Assembly: GCA_902810705.1 (NCBI GenBank)
Contig: CADDYU010000005.1
Coordinates: forward strand, 1 to 60,904
Length of the DNA: 60,904 nt
Direction: 5' to 3'
From: Methylococcaceae bacterium
GTDB lineage: Bacteria; Pseudomonadota; Gammaproteobacteria; Methylococcales; Methylococcaceae
Positions 1 to 60,904 of the stretch are shown one piece after another. Each line of letters begins with the position of its first letter. The stretch's first letter is position 1. A program made the translations under genes and the position numbers. A model generated the notes under the pieces. That model searched no databases and was not told where the DNA came from. It saw only the letters and a program-made list of their open reading frames with translations.

Positions 1-1
1 G

Positions 2-412
2 AAAACGGGAGCGCCACCAGCGCGCGAGGCCGAACCTTCGGCGGAACCGATCACCCGGTCTTCCGATCGGCAAAGCCCGCCGGCCGAAACCCAGAATCGA
101 TCCGCCAGCCCGGGGAATAGCGGATCGGGAAGGCCCGAGGAAAGCGCGCGCGCGGATTATCTCCATAACCCGAAACCCGAGTATCCGGCCGTAGCCAAGC
201 ATCGCCACTGGGAGGGCCGGGTAGTGCTGCGGGTCAGAGTCCGGGCGGATGGAACTTGCGGCCAAGTCGACGTCCATCAAAGCTCCGGTCATGAGGTGCT
301 GGATTCGTCCGCCCTGGAGGCCGTAAGGGAATGGCGCTTCGTTCCGGCCAAGCGCAACGGACAGCCGGTGGAAAGCTGGGTGAATGTGCCCATCAATTTC
401 AATTTGGAGTGA
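2..412 (+). CDS. tonB: TonB family energy transducer, C-terminal part (5' truncated by window)
   Basis: The frame is open from the first bases of the window to a TGA at 410-412, so the true start lies upstream. The visible part begins with a low-complexity Pro/Ala/Ser/Glu-rich linker (about 50 residues), as expected for the periplasm-spanning region of TonB. It ends with a typical TonB C-terminal domain: a YPAVAKHRHWEGRVVLRVRV segment, a VDVHQSSGHEVLDSSALEAV segment and a WRFVPAKRNGQPVESWVNVP end. TonB passes proton-motive energy from ExbB/ExbD to outer-membrane receptors. exbB starts 12 nt downstream, so the order is tonB-exbB-exbD in one operon. The substrate of the partner receptor cannot be told from here. 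Confidence 0.9.
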   Translation, partial: KTGAPPAREAEPSAEPITRSSDRQSPPAETQNRSASPGNSGSGRPEESARADYLHNPKPEYPAVAKHRHWEGRVVLRVRVRADGTCGQVDVHQSSGHEVLDSSALEAVREWRFVPAKRNGQPVESWVNVPINFNLE

Positions 413-424
413 TTTGGAACTTTC

Positions 425-1087
425 ATGTCATCGTTTACTTCAAGCCAGATCGTCAACATCACCCTCTGGGCGCTCGTGGGGTTTTCGGTGCTCTCCTGGA
501 GCATCATCTTCCTGAAAGCCTGGGAACAGTGGCGATTGCAGCGGGCCAATCGCACCTATAGCCGTGCCTTTTGGAACGCGCCGAGCTTCGGCGCGGCGGC
601 CGCACTCACGGGGCCGCCCGGCCCCCTGGTTCGAATCGCCCAGACGGGATTCGAGGTTCTCCGGGAGACCCACACGGACGGCTCGCCCAGCCTTCAGTCC
701 ATGGGAGATCGGCAGGAGATTCTCGAACGCAGTCTCCGGCAGCGGATTCAACAGGAACGCCATCATATCGAGCAAGGCTTGACGGTGCTCGCGAGCATCG
801 GCAGCACGGCGCCCTTCATCGGCCTGTTCGGAACGGTATGGGGGATCATGCACGCCCTGCAAGACATCAGCAAAGCCAGCTCCGCCAGCCTCGACGTGGT
901 GGCCGCGCCCATCGGCGAAGCCCTGATAGCCACCGCCATCGGCATCGCCACGGCGATTCCCGCGGTGCTCGCCTACAATTTTTTCCTGCGACGGGTGAAA
1001 CTGTACGAGGCGGAGTTGGAAAATTTCGCCACGGACTTTCTTCATCTGGCGATAAAAACGGGATTTGCCCTGCAAAAAGGAACCTAA
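425..1087 (+). CDS. exbB: ExbB proton channel subunit (MotA/TolQ/ExbB family)
   Basis: A 220-residue inner-membrane protein of normal ExbB length. It has a first membrane segment at about residues 10-32, a long cytoplasmic stretch, then two membrane segments around 118-140 and 157-187. The second contains the family-typical GSTAPFIGLFGTVWGIMHAL stretch. With ExbD it forms the proton channel that energises TonB. It lies between tonB (12 nt upstream) and exbD (2 nt downstream), which indicates one transcript with translational coupling. A TolQ role is less likely because the gene upstream is a TonB end and no TolA/TolB/Pal gene follows. Confidence 0.93.
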   Translation: MSSFTSSQIVNITLWALVGFSVLSWSIIFLKAWEQWRLQRANRTYSRAFWNAPSFGAAAALTGPPGPLVRIAQTGFEVLRETHTDGSPSLQSMGDRQEILERSLRQRIQQERHHIEQGLTVLASIGSTAPFIGLFGTVWGIMHALQDISKASSASLDVVAAPIGEALIATAIGIATAIPAVLAYNFFLRRVKLYEAELENFATDFLHLAIKTGFALQKGT

Positions 1088-1089
1088 AG

Positions 1090-1497
1090 ATGGCCTTCAA
1101 CAACAAATCGGACCAGGAAGCCATGAGCGAAATCAACGTGACGCCTCTGGTGGATGTCATGTTGGTTCTGCTGGTGGTGTTCATCGTGACAGCGCCTCTG
1201 CTGACGCAATCGGTGAAAATCAATCTGCCGAAAACCGTTTCCACCACGCCCGCGCCCCAGGATCATTTGGCAATCGTGACCATAGACGGCGCGGGCGAGA
1301 TTCAACTGAACTCCCAGAAGATCGGGATCGATGACCTGGGACGGCAATTGGCCGAGCTCCTGGCCCGCGATAGTGAACTAACCGTCCAGTTCAACGCCGA
1401 CGACAAGATCAACTATGGCTTGGCTGCCCAGGTCATGGCGGTGATCCAACAAGTGGGCATCACCAAGCTCTCCCTAATGACCCGTGGCGAGTCGTGA
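1090..1497 (+). CDS. exbD: ExbD/TolR family biopolymer transport protein
   Basis: A 135-residue protein with a short cytoplasmic N-terminus, one membrane helix at about residues 20-42 and a periplasmic C-terminal domain. The conserved membrane Asp is present at residue 22 in the INVTPLVDVMLVLLVVF motif; in the family this Asp takes part in proton conduction. The ATG at 1090 is chosen because it lies 2 nt after the exbB stop and gives the standard ExbD N-terminus. The same frame stays open far upstream, but that part is antisense-like translation of exbB. It completes the tonB-exbB-exbD set. Confidence 0.93.
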   Translation: MAFNNKSDQEAMSEINVTPLVDVMLVLLVVFIVTAPLLTQSVKINLPKTVSTTPAPQDHLAIVTIDGAGEIQLNSQKIGIDDLGRQLAELLARDSELTVQFNADDKINYGLAAQVMAVIQQVGITKLSLMTRGES

Positions 1498-1668
1498 CCT
1501 CGAGAAGGGCATTCACCTCGAGATCCGGCCCCCGATTCACGGCCTTGCGGAAGGGCACCAAGCCGCCTCTTGCGCCCCCATCGCAAGTCCGTAGGCGCAG
1601 CCTGGCGGAAACGCTGTAGAATCGAAGGCGGACCACCACAAGATCCGGCTGTTGGACGCTGAATCCCC

Positions 1669-4600
1669 ATGGCCTTATCCCATTTTCATTCCGCTGTTTC
1701 CGGCTGGTTCCTCGAAACCTTCGCCGCACCCACCGAGTGCCAGCGTCTGGCCTGGCAGGCCATCAAGTCCGGGCAGCATGCATTGATCGCCGCGCCCACC
1801 GGCTCGGGCAAGACCCTGGCGGCGTTTCTCGCGGCCATCGACGATCTGGTGCGGGAGGGCGAGGTGTTCGGGCTGCCGGACGAAACCCGCGTGCTGTACA
1901 TCTCGCCTCTCAAGGCGCTCAGCAACGACATCCACAAGAACCTGGAAGCGCCGCTGGAAGGCATCAACGCCAAGCTGTTCGAACACGGCGCGACGCGGGT
2001 GGCGATCCGCTCCCAAGTCCGCACCGGGGACACCCCGGCCGCCCTCCGGGCCGTCATGAGCAAATGCCCGCCCCACATCCTGGTCACGACGCCGGAGTCC
2101 GCCTATATCCTCCTCACCAGCGAAAGCGGACGGCGCATGCTGAAAACCGTGCGCACCGTGATCGTGGACGAAATCCACGCGCTCGTCGGCGGCAAGCGCG
2201 GCTCGCACCTGGCGCTTTCGCTGGAACGGTTGGAGCGGCTGGCCGGACAGAAACTCAATCGGGTGGGACTTTCCGCCACCCAAAGTCCCATCGAGGAAGT
2301 CGCCCGCTTCCTGACCGGCGGTGCCGATTGCCGCATCATCGATACGGGACACCGGCGCCAGCGGGATCTCGCCATCGAACTGCCGGATTCGCCTTTGGAA
2401 GCGGTGTTGTCCGGAGAGGCAGCCAAGAGCCTCTACGACCGCATGGCGGCGCTGATCGAAGGGCACCGGACCACGCTGATCTTCGTCAACACCCGGCGCC
2501 TGGCCGAGCGCGTGGCCCGCGCCTTGAGCGACCGGCTCGGCGAGGAGCACGTCACCTCCCATCACGGCAGCCTCTCCCGCGAGCAGCGCCTGTCCGCCGA
2601 GCATCGGCTGAAGACGGGAAAGCTGAAGGCCCTGGTCGCCACGGCCTCGCTGGAGCTGGGCATCGACATCGGCGAGGTGGACCTGGTCTGCCAGCTAGGC
2701 TCCACCCGCGCCATCTCGACCTTCTTGCAGCGGGTCGGGCGTTCCGGGCACTTCGCGGGCGGCTTGCCGAAGGGGCGTTTGTTCCCCACCAGCCGCGACG
2801 AGTTGGTGGAATGCATCGCCCTCTTGGACGCCGTTCGCCGCGGCGAGCTGGATCGCCTGAGCATGCCGGAAAAACCGCTGGACGTGCTGGCCCAACAAAT
2901 CGTCGCTATGGTGGCCTGCGAGGATTTCGGCGAGGAGGAGCTCTATCGAATCGTGTGCCGGACTTATCCCTATCGGGACTTGAGCCGGAAGGAGTTCGAC
3001 GAGGTGGTGAGAATGCTGGCCGAGGGTCTCGGCACACGGCGCGGCCAGCGTGGAGCCTACCTTCACCGCGACGGCATCCATCGGCGGCTCCGGGCGCGGA
3101 AGGGCGCCAGGCTCACCGCCGTGACCTGTGGCGGCGCGATTCCCGACAATGCCGAGTACCGGGTGATCCTGGAGCCTTCGGGCGAATTCATCGGCACGGT
3201 GGCGGAGGATTTCGCCATCGAAAGCCTGGCGGGGGACATCTTCCAACTGGGCAACGCCAGCTGGAAAGTGCTGCGGCTGGAGGCCGGGATTCTGCGGGTG
3301 GAGGACGCCAAGCATCAGCCGCCCACCATCCCGTTCTGGTTCGGCGAGGCGCCGGGGCGCACGTTCGAGCTGTCATGGGCGGTGTCGCGCTTGCGGCGGG
3401 AGGTCGAGGAGCGGTTCGAAGGCTCCTCTCTTAAAGCCTCTCCCTCAGAGGGAGAGGGAACGCTGAATCTTCTCGCCGCGCTCGCTTTCCTGGAACAGGA
3501 CATCGGCATTTCCCCCGCCGCCGCCGAGCAGGCCGTCAATTATCTCGCCGCGGCGAAGCTGGCCCTGGGCATCCTGCCCACCTTGGATACCTTGGTTTTC
3601 GAGCGGTTTTTCGACGAGTCCGGGGGCATGCAGTTCATCATTCACGCGCCTTACGGTAGCCGGGTGAATCGGGGCTGGGGATTGGCGCTCAGGAAGCGGT
3701 TCTGCCGGACCTTCAATTTCGAACTGCAGGCCGCTGCGACCGAGGACGCGATCATCCTGTCCCTGGGCGGCTCGCAAAGCTTCGCCCTGGAGGACGCCGT
3801 CAAATACCTGAACGCCTCGACACTGCGCGATCTCCTGGTGCAGGCCCTGCTCGCCGCGCCCATGTTCACCGTGCGCTGGCGCTGGAATGCGGTCTGCGCC
3901 CTGGCGCTCCGGCGCTTTCAGGGCGGGAAGAAAACGCCGCCCTATCTGCTCCGCCTGCAGGCGGAGGACCTGATGGCCAGCGTGTTCCCCGAACAGCTGG
4001 CCTGCTTCGAAAACATCGCCGGCGACCGGGAAATTCCGGATCATCCCCTGGTTCACCAGACTCTCCACGACTGCCTGACCGAAGCCATGGACCTGGATCG
4101 GCTGACCGAGGTCATTCGCGGCATCGAAACCGGAGCCGTCAAGGTGGTTTGCCGGGATTTGGTCGAGCCCTCGCCCTTGGCGGCGGAGATCGTTAATTCC
4201 AAGGTTTACAGCTTTCTCGACGATGCCCCCCTGGAAGAGCGGCGCACCCGCGCCGTCGCCAGCCGCCGTTGGCTGGATCCGGCCGAAGCCGACGATCTCG
4301 GCCGGCTGGACCCGGCCGCCATTGCGCGGGTGCGCCAGGAAGCCTGGCCCGAGGCCGGCAACCCCGAGGAGCTGCACGATGCGCTGCAAACCACGGGCTT
4401 TCTGGACGAGACCGAAGCGGCGCCGGCCTGGCGGGGATTTTTCCGGGAACTGGCCTTGCAGGACCGGGCGGCCGCTGTGCGGCTCTCGAACGGGCGGGCA
4501 CTATGGCTGGCGGCGGAAAGGCTGCCGCAGTTTTGGGCGGTGTATCCCGAAATCAAGGAAGGCTCTCGCGAGCCCGGCCATTCGGCGGGTGGCGCTATGC

Positions 4601-6078
4601 TCACCTATCCTACGATCATGCAGAGGCTGCCGGCCGAATTCGGCGAACAAGCCTGGACACCGGAAGATGCGCTCTGGGAAGTCCTGCGCGGCCGGCTCGG
4701 CGCTTTGGGGCCGGTCACCGCGGCGGAACTTGCGGACAGCCTCGATCTGCCCGTGAGCCGCATCGAAGCGGCCTTGTACGCGCTGCAAACCGAGGGTTTC
4801 GTGCTGCGCGGGCGGTTCACTCCGTGCCCTCACCCCGACCCTCTCCCAAAGGGAGAGGGAGTTCAACAAGAGGAATGGTGCGAGCGGCGCCTTTTGGCCC
4901 GCATTCACCGCTATACCCTGAACCGGTTGCGGCAGGAAATCGAACCGGTGGCGACCGGCGTTTTCATGCGCTTTCTATTCCGCTGGCAGCACCTGCACCC
5001 CGACTTTCGGCTGCAGGGGCCGCAAGCCCTGGCGGCCGCGCTCGCGCAGCTGGAAGGATTCGAGGCCGCCGCCGTCGCCTGGGAAGGCGATCTCCTGCCG
5101 GCCCGCATCGCCGACTACGATCCGGCCTGGCTGGACAGTTTGTGTCTCGCCGGCAAGATCGTCTGGACCCGGCTCTCCGCCGCCAAGGGCGGGCAGGGGC
5201 CGGTCAAATCCTCGCCCTTGAGCCTGCTCGGCCGGCGACACCTCGGCTTGTGGCGGCGCTTCGCCGAACCCGGCGACGCGTCCGAACTGTCGGGCGCCGC
5301 GCGGCAGGTCGCGGCAACTCTGGAGCAGCGGGGTGCCTTGTTTTTCGAGGAATTGGCCGAAGCCGCCGGCCTGCTGCAAACCCAGCTGGAAATGGCCTTG
5401 GGCGAGCTGGTGGCGCGCGGGTTCGTGGCTTCGGACAGCTACGCGGGGCTTCGGGCGCTCTTGATCCCGGAGCAGAAAAAACAGCGCCACCGCGGCTTTT
5501 CGTTCGGGATGGAAGAGGCCGGCCGCTGGACTCTGGTGCGGCCTTTGGCAGCTTTGGGAATGGAAACGGAGCGGAGTCGGTCCGAGGATCAAGGCCGAGA
5601 GGCGGTGAAGCATGTCGCCGGCGTGCTCCTGAAACGCTATGGGGTCGTGTTCCGGGCCTTGCTGGCCCGCGAAACCACCGCCCCGCCCTGGCAGGACCTT
5701 TTGCGCGTTTATCGCCGCCTGGAAGCGCGCGGCGAGATTCGCGGCGGACGGTTCGTCGCCGGCCATTTCGGCGAGCAGTTCGCCCTGCCGGAAGCGGTGG
5801 AATCGCTCCGCTCGGCGCGCAAGCAAACAGACGACGAAAGCCTCATCGCCCTGAGCGCCGCCGATCCTCTCAACTTGGCGGGCATCGTGACGCCGGGCGG
5901 CAGGATTCCCGCGCTGCCTGGCAATCGGGTGCTGTACCGGGGCGGAATTCCCATTGCTGCAATGATCGGCAAGGAAATTCAATTTCAGGTACCGGTGGCC
6001 AAAGAACAGGAATGGGACCTACGGAGCCGCCTGACGCGGCGAACCGCGCCGCCCCGGCTCAAAGCCTATCTGGAATAG
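1669..6078 (+). CDS. lhr: Lhr-type large superfamily 2 ATP-dependent helicase
   Basis: A 1469-residue protein, close to the length of long bacterial Lhr proteins. Visible motifs are Walker A APTGSGKT (residues 42-49), DEIH (167-170), motif III SAT (202-204) and motif [10 protein letters not shown] in the second RecA domain. Winged-helix and Lhr-core regions follow, then the long C-terminal half found only in full-length Lhr. Lhr is a 3'-5' DNA/RNA-DNA translocase linked to DNA repair. Two short palindromic repeats have entered the frame without breaking it: near residues 588-598 (ASPSEGEG) and 1051-1064 ([11 protein letters not shown]). The 3' end overlaps convergent mobA by 20 nt. No promoter was recognised in the 171 nt upstream. 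Confidence 0.93.
3437..3457. repeat. Palindromic repeat copy 1 inside lhr
   Basis: A perfect 10-bp inverted repeat (cctctccctc / gagggagagg) around a single A. It is read in frame within lhr as SPSEGEG, in a low-complexity linker. The same core (ctctccc...gggagag) recurs at 4839-4859. It resembles the widespread intergenic palindromes whose translation gives a PLPKGEG-type string. Confidence 0.75.
4822..4860. repeat. Palindromic repeat copy 2 inside lhr
   Basis: A perfect 9-bp inverted repeat (ccctctccc 4839-4847 / gggagaggg 4851-4859) with an AAA loop, preceded by the usual cctcaccccga flank. The reading frame passes through it as [11 protein letters not shown], between the end of one winged-helix-like segment (EGFVLRGRF) and the [15 protein letters not shown] segment. 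This is a typical dispersed gammaproteobacterial palindromic unit, here tolerated inside a coding region. Confidence 0.8.
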
Positions 6079-6688
6079 CCGGAGCGGCCGAACGGGCCGC
6101 GGATTTTTCCAGCTCCGCCAATTCCGCCGGCGTATTGATGTTGGCGAACAATTCCGGATGGTCGCTGAAATCCGCGAGCGCCAGCTTGTGCCGGTGGAGC
6201 CACGCCTCGACCTTCCGTTCGCCGCGGACAAGATAGGCTTCGAGGTCGGCGGCGAGGCGCCGCTCGGCCAGCAGGAATACCGGATGCAGCCGTTCGCCAT
6301 CGTGAGCGGCGGAGAGTTCGGCCTCCGTCTCCCGCAGGACGGTGCACAGCCGCGCCAACAGTTCGCCGGTGACCAGGGGCGCATCGCAAGGCACGGTGAG
6401 CACGTAGGGTGTTTCGGCGGCCTGCATGGCGCGGAGGAGCCCGGCCAAGGGGCCATCGAAGCTGTCGGTCCGGTCGGCGATGACCGGATAGCCGAAGCGC
6501 GCGTAAGCCGCGTGGTTCCGGTTGGCGTTGACGAAAATCTGTCCCACCACCGCATCCAAGGCGTCCAGGGCATAGGCCACGAGCGGCTTGCCGCGGAACG
6601 GAATCAGCCCTTTGTCTTCGCCGCCCATGCGCCGCGCCCGGCCGCCCGCGAGCACCACGCCGGTAATGTTGCCCCGGTTTAAAATCAT
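6059..6688 (-). CDS. mobA: Molybdenum cofactor guanylyltransferase MobA
   Basis: A 209-residue nucleotidyltransferase-fold protein, normal length for MobA. The N-terminal nucleotide-binding motif [16 protein letters not shown] is clear, followed by [14 protein letters not shown], the metal-binding region [16 protein letters not shown] and a C-terminal INTPAEL motif ([14 protein letters not shown]) common to MobA and its relatives. It joins GMP to molybdopterin to give the bis-MGD cofactor of nitrate reductases, formate dehydrogenases and related enzymes. The gene is convergent with lhr (20-nt overlap). Its 5' region is shared with the divergent secreted-protein gene at 6776. Confidence 0.9.
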
Positions 6689-6723
6689 CGCCGTAATTGA
6701 TCCGCGAATTGCCCCGTTTCGGT

Positions 6724-6744
6724 TTGGTGCACTATCATGGCGCC
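6724..6744. promoter_or_regulatory. Possible NtrC-type operator between mobA and the secreted-protein gene
   Basis: The segment TGCACTATCATGGCGCC matches the known enterobacterial NtrC enhancer pattern (TGCAC-N7-GGTGCA) at most positions. It sits in the short divergent region between mobA and the gene at 6776. No good -24/-12 sigma-54 promoter was found beside it, so this is only a candidate. Confidence 0.25.
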
Positions 6745-6775
6745 GGTTTGTTTCGCCACGTTATCCGAATTCAAA

Positions 6776-7180
6776 ATGAATCGACACAGTTTTTTCCTAT
6801 TCCTGACCTGCGCCGCGATGGCGTTTTCCGCTGATGCCGCCCCTCGCCGGGCCGCTCCAAAACATAATACGAACGATTTTCCCACCCAGGCGCGGGTCGA
6901 GTATGTCATGCAATGCATGGCGGAACACGGCGGGCAGAACCTCGATAACATGTATCACTGCGTGTGCGCCGTGGACAAGATCGCCAGCCGAATGGGCTAT
7001 CAGGAATATTCTGAAGCCCTGACCTTTACCTATATGTACGATACTCCCGGGGAAAAGGGTGGGGAATTCCGCGATCCGCCGAAATCGAAGGAATTGCGCG
7101 ACAAGCTGAAGGCGGCCAAGAAGGAGGCGGAAGAGTGTTTCCCGGCCAAGCCCGCGGGAACAGGGCCCAATAAGCCGTAG
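6776..7180 (+). CDS. Small secreted Cys-containing protein, function unknown
   Basis: A 134-residue protein with a clear signal peptide (MNRHSFFLFLTCAAMAFSADA, cleavage probably near residue 21-22). The mature part has four Cys (47, 62, 64, 121), including a CVC pair in the segment YHCVCAVDKIASRMGYQEYS, then a helical Lys/Glu-rich C-terminus. The ATG at 6776 is preferred to the upstream in-frame ATG at 6737 because only the later start places the signal peptide at the N-terminus. The fold is not recognised. The layout resembles small periplasmic proteins seen in methylotroph genomes, but I cannot name a family. Confidence 0.75.
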   Translation: MNRHSFFLFLTCAAMAFSADAAPRRAAPKHNTNDFPTQARVEYVMQCMAEHGGQNLDNMYHCVCAVDKIASRMGYQEYSEALTFTYMYDTPGEKGGEFRDPPKSKELRDKLKAAKKEAEECFPAKPAGTGPNKP

Positions 7181-7632
7181 CCTGCGCATCATTAGCTTTG
7201 GCAGGCATATTGGGCACGGTCGGCAACGGGCGCAAGGTTGGGATCGTCCGCGCGAAAATTGGATTAGCCATCAAGACCCAATCGCGTTATGCTGTGGTTA
7301 GTTTGTCGCGACGCACACCGATCTGTGCTCTGAGGATCCCCGGCCTTTTCCCTTGATGAATGCCATCCGGCACCTTTCTGTGTCTCGCCTCCTCCCGCAA
7401 ACCCTCGCGTGTGCCGTCTCATGTAAGCCGTCGCCGCGCGTTTCTTCAATCCCAAATAAATGCTTGAGCCGGCCCTGCGCCGACCGACAAATTAGGCGAA
7501 TTCAGGAATCTTATATGTGCCTTTATTGGCCTCGGTCATGTCCTGTTATGCTCTGTTGCGGATCAGGGCTACACGGTGCCAGCGCCGGTCAAATCGCAGG
7601 CCGCTGCGATTTGTGCTTATAGGAGTACAGCC
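7181..7632. other. Intergenic leader region before the first RRM gene
   Basis: About 450 nt without a convincing gene. It contains a strong hairpin at 7591-7612 next to the ribosome binding site of the RRM gene. Several ATG-started frames here are short and lack coding character. The length fits a promoter plus a long 5' untranslated region, as is common for small RNA-binding proteins. Confidence 0.5.
7591..7612 (+). promoter_or_regulatory. 5'-UTR hairpin upstream of the RRM gene
   Basis: A perfect 9-bp stem (AAATCGCAG / CTGCGATTT) with a GCCG loop ends 8 nt before the AGGAG ribosome binding site at 7621 and 21 nt before the start codon. The position suggests an mRNA structure that affects translation or message stability. 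Confidence 0.5.
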
Positions 7633-7899
7633 ATGCTTAGAATCTACGCCGGGAACTTGCCGGCCGATTGCACTGAAAAAGAATTTACCGAGCTTTTTGC
7701 TGAACACGGACGAGTCCGCTCGATCGAGCTCGCTCGGGATATCTTCACCGGCCGCTGCCGCGGTTTCGGTTTTGTCGAAATGGAAGGCCACGAGGCGCGC
7801 GCCGCGATCGGCGCTTTGAACGGACGCAATTTGCGCGGCAACTGCCTGCGCGTCAACGAGGAACGTCCGCGAGGAAAACGCGGCGGCCGGCGGCGTTAA
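7633..7899 (+). CDS. Single-RRM RNA-binding protein
   Basis: An 88-residue protein made almost wholly of one RNA recognition motif: RNP2 IYAGNL at residues 4-9 and RNP1 CRGFGFVEM in the third strand. It has a short Arg/Gly/Lys tail (RGKRGGRRR). Bacterial single-RRM proteins of this kind bind single-stranded RNA and are often cold-induced. The ATG at 7633 is chosen because AGGAG lies 7 nt upstream and the RRM starts at once; an in-frame extension to 7576 has no support. A second RRM gene follows 195 nt downstream, and the two look like paralogues. Confidence 0.9.
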   Translation: MLRIYAGNLPADCTEKEFTELFAEHGRVRSIELARDIFTGRCRGFGFVEMEGHEARAAIGALNGRNLRGNCLRVNEERPRGKRGGRRR

Positions 7900-8094
7900 C
7901 CCGCTGCCGAATGGAGTGGAGCCACGATCGTCGCCGTTGCCGGGGATTTTGTCGCATCCATAAGGATGTATACCTACAGAATCGCAGGCGGAAACGTTGT
8001 TTACTAACAAAATCGGCGAGCTCGCATAAGTTGCTCGATCGGGTTTTTATTCATTTTATTAGTTAGGTTTTTTGTCCCTCTTGAGGAGTTTTTT

Positions 8095-8418
8095 GTGAGC
8101 AAGAAATTGTACGTCGGCAACTTGAGCTATAGCGTTAGCAACAGCGAATTGGAGCAGCTATTCTCTCCACACGGCACAGTGGAATCCGCCCATGTGATTA
8201 CCGACCGCGATACCGGCCGCTCCAAAGGCTTTGGTTTCGTGGAAATGGGGACCGATCAGCAGGCGCAAGCCGCTATCGCTGCCCTGCACGGCAAGGAAGT
8301 CAGTGGCCGTAGCTTGACCGTAAATGAGGCCCGTCCTCGCGAGGAGCGGGGAGACAATGGTGGTTTCGGCGGCAGTAGGCGCGGAGGCGGTGGTTTTGGC
8401 GGCGGACGCCGCTTCTGA
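8095..8418 (+). CDS. Single-RRM RNA-binding protein with Gly-rich tail
   Basis: A 107-residue protein with one RRM (RNP2 LYVGNL, RNP1 SKGFGFVEM) followed by a Gly/Arg-rich tail (SRRGGGGFGGGRRF). This is the architecture of cyanobacterial and proteobacterial cold-inducible RNA-binding proteins. Start is a GTG at 8095 with TTGAGGAG 6-7 nt upstream. The leader is T-rich with a weak hairpin (about 8016-8040) and a T-run, which fits a long structured 5' UTR. It is paralogous to the RRM protein just upstream. Confidence 0.92.
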   Translation: MSKKLYVGNLSYSVSNSELEQLFSPHGTVESAHVITDRDTGRSKGFGFVEMGTDQQAQAAIAALHGKEVSGRSLTVNEARPREERGDNGGFGGSRRGGGGFGGGRRF

Positions 8419-8853
8419 CGCCATGGGCGGTACCGGTCTGGCCTATCAATGAGGAATGTCGGCTTAGAGTTTCCATTAAATCGCCGATTCCGGAAGATTT
8501 AACTCAATTACTGAAACCTTATCTTTGAGCCAGACCGCTAAGTATAAGGTTCGATCTATTTGCCCTGTGGAATTACATTAAAGGGTGGATGGATCGGACC
8601 TTGGTCCAGAAATAATCTGAATTTACGCCCATTTCGCTTGAGCTTAAAAAAACCAAACTAATAGGCTAAGACGATTTTTTCCTGGTTAGCTTTAATGACG
8701 GCGTAAATGAAAGTGGGTTTCGGTGTGAGTCCAAGGGACATCTGATCCTTTTGTGGCGTACATCGGTTCCACGTATTTACGCGACTGCCTTGAAAAAGTC
8801 GCCTGATATTCGGCTACCCTCTAAACTGCCGCTTTCATGTAGCGAGGATGATC
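8419..8853. other. Intergenic region with a long-span inverted repeat
   Basis: About 435 nt with no gene seen. It is more AT-rich than the neighbours. A 9-bp inverted pair (ATTTACGCC 8621-8629 / GGCGTAAAT 8700-8708) encloses about 70 nt with A- and T-runs. A weak promoter-like pair (TTGAAA 8790, TACCCT 8815) precedes the next gene. Confidence 0.4.
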
Positions 8854-9255
8854 ATGGTCAAGGCACTGACCGACGAGCAAATCGAACGATTCCGGACAAG
8901 CCTTGAGAGCCGCCTCAAAGGGCTGCGACAAGGTGTACAAGAAGAGGTGGTCCGCTCGGACAGCGAACATTTCACGGATGTGGCTGGAGAAGTCCACGAT
9001 CAGGAAGAAGCCTCTGTGGCCCACTTGGTGATCGATTTGGATTTAGCGAACATCGACCGACACGTGCAGGAAATCCGGGCCATCGAAGCCGCTCTGCTGC
9101 GTATCGCACGTGGCGAATACGGCATTTGTCTCGATTGCGGCCAGCCGATCCCAATAGCCCGCTTAGAAGCCAATCCCACCGCCGAACGTTGTATCAGCTG
9201 CCAAGTCGATTACGAACGGACCGAAGCCTTATCACCGACACAAACCAGCCTGTGA
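8854..9255 (+). CDS. DksA/TraR family zinc-finger transcription factor
   Basis: A 133-residue protein with a long N-terminal helical part and a C-terminal four-cysteine zinc finger: CLDC, then CISC, with a PIPIARLEANPTAERC linker typical of TraR/DksA C4-type proteins. Family members bind the RNA polymerase secondary channel and alter promoter choice, often with ppGpp. The ATG at 8854 lies 6 nt after GAGG; the ATG at 8848 would touch that sequence and is less likely. It is shorter than canonical DksA (about 150 residues) and lacks a clear acidic coiled-coil tip motif, so it may be a DksA paralogue. A strong terminator follows at 9422. Confidence 0.88.
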   Translation: MVKALTDEQIERFRTSLESRLKGLRQGVQEEVVRSDSEHFTDVAGEVHDQEEASVAHLVIDLDLANIDRHVQEIRAIEAALLRIARGEYGICLDCGQPIPIARLEANPTAERCISCQVDYERTEALSPTQTSL

Positions 9256-9283
9256 TCGCCTAAAGACCCAATGGCTATAATCG

Positions 9284-9311
9284 TTGCTCGCAAAAAATCG
9301 GCGGCGAGCAA
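9284..9311 (+). other. Hairpin in the region between the DksA-like gene and secF
   Basis: A perfect 8-bp stem (TTGCTCGC / GCGAGCAA) with a 12-nt loop, 28 nt after the DksA-family stop codon. A perfect TATAAT lies just upstream (9276-9281) without a good -35 box. It may be part of the 3' UTR or of a small RNA ending at the terminator at 9422-9443. Confidence 0.35.
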
Positions 9312-9421
9312 TGTCGAGCCTTTTGGCATTGATTCGATTCCGCAAGTATAGAACGTAACGTAAGCCCTTGACGTTTGGCCTTTGTGTGCAGATCCTAAAG
9401 TCACTAGGCATCAAGCTAATG

Positions 9422-9443
9422 AAGCCGCAAAAGCGGCTTTTTT
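9422..9443 (+). terminator. Rho-independent terminator after the DksA-family gene
   Basis: A 7-bp GC-rich stem (AAGCCGC / GCGGCTT) with an AAAA loop runs directly into six T residues on the plus strand. There is no T-run on the minus-strand side, so it serves the plus-strand transcript and not secF. Confidence 0.85.
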
Positions 9444-9452
9444 GCTAAGGCG

Positions 9453-10385
9453 TCAAGGCCGGTTGTCGATCGCCCCCTCTCTCTCCGGCAGGAGGAGATC
9501 AGCTCGGCTAACGCCCAAAGCCAAAGCTACGGGACAGGCTACCAGCACCGAGGAGTAAATGCCGAAGATGATGCCGATGGTTAAAGCCAGGGCGAAATTG
9601 TGAAGAGCCTCGCCACCGAAGAAGAACATGGCAAGTACCATCAGCTGAGTCATTGAGTGGGTGATGATGGTGCGGGACATGGTGGCGGTGATGGCGTTGT
9701 CAATGACTTCTTCCACACTCGCCCGACGCATTTTCCGGAAATTTTCCCGTACCCGGTCGAATACCACCACCGATTCGTTCACCGAATAGCCCAGAATGGC
9801 CAGGACCCCAGCGAGCACGCTTAAGGTGAATTCCCATTGAAAGAAAGCGAACATGCCAAGAATGATGACGATATCGTGCATGTTGGCAATGATGGCGGCG
9901 ACTGAGAAACGCCAAGCGAAACGCAATGACAGGTAAGCCATAATGCCGGCGATTACCAAAAGGAGCGCCAGTATGCCGCTTTCGTACAACTCCTGACCCA
10001 CTTGGGGCCCGACGAATTCCACTCGCCGCAACTCGGCGGAAGGATCTTGGGCCTTCAGGCTCGAGAATATCTGTTCGCTCAGATGAGCACCGCCTTGCTC
10101 ACCCTTCATCGGCACCCGGATCAAGACGTCCCGGGAGGTGCCGAAATTCTGCACGGCGACTTCGCTCATCTCTTGCGCCTCGAGCGTGGTGCGTATGGCC
10201 CCGAGGTCGGCAGGATGCGCGTAGCTCACTTCTATGAGCATTCCGCCGGTAAAGTCGATGCCGAGGTTAAGCCCTTTGAGGCTCAAGGCGAGGATGGCAA
10301 GAATGAAGGTGACCAGGGATATGGTGGTGGTGACTTTCCCGTACTTCATGAACGGGATGTCGCGCTTGATTTTGAAGAACTCCAT
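9453..10385 (-). CDS. secF: Protein translocase subunit SecF
   Basis: A 310-residue membrane protein of normal SecF length. It has an N-terminal membrane helix, a periplasmic P1-like domain (IDFTGGMLIEVSY onward) and five further helices, including the family motif GYSVNESVVVFDRVRENFRK. With SecD and YajC it helps SecYEG use the proton gradient to finish export across the inner membrane. The ATG at 10385 gives the usual MEFFKIKRDIPF start, 10 nt after the secD stop; an upstream in-frame start at 10406 would overlap secD. It is the last gene of the minus-strand operon. Confidence 0.96.
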   Translation of the reverse strand: MEFFKIKRDIPFMKYGKVTTTISLVTFILAILALSLKGLNLGIDFTGGMLIEVSYAHPADLGAIRTTLEAQEMSEVAVQNFGTSRDVLIRVPMKGEQGGAHLSEQIFSSLKAQDPSAELRRVEFVGPQVGQELYESGILALLLVIAGIMAYLSLRFAWRFSVAAIIANMHDIVIILGMFAFFQWEFTLSVLAGVLAILGYSVNESVVVFDRVRENFRKMRRASVEEVIDNAITATMSRTIITHSMTQLMVLAMFFFGGEALHNFALALTIGIIFGIYSSVLVACPVALALGVSRADLLLPEREGAIDNRP

Positions 10386-10395
10386 AATTGCTTTC

Positions 10396-12240
10396 TCAGA
10401 TTGCAAGCTTGGTCAGCTTCCGCCGCTGGCCATAGGTAAGATTGACGAGCCCCCGAGACACCACGACGGCGCTGAACATGGAGGTCAAGATGCCGATGCA
10501 CAATACCGCCGCGAAGCCGCGAATCGGTCCGGCGCCCAGCAGGAACAAGGCGATGCCGGCGATGAATGTGGTGATGTTGGAGTCGAGAATGGTGGCGAAA
10601 GCCCGCTCATAGCCTGCAATGATCGCCATCTGCGGGGTAACGCCAAGGCGCAGTTCCTCGCGGATGCGCTCGTTGATCAACACGTTGGCGTCAATGGCCA
10701 TGCCGACGGTCAAGGCGATACCGGCTAGGCCGGGCAGCGTGAGTGTCGCCTGCATCAGCGACAAGGCCGCTACCAGCAAGAGCACGTTCACACCCAAGGC
10801 AATGACGGAAAAAAGCCCGAACACCCGGTAGTACAGGATCATGAACAAGGCAATAGCAATAAAGCCATAGAGGTTGGAATTGACGCCCCGCTCGATGTTC
10901 TCCTGGCCCATGCTGGGGCCGATGGTGCGTTCTTCGACGATATCCACCGGCGCGGCCAAAGCGCCTGCTCGGAGCAGCAGCGACAGGTTGCGCGCTTCCT
11001 CGGTGCTATCGAGCCCGGTGATTTGAAAGCGCTTGCTGAAGCGGTCGCGAATGGTCGCCACGTTGATGACTTCCTCGACCTTCTTCTTGGTAGTGACTTT
11101 CTGGCCTCCAATGTCTTTGGTTTCGGACTTGTTCTCAATGTACACCACGGCCATGGGCTTTCCGATGTTTTCGCGGGTGGTATCAGCCATCTTGCGGGCG
11201 CCGGGGCCGTTCAAGGTCACGAACACGGCTGCGGAGCCGGATTGCTGTTCTAGCCCGGACGAGGCATCGACGATCTGGTCGCCGGTCACGATGACCTTTC
11301 GCTGCAACAGTATTGGCTTGCCGTTTCGGTCACGATAAAGCCTGGAGCCCAGGGGTGTCTTGCTCTCGTCGGTGGGCGTCGGATGCTCGGTGTCCACCAG
11401 GCGGAACTCCAAGGTCGCCGTGGCGCCGAGAATCTCCTTGGCGCGGGCGGTATCCTGCACGCCGGGCAATTGCACGACGATGCGGTCCTCGCCCTGCTGC
11501 TGAATCACGGGCTCCGCCACCCCTAGCTCGTTCACGCGGTTGCGTAGGGTGGTGATGTTCTGGGCCACAGCTAAGCGGCGGATTTCCCGAATCTCGGGCT
11601 CGGAGAGCTTGGCGATGAGCACGTAATCCCCTCCACTCAGTACCAGTCCCCGAATTTCCCGCTTGATGATGTTCTCCGCTTGCGCCAAGGCCGCCGCATC
11701 CTGGAACTTGATTTGGATGGCTTGGTTGTCCCTATCCACCGATACGTAGCGAATCTTGTTTTCCCGAAGCAGGGACCGGAGGTCTTCGGCATAGCGCTCT
11801 TCAGCTTGCTTGACGGCCGCGTCCATGTCGACTTGTAGCATGAAATGCACGCCGCCTCGCAAATCTAGGCCCAGATACATAGGCTGGGCGCCGACGGCGC
11901 GGAGCCAATCTGGTGTCGAAGGCGCGAGATTGAGCGCTACCGTGAATTTATCGCCCAGACGATTTTCCAGAATATCGGCCGCCTTGAGCTGAGCCTCGGT
12001 GTCCGCGAAGCGGATCAGAAGCCGCTTTTCAGTCAGCTCCACTGATTTCGGATTCAGGCCCGCCTCGGCGAGCGCTTTCTCCGATTGCGCCAAGGTGCTT
12101 TGATCCAGGACCGTGCCGCGTGAGGGCGATAGCTGCACCGAGGGATCTTCGCCGAAGAAGTTGGGCAAGGAATAGATCACCGCCAGCGTCAAAATGACGA
12201 TGATTAATAGGTTTTTCCACAATGGAAAGCGGTTTCGCAT
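10396..12240 (-). CDS. secD: Protein translocase subunit SecD
   Basis: A 614-residue protein with an N-terminal membrane helix (FPLWKNLLIIVILTLAVIYS), the long periplasmic P1 head domain beginning with GLDLRGGVHFMLQVD, and C-terminal membrane helices with the motif GMAIDANVLINERIREEL. The length matches E. coli SecD (615). It pairs with SecF, 10 nt downstream, and yajC lies 64 nt upstream, giving the standard yajC-secD-secF order. Confidence 0.97.
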   Translation of the reverse strand: MRNRFPLWKNLLIIVILTLAVIYSLPNFFGEDPSVQLSPSRGTVLDQSTLAQSEKALAEAGLNPKSVELTEKRLLIRFADTEAQLKAADILENRLGDKFTVALNLAPSTPDWLRAVGAQPMYLGLDLRGGVHFMLQVDMDAAVKQAEERYAEDLRSLLRENKIRYVSVDRDNQAIQIKFQDAAALAQAENIIKREIRGLVLSGGDYVLIAKLSEPEIREIRRLAVAQNITTLRNRVNELGVAEPVIQQQGEDRIVVQLPGVQDTARAKEILGATATLEFRLVDTEHPTPTDESKTPLGSRLYRDRNGKPILLQRKVIVTGDQIVDASSGLEQQSGSAAVFVTLNGPGARKMADTTRENIGKPMAVVYIENKSETKDIGGQKVTTKKKVEEVINVATIRDRFSKRFQITGLDSTEEARNLSLLLRAGALAAPVDIVEERTIGPSMGQENIERGVNSNLYGFIAIALFMILYYRVFGLFSVIALGVNVLLLVAALSLMQATLTLPGLAGIALTVGMAIDANVLINERIREELRLGVTPQMAIIAGYERAFATILDSNITTFIAGIALFLLGAGPIRGFAAVLCIGILTSMFSAVVVSRGLVNLTYGQRRKLTKLAI

Positions 12241-12304
12241 GGTTGCTGCCTTTGAGCGTAAACCTTCATACGGCCTTGTCCGCCGCTGAATATTCAGCTC
12301 TCGA

Positions 12305-12655
12305 TTAGGATTTCTCGACTTTTTTCTTGGTTTTATAGGTGCCTTTCGGCACCAGGGACGCGATAGCGTGCCGCTGCACGTGCACGAAGATGTTATCGGC
12401 CAGTTCTAACTGAACGAAATTCTCGTCGAGATCCACCACCCTCCCGAGTAGGCCGCCGTTGGTGACCACCTCGCTGCCTTTGGTCAGCGCTTGAACCATC
12501 TTTTTGTGCTCCTTGGTCCGCCGCTGTTGAGGAAGGATAAATAAGAAGAAGAAGACCAGTAAGATGCCGAGGGGCAAAATCAAGCCGACAAAACCGGGTT
12601 CTTGCGGCGCGGCGGGCGCGGTTTGGGCCAACGCATTGGAGATCAAGAAGTCCAT
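12305..12655 (-). CDS. yajC: Preprotein translocase subunit YajC
   Basis: A 116-residue single-span membrane protein: a short N-terminus, a helix at about residues 25-44 ending in FILPQQRRTKEHKKM, and a small cytoplasmic SH3-like domain with KGSEVVTNGGLLGRV. All these are characteristic of YajC. It associates with SecDF. It lies 43 nt after tgt and 64 nt before secD. Confidence 0.96.
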   Translation of the reverse strand: MDFLISNALAQTAPAAPQEPGFVGLILPLGILLVFFFLFILPQQRRTKEHKKMVQALTKGSEVVTNGGLLGRVVDLDENFVQLELADNIFVHVQRHAIASLVPKGTYKTKKKVEKS

Positions 12656-12698
12656 GAGCGATCCTAAGCTTATAGTAGTTATTTAAAACCCAGCATTA

Positions 12699-13872
<1,174 letters not shown>

Positions 13873-13893
13873 CAAAGCAACAGTATTCGTGAT

Positions 13894-13978
13894 TGGTGCC
13901 GATGGTCGGACTTGAACCGACACGACTTTCGTCACCACCCCCTCAAGATGGCGTGTCTACCAATTCCACCACATCGGC
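13894..13978 (-). tRNA. tRNA-Leu(GAG)
   Basis: An 85-nt class II tRNA on the minus strand with the CCA end encoded. The acceptor stem GCCGATG pairs with CATCGGC. The anticodon stem CCATC/GGTGG encloses a TTGAGGG loop, so the anticodon is GAG (leucine). A long variable arm (about TGACGAAAGTCG) and the T-arm GGTTCAAGTCC are present. It lies 33 nt after secG, as E. coli leuU does, and is probably processed from the tpiA-secG transcript. Confidence 0.97.
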
Positions 13979-14011
13979 TGAATGACAGGGAAGTAGGCTA
14001 ACAAAGGCATT

Positions 14012-14389
14012 TTATGGCTTTTTCTCCGCCGGCGGAGGCGCCTCGGTTGGCGCCGGCAGGTCGGACTTGTTAGCTGCGGGCGGCTCCTCGCTGACCGGAG
14101 GAAGATCGCGCTGGGATGACTCCGTTTGCGGAACATCCATGATGTCAGGCGTTTTATTATCCGGATTGCCGGCCAAGTATGCAAGCACCAAGCTGGTGAC
14201 GAAGAACAGGGCCGCGAACACCGCCGTCGTTCGCGACAGGAATGAAGCCGCGCCGCGCGCGCCGAACAAGGTATTGGAAGCGCCGCCGAAGCCCGCCCCC
14301 GCATCGGCGCCTCGGCCTTGCTGGAGCAACACCAATCCAATGATCGCCAGGGCGATCAGGACATGAACGATCATCAACGCCTGATACAT
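14012..14389 (-). CDS. secG: Preprotein translocase subunit SecG
   Basis: A 125-residue protein with the two-helix SecG core: MYQALMIVHVLIALAIIGLV, the conserved cytoplasmic stretch LLQQGRGADAGAGFGGASNTL, and a second helix near 55-75. A Pro/Glu-rich hydrophilic tail extends the C-terminus. The ATG at 14389 gives the canonical MYQAL start 11 nt after the tpiA stop; a TTG at 14404 in the same frame overlaps tpiA and is less likely. SecG is part of the SecYEG channel. Confidence 0.94.
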   Translation of the reverse strand: MYQALMIVHVLIALAIIGLVLLQQGRGADAGAGFGGASNTLFGARGAASFLSRTTAVFAALFFVTSLVLAYLAGNPDNKTPDIMDVPQTESSQRDLPPVSEEPPAANKSDLPAPTEAPPPAEKKP

Positions 14390-14400
14390 AGAAAATCCCG

Positions 14401-15153
14401 TCAAGCCGCAAGGCTAATCGAAAGAAAAGATTTGGCATCCAGAGACGCGCCGCCGATCAAGCCACCGTCAACGTCGGGCAAACCGAACAGGGCTCCGGCA
14501 TTGTCGGGTTTGACACTCCCGCCATAGAGAATTCGCAGCGAGGCGGCGACTTCCGGCTCGCGCTCCGCGATCTGGCGTCGAATGTACGCGTGGACCTCTT
14601 GAGCTTGCTCTGGCGTCGCGGTCCGTCCGGTGCCGATCGCCCAAACCGGCTCATAGGCGATAACAGCCTTCCGCAGCGATGCCGCTCCGCACGCTTCCAA
14701 AACCGCGCCGAGTTGCTGGTCGATTACCGCAAACGTGCTGCCTTGCTCGCGCTGTTCCAAAGTTTCGCCCACGCAGAGGATCGGCGTGATGCCGTGAGCG
14801 ATGGCTTTTCCGTAGCGGGCGGCGATCAGTTTATCGGATTCGCCATAAATGAGCCGGCGCTCGGAATGCCCCACGATGGCCAAGGCGCAGCCGAATTCAC
14901 GCAACATCGGCGCGGAGACTTCGCCGGTATAGGCGCCTTCGTCCTGATCGGCCACGTTTTGGGCGCCGAGGAGCACGGGTTTGCCGGCCAGCGCCTCGGC
15001 CGCTTCGGGAATGAACACCGCCGGTGGACACACCCCCACCTCGGCCCGCGCGTCGGTAGGCAGGCCAGCCAGAATGTCTGCCAACAGCGCTTTCGCGCTC
15101 GCGCGCGTGCCATTCATTTTCCAGTTTCCGACGACCAAGGGACGGCGTGCCAT
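14401..15153 (-). CDS. tpiA: Triosephosphate isomerase
   Basis: A 250-residue TIM barrel with all active-site elements: N10 and K12 in NWKMNG, the catalytic His96 in GHSERR, the general base Glu168 in AYEPVWAIGTG, and the phosphate-binding ILYGGSVKPDN loop near the C-terminus. It interconverts glyceraldehyde-3-phosphate and dihydroxyacetone phosphate. It heads the tpiA-secG-tRNA-Leu set seen in pseudomonads and related gammaproteobacteria. Confidence 0.97.
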   Translation of the reverse strand: MARRPLVVGNWKMNGTRASAKALLADILAGLPTDARAEVGVCPPAVFIPEAAEALAGKPVLLGAQNVADQDEGAYTGEVSAPMLREFGCALAIVGHSERRLIYGESDKLIAARYGKAIAHGITPILCVGETLEQREQGSTFAVIDQQLGAVLEACGAASLRKAVIAYEPVWAIGTGRTATPEQAQEVHAYIRRQIAEREPEVAASLRILYGGSVKPDNAGALFGLPDVDGGLIGGASLDAKSFLSISLAA

Positions 15154-15399
15154 TTCGATCTCCCGTGCTGCGAAATCGCGGAAGCTTACTGGGTTAGGAG
15201 GCGCATTTCAAGGCATGGATGCTCTTGTGATGGAGGAACAGCCTCAGGCTGGAACTTGGAACTTTCCAAAACTCATCCGGTCACAGGCAGCGTCGGTATT
15301 CTCGCTGTCTCTTCGGCAATCCTCATTCTTTGAGATAAAGCAAGATTAAAGATTGATGACGATTTCCGAAATACTTCAAGAATCGCCGGGGCGAGACTC

Positions 15400-15600
15400 A
15401 TGGTAACGAATAACGATTTACATATTACCCGCGAGCAGCTGGATTGCTTTCTTAGAGATATCAATAGTGGCCATCCAATATTTTCAACCCGCGCCATTCA
15501 GATATTAAGGCTATGCATCGAAGGCAGAGGAAGCTTCGACTGCGAGGCAACCAGACTAAACGCCTTGAAATTATATAATACCGTAGCCTCCCGCCAATAA
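15400..15600 (+). CDS. Small hypothetical protein
   Basis: A 66-codon frame with an ATG start and a weak GGGGCGAG ribosome-binding-like sequence. The product is soluble, mixed in character, with two Cys and no recognised motif. It stands alone between tpiA (divergent) and the Kdo hydroxylase gene. It could be a real small protein or a chance frame in an AT-richer spacer. Confidence 0.3.
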   Translation: MVTNNDLHITREQLDCFLRDINSGHPIFSTRAIQILRLCIEGRGSFDCEATRLNALKLYNTVASRQ

Positions 15601-15991
15601 GGGTTATGTCGGCTTGGAAGATATCATTAGCGTAAGTGGTACGGACGATACGGCATATTATTGGCGAGTGTGATCCGACCCTATAATTCTTACATTATTA
15701 GGCGAGGCGGAGTGGTTTGGAAGATTCTCTGAACCTGTGCGTCCCGCAGTCCGCGTTCATTTGCGTAATCGGGGGACTCTGGGTATCTTGATCGCTCCTC
15801 GACGCGAGGCTTGCCGGCTTTCGGCCGGCTTAAAAGCTCAGAGACATCCGTCGAAATGACGGATGCGACGCCATCCTCCGCGCTTGAGGTGGCGTTTGCT
15901 GCGTTCAGACCGCTACGTTAAAGAAGCAGGGCGGACGGGGCTCGAGCTGTGGCATGGGCTTCCGCCAGTCCGTTCATTTTCAGGAGATCTC
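15601..15991. other. Intergenic region with two adjacent hairpins before the Kdo hydroxylase gene
   Basis: About 390 nt with no gene. Two perfect hairpins lie close together: GCCGGC-TTTCG-GCCGGC (15813-15829) and CATCCGTC-GAAAT-GACGGATG (15844-15864). Neither has a T-run, so they are not simple terminators. They may form a structured leader for the gene at 15992. Confidence 0.45.
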
Positions 15992-16897
15992 GTGAGCCTG
16001 GACATCATTCACGAATGCACCGTCGATACTTGGGAACCCGCTGGCCAAGGCACCGAGAGTCTGGAGACCGTGCTCGAAGCCGGAAAGATCCTTTATTGCC
16101 CAAGCTTGGAATTTCAGTTCGAAGCCTCGGAAAAGCCTTTTTTGTCCGAGCAATGGGCGGACGGCAAGGCCAAGAACATCAGCTTCCGCGGCCCTTCATC
16201 CGAGCTTGGCGGGGCTCGTGGCAGCCCGCAAGAAATCATTCGGCTCAAGGCAATCCTGGCCCGTTATGCCGACGCATCTACCCGATTGGTGAAAGGGCTC
16301 TTTCCGCACTATGCGGAATTCCTTCGGCGGGGGTTCACTTCTTATCGGACCGCCGCCGTAGAGGGGCGCAACACGAGTTGGCGCAAGGACGATTCGCGTC
16401 TTCATGTGGATTCGTTTCCTTCCAACCCGACGGGAGGCGTCCGGCTGCTCCGGGTTTTCTCCAACGTCAATCCGCATGGACAACCGAGGGTCTGGCGGGT
16501 GGGCGAGCCGTTCGAGGGCTTCGCGGCGAAGTTTTTTCCGAAGGTCTCCAAGCCCTGGCCCGGGTCGGCCTGGCTGTTGGAGAAGCTTGGCGTCACCAAA
16601 TCGAGGCGCACTCGATACGACCACTACATGGGGCAACTCCATGATCTGGTCAAGGCCGACAGCGCCTATCAAAACTCGGCGCCGCAGCAATCCTTCGCCT
16701 TTCCCGCGGGCACCTCCTGGATCGTGTTTTCGGACCAGGTTCTGCACGCCGCCATGGCCGGCCAGTTCCTGCTCGAGCAAACCTTTTACCTCGATCCCGA
16801 CCACCTGGTCCGGCCAGATCAAGCGCCGCTGAGAGTATTGGAACGGCTGGCCGGCGGCGCTTTGGTCGAGGGCCGAGCGCATTTTCGCCATTCCTAG
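15992..16897 (+). CDS. kdoO: Kdo hydroxylase family protein (KdoO-like Fe(II)/2-oxoglutarate dioxygenase)
   Basis: A 301-residue protein with the signature segment LHVDSFPSNPTGGVRLLRVF, in which His138 and Asp140 form the expected HxD iron site. A distal His (H252 in FSDQVLHAAMAGQ) completes the facial triad. KdoO proteins hydroxylate C3 of the Kdo sugar in Kdo2-lipid A using Fe(II), 2-oxoglutarate and oxygen. The GTG at 15992 follows AGGAG by 6 nt and fits the family length; an upstream in-frame ATG at 15863 would add a poorly conserved Arg-rich N-terminus. It lies within 6 kb of lpxK and kdsB, so this is a lipid A/Kdo neighbourhood. Confidence 0.88.
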   Translation: MSLDIIHECTVDTWEPAGQGTESLETVLEAGKILYCPSLEFQFEASEKPFLSEQWADGKAKNISFRGPSSELGGARGSPQEIIRLKAILARYADASTRLVKGLFPHYAEFLRRGFTSYRTAAVEGRNTSWRKDDSRLHVDSFPSNPTGGVRLLRVFSNVNPHGQPRVWRVGEPFEGFAAKFFPKVSKPWPGSAWLLEKLGVTKSRRTRYDHYMGQLHDLVKADSAYQNSAPQQSFAFPAGTSWIVFSDQVLHAAMAGQFLLEQTFYLDPDHLVRPDQAPLRVLERLAGGALVEGRAHFRHS

Positions 16898-17063
16898 CCC
16901 AGTCTGTTGCGGTCTGCATCAATCAAGCTTTGGCCAGGGGTATTTTCGCAGGTTGGCGGTACAATTCAGAGTTGCCGGAAACGCAGGCCGGCATCATGCC
17001 GTTCGCGAAGCCCGCCCACCGATGAGGTGATATCCGCTGACTTGCTCTTCCCGAGGTGTGCCC

Positions 17064-17666
17064 ATGTTTCGGAAGAAAGCCCTGACCCGGATCGAGATCG
17101 CCGCTGTGCTCGCCGAGCGCTGGAGCGGCCGGGCCTACGATCCGGACCGTCCCGTCGAGCGGGACAAACTGCTCGCCCTGTTGGAAGCCGCCCGCTGGGC
17201 ACCCTCCTGTTTCGGAGATCAGCCTTGGCGTTACTTGATTTGGGAGCGGCTCGCCGAGCCCGAACGCTGGCGCCGGGCGCTCGGCTGCCTGACGGAAGGC
17301 AACCGGAGGTGGGCTTTCCGGGCGCCGCTTTTGCTACTGGCGTGCGCCGATAGCCGGTTCAGGGATGGGCGGCCCAATCCCTGGGGACCCTACGACACGG
17401 GTGCCGCCAGCATGAGCCTGGCGATCGAGGCCATGGCCCTGGGGCTGATGGTCCATCAGATGGGCGGCTTCGACGCCGGAAAGATCCGCGCCGAATTCGC
17501 CATTCCCGAGCGCTACGAGTGCATGGCGATGATGACCGTAGGATATCAGCTGCCGGAAGACCAGATTCCCGATGAACTCAAGGAACGGGAATATGCGCCG
17601 CGCTCCCGCCGCCCCCTCGCCGAGAGTTTTTTCATGGGGGAATGGGGTAATTCCTTTGAACCCTGA
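17064..17666 (+). CDS. Nitroreductase family protein
   Basis: A 200-residue FMN-dependent oxidoreductase of normal size for the family. The N-terminal RWSGRAYDPDRPV segment and ARWAPSCFGDQPWRY are the usual FMN-contact regions, followed by MSLAIEAMALGLMVHQMGGF and a PEDQIPDELKERE end. The substrate is unknown; relatives reduce nitro groups, quinones or flavins. The ATG at 17064 lies 7 nt after GAGG; a GTG at 17058 is too close to it. Confidence 0.9.
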   Translation: MFRKKALTRIEIAAVLAERWSGRAYDPDRPVERDKLLALLEAARWAPSCFGDQPWRYLIWERLAEPERWRRALGCLTEGNRRWAFRAPLLLLACADSRFRDGRPNPWGPYDTGAASMSLAIEAMALGLMVHQMGGFDAGKIRAEFAIPERYECMAMMTVGYQLPEDQIPDELKEREYAPRSRRPLAESFFMGEWGNSFEP

Positions 17667-17764
17667 AATATGAGGTGTGAAATGTCCGCGCCAATCATGA
17701 CATCGCAAAAACCCTCATAACCTTGAGAGTGAAACGCGATTTGTGGCATTTTATTTAGGGTTTA

Positions 17765-17793
17765 CTTAAAGTATATTGCGTAATTTTTATAAT
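17765..17793 (+). promoter_or_regulatory. Candidate promoter for the HTTM-DCC gene
   Basis: A perfect -10 box TATAAT (17788-17793) in an AT-rich stretch, with a weak CTTAAA 17 nt upstream. It lies 31 nt before the ATG at 17825. Confidence 0.45.
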
Positions 17794-17824
17794 AATTCTT
17801 GCCTCGATTATCCCGCTCATCATA

Positions 17825-19807
17825 ATGTATCGAATTCTTCTCAAGCTCGTCGAACGGGGGCTGCAAAAACAGGTTCCCGCTATCGGGCTCGGCATTTTCC
17901 GGATCGCCTTCGGGCTGGTCGCTCTGCAGGAAATCCTATTCCTGTTCTATTTTCGGCACTTGATTTTCGATCCGGTGCCTTTCATCGATAGGGCTTCGCC
18001 CATACTGCATTTTTTTCTCCTGGTTTGGATGGCCGCCGCCGCTTGCCTCACGATGGGATATCGCACCCGCCAGGCGGCGCTTTCGAATTACCTTTTCTGG
18101 GTGGTTTTCGTGGTATTCACTCCCTTATGGCAGGACTTCGACGGCGGCTTCGACCAGCTCATGACCGGCACGGGCTTTCTCCTGATCTTTCTACCTTCCG
18201 AACGAGCCTTGTCGCTCGACAATCTCCGGCTCAAGCTGCGCTATTCCACCCCGGCCTGCCGTTACCAGCCGCCCTATGACATCACGGTGCTCGCTTATTA
18301 TCTACCCCTCGCCATCAGCCTGGGCCTTTTGTATTTCGATTCCGGGCTGCACAAGTTGTCCTCGGAATTCTGGCGGAACGGCATGGGTGCCTGGCTGCCG
18401 TCCACCATGCCTTACTACATGTCGGCCATCGACATGAGCCCGCTCTTGAATAGCAAGTACCTGGAGATGGGTATCGGCTATGCCATCATCATTTTCCAGC
18501 TGGTGTTTATTTTTCTGTTCTGGTTCCGTCGATTTCGGGTTCCCTTGCTGCTCGCCGGAGCCGGTTTTCATACCGGTATCGTCCTATCGCTGAATATTTA
18601 TCCGTTCGGCTTCGCGATGCTGGCGCATTACGGTTTGATGGTGCCTTTGGCCTGGTGGCGGAGATTGCGTGGAATCTTGAAGCTCGGGCGGCCGGCCTTG
18701 ACGGTGTTTTACGATCAGGAATGCCCTTTGTGCAATCGGACGGTCATTTTCGTCGAGCATTTCGATCTCTTCCGGGCGGTCGATTTCAAGGGGTTGCAGG
18801 CGCATGCAGGGGACTGCCGGCAATTGGCCTCCATTCCGGAAGAAGTCCTATTGAAGGACTTATATGCCGTGGATAGGGCCGGGCGCGTCTATACCGGTCT
18901 GGATACCTATATCCGCATCCTTCTCAAAATGGTTTATACCGCTCCCTTAGGGTGGCTGCTGCGGCTGCCGGGAATCCACCACTGGGCGAGGCGGGTTTAC
19001 CAGAACATCGCGGATAACCGGCAGCGGCTGACCTGTGGGGAGGCCTGCGCGATGGCTGCGGTCCCGGTCTTCGAGGATGAGCGCCCTTTCGCGAAATTCC
19101 ACGCCCGCTATGCCGGCACCGACCGGCAGATCGCCCAGCGCATCGCCAAATTCCTGGTGCTCATCCTCTTGCTTCAGCTCAACAGCACTCTTCATTACGG
19201 GATTTTGTACCGCTGGGCAGGCACCCGGCCGAGCGATCCGGCGCTGGCTGTTCTCGATCAGGTCAGTGATTCGGTCATCAACTTTTCCCACGCCTTCCTG
19301 GGGATTTCGCCGCACGCCCTGTACATGCACGACCATTTCGCCGGCTACCACCGCATTTTCGCCCTCGCCTACCGGGACAAAACCGGCCGGGAAACCTGGC
19401 TGCCTTTTGTCAACCGGGAGGGCCGCCTGCTCGCGCCCAACTGGGGCCGGGTTCAATCCATGTGGGCCAATGTCGCCATCACCTCGCACCCGAGCCGCGA
19501 CCGGCTGGAAAAGTTCATGAAGAAGGTGACCGCCTTCTACGGCGCCGAGCTTGGGCTAGGCCTCGCGGATGCGGAGTTCGTCATCAAGATGAAGGAAGTC
19601 CGGGTGCCGATGGACTGGGAATACGACTTGCGTCGCGACAATCTCTCGAAGTCATGGCGCGATGTCGGTATAGCCGTGTGGCGTCGGGACGGAATGTACC
19701 TGGATTTCGCCGGATTCGAAGCGGATCGTCCGAGTGTGGCCGGGGCGCGCGGAGAGCGGGATCGCCCAATGGCCGAATCGCCTCCCCTGCCAATTCCCTC
19801 CCGGTAA
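17825..19807 (+). CDS. HTTM domain (vitamin K-dependent gamma-carboxylase-like) fused to DCC thiol-disulfide oxidoreductase domain
   Basis: A 660-residue membrane protein. Residues 1-285 form a multi-span HTTM region, including YFDSGLHKLSSEFWRNGMGA, where K177 aligns by eye with the catalytic lysine region (AGVKKLDADW) of animal gamma-glutamyl carboxylase. Residues 292-400 form a DCC/YuxK-like domain with the diagnostic FYDQECPLCN motif (C300, C303), later LYAVDRAGRVYTGLDTYI. A further membrane segment (about 440-455) and a C-terminal soluble domain of unknown fold (to 660) follow. The HTTM fold is known from vitamin K-dependent carboxylases; DCC proteins are thioredoxin-like. Joined, they suggest a redox-coupled membrane modification enzyme, but the substrate is unknown. 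Confidence 0.85.
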   Translation: MYRILLKLVERGLQKQVPAIGLGIFRIAFGLVALQEILFLFYFRHLIFDPVPFIDRASPILHFFLLVWMAAAACLTMGYRTRQAALSNYLFWVVFVVFTPLWQDFDGGFDQLMTGTGFLLIFLPSERALSLDNLRLKLRYSTPACRYQPPYDITVLAYYLPLAISLGLLYFDSGLHKLSSEFWRNGMGAWLPSTMPYYMSAIDMSPLLNSKYLEMGIGYAIIIFQLVFIFLFWFRRFRVPLLLAGAGFHTGIVLSLNIYPFGFAMLAHYGLMVPLAWWRRLRGILKLGRPALTVFYDQECPLCNRTVIFVEHFDLFRAVDFKGLQAHAGDCRQLASIPEEVLLKDLYAVDRAGRVYTGLDTYIRILLKMVYTAPLGWLLRLPGIHHWARRVYQNIADNRQRLTCGEACAMAAVPVFEDERPFAKFHARYAGTDRQIAQRIAKFLVLILLLQLNSTLHYGILYRWAGTRPSDPALAVLDQVSDSVINFSHAFLGISPHALYMHDHFAGYHRIFALAYRDKTGRETWLPFVNREGRLLAPNWGRVQSMWANVAITSHPSRDRLEKFMKKVTAFYGAELGLGLADAEFVIKMKEVRVPMDWEYDLRRDNLSKSWRDVGIAVWRRDGMYLDFAGFEADRPSVAGARGERDRPMAESPPLPIPSR

Positions 19808-19845
19808 GGTAAACTTCGTGCTTTTGCCTCGATGGAGAGCGGGTT

Positions 19846-19959
19846 GTGTTCGAGCTCATTCAATCCGGCGGCTGGGTGAGGGGGGTTGGAGCCGCCGAGC
19901 AGGCCGGATTCAAGCCTGTCACCTTCGCCGTGAAAGGCGATCCGGGCGATCCACCGTGA
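19846..19959 (+). pseudogene. Fossil of a deleted exbB-exbD pair upstream of lpxK
   Basis: A 37-codon frame starting at GTG 19846. Its first 11 residues (VFELIQSGGWV) match the usual start of ExbB proteins from lpxK-linked operons. Its last 20 or so (AAEQAGFKPVTFAVKGD) resemble the C-terminal end of ExbD. The middle of both genes is missing. Its TGA overlaps a GTG (GTGA at 19956-19959) that is in frame with lpxK, the coupling expected for an intact exbD-lpxK junction. The simplest reading is an internal deletion that fused the two ends. Confidence 0.55.
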
Positions 19960-19973
19960 AGTCGACGGCCGCC

Positions 19974-20987
19974 ATGGGTTTCGATTTATCCCTGAACCGC
20001 TGGTTGCAGGCCCAGTGGTACGGCCAAACCTTCCCGAACCCCCTGTTGTTGCCCCTGGAAGGGTTGTTTCGCGGAGCGGTGGCGCTGCGCCGCGGGGCCT
20101 ATTGCGTCGGCCTGAAGAAGTCGGAACGGTTGCCGGTGCCGGTGATCGTGGTCGGCAATCTCGCCGTGGGCGGCACGGGCAAGACTCCCCTGGTCATTTG
20201 GCTGGCGGGCTTTCTCGAAAGGCAAGGCTTCCGGCCCGGCATCGTCAGCCGGGGCTACGGCGGCGCGAAGTCGCGTCGGCCCTTGGCCGTGAAACCGAAC
20301 ACCGATCCACGGCTGGCCGGCGACGAACCGGTGCTGATCGCCCGAAGGACCGGCCGCCCGGTCTACGTGTTTTCGGCCAAGGCCGAGGCGGCTCGGGCGC
20401 TGCTCGCCGAAACCGACTGCGATCTCGTGATCGCCGACGACGGCTTGCAGCACTATGCCTTGGCGCGCGACCTCGAGATCGCCGTGATCGACGGCGCGCG
20501 CGGCTTCGGCAATGGCCGTTGCCTTCCTGCCGGGCCGCTCCGGGAGCCGCCGGAGCGGCTGGGTGCCGTGGACCTGGTGGTGTATTCGGGAGCCTCGAGG
20601 GACGGCCATTTCATGGCGCTGGAGGGCGGGGAGGCAGTCCATCTCCGTGACGAAACCCGCCGCCGGCCGCTCGCCAGTTTTGTCGGCCAGCCTCTCTATG
20701 CGCTGGCGGGCATCGGCCATCCCGAACGGTTCTTCGCTCATCTCCGCAGCCACGGTCTGGCGTTCGAGCCGAGAGAATTTCCTGATCATCATGGCTATCG
20801 GCAAGAGGATCTTGCATTCGCGGGAGAAACACCGCTCCTCATGACCGAGAAGGACGCGGTCAAGTGCCGGGCCTTCGCCGGCCCCGAACATTGGTATGTG
20901 CCGGTGGAGGCTCGCTTGCCGGCGAAATTCGGCGAACAACTCTTAACCCAATTGAAGGCCAAATGCTATGGACAGAAGATTGCTTGA
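19974..20987 (+). CDS. lpxK: Tetraacyldisaccharide 4'-kinase LpxK
   Basis: A 337-residue inner-membrane-associated kinase of standard length. It has an N-terminal amphipathic/membrane segment (RWLQAQWYG), the P-loop [14 protein letters not shown], and the typical [20 protein letters not shown] and MTEKDAVKC motifs. LpxK phosphorylates the 4' position of the lipid A disaccharide. Start choice: ATG 19974 gives a usual N-terminus; GTG 19956 would add VKSTAA and overlap the fossil exbD stop. The 3' end overlaps the Trm112-like gene by 20 nt. Confidence 0.95.
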
Positions 20988-21177
20988 GATCCTGGTGTGC
21001 CCGCTCTGCAAAGGCGAACTGATCTATCAAAAAGAGCAGCGGGAATTGGTCTGTCGGGCCGACCGGCTGGCCTATCCCATCCGGGACGACATTCCGGTGA
21101 TGCTGGAGAGCGAGGCGCGCCGGATCAGCCTCGAAGAATACGATGCCCTGAAACCCCGGCAAGCGCCGCTGGAGTGA
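20968..21177 (+). CDS. Trm112/YcaR-like small zinc-ribbon protein
   Basis: A 69-residue protein with the signature [16 protein letters not shown] at the start and [13 protein letters not shown] in the second half. This is the Trm112-like family gene commonly placed between lpxK and kdsB in gammaproteobacteria (E. coli ycaR). One CPLC pair is seen; the second pair is incomplete, as in many bacterial members. The role is unknown in bacteria. It overlaps lpxK by 20 nt and ends 7 nt before kdsB, indicating an operon. Confidence 0.93.
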
Positions 21178-21184
21178 GCGCCCG

Positions 21185-21958
21185 ATGACCGGATTCAAGA
21201 TCGTCATTCCCGCGCGCCACGGCTCGACTCGATTGCCTGGCAAGCCGCTGCTGCCCATCGCCGGCCGGCCCATGATCGTCCATGTCTGCGAGCGGGCCTT
21301 GGAAGCCGGGAGCGAGGTGTACCTGGCGACCGACGACGCACGCATCCGCGACGCCGTGGCGGCGCTGCCGGTGCGGACGGTAATGACCCGCCCGGATCAT
21401 GCCAGCGGCACCGAACGAATCGCCGAAGTGGCGGACAAGCTCGGTTGGTCGGACGAGGACATCGTCGTCAATCTCCAGGGCGACGAACCCCTCATGCGGC
21501 CGGATTTGATCCGCCGGCTGGCGGAAGCCTTGGCGGGGCAGGGGAAGGCGGGTGCCGCGACCCTGGCCGCGCCGATCCGGAACCCCGCCGAGGTGTTCGA
21601 TCCCAGCGCCGTGAAGACGGTGGTGGACCGGAACGGCTATGCGCTGTATTTCAGCCGCGCGCCAATTCCCTGGCACCGCGCGAGCTTCGGTCGGAGCGAG
21701 GCCCCCTTGCCGGGGGATTTTCCCTGGCTAAGGCACATCGGCATTTACGCCTACTCGGCCGGCTTCCTCCGCCGCTACGTCGCCTGGCCGGCTTCCCCCC
21801 TGGAAGCGGTGGAAGCCTTGGAACAGCTGCGCATCCTCTGGCACGGCGAGCGCATCCGGGTGCTGACGGTCGACGAGGCTCCGGAGGCGGGCGTGGATAC
21901 CGAGGCGGACTGGCGCAGGGTCGACGGGATCCTAATGAAAGGACTGGCTAGGAAGTAA
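21185..21958 (+). CDS. kdsB: 3-deoxy-manno-octulosonate cytidylyltransferase (CMP-Kdo synthetase)
   Basis: A 257-residue nucleotidyltransferase with KIVIPARHGSTRLPGKPLL at the N-terminus, VYLATDDARI, the conserved VNLQGDEPLM, YFSRAPIPW and LEAVEALEQLRILWHG. KdsB activates Kdo with CTP for transfer to lipid IVA. It closes the lpxK-trm112-kdsB operon. A small GC hairpin (21976-21992) without a T-run follows the stop. Confidence 0.96.
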   Translation: MTGFKIVIPARHGSTRLPGKPLLPIAGRPMIVHVCERALEAGSEVYLATDDARIRDAVAALPVRTVMTRPDHASGTERIAEVADKLGWSDEDIVVNLQGDEPLMRPDLIRRLAEALAGQGKAGAATLAAPIRNPAEVFDPSAVKTVVDRNGYALYFSRAPIPWHRASFGRSEAPLPGDFPWLRHIGIYAYSAGFLRRYVAWPASPLEAVEALEQLRILWHGERIRVLTVDEAPEAGVDTEADWRRVDGILMKGLARK

Positions 21959-22192
21959 TTTATCCAGGTATCGAGCGGGGTGGTGAACCCCGAGATTTCA
22001 TGCATTGAAGCCGCGTTAGAGAGATTCAAGGGGGACGGTGACAATGCCGACCGGCCGATCGGACTCCCAGCTGACACTCTCACGTGGTGCGCGGAAAACG
22101 GTGCCCGACCAGCCCGAGCGCTCTTCGAGATGAGAGGGTCGGTGATTGTGCTTCCTCAGGGTGCTGGAAAAGGTCTCTCGCGGCCCAGAGAC

Positions 22193-22648
22193 TTACGGCC
22201 GCTTTCGTCGGTGAGAATCTTGGCCTTGCGGCTCCTTGATCGTGAGAGCTTTCCCAGCGATTCCGGTGTAGAACACCACAAGCTTGACCGGAATCTCGCC
22301 GGCGTTACGGCCATTGTGAGCCGTATTCACGACTTCGGCCAAGGCATCGCCGGCCTGGAGACGTTTTACCCGGCCGTCTTTGAGCGCGACGATCAGCGTG
22401 CCCTCCAGGATCATGCCGAAGGAGGGCACGGGGTGGGTATGCCAGCCGGTTTCCGCTCCGGGTGCGATCTCGATCAAGAATCCCGTGATCTTGGCTGTAC
22501 CTTTGGGGTAAACGATGGGTTTGCCGTCCCAGCTTTTCGTCGTCTCGAGTAGTGGGGTCGTCCTGACACCCGTGCTTGGCTCCAGCGCAGCGGCCAAGAG
22601 CGGGAACCCCAAAACGACCGCGCCGATGACGGCTCGATGGATCTTCAT
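22193..22648 (-). CDS. Secreted cupin-domain protein
   Basis: A 151-residue protein with a signal peptide (MKIHRAVIGAVVLGFPLLAAA) and a single cupin barrel. The metal-site pattern GWHTHPVPSFGMILEGTL is clear, then GRVKRLQAGDALAEVVNTAH. Cupins of this sort bind a metal in the periplasm; the substrate is unknown. It is transcribed in the same direction as the TauE-like gene 130 nt upstream, but the gap leaves co-transcription open. A plus-strand frame over the same region is a shadow. Confidence 0.8.
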   Translation of the reverse strand: MKIHRAVIGAVVLGFPLLAAALEPSTGVRTTPLLETTKSWDGKPIVYPKGTAKITGFLIEIAPGAETGWHTHPVPSFGMILEGTLIVALKDGRVKRLQAGDALAEVVNTAHNGRNAGEIPVKLVVFYTGIAGKALTIKEPQGQDSHRRKRP

Positions 22649-22778
22649 GGATTAACAAGCCTCATTAGTAAGCCCGGTGGGTCAACCCTTCAAAGCAGGT
22701 GGAGCTTGATGTCTATTTCAAAAAATGCCTTGAAGGCGAGCCCCAAGAGTGGCTGATTCAAGGCAAGAACGCAAAACA

Positions 22779-23732
22779 TTAGTGGATATTGGGCCGGCCT
22801 AGCCGTTGATGGCCGCAGTCCGCTTGCCCACCCCGCCGATGGATGCGAGCGCCGATCCGAAAGAGAACGAGAAGCGCGGCCAAGGCGGCGGCCCCTTGGA
22901 AAAACTCGAGGTGCCGCTCGAGCAACGCTTGGACGCCAGCCATCACGTCCAAGGTCAAGGAGCGATAAAGCACATAGCCGGCCACCAGGAGGATGAAGCC
23001 GCCAAACAGCCGGCGCAGCGCCTCCGCGCCGATGCGGCCGGAGAGTCCGCTGCCCGCGACGCTGCCGGCGATCGCGCCGACGGTCACCAGACCCGTCAGG
23101 GCGGGATCGAGCGCCACATGCTGGCTATAGCCGCCAAGCCCCGCCACGGCATTCATGACGATGACCAGCAAGGAGGTGCCCACCGCCGTCGGCATGGGCA
23201 ATCCCACCAGCAAGGTCAGGGCGGGCACGATGAGAAACCCCCCGCCGACTCCGACCAAGCCGGTCAGGCCGCCGACGAAGAAGCCGTCGAACAGTAACCT
23301 GAGGTCAAGCGCCCGGCGGCTTTGGACTTGAGCCGAGCGCGGGGCCGGAGTGCCCTCCAGTGAGCCGTTCCGGGCCTCGGCGCCACGGCCCCGCAGCATG
23401 GCCAGGCCGGTCACGAGGGTGACCACGCCGAACAGCGCCATGAGAAGCTCGTTCGAGACCTGGCCGGCCAGCCGGCCCCCGCCGAAGGCGCCGGCCATCC
23501 CGGCCAGGCCGAACACCAATCCGCTCCTCCAGGAAACCCGCCCGCGGCGGGCATGCGGAACGAGGCCGATCAGGCCGGAAGCCCCCACCACGATAAACGA
23601 TGTCGCGATCGCGGTCTTCGGCGGGAGGTGCAGCGCATACACCAGCATCGGCACAGTCAGGATCGAGCCGCCGCCGCCCAACAAGCCCAGCAGCACACCG
23701 ATGAGGACGGAAAGGGTGACCGCGAGAGTCAT
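22779..23732 (-). CDS. TauE/SafE family sulfite/sulfonate exporter
   Basis: A 317-residue membrane protein with two TauE repeats of about four helices each. GVLLGLLGGGGSILTVPMLV in the first and GGLTGLVGVGGGFLIVPAL in the second are family signatures. A short extra hydrophobic segment and a His/Arg-rich tail end the protein. Some members export sulfite or sulfonates. It starts 10 nt after the persulfide dioxygenase gene, so the pair is an operon, consistent with export of sulfite made by that enzyme. Confidence 0.9.
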   Translation of the reverse strand: MTLAVTLSVLIGVLLGLLGGGGSILTVPMLVYALHLPPKTAIATSFIVVGASGLIGLVPHARRGRVSWRSGLVFGLAGMAGAFGGGRLAGQVSNELLMALFGVVTLVTGLAMLRGRGAEARNGSLEGTPAPRSAQVQSRRALDLRLLFDGFFVGGLTGLVGVGGGFLIVPALTLLVGLPMPTAVGTSLLVIVMNAVAGLGGYSQHVALDPALTGLVTVGAIAGSVAGSGLSGRIGAEALRRLFGGFILLVAGYVLYRSLTLDVMAGVQALLERHLEFFQGAAALAALLVLFRIGARIHRRGGQADCGHQRLGRPNIH

Positions 23733-23742
23733 GGCGGTTCGC

Positions 23743-24444
23743 TCACCCCTGCGGAACGACCGGAATCTGCCCGCAGGCCCGGTTGGCCGGCAGCGCCTGG
23801 TCGATGTGCTTGGGATAAGGGAGCTCGAGCCGCTGCATGAGCTCGATGAACTCCGCCCGGCTCTTGCCGCTCAGGCGAGAGTTCTTCGCCCGTTCCTGCG
23901 TGATGGTGGATACCGTGTTGCCGCGGTAGTCATGGCCGGGATAGACCAGCGTATCGGCCGGCAGGGTGAACAGCTTCGAGGTGATGCTGTCGTAAAGCTG
24001 ACCTGCGTCGCCCTGCTGGAAGTCGGTACGGCCGCAGCCGTCGATCAGCAGCGCATCGCCGGTAAAGACCCGATCCGCCATCACATAGCTGACGCACCCG
24101 TTGGTGTGGCCCGGCGTATGGCGCACCTCGAACACAAGCTCCCCCACCTGCAACACCACCCCGTCGGTCACCAAGAGATCGGCGCACGCGGCGCCCGCGT
24201 CCCGATGCACCACGCTCTTGCTGCCCAGCCGGTCGCGCAGCCAGGCGGCGCCGGTGACGTGATCGGCATGGACGTGGGTTTCCAGTGTGTACATCAGCGT
24301 CAAATCCAATTCTTTCAGCCGCGAGACATAGCCTTCGACCTCCGAGGCGACCGGATCGATCAGGCACGCGCGCCGGGTGCGCTCGCAGCCCAAAAGATAG
24401 CTGTAGGTGCTGGTGTCGGGTTCGAAAAGCTGCCTGAAAATCAT
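23743..24444 (-). CDS. ETHE1-like persulfide dioxygenase (MBL fold)
   Basis: A 233-residue metallo-beta-lactamase-fold protein. Metal-binding motif THVHADHVTG (H57, H59, D61, H62), then HTPGHTNGCVSYV, the ETHE1-typical FTGDALLIDGCGRTDFQQGD, and YPGHDYRGNT are all seen. Family enzymes use one iron to oxidise glutathione persulfide to sulfite and glutathione. The ATG at 24444 has GAAGGAG upstream; longer in-frame starts lack support. It heads the operon with the TauE-like exporter and is divergent from the sigma-54 activator gene at 24648. Confidence 0.92.
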   Translation of the reverse strand: MIFRQLFEPDTSTYSYLLGCERTRRACLIDPVASEVEGYVSRLKELDLTLMYTLETHVHADHVTGAAWLRDRLGSKSVVHRDAGAACADLLVTDGVVLQVGELVFEVRHTPGHTNGCVSYVMADRVFTGDALLIDGCGRTDFQQGDAGQLYDSITSKLFTLPADTLVYPGHDYRGNTVSTITQERAKNSRLSGKSRAEFIELMQRLELPYPKHIDQALPANRACGQIPVVPQG

Positions 24445-24490
24445 GCTGTAGCTCCTTCTCAAGGGTGTTGAGGATTCATGCACCTTCGCT

Positions 24491-24507
24491 ATCACGGAAC
24501 ATGCCAG
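24491..24507 (-). promoter_or_regulatory. Candidate sigma-54 promoter of the persulfide dioxygenase operon
   Basis: On the minus strand, CTGGCATGTTCCGTGAT partly fits the -24/-12 pattern: the GG doublet and spacing are right, but the -12 GC is GA. It would start transcription about 35 nt before the dioxygenase ATG. Confidence 0.35.
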
Positions 24508-24572
24508 AGCGCGACATTCAGGTAACCCATTGGGGTGTATGGCTATCCGGCGCACCTGTCGATCCAGCGAAT

Positions 24573-24587
24573 GTTTCACGATGAAAC
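24573..24587. promoter_or_regulatory. Palindromic operator, likely binding site of the sigma-54 activator
   Basis: A perfect inverted repeat GTTTCA-CGA-TGAAAC, with one more TGAAAC half-site at 24612-24617. It lies about 70-80 nt upstream of the candidate -24/-12 element, as expected for an upstream activator site, and 61 nt before the regulator's own start. Confidence 0.6.
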
Positions 24588-24647
24588 CTTTCAAGGCCTC
24601 GTGATACGATGTGAAACAACAGTGAACCCCTGACCGGCCTCAGAACC

Positions 24648-26006
24648 ATGAGCCTCGCCTCGCCGCTCTTCAAGAACTGGCTCAGCCATGTCGGTCCCGA
24701 TCGGGCGATCGAAGCGCTGACGGATTTAATCGACGCCGGTGCCGTGTTCGTGGTGGATGCCGCCGGCCGCATCCTGTTCTGGAGCCGAGGCGCGGAGAAG
24801 CTGTTTGGATGGTCCGAGGAGCAGGTGATCGGCCGTCCCTGCGGAGAAGTGCTGGGTAGCGGTTATGCGCACGATCCCTGCGGCCTGGCCGAGGTAGGCG
24901 ATATCAGGGCGCGGTCGGTTCGCCTCTGGAAGCGGGGCGGCGGGGTCGTGGCCTCTTACCGCACGGCGCGTGCCTTCTTCGATGCCCAAGGCCGGTTCAC
25001 GGGCGCCATCGAGCGGTTCCAGCCGGAATCCCTGGCTAGCTTAGGCGTGCTTGAAGAGGATGTCGAAAGCTTCCACGGAATCGTCTCCCGCGATCCCGCC
25101 ATGAAGAACGCCATCAAGATCATCCGCAATGTCGCGGAGACCGAGGCCACGGTTCTGATTCGGGGCGAGTCGGGCACCGGCAAGGAACTGGTGGCGCGCG
25201 CCCTGCACCAGGAAAGCCATCGCCGTGACGGCCCCTTTCTGGCCGTCAACTGCGCGGCGCTGACCCCGAGCTTGTTGGAAAGCGAGCTGTTCGGGCATGT
25301 GAGGGGAGCGTTTACGGGAGCGGTCCGGGACCGCCCCGGCTTGTTTCAAAAGGCTCATGGCGGCACGCTGTTTCTGGACGAGGTGGCCGAGCTGCCGCTC
25401 GAACTCCAGGCCAAACTCCTGCGCGTCCTGCAGGAGCGGACCTTCATGCCGGTGGGCAGCGACCGCGCCGTCACGGTGGACGTGAGGATCATCGCCGCGA
25501 CTCATCGTTCCCTGCGCGAGGAGGTCAGGCTCGGACGCTTCCGGGAGGACTTGATGTACCGCCTCCGCGTGGTGCCGGTCTTTCTGCCGCCCCTGCGCGA
25601 GCGCCGTCACGATATCAGCTTTTTGCTGTGGCGCTATATCGAGCGCCACAATCTTCGCGGCCCAAGGCGCATCGAGCGCATTGCGCCGGAAGCCATGCGG
25701 CGTTTGCTGGACCATGCCTGGCCTGGCAATGTCAGGGAGCTTCAGAACGTGATCGAATACGCCTTCGCCGTGGGTCGAAGCGGCGAATTGAACCTGGAGG
25801 ATTTGCCCCCTGAGTTTCGCGAGGCGACGGGATCATCGACATCGACCGCGGAGACCCTCTCCACCCGAACCTTCAAACGAAGGGACGAGGCGGCCTTGAT
25901 CCAAGCGGCTCTGGAAGCCTCGGGGGGACGCCTGGAAGAAGCCGCGAGGCAGGTTGGAATGAGCCGCGCCACCTTTTGGCGTAAACGCAAGAAATACGGG
26001 CTTTAG
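24648..26006 (+). CDS. Sigma-54-dependent transcriptional activator with PAS sensor (FisR-like)
   Basis: A 452-residue enhancer-binding protein. An N-terminal PAS-like domain (about 20-125) is followed by an AAA+ domain with Walker A GESGTGKE (173-180), the sigma-54 contact loop GAFTGA (220-225) and GGTLFLDE (238-245). A Fis-type helix-turn-helix ends the protein ([20 protein letters not shown]). The PAS domain holds Cys65 and Cys78, close in position and spacing to the sensory cysteines described for FisR, which senses sulfane sulfur. The divergent operon encodes a persulfide dioxygenase and a TauE-type exporter, which supports this role. The sensing role is inferred. Confidence 0.9.
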
Positions 26007-26342
26007 TCTTGATTTTTACGCCCGATTTTACAGGCGGCCATGGCACGCGTCAGTGCTGAGCTTGGTCAGTGAGTTTAGCTTGGGCAGAGCCCCGGCTACC
26101 TCAAACTGAAGAATGACGTCGACTTGGGTTTGGGTCGAGATCAGGATCCATTCCGAGGCGGCGCGGTGCTCTCAACTTCTATGGCTGAAAGAAGATAGCG
26201 CTGCGCTGCTGAGCCTTCAAGCCATTTCACCCGTGCTCTGCTTATGTATCGAGCGCGCGTTCTATGTTAGCGAAATCGTAGTTCTGAGGACCTGTTCTAA
26301 TCTAGCTAGTTAAGCCAGAAAATCTCGTGATCTCGGCTGCGC
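26007..26342. other. Intergenic region between the activator and the EPS locus
   Basis: About 335 nt between two convergent genes. No convincing gene; a 66-codon frame at 26113-26313 has no coding features. No clear terminator hairpin with a T-run was found. This marks the boundary with the exopolysaccharide locus. Confidence 0.5.
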
Positions 26343-27752
26343 TTAATAGGCATTTTTATGAAAGAACCCTGAAAATAAGGTTCGAAGAATGATTTGCAAG
26401 TCGAGCCAAACGGACCAGTTCTCAATGTAGTAGAGATCAAATTCCACACGCTTTTGCATCTTGTCCAACGTGTCCGTCTCTCCACGCCAGCCGTGGACTT
26501 GAGCCCATCCGGTAATTCCGGGTTTTACTTTGTGGCGAAGCATGTAATCGTCAATTTTATCCTTGAAATGGTTATTGTGTTCGATCGCGTGAGGACGTGG
26601 TCCCACGATGGACATTCTTCCCTGTACCACATTGATGAACTGAGGTAATTCGTCAAGACTCGTCCGGCGAAGAAAAGCCCCGACACGGGTTACTCGTGGA
26701 TCTTTTTTCTTTGCCTGACTTACGGTTCCATTTGCTTCCTTATGGGTATACATGGTGCGGAATTTGTAAACCGTGATAGGCTGGCCATCCCAGCCATGCC
26801 TCTTTTGCTTGAAGAATATAGGACCGGGGGAGCTCAAACGAACAGCAATTGTAATAAGCAGCATTAAAGGGTTGATCAACAATAAGATCAGGAAGGCCAA
26901 GATACGGTCCTCCAATTCCTTCACCCAACGAGAAATGCCATCCATAGGCGTCGAGCAAAGATTGATCACGGGAATATTCGCGACCTCGCTGATGGAGTGG
27001 TTAAGCAGCCGAAAGCTGAAGATATCCGGTATAAAACGGATATCCGCTGTCGAATGCCTTAACTCATATAGAAGGTTCTTTATTCTTTCTTCTTCTTTCA
27101 AGGGCAGAGCAATCCATATTTGGTCTATTCTCGTCGCTGCGGCAAATGCCACAAGCGAATTTATCCCACCCAATACCTTTACCGATCCGGCAATCATATC
27201 GCCTGCTTTCCGCCGGTCACAAAAACATCCCAAGACTCGGAAACCAAGCCATGGAGAGGCAATAAGTCTTGCCGCTACCTCTTCGGCAACTCCCATTCCA
27301 CCGACAATAACCACAAAACGTTGATTAAAGCCTTTCTTCCTTAGCCAAGACAAAAGTGCCCGCAGCGTGATCCTCTCGGTAACGAAAAACCACCACCCAA
27401 GAACAAACCAGCTGCTAATCCAGATCCGCGAGAAAAAGCTGGATTGCTTGGTAATGAATCCAAAAACTGAAAGCAAGATCAGGGTCGAAATCCACGCAAA
27501 GGTAACAACCCCAATCTCCTTTGTCATCGAGGTGCCGCGCCAAGGTCTATAAAGATTAAAATGTGGAAAGACTATTAGGCTAATAAGAATGGCTATCCCA
27601 ATGGCGGTAATATATTGTTCAGGTAAATTCAAATGGCTGAATTGCAGCCAGTATGCACATATACCACTAAATACTATAGTAGACAAATCCAAGCTACGGA
27701 GAATAGCATTTAGCGTAAATGAATGTTCTTTAATGATTCCGCTGTAGATCAT
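26343..27752 (-). CDS. Undecaprenyl-phosphate sugar phosphotransferase (WcaJ/EpsB-like)
   Basis: A 469-residue polyprenyl glycosylphosphotransferase. It has about four N-terminal membrane helices, a Rossmann-like CoA-binding-type domain (FVVIVGGMGVAEEVA), a further helix near 290 and the catalytic bacterial sugar transferase domain: KQKRHGWDGQPITVYKFRTM, DPRVTRVGAFLRRTSLDELP and GRMSIVGPRPHA. It moves a hexose-1-phosphate from UDP-sugar to undecaprenyl phosphate, starting repeat-unit synthesis. The ATG at 27752 is preferred to the TTG at 27767; GGAG lies 9 nt upstream of it. It is divergent from the rest of the locus. Confidence 0.93.
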   Translation of the reverse strand: MIYSGIIKEHSFTLNAILRSLDLSTIVFSGICAYWLQFSHLNLPEQYITAIGIAILISLIVFPHFNLYRPWRGTSMTKEIGVVTFAWISTLILLSVFGFITKQSSFFSRIWISSWFVLGWWFFVTERITLRALLSWLRKKGFNQRFVVIVGGMGVAEEVAARLIASPWLGFRVLGCFCDRRKAGDMIAGSVKVLGGINSLVAFAAATRIDQIWIALPLKEEERIKNLLYELRHSTADIRFIPDIFSFRLLNHSISEVANIPVINLCSTPMDGISRWVKELEDRILAFLILLLINPLMLLITIAVRLSSPGPIFFKQKRHGWDGQPITVYKFRTMYTHKEANGTVSQAKKKDPRVTRVGAFLRRTSLDELPQFINVVQGRMSIVGPRPHAIEHNNHFKDKIDDYMLRHKVKPGITGWAQVHGWRGETDTLDKMQKRVEFDLYYIENWSVWLDLQIILRTLFSGFFHKNAY

Positions 27753-28594
27753 GTTAAAGTGCTCCAATTAATGGAGGTATTTAAGTTTGATCGCCATTCA
27801 GTATATGTTGCAATGGGTAATTTATGAATTGGGAGTACGTATAACCCACACCTCGCGCAGCCATTAGAATCTTCTTTATTAGAAATTTAAAAATTATCAA
27901 AAATTTGTATGCAATTTGAAAACTTAGGCCTAACTAAGTGTTAGTTCAGGTATGCTTGTGTTATCTGTATTCTTCAGAAAGGCTTGCCTTGACTAAAGCT
28001 CAAGCTATCTGTATTCAATTCCAAGCTTAAGTATAGTATCAGAAAGTTTACCGTTTAGTAGGCTTTTGTTTCTATCGTGGAATCACATGTACTCAGGGTA
28101 GCATAAATTTAACATTAGTTTTTTGAATTTGTTAATTTACATAGACGGTTTAGTGGATCGATGACCGCAGAGATCGGAATTAAGCTTAACCTAATCTGTA
28201 TCAACAATGAGCAAGCAGGCCGCTATGGTTAGCCTCAGTAATTGGACTGTTATTTACGAATTTGAGGCAGTAAGTTAATAACTTGAAAAACTGTCTCCCT
28301 TTATGCTCCGCAATCGTCTATCTGTCATTGAACACTAATACGCTTTATGTATACTTTTCTACCTGTGAGATTTTTGTCCGTTTGTATCATCGTAATCTCT
28401 GAGAATTACTCAACAGGTACAAGCGCGCTGATTTTTATAGCTCTTGATGCAAGCAGTTGAGATGCTACGGCTTGTTATCCGGTTCAAAAATTGACAGATA
28501 TGAAATGATCTATTCCCCTGAGAGCCTATTTGGTAGGTTTAAAGCCTGAGAACAGCAAAGCTAGAATTGAGCTGATTTTCTTAAGGAAGGCAAT
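27753..28594. other. Long AT-rich intergenic control region of the EPS locus
   Basis: About 840 nt between divergent EPS genes, clearly AT-rich, with no gene in either strand. It holds an 11-bp direct repeat TATCTGTATTC at 27962-27972 and 28006-28016 (44 bp apart), a -10-like TATAGT at 28032-28037, and weaker TATCTGT-like copies near 28190 and 28317. It probably carries the promoters of both divergent transcripts and a long leader for the plus-strand operon. Confidence 0.55.
27962..28016. repeat. Direct repeat pair in the EPS control region
   Basis: TATCTGTATTC occurs twice with starts 44 bp apart, about four helical turns, just upstream of a good -10 box (TATAGT, 28032). This could be a pair of regulator binding sites. 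Confidence 0.4.
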
Positions 28595-30037
28595 TTGGCT
28601 AGACAACAAAGTAGTAAAGATTTACTTTTGTTCTGGGCCTTTATGGCTCTTTTCATTTTTTTGCCGCTTCCTTTCGCGAGCAATCGATTATGGGCGTGGC
28701 CATTTTTTGCCGCGATAATCTTTATATTCGCGGCAACTTGGTTGGCTCTTTACATTATTGGCCGGATTCAAGTGCCTTTCGGCGTGCTGAGCGGTGGTGC
28801 GTGTTGGGTTGGACTACTTCTGTTATTCGTAGCGGTTTGGATAGCTTTTCAAGCTTTAGAACTACCGAAAGATTGGCTGTCTTTTCTTTCTCCGAAAGCT
28901 ACTGAGCTTTGGGGCAGGCATGATCTTATGACTACATCCACCATTAGCTTGGATCCGGCCATATCGAAAATGCTGGCCCTTAGGAGCGCAACCTACGGCC
29001 TGATTTTTTTTCTGTTCCTGTTCCTGGTCAACTCGGAAGAAAGGCTTAAGCTGTTTTTGTATACCATCGTCTTGTCGGGCACGATGCAAGCCCTTTATGG
29101 CGGCTTAATGATGCTTTCAGGGCTTGAATATTCCTTCTTCGTCGAGAAAGACGCCTTTCGAGGCTTCGCAACCGGTACCTTTATCAATAGAAACCATTTA
29201 GCAGGATATCTCGAAATGGCGCTTGCCGCTGGCTTGGGTTTGTTGGTGGCTGGATTAAGAGGAGAGCGGCATGGCAGCTGGCGAGCGCGATTGCGCCACT
29301 GGCTTGGATTGATCCTGAGCGAAACGGCCGTACTGCGTCTGGCTTTGGTGATCATGGCGACAGGGTTAATCTTGACCCGTTCGCGGATGGGCAACACTGC
29401 CTTTATAGCAAGTCTTTCAAGTATCGGAGGTTTGACGCTATTGCTGTCCCGTTCCACCAAGCGTTCGACTATATTGCTGTTCATCAGTGTGATTGCGGTC
29501 GATATTGCGCTGATAGGATCCTGGTTTGGCGTGGAGAAACTCGCCCAGCGGATAGAGCAGACCAGCTTTGGGACTGAGAATCGAGATGAAATCAATGAGT
29601 TTGTTTGGCCCATAGTAAAAGACTTCTGGATCACCGGATCGGGCGCAGGCAGCTTCCCGGTAATTTTCCCCTATTACGTCACCGCTGATCTCGGTGAGGG
29701 TTTCTACGAGCATGCTCATAACGATTACTTCGAGTTCTGGGGAGAATTAGGGGTGGTCGGTTGCTTTCCTCTGCTTGTTGCGGTGCTGTTAAGCTTGATT
29801 GCGGCGTTCAAATCGTTAGGCCGCATGGATCACTCCTTAGCCAAGGCTGCGGGGTTCGCTAGTCTGATGGCAATCATCAGCCTACTTATCCATTCGACAG
29901 TCGATTTCAACCTGCAAATGCCCGCTAATGCGAGCACATATGTCACGTTCTTGGCGATGCCATGGGTTGCTTTGTCAATTAAGAAGACGAAACAGTCAAG
30001 GAGCTCCATGCAGCGTCTTTATAAGCAGCCACAGTGA
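28595..30037 (+). CDS. O-antigen ligase/polymerase family membrane protein (Wzy/WaaL-like)
   Basis: A 480-residue protein with about 11-12 membrane segments and a large periplasmic loop near residues 325-385. The loop carries the ligase-family ITGSGAGSFPVIFPYY and EHAHNDYFEFWGELG motifs. This places it in the O-antigen ligase (PF04932-like) family, which joins or polymerises lipid-linked glycans in the periplasm. The start is a TTG at 28595 preceded by AAGGAAGG, a strong site. It is the first gene of the plus-strand EPS operon. Polymerase or ligase cannot be decided from sequence. Confidence 0.88.
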   Translation: MARQQSSKDLLLFWAFMALFIFLPLPFASNRLWAWPFFAAIIFIFAATWLALYIIGRIQVPFGVLSGGACWVGLLLLFVAVWIAFQALELPKDWLSFLSPKATELWGRHDLMTTSTISLDPAISKMLALRSATYGLIFFLFLFLVNSEERLKLFLYTIVLSGTMQALYGGLMMLSGLEYSFFVEKDAFRGFATGTFINRNHLAGYLEMALAAGLGLLVAGLRGERHGSWRARLRHWLGLILSETAVLRLALVIMATGLILTRSRMGNTAFIASLSSIGGLTLLLSRSTKRSTILLFISVIAVDIALIGSWFGVEKLAQRIEQTSFGTENRDEINEFVWPIVKDFWITGSGAGSFPVIFPYYVTADLGEGFYEHAHNDYFEFWGELGVVGCFPLLVAVLLSLIAAFKSLGRMDHSLAKAAGFASLMAIISLLIHSTVDFNLQMPANASTYVTFLAMPWVALSIKKTKQSRSSMQRLYKQPQ

Positions 30038-30052
30038 GCATTATTGGTGCAC

Positions 30053-31369
30053 ATGCAGCTTTCACAAACACTGAAAAAACTTCGAAGATTTTTAATGGCG
30101 GTCGAGGATTATGAATCTGGCATTAAGAAAAATCCATACTTCAAAGCTAGAATAATCGTAAGCCTATGTTTAAGCTTGTGTGCGACCTATTCTTTTGGCG
30201 CCAATGAAAAGCGGACTAAACCAGGATATATTCCCATAGGTCCTTTTGACTTGTTCCCGATGCTCGATATCAGGCAAGGCTACGATGACAATATTTTTCG
30301 CAACGACCTCAATAAAAAACCTTCGTGGGTCACCCTTATTCGGCCAGGCTTCCAGTTTGCCTTGGAACGGGCATTGAATCGCTATGCCCTCAGTTATGGC
30401 ATGCAAAGCACCATATTTTGGGATAGTCCACCCGATAATTTTGTGGATCATTTGCTTCGAGGGGATACCCACATCGAATTAAATCGGAGAAACCGGTTTG
30501 ATTTTAATGCTCAGTTGCTTTACAGTCATTATCAAAGGGGTACCTACTTCAGCCAAGGGAATCTTATTAATGCGATTAACGAGCCGGATCAGTTTCATAC
30601 TTACGAGCTGGGCGGCAGGTACAGTTTTGGTGCCGAGACTGCGAGAGGCCAAATTACACTGGATGTTAACTACCTTGATCTGCAATTCGACAATCACTTA
30701 GAACGAACCCGTGTCCGAAACCGCCAGGATTTAACCTTAAGTCCCAGTTTTTTTGCCCGTATATTTCCAAAGACATCACTGCTGGCACAGTTCGAATATG
30801 TGCAGATCGATTATCCGGACGCCGCCGGCACATTGGTTGACGCCTCGGGCGACAAAATGCGCTATTTAGTGGGTGCGACCTGGCAACAAACGGCAAAGAC
30901 AACGGGGATTGTCAAAGTGGGATATTTGCAGATGAACTTCGATGATCCGCGCCAGAAGAGCTTTTCCGATTTTACTTGGGAAGCGGACATCAAATGGCGT
31001 CCGCTGTCTTATTCGTCTATCGTGCTTCAAGCGGTAAGAAACGTGTTTCCCACGCAAGGATTCGGTAATTCGATCGTGGTACAAAGCTATGGGGTTGATT
31101 GGGAGCATGAATGGGGTTATCACTTCGCCACTCAAGCAGGAGTTAATTGGAGGGATTACGACAATAAAGGCTCCAGGCGTAAAGATGAAATGTTGACTAC
31201 GGGACTTGAACTTCGTTACCGATTGCGATCGTGGCTAAACTTCGGACTCAGTTACAGCTATTCAGATTTACAATCAACGCAATCTACATTTGACTTTCAG
31301 CGTAATGTCGTCATGTTCAGCATTTTTACTAATCCTTCGGCCAAACGGTATCTGCAGAATATTTATTAA
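30053..31369 (+). CDS. Outer-membrane beta-barrel protein of EPS export (EpsL-like)
   Basis: A 438-residue protein with an unusually long N-terminal region before the signal segment (ARIIVSLCLSLCATYSFGA). The rest is rich in alternating beta strands with aromatic ends and closes with a barrel-like strand (NVVMFSIFTN). The SYGMQSTIFWDSPPDNFVDH and DFNAQLLYSHYQRGTYF stretches resemble the BBP2-type barrels encoded in many EPS loci. It may be the outer-membrane outlet or an anchor for the polymer. The start is uncertain: ATG 30053 or 30095. The export gene follows 4 nt downstream. Confidence 0.78.
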   Translation: MQLSQTLKKLRRFLMAVEDYESGIKKNPYFKARIIVSLCLSLCATYSFGANEKRTKPGYIPIGPFDLFPMLDIRQGYDDNIFRNDLNKKPSWVTLIRPGFQFALERALNRYALSYGMQSTIFWDSPPDNFVDHLLRGDTHIELNRRNRFDFNAQLLYSHYQRGTYFSQGNLINAINEPDQFHTYELGGRYSFGAETARGQITLDVNYLDLQFDNHLERTRVRNRQDLTLSPSFFARIFPKTSLLAQFEYVQIDYPDAAGTLVDASGDKMRYLVGATWQQTAKTTGIVKVGYLQMNFDDPRQKSFSDFTWEADIKWRPLSYSSIVLQAVRNVFPTQGFGNSIVVQSYGVDWEHEWGYHFATQAGVNWRDYDNKGSRRKDEMLTTGLELRYRLRSWLNFGLSYSYSDLQSTQSTFDFQRNVVMFSIFTNPSAKRYLQNIY

Positions 31370-31373
31370 ACTC

Positions 31374-31970
31374 ATGATTCTTTTATTCTTGAACCGGCTA
31401 AATCTTATAGTTCATTGTTTTTTTCTCGGCTTGACTCTCATCTTTTTGGCTGTGCCACCCGGACATGCGATCACTGCGGAAAATTCAGATCAACCGACTC
31501 GTGGCGAGTTATCCAACTATAAATTGGGTACTGGCGACCGCATTCGTATTCAGGTCTTCAACGAAGAAGATTTGAATGTCGAGGCCGTGTTAAGTGACGC
31601 GGGAACCATCGTCTATCCCTTTCTGGGTGAATTCAAGGCCGCGGGAATGACGATCGGCGAATTGGCAGACTATATTACCCGCCATCTTAAAGGACCTTAT
31701 CTGGTCGACCCGAAGGTAAGCGTAAACGTTCTGGAATATCGGAGCTTCTTCATCTATGGCGAAGTTGAAAAGCCGGGAAGCTATCCGTACCAACCCGGCT
31801 TAACTGTCCAGCGGGCCATCGCCATTGCCGGAGGTTTTACCGAGCGCGCCTCGCGCCGATCAATCATGATAGAGAAAGAGGACGATCCAACCCATATGCC
31901 TCGGGATGCTGATATTACGACACCTGTTCAGCCGGGCGATATCATTACGGTTGAGGAAAGTTTTTTTTGA
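31374..31970 (+). CDS. Polysaccharide export protein (Wza/EpsA family, short form)
   Basis: A 198-residue periplasmic protein. A signal peptide (to about PPGHA, residue 32) is followed by a poly-export domain (YKLGTGDRIRIQVFNEEDLN, GTIVYPFLGEFKAAGMTIGE) and one SLBB domain (YGEVEKPGSYPYQPGLTVQR). No lipobox cysteine is seen, and it lacks the C-terminal amphipathic barrel helix of full-length Wza, so it depends on a partner such as the barrel protein upstream. ATG 31374 is 4 nt after that gene; longer upstream frame use is unsupported. Confidence 0.9.
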   Translation: MILLFLNRLNLIVHCFFLGLTLIFLAVPPGHAITAENSDQPTRGELSNYKLGTGDRIRIQVFNEEDLNVEAVLSDAGTIVYPFLGEFKAAGMTIGELADYITRHLKGPYLVDPKVSVNVLEYRSFFIYGEVEKPGSYPYQPGLTVQRAIAIAGGFTERASRRSIMIEKEDDPTHMPRDADITTPVQPGDIITVEESFF

Positions 31971-32011
31971 AGCTTCAATCTACGGTTTAATTTCAATCTA
32001 GCGGTAAGGAT

Positions 32012-34249
32012 ATGAATCTGCAAGAAAGAAAGTTTGCGGGAGTTCCCGCCCTTCCGGAGCGGAGCGTCGATGATTCCATGGAAGAGGAAATCGATCTCCG
32101 CCATTATTGGAGCATCATCAGTAAGTACAAGCGGCGCATACTCGGCCTTGCCTTTATGGTATCGCTAGTGGCGGCATTAATTGCTTTCGCCATTACCCCC
32201 GTTTATCGCTCCACGGCAACCATTATGATCGAATCGAAACAGGCGAAAGTGGTCTCGATCGAAGAGATTTATGGCGTTGATCCTACCTTAAGGGAATATT
32301 TCCAAACCCAATTTGAGATTCTGAAGTCCAGGGATTTGGCAAAAAAGGTCATTCAAAAGCTTAATCTTGCTGAAAATCCGGAGTTTAAGAAGAAGGAAAA
32401 TGAATCAGGCTTCAACTGGCGGGAATGGTTGCCGCTGGATTTGCCGGTCGCCGAGAAGGAGGCCAAGCCGGTTGATCCTATGGAAGCACTAACCAACAAA
32501 TTCATGGCGCATCTGACGGTTACGCCGGTCCGAAACACTCAACTTGTCAACATCAGTTTCGACGCCGAAGATCCACAACTGGCCGCAAATATTGTGAATG
32601 CTTTGGGTGAGGCATACATTGAAAGCGATCTCGAAGCGCGACTCGATCTGACCCGTAAGGCCGGTACATGGTTGTCCAGTAGGCTGGATGGACTCAAAGA
32701 CAAATTGGCAGAATCGGAGCGTAAGCTCCAAGCCTTTTTGGAAAAGGAAAAGCTAGTGGACGTCGAAGGTGTTATGACCGTATCGGCAAGAGAAATCGAG
32801 GAAACCACGTCTCAATTGGTCGAGGCTCGACAAAAGCGGGCCGAGGCGGAGAGTCTATACCGGAAAGTAACGTTACTGGGCGATAACCTAGTAAACAACG
32901 TCGAGTACGTTCCGGAAATCTTTAATGATCCTGTCATTCAGGATTTGAAACAGAAGGAGGCAGAAGCTCAGAAAGCTCTTTCCGAACTCATGGGCCGCTA
33001 TGGCGCAGACCATCCGAAAATAATGGCCGCTCGCTCCCAACTAGATACCATTAAAACGTTATTGCGAAAGCAGGTCTCTAGCTTAGTGAACGGAATCAAG
33101 AACAGTTACGAAGTTGCGCGTGCTAACGAAGCCGCGCAAAGCAGCGCTCTGAACGCTAACAAGGAGGACATTCAGGCGATTTCACGCAAACAGTCCAAAT
33201 TGCGGGAACTGCAGCGGGAAGTCGAGTCGAATCGCCACCTTTATGACCTGTTCTTTAACCGTTCAAAGGAAACCAGCGAGGCCGGGGAGTTGCAGGCAGC
33301 CAACGCCCGCTTTATCGACAAGGCTAGTATGCCAATGGCGCCCGAGAAGCCAAAAAAGAAGCTGATTGTACTGTTGGCTTTTGTCGCGAGCTTGTTAGTG
33401 GGTGTTTTATTGGCATTCTTACTGGAATATCTTGATGCTTCCATGCGCAATCCGCAGGATGTCGAGCAAAAACTCGGTATTCCATTTCTGGGCCTGATTC
33501 CCTTGCTTACAGGCAAGGACAAAAAACGCAATCCTGCAACCATGTATTTGCAAAGTCCAAGGTCCAATTTCGCCGAATCGATACGCACGATACGTACCGG
33601 CATCATGCTTTCGACCCTGGATAACCCGCATAAGGCGCTTCTGATCACATCCAGTGTTTCCGGTGAGGGGAAATCGACTGCGGTGTTGAATATTGCACTG
33701 GCGTTAGCGCAAATGGAGCGAGTATTGCTGATCGATGCCGATATGCGCCGCCCTACAATCATGAAGCATTGCGAGCTTCCACCCAAGGCGCCTGGTTTAT
33801 CGAACGCCATAGCGAAAACCGCGGAACTGGAAGATTGTATACATCGTTATGAGGCCGGCAATCTCGACGTTATGCCGGTTGGCTTGATTCCACCCAATCC
33901 GCTCGAGCTCTTGGCCTCGAAAAACTTCTCGGACTTACTGAATAAGCTGGAATCGAATTACGATTCCATCATCATTGACTCGCCTCCGATAAACGCTGTG
34001 AGCGATGCGCAACTATTATCTCAATATGCCGACGCCGTGATTTATGTGGTCAAGGGCGAAGCCACCTCATCTCATGTGGCTAAGGAAGGATTAAGGCGTC
34101 TACAGCAGGTGGCCGCGCCAGTAATCGGTGTCATACTGAGCCAAGTTGATATGGAAAAGGTCGGAAAGCACTCCGGGTACTATAGCCAATATTACGGACC
34201 AGCTAATCTAGGGGAAAAGGATAAAATATTATTGGCGGAGAATGACTAA
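32012..34249 (+). CDS. Polysaccharide co-polymerase/bacterial tyrosine autokinase (Wzc-like)
   Basis: A 745-residue inner-membrane protein. A Wzz domain with the first membrane helix near 45-65 is followed by a long periplasmic coiled-coil region (about 200-410) and a second helix near 450-470. The cytoplasmic BY-kinase has Walker A (SVSGEGKST, about 546-555), Walker A' LLIDADMRRP (about 572-581) and Walker B SIIIDSPP (about 652). A short C-terminal tyrosine cluster (Y723, Y724, Y727, Y728) is the likely autophosphorylation site. It controls chain length and export together with the Wza-like protein 41 nt upstream. Confidence 0.95.
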   Translation: MNLQERKFAGVPALPERSVDDSMEEEIDLRHYWSIISKYKRRILGLAFMVSLVAALIAFAITPVYRSTATIMIESKQAKVVSIEEIYGVDPTLREYFQTQFEILKSRDLAKKVIQKLNLAENPEFKKKENESGFNWREWLPLDLPVAEKEAKPVDPMEALTNKFMAHLTVTPVRNTQLVNISFDAEDPQLAANIVNALGEAYIESDLEARLDLTRKAGTWLSSRLDGLKDKLAESERKLQAFLEKEKLVDVEGVMTVSAREIEETTSQLVEARQKRAEAESLYRKVTLLGDNLVNNVEYVPEIFNDPVIQDLKQKEAEAQKALSELMGRYGADHPKIMAARSQLDTIKTLLRKQVSSLVNGIKNSYEVARANEAAQSSALNANKEDIQAISRKQSKLRELQREVESNRHLYDLFFNRSKETSEAGELQAANARFIDKASMPMAPEKPKKKLIVLLAFVASLLVGVLLAFLLEYLDASMRNPQDVEQKLGIPFLGLIPLLTGKDKKRNPATMYLQSPRSNFAESIRTIRTGIMLSTLDNPHKALLITSSVSGEGKSTAVLNIALALAQMERVLLIDADMRRPTIMKHCELPPKAPGLSNAIAKTAELEDCIHRYEAGNLDVMPVGLIPPNPLELLASKNFSDLLNKLESNYDSIIIDSPPINAVSDAQLLSQYADAVIYVVKGEATSSHVAKEGLRRLQQVAAPVIGVILSQVDMEKVGKHSGYYSQYYGPANLGEKDKILLAEND

Positions 34250-34481
34250 CCGATAGCTACAAGCAAGCCGATAAAAGTTACTAATCGAGAATAGTAGATC
34301 GACTATCCCGATTGGCGATAGATGAGAAGGATTTAATAGAATCAAAAGGATCAGGGTTTTCAGGTTAAATGAGGGCAGGAAAATAGGAACAGCAATGGAG
34401 GAGATTCATCTTCCTGTGATTTAATCATGAAAAACTTATTATTCAATTTGCGGTTTACACGATAATTTAATTCCAGCGCTT

Positions 34482-35228
34482 ATGATCGATCTTCACTGCC
34501 ATATGCTGCCAGGAATTGATGATGGCGCGGAGACCCTGGCCCAGGCTTTGGACTTGGCCCGTTGTGCCGTCGCTAATGGCATTCAAGAGACCGTGGTGAC
34601 CCCTCATATTCATCCTGGTCGATACGAGAACGAGACTGCATCCATTCAACCCGTTTACGCTCAACTTAAGGCCGCACTTGAAGTCCACGGCATACCTTTA
34701 AAGCTGCGAATGGCTGCGGAAGTTCGGATCTGTCCTGAATTAACCATAATGATTACTCAGGGAAAAATCCCCTTTCTTGGGCAGTGGAATGGCAGGAATG
34801 TTTTGTTACTGGAATTTCCTCACAGCCACATCCCTCCAGGTAGCGATAAGCTGGCGCAATGGCTGATTTCAAGAAATATTCTCCCCATGATCGCTCATCC
34901 GGAACGAAACAAAGGAATAATGCGGGACGGGGCCAAATTATTGCCCTTTGTTGAGCTTGGTTGTCTGTTTCAGGTAACCGCGGGGGCGGTCGCGGGTGCT
35001 TTTGGACCTATGGCGCAGGAGTGCGCGCAGTGGCTTCTAGAAGAAGGCTGGGTTACTGCTTTGGCATCGGACGCACACAACTTGGCTCACAGACCTCCGA
35101 ATATGGAGTCTGGGAGAGCCCAAGCCGCTCGATGGATTGGGGAGGATAAGGCTTGGGTTCTAGTCAGGGATAACCCGCGAAAGCTATTGAGTGGACAACT
35201 GGAAATTTCCCAAGCTCATGCGGCTTAA
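34482..35228 (+). CDS. CpsB/CapC-type PHP tyrosine-protein phosphatase
   Basis: A 248-residue PHP-fold protein. The metal ligands sit in IDLHCHMLPGIDDG, VTPHIHPGRYEN, IAHPERNKG and ASDAHNLAHRPPNM, the four motifs of the CpsB/YwqE family. These Mn-dependent phosphatases remove phosphate from BY-kinases. The gene lies 232 nt after the autokinase gene, its probable substrate. Its last 11 nt overlap the next gene. Confidence 0.92.
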   Translation: MIDLHCHMLPGIDDGAETLAQALDLARCAVANGIQETVVTPHIHPGRYENETASIQPVYAQLKAALEVHGIPLKLRMAAEVRICPELTIMITQGKIPFLGQWNGRNVLLLEFPHSHIPPGSDKLAQWLISRNILPMIAHPERNKGIMRDGAKLLPFVELGCLFQVTAGAVAGAFGPMAQECAQWLLEEGWVTALASDAHNLAHRPPNMESGRAQAARWIGEDKAWVLVRDNPRKLLSGQLEISQAHAA

Positions 35229-35883
35229 ATTAGGCGCGTTGGCACTCATCTCACTGCTTATCTGGCTGGCGGGCACCGCTTGGCAATGGGGAATCGCGGA
35301 TATTTACGCAACTCAAGCCAAAGTCCACATTAAATCCTGGCGAAAGCGCGGCAAATCGCCGAATGAGCAGGAATGGAGAAAGGCCGAAGATAATCTTGTT
35401 AGGGCTCTTGAATATAATCCCGGGTTTCCTCCCTATCTCGAAGCACTAGGAGAGCTCACGCTCTCGCGAAGCCTGGATTTCTTTCTGGACGATGCCGAGG
35501 CTGGCAAGCTACGGCAAACCGCGCTCGGGTATTTTCGTGAAGAAGTCGCAAAACGTCCCACTTGGCCATTTGGATGGGCCAATATTCTGCTGGTCAAGCT
35601 GGCGAATGAGGAATCCGGCGAAGAGCTTGCTTATAGCTTGAGACAGGCGGCTTCTCTTGGAGGCTGGGATTCTAAAATACAGCGCATCGTCACGCGCGCA
35701 GGATTCTCGGGCTGGTCCGAACTCGATCAATCCGCCAAGGAAGCGGTATTACGTGTCTTTGAACAAGCGATGAAAAGACAACCGGGCCAAACTCTTAAAA
35801 TTGCGGGCGAGCAGGATGCCCTCGGAATAGTCTGCCCATTATTGGCGAATGAACAAAAGTCTGAATACTGCCAACATCATTAG
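35218..35883 (+). CDS. VpsP-like polysaccharide biosynthesis protein
   Basis: A 221-residue protein with one N-terminal membrane helix (LGALALISLLIWLAGTAWQW) and a periplasmic, helix-rich TPR-like part (AEDNLVRALEYNPGFPPYLE...). Such proteins occur in Vibrio-type and methylotroph EPS operons (VpsP family) without a proven biochemical role. The ATG at 35218 overlaps the phosphatase gene by 11 nt, suggesting coupling. It closes the first EPS module. Confidence 0.65.
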   Translation: MRLKLGALALISLLIWLAGTAWQWGIADIYATQAKVHIKSWRKRGKSPNEQEWRKAEDNLVRALEYNPGFPPYLEALGELTLSRSLDFFLDDAEAGKLRQTALGYFREEVAKRPTWPFGWANILLVKLANEESGEELAYSLRQAASLGGWDSKIQRIVTRAGFSGWSELDQSAKEAVLRVFEQAMKRQPGQTLKIAGEQDALGIVCPLLANEQKSEYCQHH

Positions 35884-35931
35884 ACTAACTTTCCATTTTT
35901 TCAAATTAATATCCTAAAAATACTTCGTACC

Positions 35932-35960
35932 TTAAAAGTGAGTTATGCTCCATGTAATAT
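35932..35960 (+). promoter_or_regulatory. Candidate promoter of the second EPS module
   Basis: TTAAAA, a 17-nt spacer and TAATAT in a 272-nt gap between the VpsP-like gene and rfbF. Each hexamer matches the sigma-70 consensus at four of six positions. The leader would be about 190 nt. No JUMPstart/ops element was found in it. Confidence 0.4.
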
Positions 35961-36155
35961 ATGCTAAGCTAAGTTTTATGCTTGAGGGTAGATAAATCGC
36001 ATCATGGCTAATTGGCTTTAGTCTTACAGAATCAGCCAGAGTGGATGATTCCGATTTTTGCGCTTAACCCTAAGGATCGACGCTCATAACCAGCCCGATG
36101 CCGAAGTGTGCGTTGTTGGCGATTGTCGTAGTTTTAACCTTAAAGGAAATTAACC

Positions 36156-36923
36156 ATGAAAGTGGTCATTCTTGCCGGGGGCTTGGGCACCCGCATATCG
36201 GAAGAAACCGTGACGAGACCCAAACCCATGGTTGAAATCGGTGGCAAGCCCATCCTTTGGCACATCATGAAATCCTATTCCGCTTATGGAGTGCATGATT
36301 TCATAATATGCCTGGGCTATAAGGGATACGTTATTAAAGAGTATTTCGCCAATTACTTCCTGCATATGTCGGATGTCACATTCGACATGAAGAATAATGG
36401 AATGCATGTACATAACAACAGTGCCGAGCCTTGGCGTGTGACGCTGGTGGATACCGGTGAAAACACCATGACGGGAGGACGTCTGAAGCGAGTGAGGGAT
36501 TATCTCGGCGATGAGGATTTCTGCTTCACCTATGGAGACGGCCTGAGTGACGTGAATATTCGCCGGCTCATCGAGTTTCATCGGTCCCAGGGTACTCTGG
36601 CCACGGTCACGGCCACGCAACCGACCGGCCGTTTCGGCGCCATGCAAATGGAAGAGTACCGAGTGACCCATTTCCAGGAAAAACCTAAGGGCGATGGAAG
36701 CTGGATCAATGGTGGGTTTTTCGTACTATCGCCCAAGGTCGTGGATTTCATCGACGGGGATAATTCCATTTGGGAGAGGGAGCCCCTTGAGAATCTGGCG
36801 GCGGAAGGGCAATTATCGGCCTATCTCCACGATGGCTTCTGGCAGCCGATGGACACGCTGCGGGACAAGATCCATCTCGAAGAACTCTGGGCTAACGGGA
36901 AGGCGCCATGGAAAACGTGGTAA
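36156..36923 (+). CDS. rfbF: Glucose-1-phosphate cytidylyltransferase
   Basis: A 255-residue nucleotidyltransferase with [20 protein letters not shown] at the N-terminus, [28 protein letters not shown] and a [18 protein letters not shown] segment. These are diagnostic of RfbF/DdhA, which makes CDP-glucose from CTP and glucose-1-phosphate. It has a good ribosome site (AAAGGAAATTAACC). The next gene overlaps it by 16 nt. It is the first step of the CDP-dideoxyhexose pathway encoded here. Confidence 0.96.
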
Positions 36924-37987
36924 GCCCCCAATTCTGGGCGGGCAAAAAGGTCTTCATCACGGGGCACACCGGATTCAAAGGCAGTTGGCTTTCGTTGTGG
37001 CTTCAGGAGATGGGCGCTAAGGTTATCGGCTATGCTCTGCCTCCACCCACCCGGCCGAGCTTGTTCGAGATCGCTCGAGTCGCCGAAGGCCTGACTTCCA
37101 TCAAAGGCGACATGCGCGATCAGGCTCATGTGCAAGAGGCTATTCAGGCGCACAATCCGGACATCATCTTTCATATGGCGGCTCAGCCGCTGGTGCGCTA
37201 TTCCTACCAAAACCCGGTGGAGACCTACGCCACCAATCTCATGGGTACGGTCCACCTGATGGAAGCAGTCCGCCGGACGAAGACGGCGCGCGTCGTGGTC
37301 AACATCACCACCGACAAGTGCTACGAGAATCGCGAATGGGTTTGGGGCTACCGCGAGAACGAGCCCATGGGCGGCTACGATCCCTACAGTAACAGTAAGG
37401 GCTGCGCAGAGCTCGCCACCGCGGCCTATCGCAATTCCTTCTTCAATCCCGAGCAGTATGCGCAGCACGGCGTGGCGTTGGCCTCAGTTCGGGCTGGCAA
37501 CGTCATCGGCGGTGGTGACTGGGCACAGGACCGTTTGATTCCGGACATCATGCGCGCCGTGATGACGAAAGAGCCAGTGCTTATTCGAAATCCCGACGCC
37601 ATTCGCCCTTGGCAACACGTGCTAGAACCTCTCGGCGGCTATTTGCGGCTGGCGGAGAAGCTCTGGGAAGATGGCCCGCGCTACGCCGATGCCTGGAACT
37701 TCGGACCCGAACCGGGCGATGCCAAGCCCGTGCGCTGGATCGTCGAACGCATCGCGGAGCACTGGCCGGAGGCACGTTGGGTGCTGGATGAGCAGTACCA
37801 GCCACATGAAGCCCAGTACCTGAAACTGGACTGCTCCAAAGCGGCGGCGTTCTTGAACTGGCATCCTCGCTGGACACTGGAGACGGCGCTAGAAAAGATC
37901 ATCGACTGGTATGCGCGCTATGCCTCCGGCAAGGAGAATATGCGGGCCCTCACCCTCAAGCAGGTTGCGGAATACTGCGCGGGATAG
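36908..37987 (+). CDS. rfbG: CDP-glucose 4,6-dehydratase
   Basis: A 359-residue short-chain dehydrogenase-type enzyme. The NAD site [38 protein letters not shown] and the YxxxK element in [13 protein letters not shown] are all present. RfbG/DdhB turns CDP-glucose into CDP-4-keto-6-deoxyglucose. It overlaps rfbF by 16 nt. The next pathway gene, rfbH, is 1.2 kb away because a broken acyltransferase gene lies in between. Confidence 0.96.
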
Positions 37988-38070
37988 AAAACTAATATTG
38001 ATAATCGCCCTGCAATAATTGTAATAAATTCGGGGCAAGTCATAGTTAGCATGGTAACAGGGAGGTTTCT

Positions 38071-39176
38071 ATGCAAAATATTTTTATTGATAAAAAGCAT
38101 GCCTCATATATGCCGGTCATCGACGGTCTTCGGGCTGTCGCGATCCTGTCGGTGATCATAGTACATAGCGTATTTCACTGGCCGTGGGTGATTAAATATC
38201 CTTTTATTGCCGATGTGATGAAGAAAATTCTTTTTTATACCGGTGTTCCCCTTTTCTTCATCATCAGTGGATTTTGTATCATCAGCCAGATTTTATTAAA
38301 GTATCAAAAGACTCAAAATATTCCTCAAGTCGGCACCTTTTTAAAGCATAGATTTAGGCGGATTTATCCTCCTTATTTTGTCTGTTTTTTGATCTTTCTA
38401 GGTAAGATTTTGCTCGTAGACGCTTATTTAAAAGACCAGCCGCTCAACGTCGACGAGATCAAGTATATGGTGCTCTATAATGTATTCATGCTTCAGATCA
38501 TCTCGGGCGACACGATGGTCGTAAATCCGGGGTTTTGGACGCTCTGCGTCGAAGCTCAATTTTACGTTCTGGTGGCCCTTATTATGTTAAGTGCATCCAT
38601 ATCAAGACTTGGTATAAATCTGGGGTGGATTGTATTTGGCCTGGTAAGCTTTATATCAATTTTCATGAATATTGCCGTCCAACTTGGGACACTATCCATC
38701 GATAACAGAGTTTGGTTCATGAGCATATTCCGTGCATGGCCTTTGTTTGTATTTGGAGGGGGTTTGGCGTGGCTGCGTTTAAAGCAAAATCAAACCTTAT
38801 GGCATTGTTTGATTGCAATTGGCATCGTGATTTTGACTCTTGCGAACAACCCACAAACAGCATTAATGTATTGATGTTTTGGCTAGCGCTGCCTTGGCAA
38901 TGGAATACTAATATCGTGACGGCTCGTTACTGGCAGGCCATGCTTTCTTCGAGACCAGCATTGTTTATCGGTCGGATTTCCTATAGTACGTACCTGATGC
39001 ATGGACTTGGCATTGCATTTTTGTCAGGTTTTGTCGGGCGCCTTTTCATTACCACTCCACTTCTAGGCATCATTGGAGCAATTGGTCTTTATACGTTTAC
39101 GTTATTGATAAGTTATCTATATTACCGCGCAGTAGAAAGCCACTTCCTACGTTCCGTTGAACTAAAGGCCGCCTAG
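38071..39176 (+). pseudogene. Frameshifted acyltransferase 3 family (OafA-like) gene
   Basis: Two adjoining frames together form one membrane acyltransferase. The first (38071-38874, 267 residues) starts with the family signature YMPVIDGLRAVAILSVIIVHS, has VPLFFIISGFCI and ends at TGA 38874. The second, one frame back, continues from about 38860 (VLMFWLALPWQWN) through IGRISYSTYLMHGLGIAFL to 39176, the usual C-terminal part. A single lost base around 38865-38875 explains the break. The intact protein would O-acetylate the polysaccharide. A sequencing error cannot be ruled out. Confidence 0.8.
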
Positions 39177-39203
39177 ACCATATTCAACTTCAAAGACACT
39201 AAT

Positions 39204-40562
39204 ATGAACCCAGCTGAACTGCGTAAGAAAATCCTGGAACTGGTGGCCCAATATGCCGATCAGGCATTTGCCCCTAAAGCATTTATCCCGGGCGAAACTC
39301 CCGTGCCACCTTCCGGCAAGGTCATCGGCGCGCCGGAATTGCAATACATGGTCGACGCCTCCCTGGATGGCTGGCTAACCACGGGGCGCTTTAACGAGGC
39401 CTTCGAAAAACAGCTGGCGGATTTTCTCGGCGTCAAATACGCACTGACCACCAATTCCGGCTCCTCGGCCAATCTCCTGGCGCTGGCTGCCTTAACCTCG
39501 CCGAAGCTCGGCGAAAAGGCACTGAAGCCCGGTGACGAAATCATCACCGTGGCCGCCGGCTTTCCCACGACTGTGAACCCCTCTCTGCAATATGGCCTGA
39601 TCCCCGTGTTCGTGGATGTCCACATCCCCACCTACAACATCGATCCGGCTCAGATCGAAGCCGCCATCAGCGATAAAACCCGCGCCATCATGGTCGCCCA
39701 TACCCTAGGCAACCCGTTTAACCTGGACGAAGTCATGCGCGTGGCTCGGAAGTACGATCTTTGGGTGATCGAGGACACCTGCGACGCGCTGGGCTCCACC
39801 TACACGCCATCGCAATCTATCCCCTACGGCCGGCATGACACCATCCCGGCCGGCGTCCCCCGCCTGGTCGGCACCTTCGGCGATATCGCGACCCTCAGCT
39901 TCTATCCGGCGCACCACATTACCATGGGAGAGGGCGGGGCCGTTTACACCAATAGCGGCAAGCTGAAGCCCCTCATTGAATCCTTCCGCGACTGGGGCCG
40001 GGATTGCTACTGCGCGCCGGGCATGGACAACACGTGTGGCAAGCGGTTCGATTGGCGATTGGGCGATCTTCCGCAAGGCTACGATCACAAATATACCTAT
40101 TCGCATATCGGTTATAACCTCAAGATCAGCGACATGCAGGCTGCCGTCGGCCTTGCCCAAATGGAAAGGCTGACCGATTTCATCGCGGTGCGCAAAGCCA
40201 ATTTCCGCTATTTAAGGGAAAGCCTCGCGGATCTGAAAGAATTTCTGATCCTTCCCGAAGCTACGCCGAATAGCGATCCGTCCTGGTTCGGATTCCCCAT
40301 CACTCTACGCCGGGAAACCGGTATCGACCGCACGGCGCTGTTGCGCCATCTTGACCAGAACAGAATAGGCACACGCCTGTTATTCGCTGGCAATCTCATC
40401 CGCCAGCCCTATATGCGAGGCCGCAATTACCGGGTGAGCGGCAGCCTCACCAATACCGATACCGTAATGGACCACACCTTCTGGGTAGGCGTTTACCCCG
40501 GCCTAAGGAAGGAAATGCTTGATTTCACTGTCGAGAAACTGGAGGCCTTTTTTCGGAAATAG
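39204..40562 (+). CDS. rfbH: CDP-4-keto-6-deoxy-D-glucose 3-dehydrase (E1, RfbH/DdhC)
   Basis: A 452-residue aminotransferase-fold enzyme. The iron-sulfur cysteines are C193, C268, C270 and C278 (the last three in [17 protein letters not shown]). The PLP lysine is replaced by His in [14 protein letters not shown], as in known E1 dehydrases that use PMP. It removes the C3 hydroxyl of CDP-4-keto-6-deoxyglucose. Between C193 and C268 there are about 18 more residues than in the Yersinia enzyme, centred on [20 protein letters not shown]. An E3 reductase partner (ddhD) is not in this window. Confidence 0.94.
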
Positions 40563-40636
40563 GCCAGTACAACCCTTTTTCCAAATTCTCTTCCATTAAA
40601 AGCGAATTTTTTAACAAGCGTATCGAGATACAGGAC

Positions 40637-41212
40637 GTGCAACTAACGGAACTCTCCATTCCCGGCTGCTATCTGCTGCAACCCCGTGTGTTTCAGGACG
40701 CGAGGGGCCGTTTCGTTAAGCCACTGGCGCGATCCGTGCTCAAGACTAATGGCCTCCGCTTCGACTTCGTGGAGCAGTATTACTCCACGTCCGCCTGTGG
40801 CGTCATCCGCGGCATGCACTTCCAACTGCCGCCGCATGACCACGCGAAGCTGGTTTACTGTGCCGCCGGTGCCGTTATCGATGTGCTGCTGGATATCAGA
40901 AAAAGTTCAGGGGCTTTCGGCCGCCATGTGTCGCTGCCGCTTACAGCCGACTCCGGCCAAGTCATTTATATCGCTGCCGGGGTCGCTCACGGCTTCATCG
41001 CCACTCAAGAACCGGCCTTGATGGTTTACAACGTCACTTCCGAATACGCGCCCGCCCACGACGCCGGCGTGCGCTGGGACAGTTTCGGGTACGACTGGGG
41101 CGTCCGTGAGCCGGTCATCTCCGAGCGCGATCGCGGGTTTCCTGGCTTGGCCGAATTCGAGAGTCCATTCGGAGAGCCTTTGGAGAATTTCCGTCCTTTG
41201 GGGATAGGGTAA
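40637..41212 (+). CDS. RmlC-like nucleotide-sugar epimerase (possible AscE)
   Basis: A 191-residue cupin-type epimerase with the family pattern: FQDARGRFVKPLA, VIRGMHFQLPP with the catalytic His, KLVYCAAGAVIDVLLDIRKS, VAHGFIA and VYNVTSEYAPAHD. dTDP-4-keto-6-deoxyglucose 3,5-epimerases share this fold. Lying after rfbF-rfbG-rfbH, it may instead act on the CDP-3,6-dideoxy-4-ketohexose as a C5 epimerase, as AscE does in ascarylose synthesis. Start is GTG 40637 with AGGA upstream. An RmlC role is less likely because rmlA, rmlB and rmlD are absent. Confidence 0.85.
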   Translation: MQLTELSIPGCYLLQPRVFQDARGRFVKPLARSVLKTNGLRFDFVEQYYSTSACGVIRGMHFQLPPHDHAKLVYCAAGAVIDVLLDIRKSSGAFGRHVSLPLTADSGQVIYIAAGVAHGFIATQEPALMVYNVTSEYAPAHDAGVRWDSFGYDWGVREPVISERDRGFPGLAEFESPFGEPLENFRPLGIG

Positions 41213-41285
41213 GTGGAGGCAAGGCAATGATTTGTAGCCGGACGAGCCGTTATCGAAGTGTCGCGACACAACGAGAATTCCGAGC

Positions 41286-42197
41286 ATGAAAGCTCTGGTT
41301 ACCGGCGCCACGGGTTACATCGGCTCCAAGCTATGCGATCGGCTGCTGGCGGAAGGCTGGCAAGTGAACGCCATCGTCCGGGACTCCGGCCGCTCCCCGC
41401 CCGAGCGCTGGGAAGGGAAGATCCAGCCGATCCGCTATGATGGAACGACTCAAAGCCTGATGGACGGCGTTGCGGCGATCGCGCCGGACGTCGTGTTTCA
41501 TCTTGCCTCGCTCTTTATCGCCGAGCATCGCACCGAGCAAGTCGCCGATCTTATCGCCAGCAACATTCTGTTCGGCAGCCAACTCGCGGAAGCCTGCGCG
41601 CGAGCTGGTATCCAGCACTTCATTAGCACCGGCACTTCCTGGCAGCACTACCGAGCCGAGACTTACGATCCGGTCTGCCTGTATGCCGCAACCAAGCAGG
41701 CGTTCGAGGATATTCTGGATTTCTACGCGGACGCCTTCCGAATGAAGATCGTCACGCTCAAGCTATTCGACACCTACGGTCCGGACGATCCACGCCCCAA
41801 AGTCGTCAACCTACTGCTGCGGGCCGCGCGGACTGGAGAGCCGCTCGCCATGTCGCCCGGCGAGCAGCGGCTGGATCTCGTGCATGTCGATGACGTGACC
41901 CGAGCGTTCAGCCTTTGCGCCCGGCACTTGATTGATGATCGGACGGAAGGGCACGCCCAGTATGCCGTCTCTTCGGGGGCTAGCATTACGCTCCGCCAGC
42001 TCGCGGGACTGATCGAGCAAGTCAGCGGCAAGCAGTTGAACGTCACCTTCGGCGCGAGGCCATACCGGCAGCGCGAAGTGATGGAGCCCTGGCGAGGCGG
42101 ATCACCAGTGCCAGGGTGGGAGCCGAAAATTGATCTGAAATCCGGCCTGGCTTCAATAATCGATAGTTCCAAGGGAAATTCATCGCCATGTTTCTGA
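41286..42197 (+). CDS. NAD(P)-dependent nucleotide-sugar reductase (Abe/AscF-like SDR)
   Basis: A 303-residue extended SDR with GATGYIGSKLCDRLLAEGW, HLASLF, STGTSWQHY and the YAATK catalytic pair, then LFDTYGPDDPRPKVVNLL. It resembles the CDP-4-keto-3,6-dideoxyhexose reductases (abequose, paratose and ascarylose synthases). It is the likely last enzyme of the pathway. Which sugar results depends on the epimerase upstream: ascarylose if the C5 epimerase is active. The flippase follows 34 nt downstream. Confidence 0.82.
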   Translation: MKALVTGATGYIGSKLCDRLLAEGWQVNAIVRDSGRSPPERWEGKIQPIRYDGTTQSLMDGVAAIAPDVVFHLASLFIAEHRTEQVADLIASNILFGSQLAEACARAGIQHFISTGTSWQHYRAETYDPVCLYAATKQAFEDILDFYADAFRMKIVTLKLFDTYGPDDPRPKVVNLLLRAARTGEPLAMSPGEQRLDLVHVDDVTRAFSLCARHLIDDRTEGHAQYAVSSGASITLRQLAGLIEQVSGKQLNVTFGARPYRQREVMEPWRGGSPVPGWEPKIDLKSGLASIIDSSKGNSSPCF

Positions 42198-42231
42198 GCG
42201 ACCAACCGCCCTGCAAAAGGCTGAATTCAAT

Positions 42232-43815
42232 ATGACAGCTCGTCGTTCCGGCGTCTCACGTATTCTGTCCGGAAGCGCCGCAGCATGGGTGCGTATCGGC
42301 ATCACCATCGTGACGCAGCTTGCCTTGGTGCCTCTCTATCTTTCCTCCTGGGACGCTCGGGTCTTCGGCGCCTGGTTATTTCTACAGGCGACCTGGTCCG
42401 TCATCAGTGTCGTAGATCTTGGCCATCACGAGTACGTGGGCTATGAATGCCTACGCCTGGGTGCCGGTGATCGCGCAGCCATCTCCCGTGTAATTCTCTC
42501 CGCAGTTCCGATTGCCTTGCTGATCACCCTGTGGGATATCCTCGTAGTCTGGCTATTGGGTAGATCGGGCCTCGTCGGGAAATGGATTAGTCATAGTCCG
42601 GAACTCATCAATCAGTGGCAGGCCGCGCTCCTGCTGCAGACCGGCATCTGGCTGATCACCGGGAGCGTAGGGGGATTAATCGTAAGAGGGCTTGCCCCGT
42701 TTGGCTACTATCCTCGCATGGCCTGGTGGGGGGTCGTATATGCGTTGATCACAGCGTCGGTACCCGGTGTAGCCGTCTTTTACGGCGCTGATTTGTGGCA
42801 CGCCGCAATGGCCTTGAGCGTTGCCAGCGTCTCTTATTATCTCATCCACTTCGTGGACATTATCCGTATTGCACGACGCGAGGGTTTGCTCTCTGCCAGA
42901 CCTGCGTTGGCGCTTGGCATATTGCAAGGCGCCAAGTCCTTGTGGCTGACCGCGATGGGTTTTACTGAGATGGCCCGTCAGCAAGGTGCCCGAATCGTGC
43001 TGACTCCGTTGGCTGGCGTCAAGGACATGGCCGCGTTTTCCACCATGCGCACGGGCGCTAACTTCGCGCTACAGGGACTCAATACCGTGACCGGTCCGAT
43101 CATGCCGGAATTGATGCGGTTTTTGGCGGCACGTGACCAGCACCGTACGGAAAGCGCCTTCGCCGTCGTATGGCTGGTGCTTTGTGTCGGGCTCGCTCCC
43201 GCTGTTCTCACCGTGCAGTACTTCGCGCCGGCACTATTTCCCCTTTGGACCCATGGCAAATTCTCGTTTGATCCTTGGCTGTTCGGCATGTTCTCGCTGA
43301 GCGTTTTGGTTTATGCGCTGGCGCAGCCCGCCATCGCGGTGACGCGAGGCAACAATATACTGCGAGCCCAGTTCGTGATATCGGCCATCGCCGCTGCCAC
43401 AGGAGTTGGGGGAATGTTCTTGCTGGTACCGGTGAACGGCATTCGAGGAGCAGCCTTTGCCTTGTTGCTGGCGGAAATGATCAGCCTCTCGGCTTATCTG
43501 TTCGTGGCTACCCGTTGGTTGAAGGTGCATGGCATGCACTGGCCATGGCGACCCTTCTCGGCGGCATTCGTTTCCGTGATTGTCGCAGCTTCGGGAATGG
43601 CCGCACTTGCGGAATTCTCCTTCGTCAAGCGGGAGTGTTTGGTGACAACGGTTTTATTGGAAGCGTTAGTGGGGATGATTTATTGGCGATGGTTGCCACC
43701 CATGGCCCGCGAGCGGGCAGCCACCTTGACGGGACGGATTATGCACGGAGCTCTTCATGGCCGGATTGTGGCCGCTACCCATCAGTCCATCTTGAAGTCA
43801 ATCAAAGTCAAATAA
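42232..43815 (+). CDS. Lipid-linked oligosaccharide flippase (Wzx-like)
   Basis: A 527-residue polytopic protein with about 12-14 membrane segments and no other domain. The spacing of paired helices, an N-terminal LYLSSWDARVFGAWLFLQATW segment and a mid-protein MARQQGARIVLTPLAG element fit the polysaccharide transporter (MATE/MOP) family. It probably turns the undecaprenyl-linked unit across the inner membrane. It is longer than most Wzx proteins (400-480 residues). It ends 9 nt before the next glycosyltransferase gene. Confidence 0.82.
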   Translation: MTARRSGVSRILSGSAAAWVRIGITIVTQLALVPLYLSSWDARVFGAWLFLQATWSVISVVDLGHHEYVGYECLRLGAGDRAAISRVILSAVPIALLITLWDILVVWLLGRSGLVGKWISHSPELINQWQAALLLQTGIWLITGSVGGLIVRGLAPFGYYPRMAWWGVVYALITASVPGVAVFYGADLWHAAMALSVASVSYYLIHFVDIIRIARREGLLSARPALALGILQGAKSLWLTAMGFTEMARQQGARIVLTPLAGVKDMAAFSTMRTGANFALQGLNTVTGPIMPELMRFLAARDQHRTESAFAVVWLVLCVGLAPAVLTVQYFAPALFPLWTHGKFSFDPWLFGMFSLSVLVYALAQPAIAVTRGNNILRAQFVISAIAAATGVGGMFLLVPVNGIRGAAFALLLAEMISLSAYLFVATRWLKVHGMHWPWRPFSAAFVSVIVAASGMAALAEFSFVKRECLVTTVLLEALVGMIYWRWLPPMARERAATLTGRIMHGALHGRIVAATHQSILKSIKVK

Positions 43816-43824
43816 GAAGCTCAT

Positions 43825-44814
43825 ATGGCAAGCATTTCAGTTCTAATGCCTGTATATAACGGTATGCCCTACATTCGTGAAGCCGTAGATTCTGTGCTAG
43901 CTCAAGATTCTTCCGAATGGGAGCTGATTATTAGTGATAACGGTTCAACCGATGGTACCAGGGATTATCTCGATACCTTGCATGATTCTCGGATACGGAC
44001 TTACAAGCAAGATAGCAATCTCGGAATTTTTGGCAACCTCAATTTCCTGCTGGAGCAGGCCAAGGCTCCTATCGCGAAGATATTATGCGCGGACGATAAG
44101 CTACTGCCGAGGGCATTGAGCGACTCTTATAACTTCATGGTTGCGCACCCGGACTGTGCGATATGCGGCTGCTGGGAGGTTGGGGAGGCTACCACAAATG
44201 GATCTAACGGTTATGGCGGTAATCCTGGTGATATCCCGGTGTTTCTCAAACCGTCTGCAGCCATTTTGATGTTTGCGACCTTCGGCAATGTTGTCGGTAA
44301 TCTGTCAAAGGCCATTTGCCGGCCGCGATTAGTATTACAAGCTGGCGGCTTCGATCAGCGATATCCCTACGCCGGCGATTACGAAGGCTGGGTGCGAGTG
44401 GCCCGCCTCCACGGCGTAGCCTTTTTAAGAAAGGAACTGGTCTACGTGCGCCGGCATTCGGCGCAGAACTCCCATCTTCTCAACAAGAATAATGAGCTCA
44501 TCGCTCAGCAAAACCGAATACTTGCTTATCTTTGGTCGCAGGCAGGGGAATCGAATAAGGACCTTCTTAGAAAACATTGGACATTGCACTTCATAGCCCC
44601 TAGAACATCTTTATTCTTTAAGCTTTTAATTAAGGGAAAGCTGCAATCAGCTTTGGAATCCTGGAAATCACTGCCGGCAAACATTTCCGCGCTACATGCC
44701 ATCATTCAGTATCCGATTTGGAAAATCACCGGGAGAACCAGTTCGTATTGCAGATGGAGCACCGATCGGCTCAGAGCCAGAATAAATGAGTTGCAGCATG
44801 AAAGTTCGACCTGA
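43825..44814 (+). CDS. Glycosyltransferase family 2
   Basis: A 329-residue GT-A-fold enzyme starting with ISVLMPVYNGMPYIREAVDS, then IISDNGSTDGTRDYL and the metal-binding CADDKLLP motif. The C-terminal third is helical with a GDYEGWVRVARLHG acceptor-site-like segment. It adds one sugar of the repeat unit; donor and linkage unknown. Directly downstream of the flippase gene (9 nt). Confidence 0.9.
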   Translation: MASISVLMPVYNGMPYIREAVDSVLAQDSSEWELIISDNGSTDGTRDYLDTLHDSRIRTYKQDSNLGIFGNLNFLLEQAKAPIAKILCADDKLLPRALSDSYNFMVAHPDCAICGCWEVGEATTNGSNGYGGNPGDIPVFLKPSAAILMFATFGNVVGNLSKAICRPRLVLQAGGFDQRYPYAGDYEGWVRVARLHGVAFLRKELVYVRRHSAQNSHLLNKNNELIAQQNRILAYLWSQAGESNKDLLRKHWTLHFIAPRTSLFFKLLIKGKLQSALESWKSLPANISALHAIIQYPIWKITGRTSSYCRWSTDRLRARINELQHESST

Positions 44815-45005
44815 TTCTACGGCAGCACACTTGATTGTGATTCCGTTCTATCAATCTTCTGGTATATCAGCTGGAGGAATTAAATGATGGCGAACTCTTG
44901 GGCTGCACTTGTGGCTAAATCCGCTCAAAGCCGGACAAAGAACTATGATAGACGTGTATAGGTATAGGCTATGACGGCGGGTCGAGTTTTGCATGGGAGT
45001 GACTG

Positions 45006-46640
45006 ATGAATCGAAATAGTCGCGCTAGATGCGTCTCCGAGCCAGTGCTCCGATCGACTAGGACCTGCAGAAAAGTCAGGAAATTTGCGATGTGGAGTAT
45101 AGCCGTCTGTGCGGCCATTCAACTCCTGATTGAAGCGAGTGTTTGGAACGTCACCTGCGTCATTATTGTACTGATTACCTCCCTAATAACTTTACATTTC
45201 GTCGTTAGAGCCAAAATCATTCGTGCGGCTCCGCTACCGGTGCTTGTGGTTATAGGGTTCAATATCGCGACCATGAGCGGAGCACTTGTTGCTCAGACGT
45301 TGGATTTGCGAGCTCTGGTATTCAATTTACAAGTGCCCGAGATTACATTTATAGCCTGCGCATTGTTTCAAGTTTCTCTGCTGGCTGCTTTAATTATTTT
45401 CGCGTCCTCATCCATGTTTAGCTCAGTTAGTGAAAAAATAAATTCCCGGATACTTAGACCCATGGGCTTGATGCGAGCGCCTTCTCCAGGCCAATTATGG
45501 CTGATGGGATTGTTGGGATCAGCTATCTTGGCATGGACATCAATGGTAATGTATTCGGACGATGGAGTTCAATATGGTGATGTGGGAGACAAATTTCTTT
45601 TCGGCCTGACTTATCTCTCCTTTGGGCCTTTTTTGCTTCCTATTTTGGCCACCGCATTTCCCGAGGCTGGAAAATTTAATTCAGAAAACAAAGGCAGGCG
45701 CAAGTGGTTGTTGATCATCTATCTGCTTTGCTTGTTGCTCTTCGCCATTGCTCGTAATAGCCGCGCGACTTTCGCGGTCGGCATTGCAAATCTTAGTATA
45801 GGTGTCGGACTATTAGTCCTGCTTGGCCAATTACGTGTGCCCCAAAAGTTACGTCGACGGCTCGTCATAGGTGCGATGTTTCTGATGGCAGCCATGCCAT
45901 CTTTGTCTGATCTTGCTATAGCTATGGTTGTAGTACGGGGTGAGCGCGGCACTATATCGAGTATGGAACTAGTACAGCGTACGCTTGAAGCTTTTCAAGA
46001 CAAGAGAACCTTGCAGGAGTACCGCCGAGTATCAGCAATTTCTAGCAGTGCGAGCGAGTACGAGGAAAGTTATCTTTCCAATCCTTTCCTCGCTCGCTTT
46101 GTGCAAACCAAATTTTTCGACAATACCCTAGCACTAAAGGAAGTTCGAACGGGACAGCACGCAGAGGCTTTATGGGATATCACTATCGACAAGATGATTG
46201 CCTTATTGCCAACTCCTATATTGCGATTCTTTGGGGAAAATCTGGACAAAACAAGGCTGGAATTTTCAATGGGAGACGCAATGTATTATATGCAATATGG
46301 TACTGGCCTGGGTGGTTATAGAGTAGGCTCTCCAATTGGCCATGGCCTTGGGCTGATGGGATATTTCTTGTATATAGCAATTATTCCTTTATTTATCGTT
46401 GTCTTTGTTGCTTTGAATTCATTAACAACTTCCTCTATTGGTGTAGTAGTGATAAGCCCGATAGTTCTGCTACAACTAATAAGTATTTATTATTTAGCTT
46501 GTGGAGATTCTCTATTGGCGTTACCTACTATGATATTGCGGACCCTGCCACAGAATATCTTGACTTATTGGCTTGTATTCCATGTTACACGCTGGATTAC
46601 CGGCTTCAATCGTCCTAAATTCCTTGCCGTGAACTTATAA
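45006..46640 (+). CDS. Oligosaccharide repeat-unit polymerase-like membrane protein
   Basis: A 544-residue protein with about 12 membrane segments, an Arg/Lys-rich cytoplasmic start and a long periplasmic loop (about residues 330-455) with LEFSMGDAMYYMQYGTGLGG. The layout fits a Wzy-type O-antigen polymerase; sequence motifs are weak, as usual for that family. The ATG at 45006 has GGGAG upstream. A 191-nt gap with no clear gene precedes it. The repeat unit assembled upstream is its likely substrate. Confidence 0.68.
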   Translation: MNRNSRARCVSEPVLRSTRTCRKVRKFAMWSIAVCAAIQLLIEASVWNVTCVIIVLITSLITLHFVVRAKIIRAAPLPVLVVIGFNIATMSGALVAQTLDLRALVFNLQVPEITFIACALFQVSLLAALIIFASSSMFSSVSEKINSRILRPMGLMRAPSPGQLWLMGLLGSAILAWTSMVMYSDDGVQYGDVGDKFLFGLTYLSFGPFLLPILATAFPEAGKFNSENKGRRKWLLIIYLLCLLLFAIARNSRATFAVGIANLSIGVGLLVLLGQLRVPQKLRRRLVIGAMFLMAAMPSLSDLAIAMVVVRGERGTISSMELVQRTLEAFQDKRTLQEYRRVSAISSSASEYEESYLSNPFLARFVQTKFFDNTLALKEVRTGQHAEALWDITIDKMIALLPTPILRFFGENLDKTRLEFSMGDAMYYMQYGTGLGGYRVGSPIGHGLGLMGYFLYIAIIPLFIVVFVALNSLTTSSIGVVVISPIVLLQLISIYYLACGDSLLALPTMILRTLPQNILTYWLVFHVTRWITGFNRPKFLAVNL

Positions 46641-46884
46641 AATAAAGTCATGCTGCGAAAGTAAAGCATGTTTTATTAAAGTAATTTGAAGGTCATCTTC
46701 GTTAGCTAAAGGTCCTCAAAGTTGAACGTGCCTCGCTCCACCCCATCAGTTGCAATTAGCTGATACACGAATTGCCTGAGCTATGGTGTGATTACTGCCG
46801 CTGATCAGTTTCTAAGAAAGATTTCTCTTTATTAAAAGCAACGTTGATAGGAGATCTTGTGACTAGTCAACATGGAGGTTGCAA
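46641..46884. other. Intergenic region between two polymerase-like genes
   Basis: A 244-nt AT-rich gap. Its last part contains the 24-bp sequence repeated before the CgeB-like gene (46867-46890). No terminator or promoter was clear. Confidence 0.4.
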
Positions 46885-46890
46885 ATGGAT
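46867..46890 (+). repeat. Duplicated translation-start module, copy A
   Basis: Twenty-four bases are identical to 48253-48276, and similarity continues for about 12 more. The module holds an upstream out-of-frame ATG, a strong GGAGG site and the real start codon at 46885 with its second codon. It would give both genes the same ribosome loading. Confidence 0.85.
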
Positions 46891-48192
46891 ACGGTGGGAA
46901 GAAGGGGATTGACTCTCAGATTATCTCCGCTCGGAACAATCTATGGTGTCTATGCGGCGCTGTCGCTGCTTAATTTCTTTTTGACGGCAAATCCATATTC
47001 GGCAGGACACAATGGTCGTGTTGGACTTGAGTCCTCTCAATTCGGCACTGAATTTCGATTTCACGTGCCTACCTTAATAGCCATAAGCATCATTGCTGGA
47101 CATGTCATTAGCTGGGTGCGCGGCCTGATAATCCATGAGATATATGTTATATTGATAATGCTAATTCCTATTTCCGGGGCAATTAATGGAGCTCTGTTCT
47201 TACATCCCTTTTCCTATGCTCTTGATGTCCTCGCGTTTGGCGTGATCGCTTCCTTGGCGAAATGGTATGCAAGATTCAACAATGCAACCCTGCCGCCTTT
47301 CATGATAAGAATCGCGGGGCTGTTTTTTGTATTTGGCCCTATATTGGCCGTAATTAAGCCACAAGTTTGGGGATTTTTGCCGTTTGGTTTTTCCAGAGCG
47401 AGCCGGGGAGAGATAAGCCTTTGGCATGTTTCTGGAATAATGGCAATCATACCTTGTCTTCTTGCCGCAAGGTTGACCTCCTTTCAAGGGCAGCAGATGG
47501 GCAACAAAAAACTGTTATTCGCCTGGTGCGTGATCGCGTTGCTTGAACTGTCTACCGCCTCACGTACCTATATAATTTTTATATTTTCGCCGATACTTAT
47601 TTGGACCGTACTATTCTCTAGTGGCAAAAGTAAGTTGATCTTGTTAATGATTGGCCTCGGTGCGGCAATGTCAGCCGAGCCGTATATTGAGTCCCTGATT
47701 CATCCTGAGACTGGGGTCATTAACAGCAGCCAGGACCCTCTGGAGCAATCGCTCAATGGACGCTGGGCGCTGTGGACCTATTACGCAGGAAAGTTCAATG
47801 AAGCGCCATGGTTTGGCTCGGGCGCATTTATGTTGAATAGAGTGAGCGATTACGATGAAGCAGCAACAAGTGAGATCGGCCTTCTGAAAACATTTGTGGA
47901 ATATGGTTTATTGTGGGGCGCGGTTCAGTTGTTTACCGTTATGGCCGCGATATTCTTGGCGTTGCGTACATTAGTGCGCCTGCGCTCATCGGTAAACGTC
48001 GTCACCGCCTTCTGCTGCTATATTATCCTGACGTATTCACCAAATTTCTTCCTTCAAGGAATGACGAGGATATTTAGCATCGCCGATCTGCTGTTCTGGT
48101 TCTCATGTTTTTTCATGATATCGGTCGACAAGCCTTGGGCCTACAAAAAACCGAGTAGGCTTAATGAATGGAGGCTTCAGCAAGTTTCGTGA
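46885..48192 (+). CDS. O-antigen polymerase/ligase-like membrane protein
   Basis: A 435-residue polytopic protein with about 11 membrane segments and a long periplasmic loop (about 265-330) containing DPLEQSLNGRWALWTYYAGKF and FGSGAFMLNRVSDYDEAATS. The loop pattern (glycine-rich turn plus acidic patch) resembles the O-antigen ligase/polymerase family. The ATG at 46885 lies 6 nt after GGAGG; the TTG at 46879 is too close. It is the third such protein in the locus. Confidence 0.72.
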   Translation: MDTVGRRGLTLRLSPLGTIYGVYAALSLLNFFLTANPYSAGHNGRVGLESSQFGTEFRFHVPTLIAISIIAGHVISWVRGLIIHEIYVILIMLIPISGAINGALFLHPFSYALDVLAFGVIASLAKWYARFNNATLPPFMIRIAGLFFVFGPILAVIKPQVWGFLPFGFSRASRGEISLWHVSGIMAIIPCLLAARLTSFQGQQMGNKKLLFAWCVIALLELSTASRTYIIFIFSPILIWTVLFSSGKSKLILLMIGLGAAMSAEPYIESLIHPETGVINSSQDPLEQSLNGRWALWTYYAGKFNEAPWFGSGAFMLNRVSDYDEAATSEIGLLKTFVEYGLLWGAVQLFTVMAAIFLALRTLVRLRSSVNVVTAFCCYIILTYSPNFFLQGMTRIFSIADLLFWFSCFFMISVDKPWAYKKPSRLNEWRLQQVS

Positions 48193-48252
48193 AATCAGGA
48201 GCATGGAAATGATTTTAATAAAGCTAGCTTCAAGGATAGATGTTTTTAAGTT

Positions 48253-48276
48253 TCAACATGGAGGTTGCAAATGGAT
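48253..48276 (+). repeat. Duplicated translation-start module, copy B
   Basis: Identical over 24 bases to 46867-46890 and centred on the ribosome binding site and start codon of the CgeB-like gene. The two downstream proteins share only the first residues (MDxV). Confidence 0.85.
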
Positions 48277-49380
48277 GCTGTGAGAAGAATTAATAACATC
48301 CGCATTCTATACATTGGCAGCGCATTACCTACTTCAACCAGCCGCCATCGGGCCGGTGCCTTGGGTCGCTTGAGCCATGAGGTAATTATTGCGGACCCGT
48401 ATACAGCCTTTTCGAGCCAACTGCGGGGCCGGTTACAAGGAGCTCTGCATTACCGTAGCGGCTTTCGGCTGTTGCAGAAAGGCGTTTGCGCCTGGGTAGA
48501 GAACCTGGGTCGTGAGCATGCCCCTAACCCCCCCGGGTTGGTTTGGGTCAATAGCGGCGAGTTGCTGGGCTATAAGGCAACTGTAATGCTTAAGCGGTTC
48601 GGCTGCCCAATCGTGCTGTACAACAATGATGATCCAACGGGAAAGCGAGACGGCCGCCGGTTCGATTCATTGCTCAAGGCGTTGCCGGCCTACGATCTTT
48701 GTGCGGTGCGAAATCCGCATAGTTTGGCTAAGTTCCGGCAAGGTAAGGCTAGCGCGGATTATCGGGTTTGGATGAGCTACGACGAGATTGCTCATCGACC
48801 CTTCGATAACCCAGCCGATATTCCGGAGCAATTTCGGTCGGAGGTCGCGTTTGTCGGAGCTTGGATTCCCGGAGAAAGGCGCGATAAGTTTTTGTTAGAG
48901 CTTAAGGAGCGTGGAGTCCCGGTTTCGATATGGGGAGGTGCATGGGAGAAATCTCCCAATTGGCGGAACATCAAACCGCTGTGGCGCGGGCCATCCATTT
49001 GGGGCCGAGACTATGTGGCGGCCCTTCAGGGAGCTAAGCTGGCGATTGGCATGCTTTGTCATGGCGACGGCGATCTCCGTACAAGCCATACAAGGCGGTC
49101 GGTGGAGATACCCTATGTTGGTGGCCTGCTATGCGCCGAGCGCACCGCCGATCATCTGACGATGTACCAGGAGGGCGTCGAAGCGGTGTTCTGGAACGAT
49201 GCCGACGAGTGTGCGGCGGAGTGTCACCGGTTGTTGGGCGATGACCGCTTGCGGGAGCGTATTCGGGCGGCGGGTGCGGAACGGGTCAGGCAAGGGGCAT
49301 TTGGGAATGAGGCTGTCTGCCGGGAAATCCTTCTTCGGCTATTTCCAGCCGAAGGCGTTGCAGCCATGGCCGCCGCTTGA
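48271..49380 (+). CDS. CgeB-like glycosyltransferase
   Basis: A 369-residue protein with a Rossmann-like N-terminal half (IRILYIGSALPTSTSRHRAG) and a C-terminal glycosyl transferase group 1-like domain. It has the VAFVGAWIPGERRDKFL, VPVSIWGGAWEK and HTRRSVEIPYVGGLLCAERT segments that mark the CgeB family. Relatives occur in capsule and flagellin glycosylation loci. The donor is unknown. Start ATG 48271 after GGAGG, within the duplicated module. Codon use is more GC-rich than the genes that follow. Confidence 0.82.
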   Translation: MDAVRRINNIRILYIGSALPTSTSRHRAGALGRLSHEVIIADPYTAFSSQLRGRLQGALHYRSGFRLLQKGVCAWVENLGREHAPNPPGLVWVNSGELLGYKATVMLKRFGCPIVLYNNDDPTGKRDGRRFDSLLKALPAYDLCAVRNPHSLAKFRQGKASADYRVWMSYDEIAHRPFDNPADIPEQFRSEVAFVGAWIPGERRDKFLLELKERGVPVSIWGGAWEKSPNWRNIKPLWRGPSIWGRDYVAALQGAKLAIGMLCHGDGDLRTSHTRRSVEIPYVGGLLCAERTADHLTMYQEGVEAVFWNDADECAAECHRLLGDDRLRERIRAAGAERVRQGAFGNEAVCREILLRLFPAEGVAAMAAA

Positions 49381-49479
49381 TTGGTTTTTTTCCGCGATCG
49401 CTTTTGCTGAGTTCGGTTTAAAGTGAGCTGAAACTCGCACCGAATATACTCTGAACTAGCATTAATGAAAGGTTAAAGA

Positions 49480-50685
49480 ATGGTCGCACCGTCGCGAATA
49501 CGGGTCGCTCATCTGGTGACCCATCCGATTCAATATTATGTCCCTTTATACAGGGCATTATCGTTGTTGGAGGATATCGATCTCACTGTCTTTTTTTATT
49601 CCAATATGGGGTTGGATGGCTATCAAGACAAGGAATTTGGCCGTCGCATCCGCTGGGATATCGATCTTACGGGGGGATATCGAGCGCGGTTCCTTGCCAG
49701 TACACCGGGACACAGCGCCAGCATGGGCTTTGGTCAAACTCCCAACTGGGATGTTCTGGCTACTCTTTGGCGCGAGAAGTTTGATCTAATCTGGGTGCAC
49801 GGATATCAGCACTCAAATGCACTTGGTGCAAAAGCAATTAGTTTACTTAGAAATCAAGCTTTCGTAGTGCGAGAGGATCAGACATTGTTGGAGCCGAGAG
49901 GATTCCGCGCCAAATTATTGAAGCGTCTGGCGTTTGAGTTTTTCTTTTTTGGTAAAAAGAGCGGCTCGCTTTACACTGGAATTAACAGTCGGGCGCACTT
50001 TTCATATTTTGGCGTTCCAGAGAGCCGGCAATTTCCTGCGCTGCACTGCGTGGATGACGAATTTTTTTGCGGGCAGTCTCGTCTGCTAAAGTCACAACGC
50101 AAATCTTTACGGCAATCCTGGGGAATCTCCGACGACGCTCCCGTTATTCTGTTCTGTGGAAAATTTATCCAAAAGAAACAGCCACTCAGGCTGCTGGAAG
50201 CCTTCGCGAATATTTATGCGAAGACTCCATCTTGGCTACTGATGGTGGGAGATGGACCTCTCCTTACTGATATTAAGCGCGTATGCACTAACTGGGGCAT
50301 AGCGAATCGAGTGGTGATGCCGGGATTCCTGAACCAACAAGAATTGCCCCGAGCCTACGCGGCAGCCGATTTATTCGTATTGCCATCGATTGCTCATGAA
50401 ACATGGGGATTGGTGGTCAATGAGGCAATGCACTTTTCCCTGCCGGTCATTGCCTCGGACCATGTAGGATGCGTGCCGGATCTGGTTCATAACGATCGCA
50501 ATGGGTTCGTCTATCCTGCCGAGAGTACGTATGAACTTACCCAAGCCCTTTTCAAATTGGTAACCGATAGCGATATGCGTCAGCGCTTCGGCGAGTACAG
50601 CGCCGAGGTAATTCAGCACTATTCTGTGATGGCCTGCGCGAAATCTATCCGAGATTGCTGTGTTAAGCTTGCCAACCGTTCATGA
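49480..50685 (+). CDS. Glycosyltransferase family 4
   Basis: A 401-residue GT-B-fold enzyme. N-terminal RVAHLVTHPIQYYVPLYRAL, nucleotide-sugar domain with PVILFCGKFIQKKQPLRLLEAF and the E-x7-E motif in AHETWGLVVNEAMHFSLPVI. Specificity unknown. Preceded by GAAAGGTTAAAGA and a 99-nt gap. Confidence 0.9.
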   Translation: MVAPSRIRVAHLVTHPIQYYVPLYRALSLLEDIDLTVFFYSNMGLDGYQDKEFGRRIRWDIDLTGGYRARFLASTPGHSASMGFGQTPNWDVLATLWREKFDLIWVHGYQHSNALGAKAISLLRNQAFVVREDQTLLEPRGFRAKLLKRLAFEFFFFGKKSGSLYTGINSRAHFSYFGVPESRQFPALHCVDDEFFCGQSRLLKSQRKSLRQSWGISDDAPVILFCGKFIQKKQPLRLLEAFANIYAKTPSWLLMVGDGPLLTDIKRVCTNWGIANRVVMPGFLNQQELPRAYAAADLFVLPSIAHETWGLVVNEAMHFSLPVIASDHVGCVPDLVHNDRNGFVYPAESTYELTQALFKLVTDSDMRQRFGEYSAEVIQHYSVMACAKSIRDCCVKLANRS

Positions 50686-50780
50686 ATTCCCTTCTATAAT
50701 CTTGCTCGAAAGGCATGTATAAACCAAATAAACTGTGATAATAAAGCGAGGTTTAGAGAAAATTTATTATTGCACATAAT

Positions 50781-51956
50781 ATGAAGATAATAATTTTCAC
50801 ACATCCTAGCTTCCTGAACAGCCAAAGCATGCCCCGCTTCGCCAATATGATTGAGAAAGGCATGCGAGCTAGGGGCCACGATGTAGAAATATGGTCCCCT
50901 GTCGCTTTTTTTTATCGGCTCCCAGTTGCGCAACACCTCAAGAAATGGCCTGGATATATCGATCAATTTCTAATTTTTCCTCAGCAGGTTCGCACCAGGT
51001 TAAGACGAGTAAAGTCGGATATCTTGTTCGTTTTTGCCGATCAAGCGCTAGGCCCATGGGTACCGCTAGTTTCAAGCTTTCCCCATGTTATACATGTCCA
51101 TGATTTCATGGCGCTACGTTCTGCCTTAGGCGAATTTCCACAAAATCCGACTACATGGACAGGGCGTGTCTATCAACATTACATTAGAAACGGATTTATA
51201 AAAGGTAAAAATTTCATCTCTATTTCCTGTAAGACACAGCAAGATTTGACTAGGCTCTTAGGAAACACACAGCCTAATATTTCAGCTGTAATCTATAATG
51301 GTCTTAATTATCCTTTTACCCCGCTAATTTCAGATCGAGCATTCCAAATTTTGGTGGATTCCGGCCTCTCTGTTCCAAGAGAAGGATTTCTGATGCATGT
51401 GGGTGGGAATCAGTGGTACAAAAACCGCTTAGGTGTCTTAAGTATTTACAAGGCTTATTGTGAACAGATACCTAATCCTCTCCCGCTATGGATGATAGGA
51501 GGTAGACCAACCTCTGAGTTATTGCTCGAATCCAGTAGTCTGGACCCGAAAGGAAAGGTTATTTTTCTCCAAGGGATTGACAGCGAGGCGCTCAATGCAG
51601 CCTATACTCTTTCCCGAGCTTTGATTTTTCCCAGCTTGGCGGAGGGGTTTGGCTGGCCGATTGCCGAGGCCATGGCTTGTGGTTGCCCGGTATTAACGAC
51701 TGGCGAGGCACCGATGACAGAAGTAGCAGGCGATGTTGCTACTTATATACCCCCCATGCCGCATGGAACAGGACGAGAGGAGTGGGCTCATAATGCCGCT
51801 AAGTCGTTGCTTGATTTGCTGGGGCGTGATTCCGTGAAGGCAGCCGAGATCCGCGAGCGGAGCATTCGGCATGCACAGAGCTTTACTCCGGAAAAAGCAT
51901 TGGACGCATATGAGGGGGTGTATAGGTCGATTATCGATACGGCACGGAGTCCATGA
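50781..51956 (+). CDS. Glycosyltransferase family 4
   Basis: A 391-residue GT-B-fold enzyme. MKIIIFTHPSFLNSQSMPRF at the start, VIHVHDFMALRSALGEF in the acceptor domain, then FLMHVGGNQWYKNRLGV and the E-x7-E motif in SLAEGFGWPIAEAMACGCPV. It overlaps the next gene by 4 nt (ATGA), so the two are translationally coupled. From here to about 58.8 kb the DNA is clearly AT-rich. Confidence 0.92.
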   Translation: MKIIIFTHPSFLNSQSMPRFANMIEKGMRARGHDVEIWSPVAFFYRLPVAQHLKKWPGYIDQFLIFPQQVRTRLRRVKSDILFVFADQALGPWVPLVSSFPHVIHVHDFMALRSALGEFPQNPTTWTGRVYQHYIRNGFIKGKNFISISCKTQQDLTRLLGNTQPNISAVIYNGLNYPFTPLISDRAFQILVDSGLSVPREGFLMHVGGNQWYKNRLGVLSIYKAYCEQIPNPLPLWMIGGRPTSELLLESSSLDPKGKVIFLQGIDSEALNAAYTLSRALIFPSLAEGFGWPIAEAMACGCPVLTTGEAPMTEVAGDVATYIPPMPHGTGREEWAHNAAKSLLDLLGRDSVKAAEIRERSIRHAQSFTPEKALDAYEGVYRSIIDTARSP

Positions 51957-53104
51957 AACTTCTCCATGTGATTTCCTCTATTGACCCCCGTGGAGGTGGT
52001 CCTATTGAGGCTCTAAAGCAACTTTATATCCCGTTGACAGCTATGGGGAATCAAATGGAGGTTGCTTGCCTTGATAACTCAAGTGCGTCATTTCTGAAGG
52101 ATGTGCCTTTTCCCGTTTATGCATTGGGACCTTCCTATACAGGATATCGCTATAACCCTAAGCTGGTCACCTGGTTAAAGTCAAGAGCATCGAACTATGA
52201 TGCTATTATTGTCAGAGGTATTTGGCAGTATCATAGCTTGGCGGTATGGCGTGCTCTAGCCAGTACCAATACTCCATACTTCGTTTTTACGCATGGTATG
52301 TTGGACCCATGGTTCAAACATGCCTATCCGCTCAAACACGTAAAGAAGTGGCTGTATTGGCCATGGGCGGAGTATCGGGTGCTCAGGGATGCACGAGCGG
52401 TATTGTTTACCTCAGAAGAAGAACGCTTACTAGCACGAGAGTCGTTTTGGCTATATCGCTGTAATGAGGCGGTTGTAAATTATGGAACTGCCATTCCAGC
52501 AGGCAATGCTAATGCACAAAGGCGCTTGTTTCTCGATAATTATCCTGAACTGGAGAATAAGCGGCTACTTCTATTCTTGAGCCGTATCCATCCGAAAAAA
52601 GGTTGCGATATCCTGATAGAGGCTTTCTCCCGAATTGCCGGGCGAGATCATAGTTTACATCTGATAATGGCTGGCCCGGATCAAATAGGTTGGAAGGGAG
52701 ACTTAGTGAAACTAAGTGAAAAGTTAGGTGTTGCCGACCGGATTACCTGGACAGGGATGCTTACCGGCGATCTGAAGTGGGGAGCCTACCATGCTGCCGA
52801 AGTCTTTGTCTTGCCCTCTCATCAAGAAAATTTCGGTATTGTGGTAGCGGAATCATTAGCTGCTGGTACACCTGTTCTTATTTCCAATAAGGTTAACATT
52901 TGGCGGGAGGTTGAGAGGGATAAAGCTGGTTTGATCGCTGAGGATAATACAGCGAGTTTGGCCGATTTTCTCAACCAATGGCTGGAATTGCCAGTTAAGG
53001 AACGAGTTACTGTCAGTGAGCTAGCTAAGAACTGCTTTGTCACTCGCTTCGAGATTACCGAAGCTTCAAAGAGCTTGATTGAAACGATTCAGGGATTGAT
53101 TTGA
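51953..53104 (+). CDS. Glycosyltransferase family 4
   Basis: A 383-residue GT-B-fold enzyme. LLHVISSIDPRGGGPIEALK at the N-terminus, TPYFVFTHGMLDPWF, LLLFLSRIHPKKGCDILIEA and the E-x7-E motif in PSHQENFGIVVAESLAAGTP. It starts inside the stop of the previous gene. The DPWF and HPKKG motifs resemble GT4 enzymes of colanic acid-like loci. Specificity unknown. Confidence 0.92.
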   Translation: MKLLHVISSIDPRGGGPIEALKQLYIPLTAMGNQMEVACLDNSSASFLKDVPFPVYALGPSYTGYRYNPKLVTWLKSRASNYDAIIVRGIWQYHSLAVWRALASTNTPYFVFTHGMLDPWFKHAYPLKHVKKWLYWPWAEYRVLRDARAVLFTSEEERLLARESFWLYRCNEAVVNYGTAIPAGNANAQRRLFLDNYPELENKRLLLFLSRIHPKKGCDILIEAFSRIAGRDHSLHLIMAGPDQIGWKGDLVKLSEKLGVADRITWTGMLTGDLKWGAYHAAEVFVLPSHQENFGIVVAESLAAGTPVLISNKVNIWREVERDKAGLIAEDNTASLADFLNQWLELPVKERVTVSELAKNCFVTRFEITEASKSLIETIQGLI

Positions 53105-53298
53105 CAGCAACGGGCTTAATTAATTGTTCGTAATCTTGAAAAATTATTGAAACCTTATATTTAATTTACAATGCTGCCTAAACCAATCTGCGCTATCTAA
53201 TTAATAGCGCCAATAATAAAAAACAAAGCAAAGTTGAATTTTAAATTTATGGATATTTAAGTTACAACAGTAATATCAAGGTCATTATACTACATATT

Positions 53299-53970
53299 AT
53301 GGACACAACATATTTCGATCAGGTACGTACAGAGATTTCTGATCTATTGCCTCCCACGATTGGTACAGTTATGGAAGTAGGTTGTGCTAAGGGTTTAACA
53401 CTGCAGTGGTTAAAAGATAACTATGGTGCAAAATATACGATAGGGGTAGAGCTGTCAGAGGAAGCAGCGCAGGAGGCGTCCCAAATTTGCAACGAGGTTT
53501 ACATTGCAGATATAACTTCACAGCTTTCGCTCCTTAAACCGTTCGAGAAAAGGATTGATTTACTACTGCTATTAGATATTCTGGAGCATCTTTCAGATCC
53601 TTGGGAAGCAGTTCGCCAGATGAAAACTGTGCTAGCTGACGACGGAATCATAATAGCAAGTATTCCGAATGTGAGGAGTATAAAAGTGGTTGGCCCTCTC
53701 TTGCTTAGAGGTAAATGGGAATATTCCAATAGTGGAATTCTAGATCAGACTCATCTTCGGTTCTTTACTAAAGAGTCAGCATTGAATCTATTCAGACAAA
53801 ATGGATTCGATGTGCTGGCAATTAGGGCAAATGGAGCACTCAACTTTTCGAAAGCTAAAACTCCAAGCGGAAAGTTAGCTGCTCTTTTTAATTTGCTGTC
53901 ATTATGTTTATTTGAAGGACTGATAGCAAATCAATGGCTGATTGCTGCAAGGCCAAGGGCTTCCGCATAA
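53299..53970 (+). CDS. Class I SAM-dependent methyltransferase
   Basis: A 223-residue protein with SAM motif I MEVGCAKGLTLQWLKDNYG, an acidic strand end (IGVELSEEAAQEA), DLLLLLDILEHLSDPWEAV (motif IV region) and the IIASIPNVRSIKVV element typical of small methyltransferases in O-antigen loci. It probably O-methylates a sugar or caps the chain. A 194-nt AT-rich gap precedes it and may hold a promoter. Confidence 0.88.
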   Translation: MDTTYFDQVRTEISDLLPPTIGTVMEVGCAKGLTLQWLKDNYGAKYTIGVELSEEAAQEASQICNEVYIADITSQLSLLKPFEKRIDLLLLLDILEHLSDPWEAVRQMKTVLADDGIIIASIPNVRSIKVVGPLLLRGKWEYSNSGILDQTHLRFFTKESALNLFRQNGFDVLAIRANGALNFSKAKTPSGKLAALFNLLSLCLFEGLIANQWLIAARPRASA

Positions 53971-54023
53971 CAAATAATATCCTAACATAGCCCTCTACAT
54001 CTAACAAGGGTCGACGTGTAATA

Positions 54024-54989
54024 ATGATTAGTATATGTATACCAGCTTATAAGTACGTACAGCTTTTACCAGAGGCTATAGTATCCATTTTGGACCAGGA
54101 CGAAGATATTGAGGTAATTGTGTTGGAAGATTTTGATCTAATCGCTCCTCATGAGGCTAAGCAGGAATTAATAGATAAGGCGCGTCAATTACTTTCCTCA
54201 GATAGAAGGATTAAGTGGCACAGAAATAATTATTCCTTGCCGATACAAGATAATTGGAATAAGACAGTATCATTAGCGTCAGGCCCATATATCAAGCTAA
54301 TGGGCGCAGATGATAGATTATTGCCGGGTAGTATAATGAAAATGAAAGAAATGATAAAACAAAGCCCTAAGGCTGCATTACATGGGCATCTCGCGTATGT
54401 AATCGATGAAAATGGCAAGTTTGTACGTGCTCAACGCCCTTACAATAGTAAAGTTGACTGCATTGACATCTCTGGTGCTACGGCACTGAAAGGAAAATTA
54501 CGGCAAAAGATTAGATTTAAGGAACCTGTGTGCAACCTATATCAGAAGAGCTCATGGCAAGCGGTTGGTGGATACGATACTAAATTTAGGTTTTTAGCGG
54601 ATATTTACTTTAATTTCAAGCTTATGTCACATTTTCACTCGGTGTTGTGGAATTATTACTTAGTTGATTTGCGAAGACACCAGTCATCTGATGGGGCAAG
54701 GCTTTCTTCCGAGCTAGCATTAAAGGAATTGAAAGTATTTGTTCAAACTATCATCGATAAGCTAGGAGACGAGGCGACTGTTTTCGATAAGGCTGCTGGT
54801 AGAGGATGGGTCTTGTATAGATTGATAGAGCTCTTCTCTCAAAGGGTATCAAGAACACCAATAGAAGTCACCCAGCTGCTTAGAGATAATATTGATCTAT
54901 TATGCTCGAATCCTGTGGCATTAGTTTATACAGCGAGACTAGTAAAAAATAGAATACTTTATGGCGATATTCAACAAGTATCGAGTTAA
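54024..54989 (+). CDS. Glycosyltransferase family 2
   Basis: A 321-residue GT-A enzyme: [29 protein letters not shown] and [17 protein letters not shown] (DxD-type metal site), then a helical C-terminus. The 3' end overlaps the acetyltransferase gene by 29 nt. Donor unknown. Strongly AT-rich codon use. Confidence 0.88.
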
Positions 54990-55527
54990 TTTAACAAAGA
55001 GCACTACTAACTGGGATACACGCACTAAGATTAAAAGGGCCATTTGGCAGCTGGCTATTAAGCCTATTTTTATGTTATCGCCAAGGCCAGCAAATTCATT
55101 TAGAGTATTTTTGCTCAGATTAATGGGCGCAAAGATTGGACATTGTTGCTTAATAGAACCCAAGGTAAACGTATTGATGCCTTGGAACTTAGCTTTATCT
55201 GCCTACGTAGCAATTGGGAGAGAGGTTAATATATACAATTATGCTCCAATATCAATTGGGAGTATGACAGTAATATCACAGTTTTCGTTTCTATGTACCG
55301 GATCTCATGACTACTCACATCCTTTTATGCCTTTGATATGGGCGCCTATAAATATTGGATCGGAGTGTTGGGTGGCAGCGGATGTGTTTGTTGCTCCCGG
55401 AGTAACAATCGGGAATGGTTCGGTTATTGGAGCCAGATCGGTTGTTACTAAGGATATACCGGAATGGATGGTGTGTGCGGGTAACCCATGTAAAGCCATG
55501 AAAAAACGAGTACTTAGAGAGATATGA
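54961..55527 (+). CDS. Hexapeptide-repeat acetyltransferase (WcaF-like)
   Basis: A 188-residue protein with a left-handed beta-helix. Residues 60-170 show hexapeptide turns ([44 protein letters not shown]) and the catalytic-type His in [12 protein letters not shown]. The colanic acid transferase WcaF has the same layout. It would acetylate a sugar with acetyl-CoA. It overlaps both neighbours (29 nt upstream, 4 nt downstream). A functional O-acetyl step thus exists although the membrane acyltransferase upstream is broken. Confidence 0.9.
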
Positions 55528-56369
55528 CGTTGCCAGTTTCTGTTCTTATTTTAACAAAAAACGAGCAACAGGATCTTCCGGGTTGCCTTGAATCAGTGCG
55601 ATGGTCGGATGATATTCATGTTTATGATTCCTTTAGCACTGACAGTACCGGGGAGATCGCAGAGTCTTACGGCGCTAGAGTAACAAGGCGAGATTTCGAT
55701 CGAACTAAAGGCGCATTCGGCGGCAATGAGGCGGAACACAAAAACTGGGCTATAAGAAATATTCCTTTCAAGTATCCCTGGGTACTTCATCTCGATGCTG
55801 ACGAGCGAATAACCTCGGAACTGATCGAGTCGGTACGGGGAACAGTGAATAATCCCAAGGATTATGTCGCCTTTCGGATCAGGCGACGAGATTTTTTTAT
55901 GGGACATTGGCTCAAGCATGTTCAGGCTTCGCCCTATTATCTGCGGCTATTCCGCCCGGAAAAAGTGCGTTACGAACGACTGGTAAACCCAATCTCGATT
56001 CCTGATGGCCCGGTGGGAGATTTAGTTGGATATATAGACCATTTTCCTTTCAGCAAGGGTATTTCCCATTGGCTGGACCGACATAACTCTTATAGCACAT
56101 TTGAAGCACGGCAGATTATCGAGAATCACAAGGCAGAACAGCCATTCAGTATCGTTAGAGCTTTTTTTGAACAAGATTTTCACATACGGCGCTATCACCA
56201 AAAGGAGCTATTTTACAGATTACCTTGGCGGCCGACGCTGAAGTTTTTATTGTTATATATAGGCAAGCGAGGCTTTCTCGACGGAAAACCCGGTTTTATC
56301 TATGCTGTTTTGCAGGCATTTTATGAATATATGATAGTCCTAAAAGTCCGCGAAATGGAGCAAAGTTAA
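55524..56369 (+). CDS. Glycosyltransferase family 2 (WaaE/KdtX-like)
   Basis: A 281-residue GT-A enzyme with [37 protein letters not shown], the DxD-type motif [11 protein letters not shown] and [16 protein letters not shown], typical of the WaaE/KdtX group. The C-terminal helix may contact the membrane. It starts in the stop of the acetyltransferase gene (ATGA). The last gene of this run; a 206-nt gap follows. Confidence 0.9.
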
Positions 56370-56575
56370 CGGGGAGAATTAGAGAGCATCAAGAGGGTGA
56401 TGGATCAATTCGTTTGCTTTGCTTTTACTGCTTTTTATACAAGCACTTATTGCTTTTAGAAGTGCTAGTAAAACCCGGATGAGTGATTTCCGCTGCGAAT
56501 TATTTGCTTGTTTTAATCATTGAAATAGCAATCGATTACTCAATAAAATTCGGCAGAAATGAAGAGGATTCTTGA

Positions 56576-58801
56576 ATGAGATGTTTTGTTGAATTCTTGA
56601 GTACAATAGTTTTGCTTTCATGTGGCATAGAGGCGACAGCTACGCCTTCGGTCTTTTGGGGAAGTGATCCAGTGAGGCCCGGTGAAGCCACTTTAATTGT
56701 AGGCGATGATCTGGGCTCTAAACCTCAAGTTCTTTGGACAGCCTTGAAAAACGATCGAAGCTTGAAATCCTCTGAAACAATTGATTTTCAAGGCCGGCAA
56801 GCCGAAATTTTGCAGTCGTCGCCTGAGTCTCTGAAGGTACTTGTTCCTAAAGAGTTTGATCAAGGAGTATATAAAGCACTAATAAAGACAGAAAAGGGGA
56901 AAACTGAGATTCTTTTGAATGCTCCCAGTGTTTACTGGATTCAAGGAGAGGCAGGTCTTGCTAAGGCTTATCCGGGACAGTGGCTACGAATCTTCGGGCG
57001 GAATATTAGTTATGATCCTAAAGCCACCTTACTCCAGATTATTGCCAATAATCGTGTTGTGCGCGAATTGAGCCCTATTAAGGCAAACCTTTGGGAAGCA
57101 AGCTTTGAAATACCTAAGACTATTCCCTTAGGTGATTACACTGTGCGCTTGTATAACGGCAAAGGCGACGCCAGTGCCTGGAGCTCTGCTTTAAATCTAG
57201 AGATCATTGCATTCAATGCATGGCCTGATCGAATATTTAATGTTCGCGACTTTGGTGCTGAGGGTCAAGGCGACGTCAAGGATTCGGATGCAATAAAGGC
57301 TGCTCTCGAAGCTGCTCAAGACAATGGTGGCGGCATTGTTCTGCTTCCTAGGGGCCATTATCAAATTGAAGGGACATTGGAGATTCCGAAGTTCGTTACA
57401 CTCCGTGGTGAGCGTCGTGACTGGGCTAGCGTCTTTTGGCTTGACGCTGATAATCCGCCTAGAGCATTAATCCACGGAAAGGATCATTTCGGCGTGGAAG
57501 ACTTGACGATTTATGCATCCTCTCATGGCGATGTAATTTCTAATATAGCTGAAAAGTCAGCAGATGATGGTTCATTAGGCTTCGTGCGTTTACAGCGTTT
57601 AACATTGAGAGCAAGCAATTTTTATGGCCATTTAAAGCCTGAAGATATCTCTCAACGTATTGCGGCGGGTGAGAGCTTAACGGAGGATAAGCATGGGCCT
57701 GCCGACATTCGTTTGGCCGGCACCAATCTGATCATTATGGATAATGATATATATGGTTCTAGCCGTGCCTTTGTTCTCATCAACCCAATAAGCACGGTTG
57801 TAGCGCGTAACAAGTTCTATAATGGAGTCCACGGGTGGTATTCTATTTCTGGATCAAATGGTGTTATATTTGAGGACAATCAAGTTACTGGCTCTGATCT
57901 GACTGCTACAGGCGGAGGAGTAAATACTCTGTATGGTTCATCCCACTCTCAGAATGTTTATTTCTCCAGAAATATTTTTAGTTTTTTAAATGGTGGCGAT
58001 CGTGAGGCAATGACTTCTGATGGTCCAGGAGGTATATACTTCGGCCAGGTAAGGCCTAGTGGACCTATGGAATTAAGCTTGATGAATTCGCCAAATCAGC
58101 ACAAGAGCTGGGAAGGATCTGGAGTGTTTATACTAGGTGGGAAAGGAATGGGACAATATGCAAGGGTTCGTAAAATTGATAATCAGACTGTTTATTTAGA
58201 CCACCCCTTTACTGTTCCACCAGATGAGACTTCAACAGTCAGTATTACGGTATTGCAGCGTAATTATTTATTTTTGGATAATCAATTTAATGATACAGGG
58301 GTAGCTATTCAATATTATGGCTCATCGGTCAATCATGTTGCAGCAGGCAATAAATCAGAGCGTACAGACGGCTTTATGAACTCTGGACGCTGGTATCGGC
58401 ATTATCAGCCTAGCTGGTATTGTCAGTTCTTTGATAATGAGATCACAGAGGGTAATAGCTTTCGCCGGCGCCCAGATAACTCTATTCAATATGGGGAAGC
58501 TGTCCTAGGAACCTACGGCTATCAGAAACCACCAAATACTATACCCTTAGCTTTTGCTGCTGTTCATCGAAGGAATCATCTATATTCGAACGCTCACCTT
58601 GAGGTAATAGGCACTTATCGGTCTACACCTGGTGTTCGGGATGTCATTATCGAAAATAATTTTGTTGAAAACTCGAGTCTTGGATTGAAGGTCGATGGGG
58701 GAGTGGTTGGCTTACTGGAACGCGGCAATATATTTAGAAATGTTCTTAAGCCTTATGAAGGGCCTATTCCGCACAAGCATGGAGAGCGTGTTTCTCCGTA
58801 G
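56576..58801 (+). CDS. Secreted right-handed beta-helix protein (pectate lyase-like), possible EPS lyase
   Basis: A 741-residue protein with a signal peptide (MRCFVEFLSTIVLLSCGIEA, cut near 20-23). An N-terminal beta-rich region (25-215) with two Ig/IPT-like units is followed by a beta-helix starting at about residue 220. Its first segment, RIFNVRDFGAEGQGDVKDSD, is diagnostic of the Pectate_lyase_3 type, with VLLPRGHYQIEGTLEIP after it. Helical coils with repeated Asn ladders continue to about 720 (ENNFVENSSLGLKVDGG). Enzymes of this fold cleave or epimerise acidic polysaccharides; specificity is not visible. In an EPS locus it may trim or release the polymer. Confidence 0.82.
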   Translation: MRCFVEFLSTIVLLSCGIEATATPSVFWGSDPVRPGEATLIVGDDLGSKPQVLWTALKNDRSLKSSETIDFQGRQAEILQSSPESLKVLVPKEFDQGVYKALIKTEKGKTEILLNAPSVYWIQGEAGLAKAYPGQWLRIFGRNISYDPKATLLQIIANNRVVRELSPIKANLWEASFEIPKTIPLGDYTVRLYNGKGDASAWSSALNLEIIAFNAWPDRIFNVRDFGAEGQGDVKDSDAIKAALEAAQDNGGGIVLLPRGHYQIEGTLEIPKFVTLRGERRDWASVFWLDADNPPRALIHGKDHFGVEDLTIYASSHGDVISNIAEKSADDGSLGFVRLQRLTLRASNFYGHLKPEDISQRIAAGESLTEDKHGPADIRLAGTNLIIMDNDIYGSSRAFVLINPISTVVARNKFYNGVHGWYSISGSNGVIFEDNQVTGSDLTATGGGVNTLYGSSHSQNVYFSRNIFSFLNGGDREAMTSDGPGGIYFGQVRPSGPMELSLMNSPNQHKSWEGSGVFILGGKGMGQYARVRKIDNQTVYLDHPFTVPPDETSTVSITVLQRNYLFLDNQFNDTGVAIQYYGSSVNHVAAGNKSERTDGFMNSGRWYRHYQPSWYCQFFDNEITEGNSFRRRPDNSIQYGEAVLGTYGYQKPPNTIPLAFAAVHRRNHLYSNAHLEVIGTYRSTPGVRDVIIENNFVENSSLGLKVDGGVVGLLERGNIFRNVLKPYEGPIPHKHGERVSP

Positions 58802-58859
58802 AACGCTGAGGCTATGGATATTGACATCGTAAGCACGGCTGGGGTGCTCGCAGCGTTCT
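58800..58859 (+). other. Inverted repeat across the stop of the beta-helix gene
   Basis: AGAACGCTG (58800-58808) and CAGCGTTCT (58851-58859) form a perfect 9-bp stem. A smaller stem (AGCAC/GTGCT) lies inside the 42-nt loop. There is no T-run after it, so it is not a standard terminator; it may protect the mRNA 3' end. Confidence 0.4.
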
Positions 58860-59318
58860 TACACGGTGGCCTCCAAAGTTGAAGTGATTTCATGAGTAGT
58901 GTAAGTGCTGTGATTTTCACAACTCACTTGAGATGAGTTGAGGCAAGATCCGTAGCCAAACTCATTCGAGCAAATGAAGGCGAGGGTATTAGGATTTGGC
59001 TTGTGGACAAAGCCTTTGCGCCTATTTCCTGATTTCCTGAAGTCACGAATTACGGGAGTTTACGCGGCCGCGGCCAACGCTAAAAAGCGGCTATCTTCGG
59101 ATGTATGGAGTGCCATTAAGGCCGAGTTATCTATGGCATTTTTGCGCATAAAGGCCCGGAATTCTCGAACTCTTATCGCTGGCTAAGCAATCTCTGCCAT
59201 AAGTAGAGGCTGGCAAGATCAACCAGCGTGCTGCTTGGCTTCATGATAGCTATTTCTACTCACTGTTTTCTTGAGGTCGCCATGCGGCAAGGTAACCTGC
59301 AAATTGGGAATATTCTTT
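58860..59318. other. Intergenic region before wcaI
   Basis: About 460 nt without a supported gene. A 70-codon frame (58974-59186) shows no recognised motif. A second small hairpin (AACTCA/TGAGTT, 58921-58939) is present. Base composition returns toward GC-rich here, marking the end of the AT-rich EPS segment. Confidence 0.45.
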
Positions 59319-60599
59319 ATGCGCATTCTCTTGTACGGCATCAACTACGCCCCGGAGCTGACTGGCATCGGCAGATATACCGGCGAAATGGCGGAATGGT
59401 TGGCGGCTCGGGGGCACGAGGTACGCGTGGTCACGGCGCCGCCTTATTATCCCGCGTGGCGCGTCGAGGAGGGTTACCGTGGCTGGCGCTTCGCTAAGGA
59501 GTGGCTCAACGGGGTGCGGGTGTGGCGTTGTCCCTTGTGGGTGCCTTCCAGCCCCTCCGGTTTGAAACGTCTCCTTCATCTCGGGAGCTTCGCCCTGAGC
59601 AGTTTTGGCGTGATGCTCAGGCAAGCGCGGTGGCGACCGGATTGGGTGTGGGTCGTGGAACCGCCTTTCTTTGCGGCGCCGGCGGCCTTGCTGGCGGCCC
59701 GTTTGGCCAAGGCGAAGGCTTGGCTGCATGTCCAGGATTTCGAGGTGGACGCGGCCTTTGAACTTGGCCTTTTAAATGGCCGAAGCGCCCGCCGCTGGGT
59801 GGAAGCCGCGGAGCGTTGGCTGTTACGGCGGTTCGATCGGATTTCGACGATTTCGCCCAAGATGCGCACGCGCTTGCTCGATAAGTGCGTCGTGTCGCAT
59901 CGGGCCATGCTGTTTCCCAACTGGGTGGATGTCGAGGCGATTTTCCCCCTGGACCGGCCGAGCGACTTTCGACGAGAACTGGGTTTGTCCGAGAACGCGG
60001 TCGTGGCTTTGTACTCCGGGAACATGGGAAGCAAGCAGGGGTTGGAACTACTGGCCGAAACGGCGGCTAGACTTGTCGACCAGGACGACTTGGTTTTCGT
60101 CTTTTGTGGAGATGGCGCGGGGAGGGCCGAACTGATGTCGGCTTGCCAGTCTTTGCCGAATGTGCGCTTTTTGAACTTGCAGCCCATCGACCAATTGAAT
60201 GAACTCCTTAATTTGGCGGATATACAGCTCCTGCCGCAGCGGGCCGACGCGGCGGACTTGGTGATGCCTTCCAAGCTGACGGGCATGCTGGCGAGTGGGC
60301 GCGCGGTGCTGGCGACCGCTCAGCCGGGGACACAGGTCGCCGAGGTCCTGGCCGACCGCGGCGTGGTGACACCGCCCGGCGATGTGGAGCGCTTTGCCGA
60401 AGCTTTGAAAAAGCTGGTCCGTGATACCGCGCTGCGGGTCCGATTGGGGCAAGCGGGACGGCGTTATGCCGAACAGCACCTGTCGCGGGACGCAGTGCTT
60501 GAAGCCTTTGAAGCCGCTCTGCAGGGCTTGAGGGTGGAAGCGGAGGAAACGGAAGGGATAATGGGGATTGAGTGTGGGCGGGAAAAAAATATTAATTGA
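59319..60599 (+). CDS. WcaI/WbuB-like glycosyltransferase family 4
   Basis: A 426-residue GT-B enzyme. MRILLYGINYAPELTGIGRY, VTAPPYYPAWRV and WLHVQDFEVDAAFELGLL are the hallmark of the WcaI group, followed by VVALYSGNMGSKQGLELL and MPSKLTGMLASGRAVLATAQ. WcaI acts in colanic acid synthesis. The ATG at 59319 gives this start; longer in-frame use (59271) is unsupported. The DNA is GC-rich, unlike the genes before it. ugd follows 180 nt downstream. Confidence 0.92.
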   Translation: MRILLYGINYAPELTGIGRYTGEMAEWLAARGHEVRVVTAPPYYPAWRVEEGYRGWRFAKEWLNGVRVWRCPLWVPSSPSGLKRLLHLGSFALSSFGVMLRQARWRPDWVWVVEPPFFAAPAALLAARLAKAKAWLHVQDFEVDAAFELGLLNGRSARRWVEAAERWLLRRFDRISTISPKMRTRLLDKCVVSHRAMLFPNWVDVEAIFPLDRPSDFRRELGLSENAVVALYSGNMGSKQGLELLAETAARLVDQDDLVFVFCGDGAGRAELMSACQSLPNVRFLNLQPIDQLNELLNLADIQLLPQRADAADLVMPSKLTGMLASGRAVLATAQPGTQVAEVLADRGVVTPPGDVERFAEALKKLVRDTALRVRLGQAGRRYAEQHLSRDAVLEAFEAALQGLRVEAEETEGIMGIECGREKNIN

Positions 60600-60779
60600 T
60601 ACAGTGTTTCGTTTTGATTATAGGCAGCAACGAACGGCGCCAAATATAGTTATGAAAAAGGGAATTAAACCTTTGGAGGCCTTCTTTCTTTGAGGTAGGG
60701 AGCAAAACCTGGAGAACCCATAAGGGGGATTCAGGAGACGATGTAGGGAAGGCATGCAATCAATCGATAAGGTAATTTC

Positions 60780-60904
60780 ATGAAAGTCACGGTATTTGGG
60801 TCGGGGTATGTGGGCTTGGTGACGGGGGCGTGCCTGGCCGAAGTGGGCAATGAGGTGGTGAGCGTCGACATCGACCCCCACAAGATCGAGCGCCTCAACC
60901 GGGG
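60780..60904 (+). CDS. ugd: UDP-glucose/GDP-mannose dehydrogenase family, N-terminal part (cut by window)
   Basis: The first 41 codons only. The sequence [20 protein letters not shown] followed by [17 protein letters not shown] is the N-terminal Rossmann NAD-binding site of UDP-glucose 6-dehydrogenase. This enzyme makes UDP-glucuronate, an acidic precursor for EPS. GDP-mannose dehydrogenase is possible but the [12 protein letters not shown] pattern is more typical of Ugd. The ATG at 60780 has AAGG 7 nt upstream. Confidence 0.85.

What the first reader, a model, noticed from the sequence alone, without database searches (positions are those of the whole stretch)
17825..19807. HTTM carboxylase-like domain fused to a DCC thiol oxidoreductase
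One polypeptide joins a gamma-carboxylase-type membrane domain, with a lysine (K177) where the animal enzyme has its catalytic lysine, to a thioredoxin-like DCC domain with CPLC. In animals the carboxylase works with a separate thiol-dependent reductase (VKOR). The fusion hints at a bacterial self-contained redox-coupled system, with an added C-terminal domain of unknown role.
Basis: partly seen in the sequence, partly recalled or inferred. Interest (0 to 1): 0.65.

Follow-up and report, generated by a model that had tools for sequence, protein, structure and literature searches.

The report
Methanotroph carboxylase-like membrane protein with DCC insert
This is an uncharacterised membrane protein, carried by nearly all gammaproteobacterial methane-eating bacteria and by few others, that is built like the vitamin K carboxylase of animals but lacks its glutamate-gripping residues and carries a thioredoxin-like (DCC) domain on the other side of the membrane, so it is probably a quinol-using envelope enzyme of unknown substrate and not a self-contained carboxylase-reductase.

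Summary
The 660-residue ORF and its HTTM (PF05090) and DCC1-like (PF04134) domains are real. Structure search returns only human GGCX as significant hits, and profile alignments equate K177 with GGCX catalytic Lys218. However, that lysine is also present in the two HTTM-only proteins examined, so it does not mark a carboxylase. The Glu-pocket residues N159/H160 are replaced by an almost invariant DFDGGFD motif, and the VKGC lumenal domain is not detectable. The DCC domain sits in the TM8-TM9 loop, predicted cytoplasmic, opposite K177 and the C-terminal domain. CPLC is kept in 46 of 48 aligned homologues, but was lost at least twice while K177 and the C-terminal domain stayed. VKOR does not co-occur. 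The proposed carboxylase-plus-reductase unit is therefore not supported. What is notable is the distribution: 223 of 251 genomes of the host order (Methylococcales) have it, in 46 of 48 genera. It is missing from two families whose monooxygenase hits score lower. A 398-genome phylum sample found no other carrier. The gene lies within about 5 kb of pmoA in several lineages and near a secreted lipocalin-like gene in two families. Best reading: a periplasm-facing quinol-dependent protein-modifying enzyme of gammaproteobacterial methanotrophs; mechanism inferred, not shown.

The parts
17825..19807 (+). HTTM-DCC-CTD gene, 660 aa, with stop codon
   Evidence: ORF; orthologues full length in 223 of 251 order genomes
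17882..18649 (+). HTTM membrane domain, TM1-TM8 (residues 20-275)
   Evidence: Pfam PF05090; AF2 helices; hhalign to VKGC E 3e-11; Foldseek to GGCX
18134..18154 (+). DFDGGFD motif (residues 104-110), replacing the N158-N159-H160 Glu-pocket segment of GGCX
   Evidence: alignment
18353..18355 (+). K177, aligned with GGCX catalytic base Lys218; invariant in 48 of 48
18569..18571 (+). H249, aligned with GGCX H287; invariant
18704..19036 (+). DCC1-like thioredoxin-type domain (residues 294-404), inserted in the TM8-TM9 loop, predicted cytoplasmic
   Evidence: Pfam PF04134; charge pattern
18722..18733 (+). CPLC (C300-C303)
   Evidence: both cysteines in 46 of 48; lost in L126 and L127; CPLS in L143
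19034..19048 (+). second cysteine pair C404/C408 at the end of the DCC domain
   Evidence: lost in the same sequences that lose CPLC; similar C-terminal pairs in several stand-alone DCC proteins
19133..19204 (+). TM9 (residues 437-460) with invariant Q451
   Evidence: VKGC has an invariant Gln in its TM9, equivalence by inspection
19301..19699 (+). C-terminal domain (residues 493-625), predicted periplasmic, no Pfam family
19733..19804 (+). low-confidence C-terminal tail (residues 637-660)

Best explanation
The protein is a divergent member of the HTTM/vitamin K carboxylase superfamily with a nine-helix GGCX-like membrane core, a DCC domain inserted in the cytoplasmic TM8-TM9 loop, and its own periplasmic C-terminal domain. 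Most likely mechanism (inferred): a membrane quinol binds in the HTTM pocket near the outer face, K177 deprotonates it, reaction with O2 drives an oxidative or base-dependent modification of a periplasmic or secreted protein held by the C-terminal domain, and the cytoplasmic CPLC domain is a dispensable thiol-redox input (sensor or electron relay). It serves the methane-oxidation lifestyle; the secreted lipocalin-like protein encoded next to it in two families is a candidate partner or substrate. Shown: architecture, K177-K218 equivalence, loss of N159/H160, repeated loss of the cysteines, distribution, linkage. Inferred: topology, quinol use, substrate modification, role in methanotrophy.
For: All 15 Foldseek hits at E<=0.001 are GGCX. 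hhalign to bacterial VKGC: E 3e-11 and 1.3e-17 with the Bacteroidota homologues; that VKGC profile hits GGCX at 2e-64. K177=K218, H249=H287, F261=F299; F286 is F or L. K218 deprotonates vitamin K hydroquinone (PMC12589487, PMC9146348). Inside loops carry more K+R than outside loops, placing DCC inside and K177 and the CTD outside. Distribution: 223/251 in the order, 1/398 in the phylum sample, that one being the query genome. pmoA lies about 3-5 kb away in genera g22, g454, g447 and g16 (coordinates; pmoBAC order). The lipocalin-like gene is divergent and immediately upstream in 38 loci, is also nearby in family f2, and is absent from the same two families. An HTTM protein is encoded in a linaridin (modified peptide) cluster (PMC9927463).
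Against: No quinone specificity or substrate can be read from sequence. W223 and the tail-tunnel glycines of GGCX are not kept, so the pocket may bind something else or nothing. Linkage to pmo may be one inherited ancestral arrangement. In the window itself the neighbours are KdoO, a nitroreductase and LpxK, not pmo. The distribution follows phylogeny. Some Bacteroidota carry the same architecture without pmoA.
Confidence: 0.4

Rival explanations
1. One reading: a bacterial gamma-carboxylase fused to its own VKOR-like reductase; the DCC domain reduces the quinone (epoxide) made by the HTTM domain.
For: Fusion and K177 = Lys218.
Against: N159/H160 absent; DCC predicted on the opposite side of the membrane; cysteines lost repeatedly; no VKGC lumenal domain found; no consistent VKOR.
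Confidence: 0.06
2. The HTTM part is a non-catalytic quinone-binding or structural scaffold that anchors a cytoplasmic thiol-redox sensor and transmits its state to the periplasmic domain, in the manner proposed for DoxX-type redox complexes (analogy from general knowledge).
For: K177 and H249 are shared by HTTM-only proteins, so they may be structural; DCC inside, CTD outside; L151 also scores weakly as DoxX.
Against: Invariance of K177 (48/48) where the cysteines vary suggests that the lysine is the more important site; lineages without any CxxC keep the rest.
Confidence: 0.28
3. A trans-membrane electron carrier: the cytoplasmic DCC thiols reduce a quinone or metal site in the HTTM domain, which passes electrons to a periplasmic target.
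For: DCC and K177 on opposite faces; four cysteines tend to be kept or lost together.
Against: No conserved cysteine pair in the membrane to relay electrons; cysteines dispensable in at least two lineages.
Confidence: 0.14
4. An LPS- or envelope-related enzyme, because the window neighbours are KdoO, LpxK and KdsB.
For: Neighbours in the window; the Adhaeribacter homologue lies in a glycan cluster.
Against: Neighbours are not conserved: KdoO recurs next to it in only one other locus, and most neighbours are on the opposite strand.
Confidence: 0.07

Closest known systems
Vitamin K-dependent gamma-glutamyl carboxylase (human GGCX) and bacterial VKGC proteins (PF05090 + PF22777)
   Same: HTTM membrane core; Lys218, H287 and F299 equivalents; TM9; a C-terminal domain after TM9
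   Different: no N159/H160 equivalents; no detectable VKGC lumenal domain; DCC domain inserted between TM8 and TM9; no VKOR partner
DCC1-like thiol-disulfide oxidoreductases (PF04134)
   Same: D..CPLC motif; a second C-terminal cysteine pair as in several stand-alone members
   Different: embedded in a membrane protein; cysteines lost in several lineages
Bacteroidota HTTM-CTD proteins (L139, L141, L143-L146)
   Same: HTTM core and C-terminal domain; L139 also has an intact DCC domain
   Different: L141 has no DCC domain, L144-L146 no cysteines there, L143 CPLS; L139, L141 and L143 carry a His in the TM4 segment; host genomes G332 and G450 have no pmoA
SdpB / TIGR04033 and linaridin HTTM proteins
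   Same: HTTM-type membrane domain
   Different: 17.8 bits against a cut-off of 178.4; no DCC domain

Membership tests
HTTM (PF05090) | profile score over curated cut-off | tested here: met
   36.1 vs 27.7 bits
DCC1-like (PF04134) | profile score over curated cut-off | tested here: met
   79.5 vs 27.8 bits
DCC1-like (PF04134) | D..CxxC active-site motif kept in orthologues | tested here: inconclusive
   both cysteines in 46 of 48 sequences; lost in at least 2 methanotroph lineages
Vitamin K-dependent carboxylase (GGCX/VKGC) | GGCX-like membrane fold | tested here: met
   Foldseek E 4.1e-7, all 15 significant hits GGCX
Vitamin K-dependent carboxylase (GGCX/VKGC) | catalytic base Lys218 | tested here: met
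   K177, by hhalign, hmmsearch and MAFFT
Vitamin K-dependent carboxylase (GGCX/VKGC) | Glu-pocket N159 and H160 | tested here: not met
   G108 and F109
Vitamin K-dependent carboxylase (GGCX/VKGC) | VKGC lumenal / propeptide-binding domain (PF22777) | tested here: not met
   no Pfam match; no hhalign match of the CTD; CTD model without a significant PDB hit
Vitamin K-dependent carboxylase (GGCX/VKGC) | C99-C450 disulfide | tested here: not met
   C99 position is Phe
Vitamin K-dependent carboxylase (GGCX/VKGC) | forms Gla in a protein substrate | not testable with these tools
   needs biochemistry
SdpB (TIGR04033) | score over curated cut-off | tested here: not met
   17.8 vs 178.4 bits

The most novel reading that the evidence does not exclude
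A third functional class of the vitamin K carboxylase superfamily: a quinol- and O2-driven, periplasm-facing enzyme, specific to gammaproteobacterial methanotrophs and gated by a cytoplasmic thiol domain, that modifies a protein needed for methane oxidation (for example a pMMO component or the linked lipocalin-like protein).
Probability: 0.15. Interest if true: 0.85.

Novelty: new variant of a known kind. Interest (0 to 1): 0.5.

Why it matters
A single-copy, unnamed gene kept by almost every gammaproteobacterial methanotroph genome sampled, including animal symbionts, is likely to matter for aerobic methane oxidation, yet no paper found here describes it. It also shows that the vitamin K carboxylase scaffold, including its catalytic lysine, was reused without the glutamate site. 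It gives a concrete knock-out target in tractable strains such as Methylotuvimicrobium buryatense, where it lies next to pmoCAB.

Tried and rejected
LPS role from the window neighbourhood: rejected, neighbours not conserved. Operon with the nitroreductase: not seen in relatives. Carboxylase/VKOR unit: see verdict. Homology of the C-terminal domain to the GGCX propeptide-binding domain: not shown by hhalign or Foldseek (best hits insignificant); only the position after TM9 matches. Direct sequence search of the PDB found no relative; GGCX was reached only through bacterial VKGC profiles and the fold search. Strict association with methane monooxygenase: not strict; four order genomes with true-looking pmoA are not among the listed carriers of the gene (probably incomplete MAGs), and several carriers, the window's own genome included, show no pmoA in the assembly. 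Literature searches on HTTM, DUF393 or DCC in methanotrophs found nothing relevant.

Full report
Observation. The ORF at 17825-19807 (+) encodes 660 aa. Pfam finds HTTM (res 22-277) and DCC1-like (294-404), both over their curated cut-offs, and nothing beyond. Orthologues keep the whole architecture.

What it is. A scan of named genomes and genome surveys place the protein in the order Methylococcales: 223 of 251 order genomes, 202 of 217 of good quality, 46 of 48 genera. The genomes without it are mainly families f6 and f7, whose PF02461 hits score lower (best E about 1e-85 to 1e-110, against mostly 1e-114 or better elsewhere). In a 398-genome sample of the phylum only the query genome has it. 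One genome outside the order (G233) has both the protein and a pmoA; its copy nests among Methylococcaceae sequences, so it is a transfer or a binning error. Full-length Bacteroidota homologues exist (Adhaeribacter L139, 32% identity; L143), with relatives that lack DCC (L141) or have no cysteines in that region (L144-L146).

Relation to the carboxylase. The AF2 model finds GGCX and nothing else at E<=0.001. Bacterial VKGC proteins (PF22777, common in the Bacteroidia sample) bridge the gap: they match GGCX at 2e-64 and our family by hhalign over the membrane domain. A joint alignment gives K177=K218, H249=H287, F261=F299. The published GGCX structure assigns K218 as the base for the hydroquinone and N159, H160 and Y395 as Glu ligands (PMC12589487). 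N159/H160 fall in our DFDGGFD segment and are not kept. The same lysine is present in the HTTM-only proteins L147 and L151, so it is a mark of the superfamily, not of carboxylation; the divergent HTTM-DCC protein L051 lacks it.

Topology. Nine membrane helices are predicted. Loops on the N-terminal side carry more K+R (0.11-0.38 per residue) than the short loops on the other side (0-0.10). The DCC domain lies between TM8 and TM9, in the former set, i.e. cytoplasmic; K177 at the end of TM5 and the C-terminal domain are periplasmic. This is inference, but it agrees with GGCX, whose domain after TM9 is lumenal.

The DCC domain is accessory. Both cysteine pairs are gone in L126/L027 and in L127, which the tree separates (starred branches force two changes; long branches are flagged), while K177 and the C-terminal domain are kept. 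Among the CPLC-bearing methanotroph sequences the C-terminal and HTTM domains (63% and 62% pairwise identity) are better conserved than DCC (55%).

Context. The gene is mostly stand-alone: upstream neighbours are on the opposite strand in 69 of 92 cases and downstream ones in 63 of 90. A divergent secreted lipocalin-like gene (Pfam Lipocalin_4 just over cut-off in one member) is the immediate upstream neighbour in 38 loci, is also near it in family f2 together with a small membrane protein, occurs in 50 of 61 relatives including the window's genome, and is missing from the same f6 and f7 genomes. From the coordinates, pmoA lies 3.1-5.3 kb away in G043, G1049, G1073, G1113, G1115 (g22), G1076, G1077, G1198 (g454), G1199 (g447) and G044 (g16, another family), and 11-25 kb away in G1134, G1058, G1029 and G1139; in many others it is far. 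The loci show pmoBAC convergent with the gene. This may be one ancestral arrangement kept by descent.

Mechanism. The conserved lysine and aromatic pocket, an outer-face site, and a periplasmic domain fit a quinol/O2-driven modification of an exported protein; this is my best guess at 0.4. The absence of the Glu pocket and of VKOR (6 of 61 relatives over the cut-off) argue against Gla formation. Methylococcales use ubiquinones (general knowledge, not tested), which would be a further difference from vitamin K.

Novelty. Fusions of HTTM and DCC are visible to Pfam, so the parts are known, but no functional description was found in the open literature searched. I rate it a new variant of the HTTM/VKGC kind; the near-universal presence in one group of methanotrophs is the interesting part.

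Noticed in passing
window 28595-58801: Low-GC exopolysaccharide cluster (Wzy-like ligase/polymerase, beta-barrel porin, Wzz/tyrosine-kinase-like protein, nucleotidyl transferase, glycosyltransferases, pectate-lyase-like protein); GC falls from about 0.63 to 0.41-0.58 at about 26 kb.
   Followed up: partly
window 15863-16897 and 17058-17666: Kdo hydroxylase KdoO (409 bits, equivalog cut-off 300) followed by a nitroreductase, upstream of the gene; KdoO recurs near the gene in only one other locus (L060).
   Followed up: partly
L022:8375-8758 and homologues; own genome G000:C91:1609-1965: Secreted lipocalin-like protein, divergent neighbour of the gene in 38 loci, with the same absence from families f6 and f7 as the gene; candidate partner or substrate.
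   Followed up: partly
L021:3519-3938 and homologues: Small membrane protein of about 140 aa next to metH and the lipocalin-like gene in 60 loci, no Pfam family; a similar small membrane protein is in family f2.
   Followed up: no
L126:4744-8141 (-): Two B12-binding radical SAM proteins (DUF4070) lie between the gene and pmoBAC in the lineage that lost the DCC cysteines.
   Followed up: no
L051:895-2766 (-): A different gammaproteobacterial membrane protein with HTTM-like and DCC regions and a C-terminal domain, which lacks the conserved lysine.
   Followed up: no
L061: MAG titled Methyloversatilis universalis carries an orthologue that groups with the window protein, on a contig of the same length as one of G030, which is placed in the window's own family; the title is probably a misnomer.
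   Followed up: no
L143:1498-3390: Bacteroidota fusion with CPLS in place of CPLC and the second pair also halved (CTESN): one cysteine of each pair lost together.
   Followed up: no
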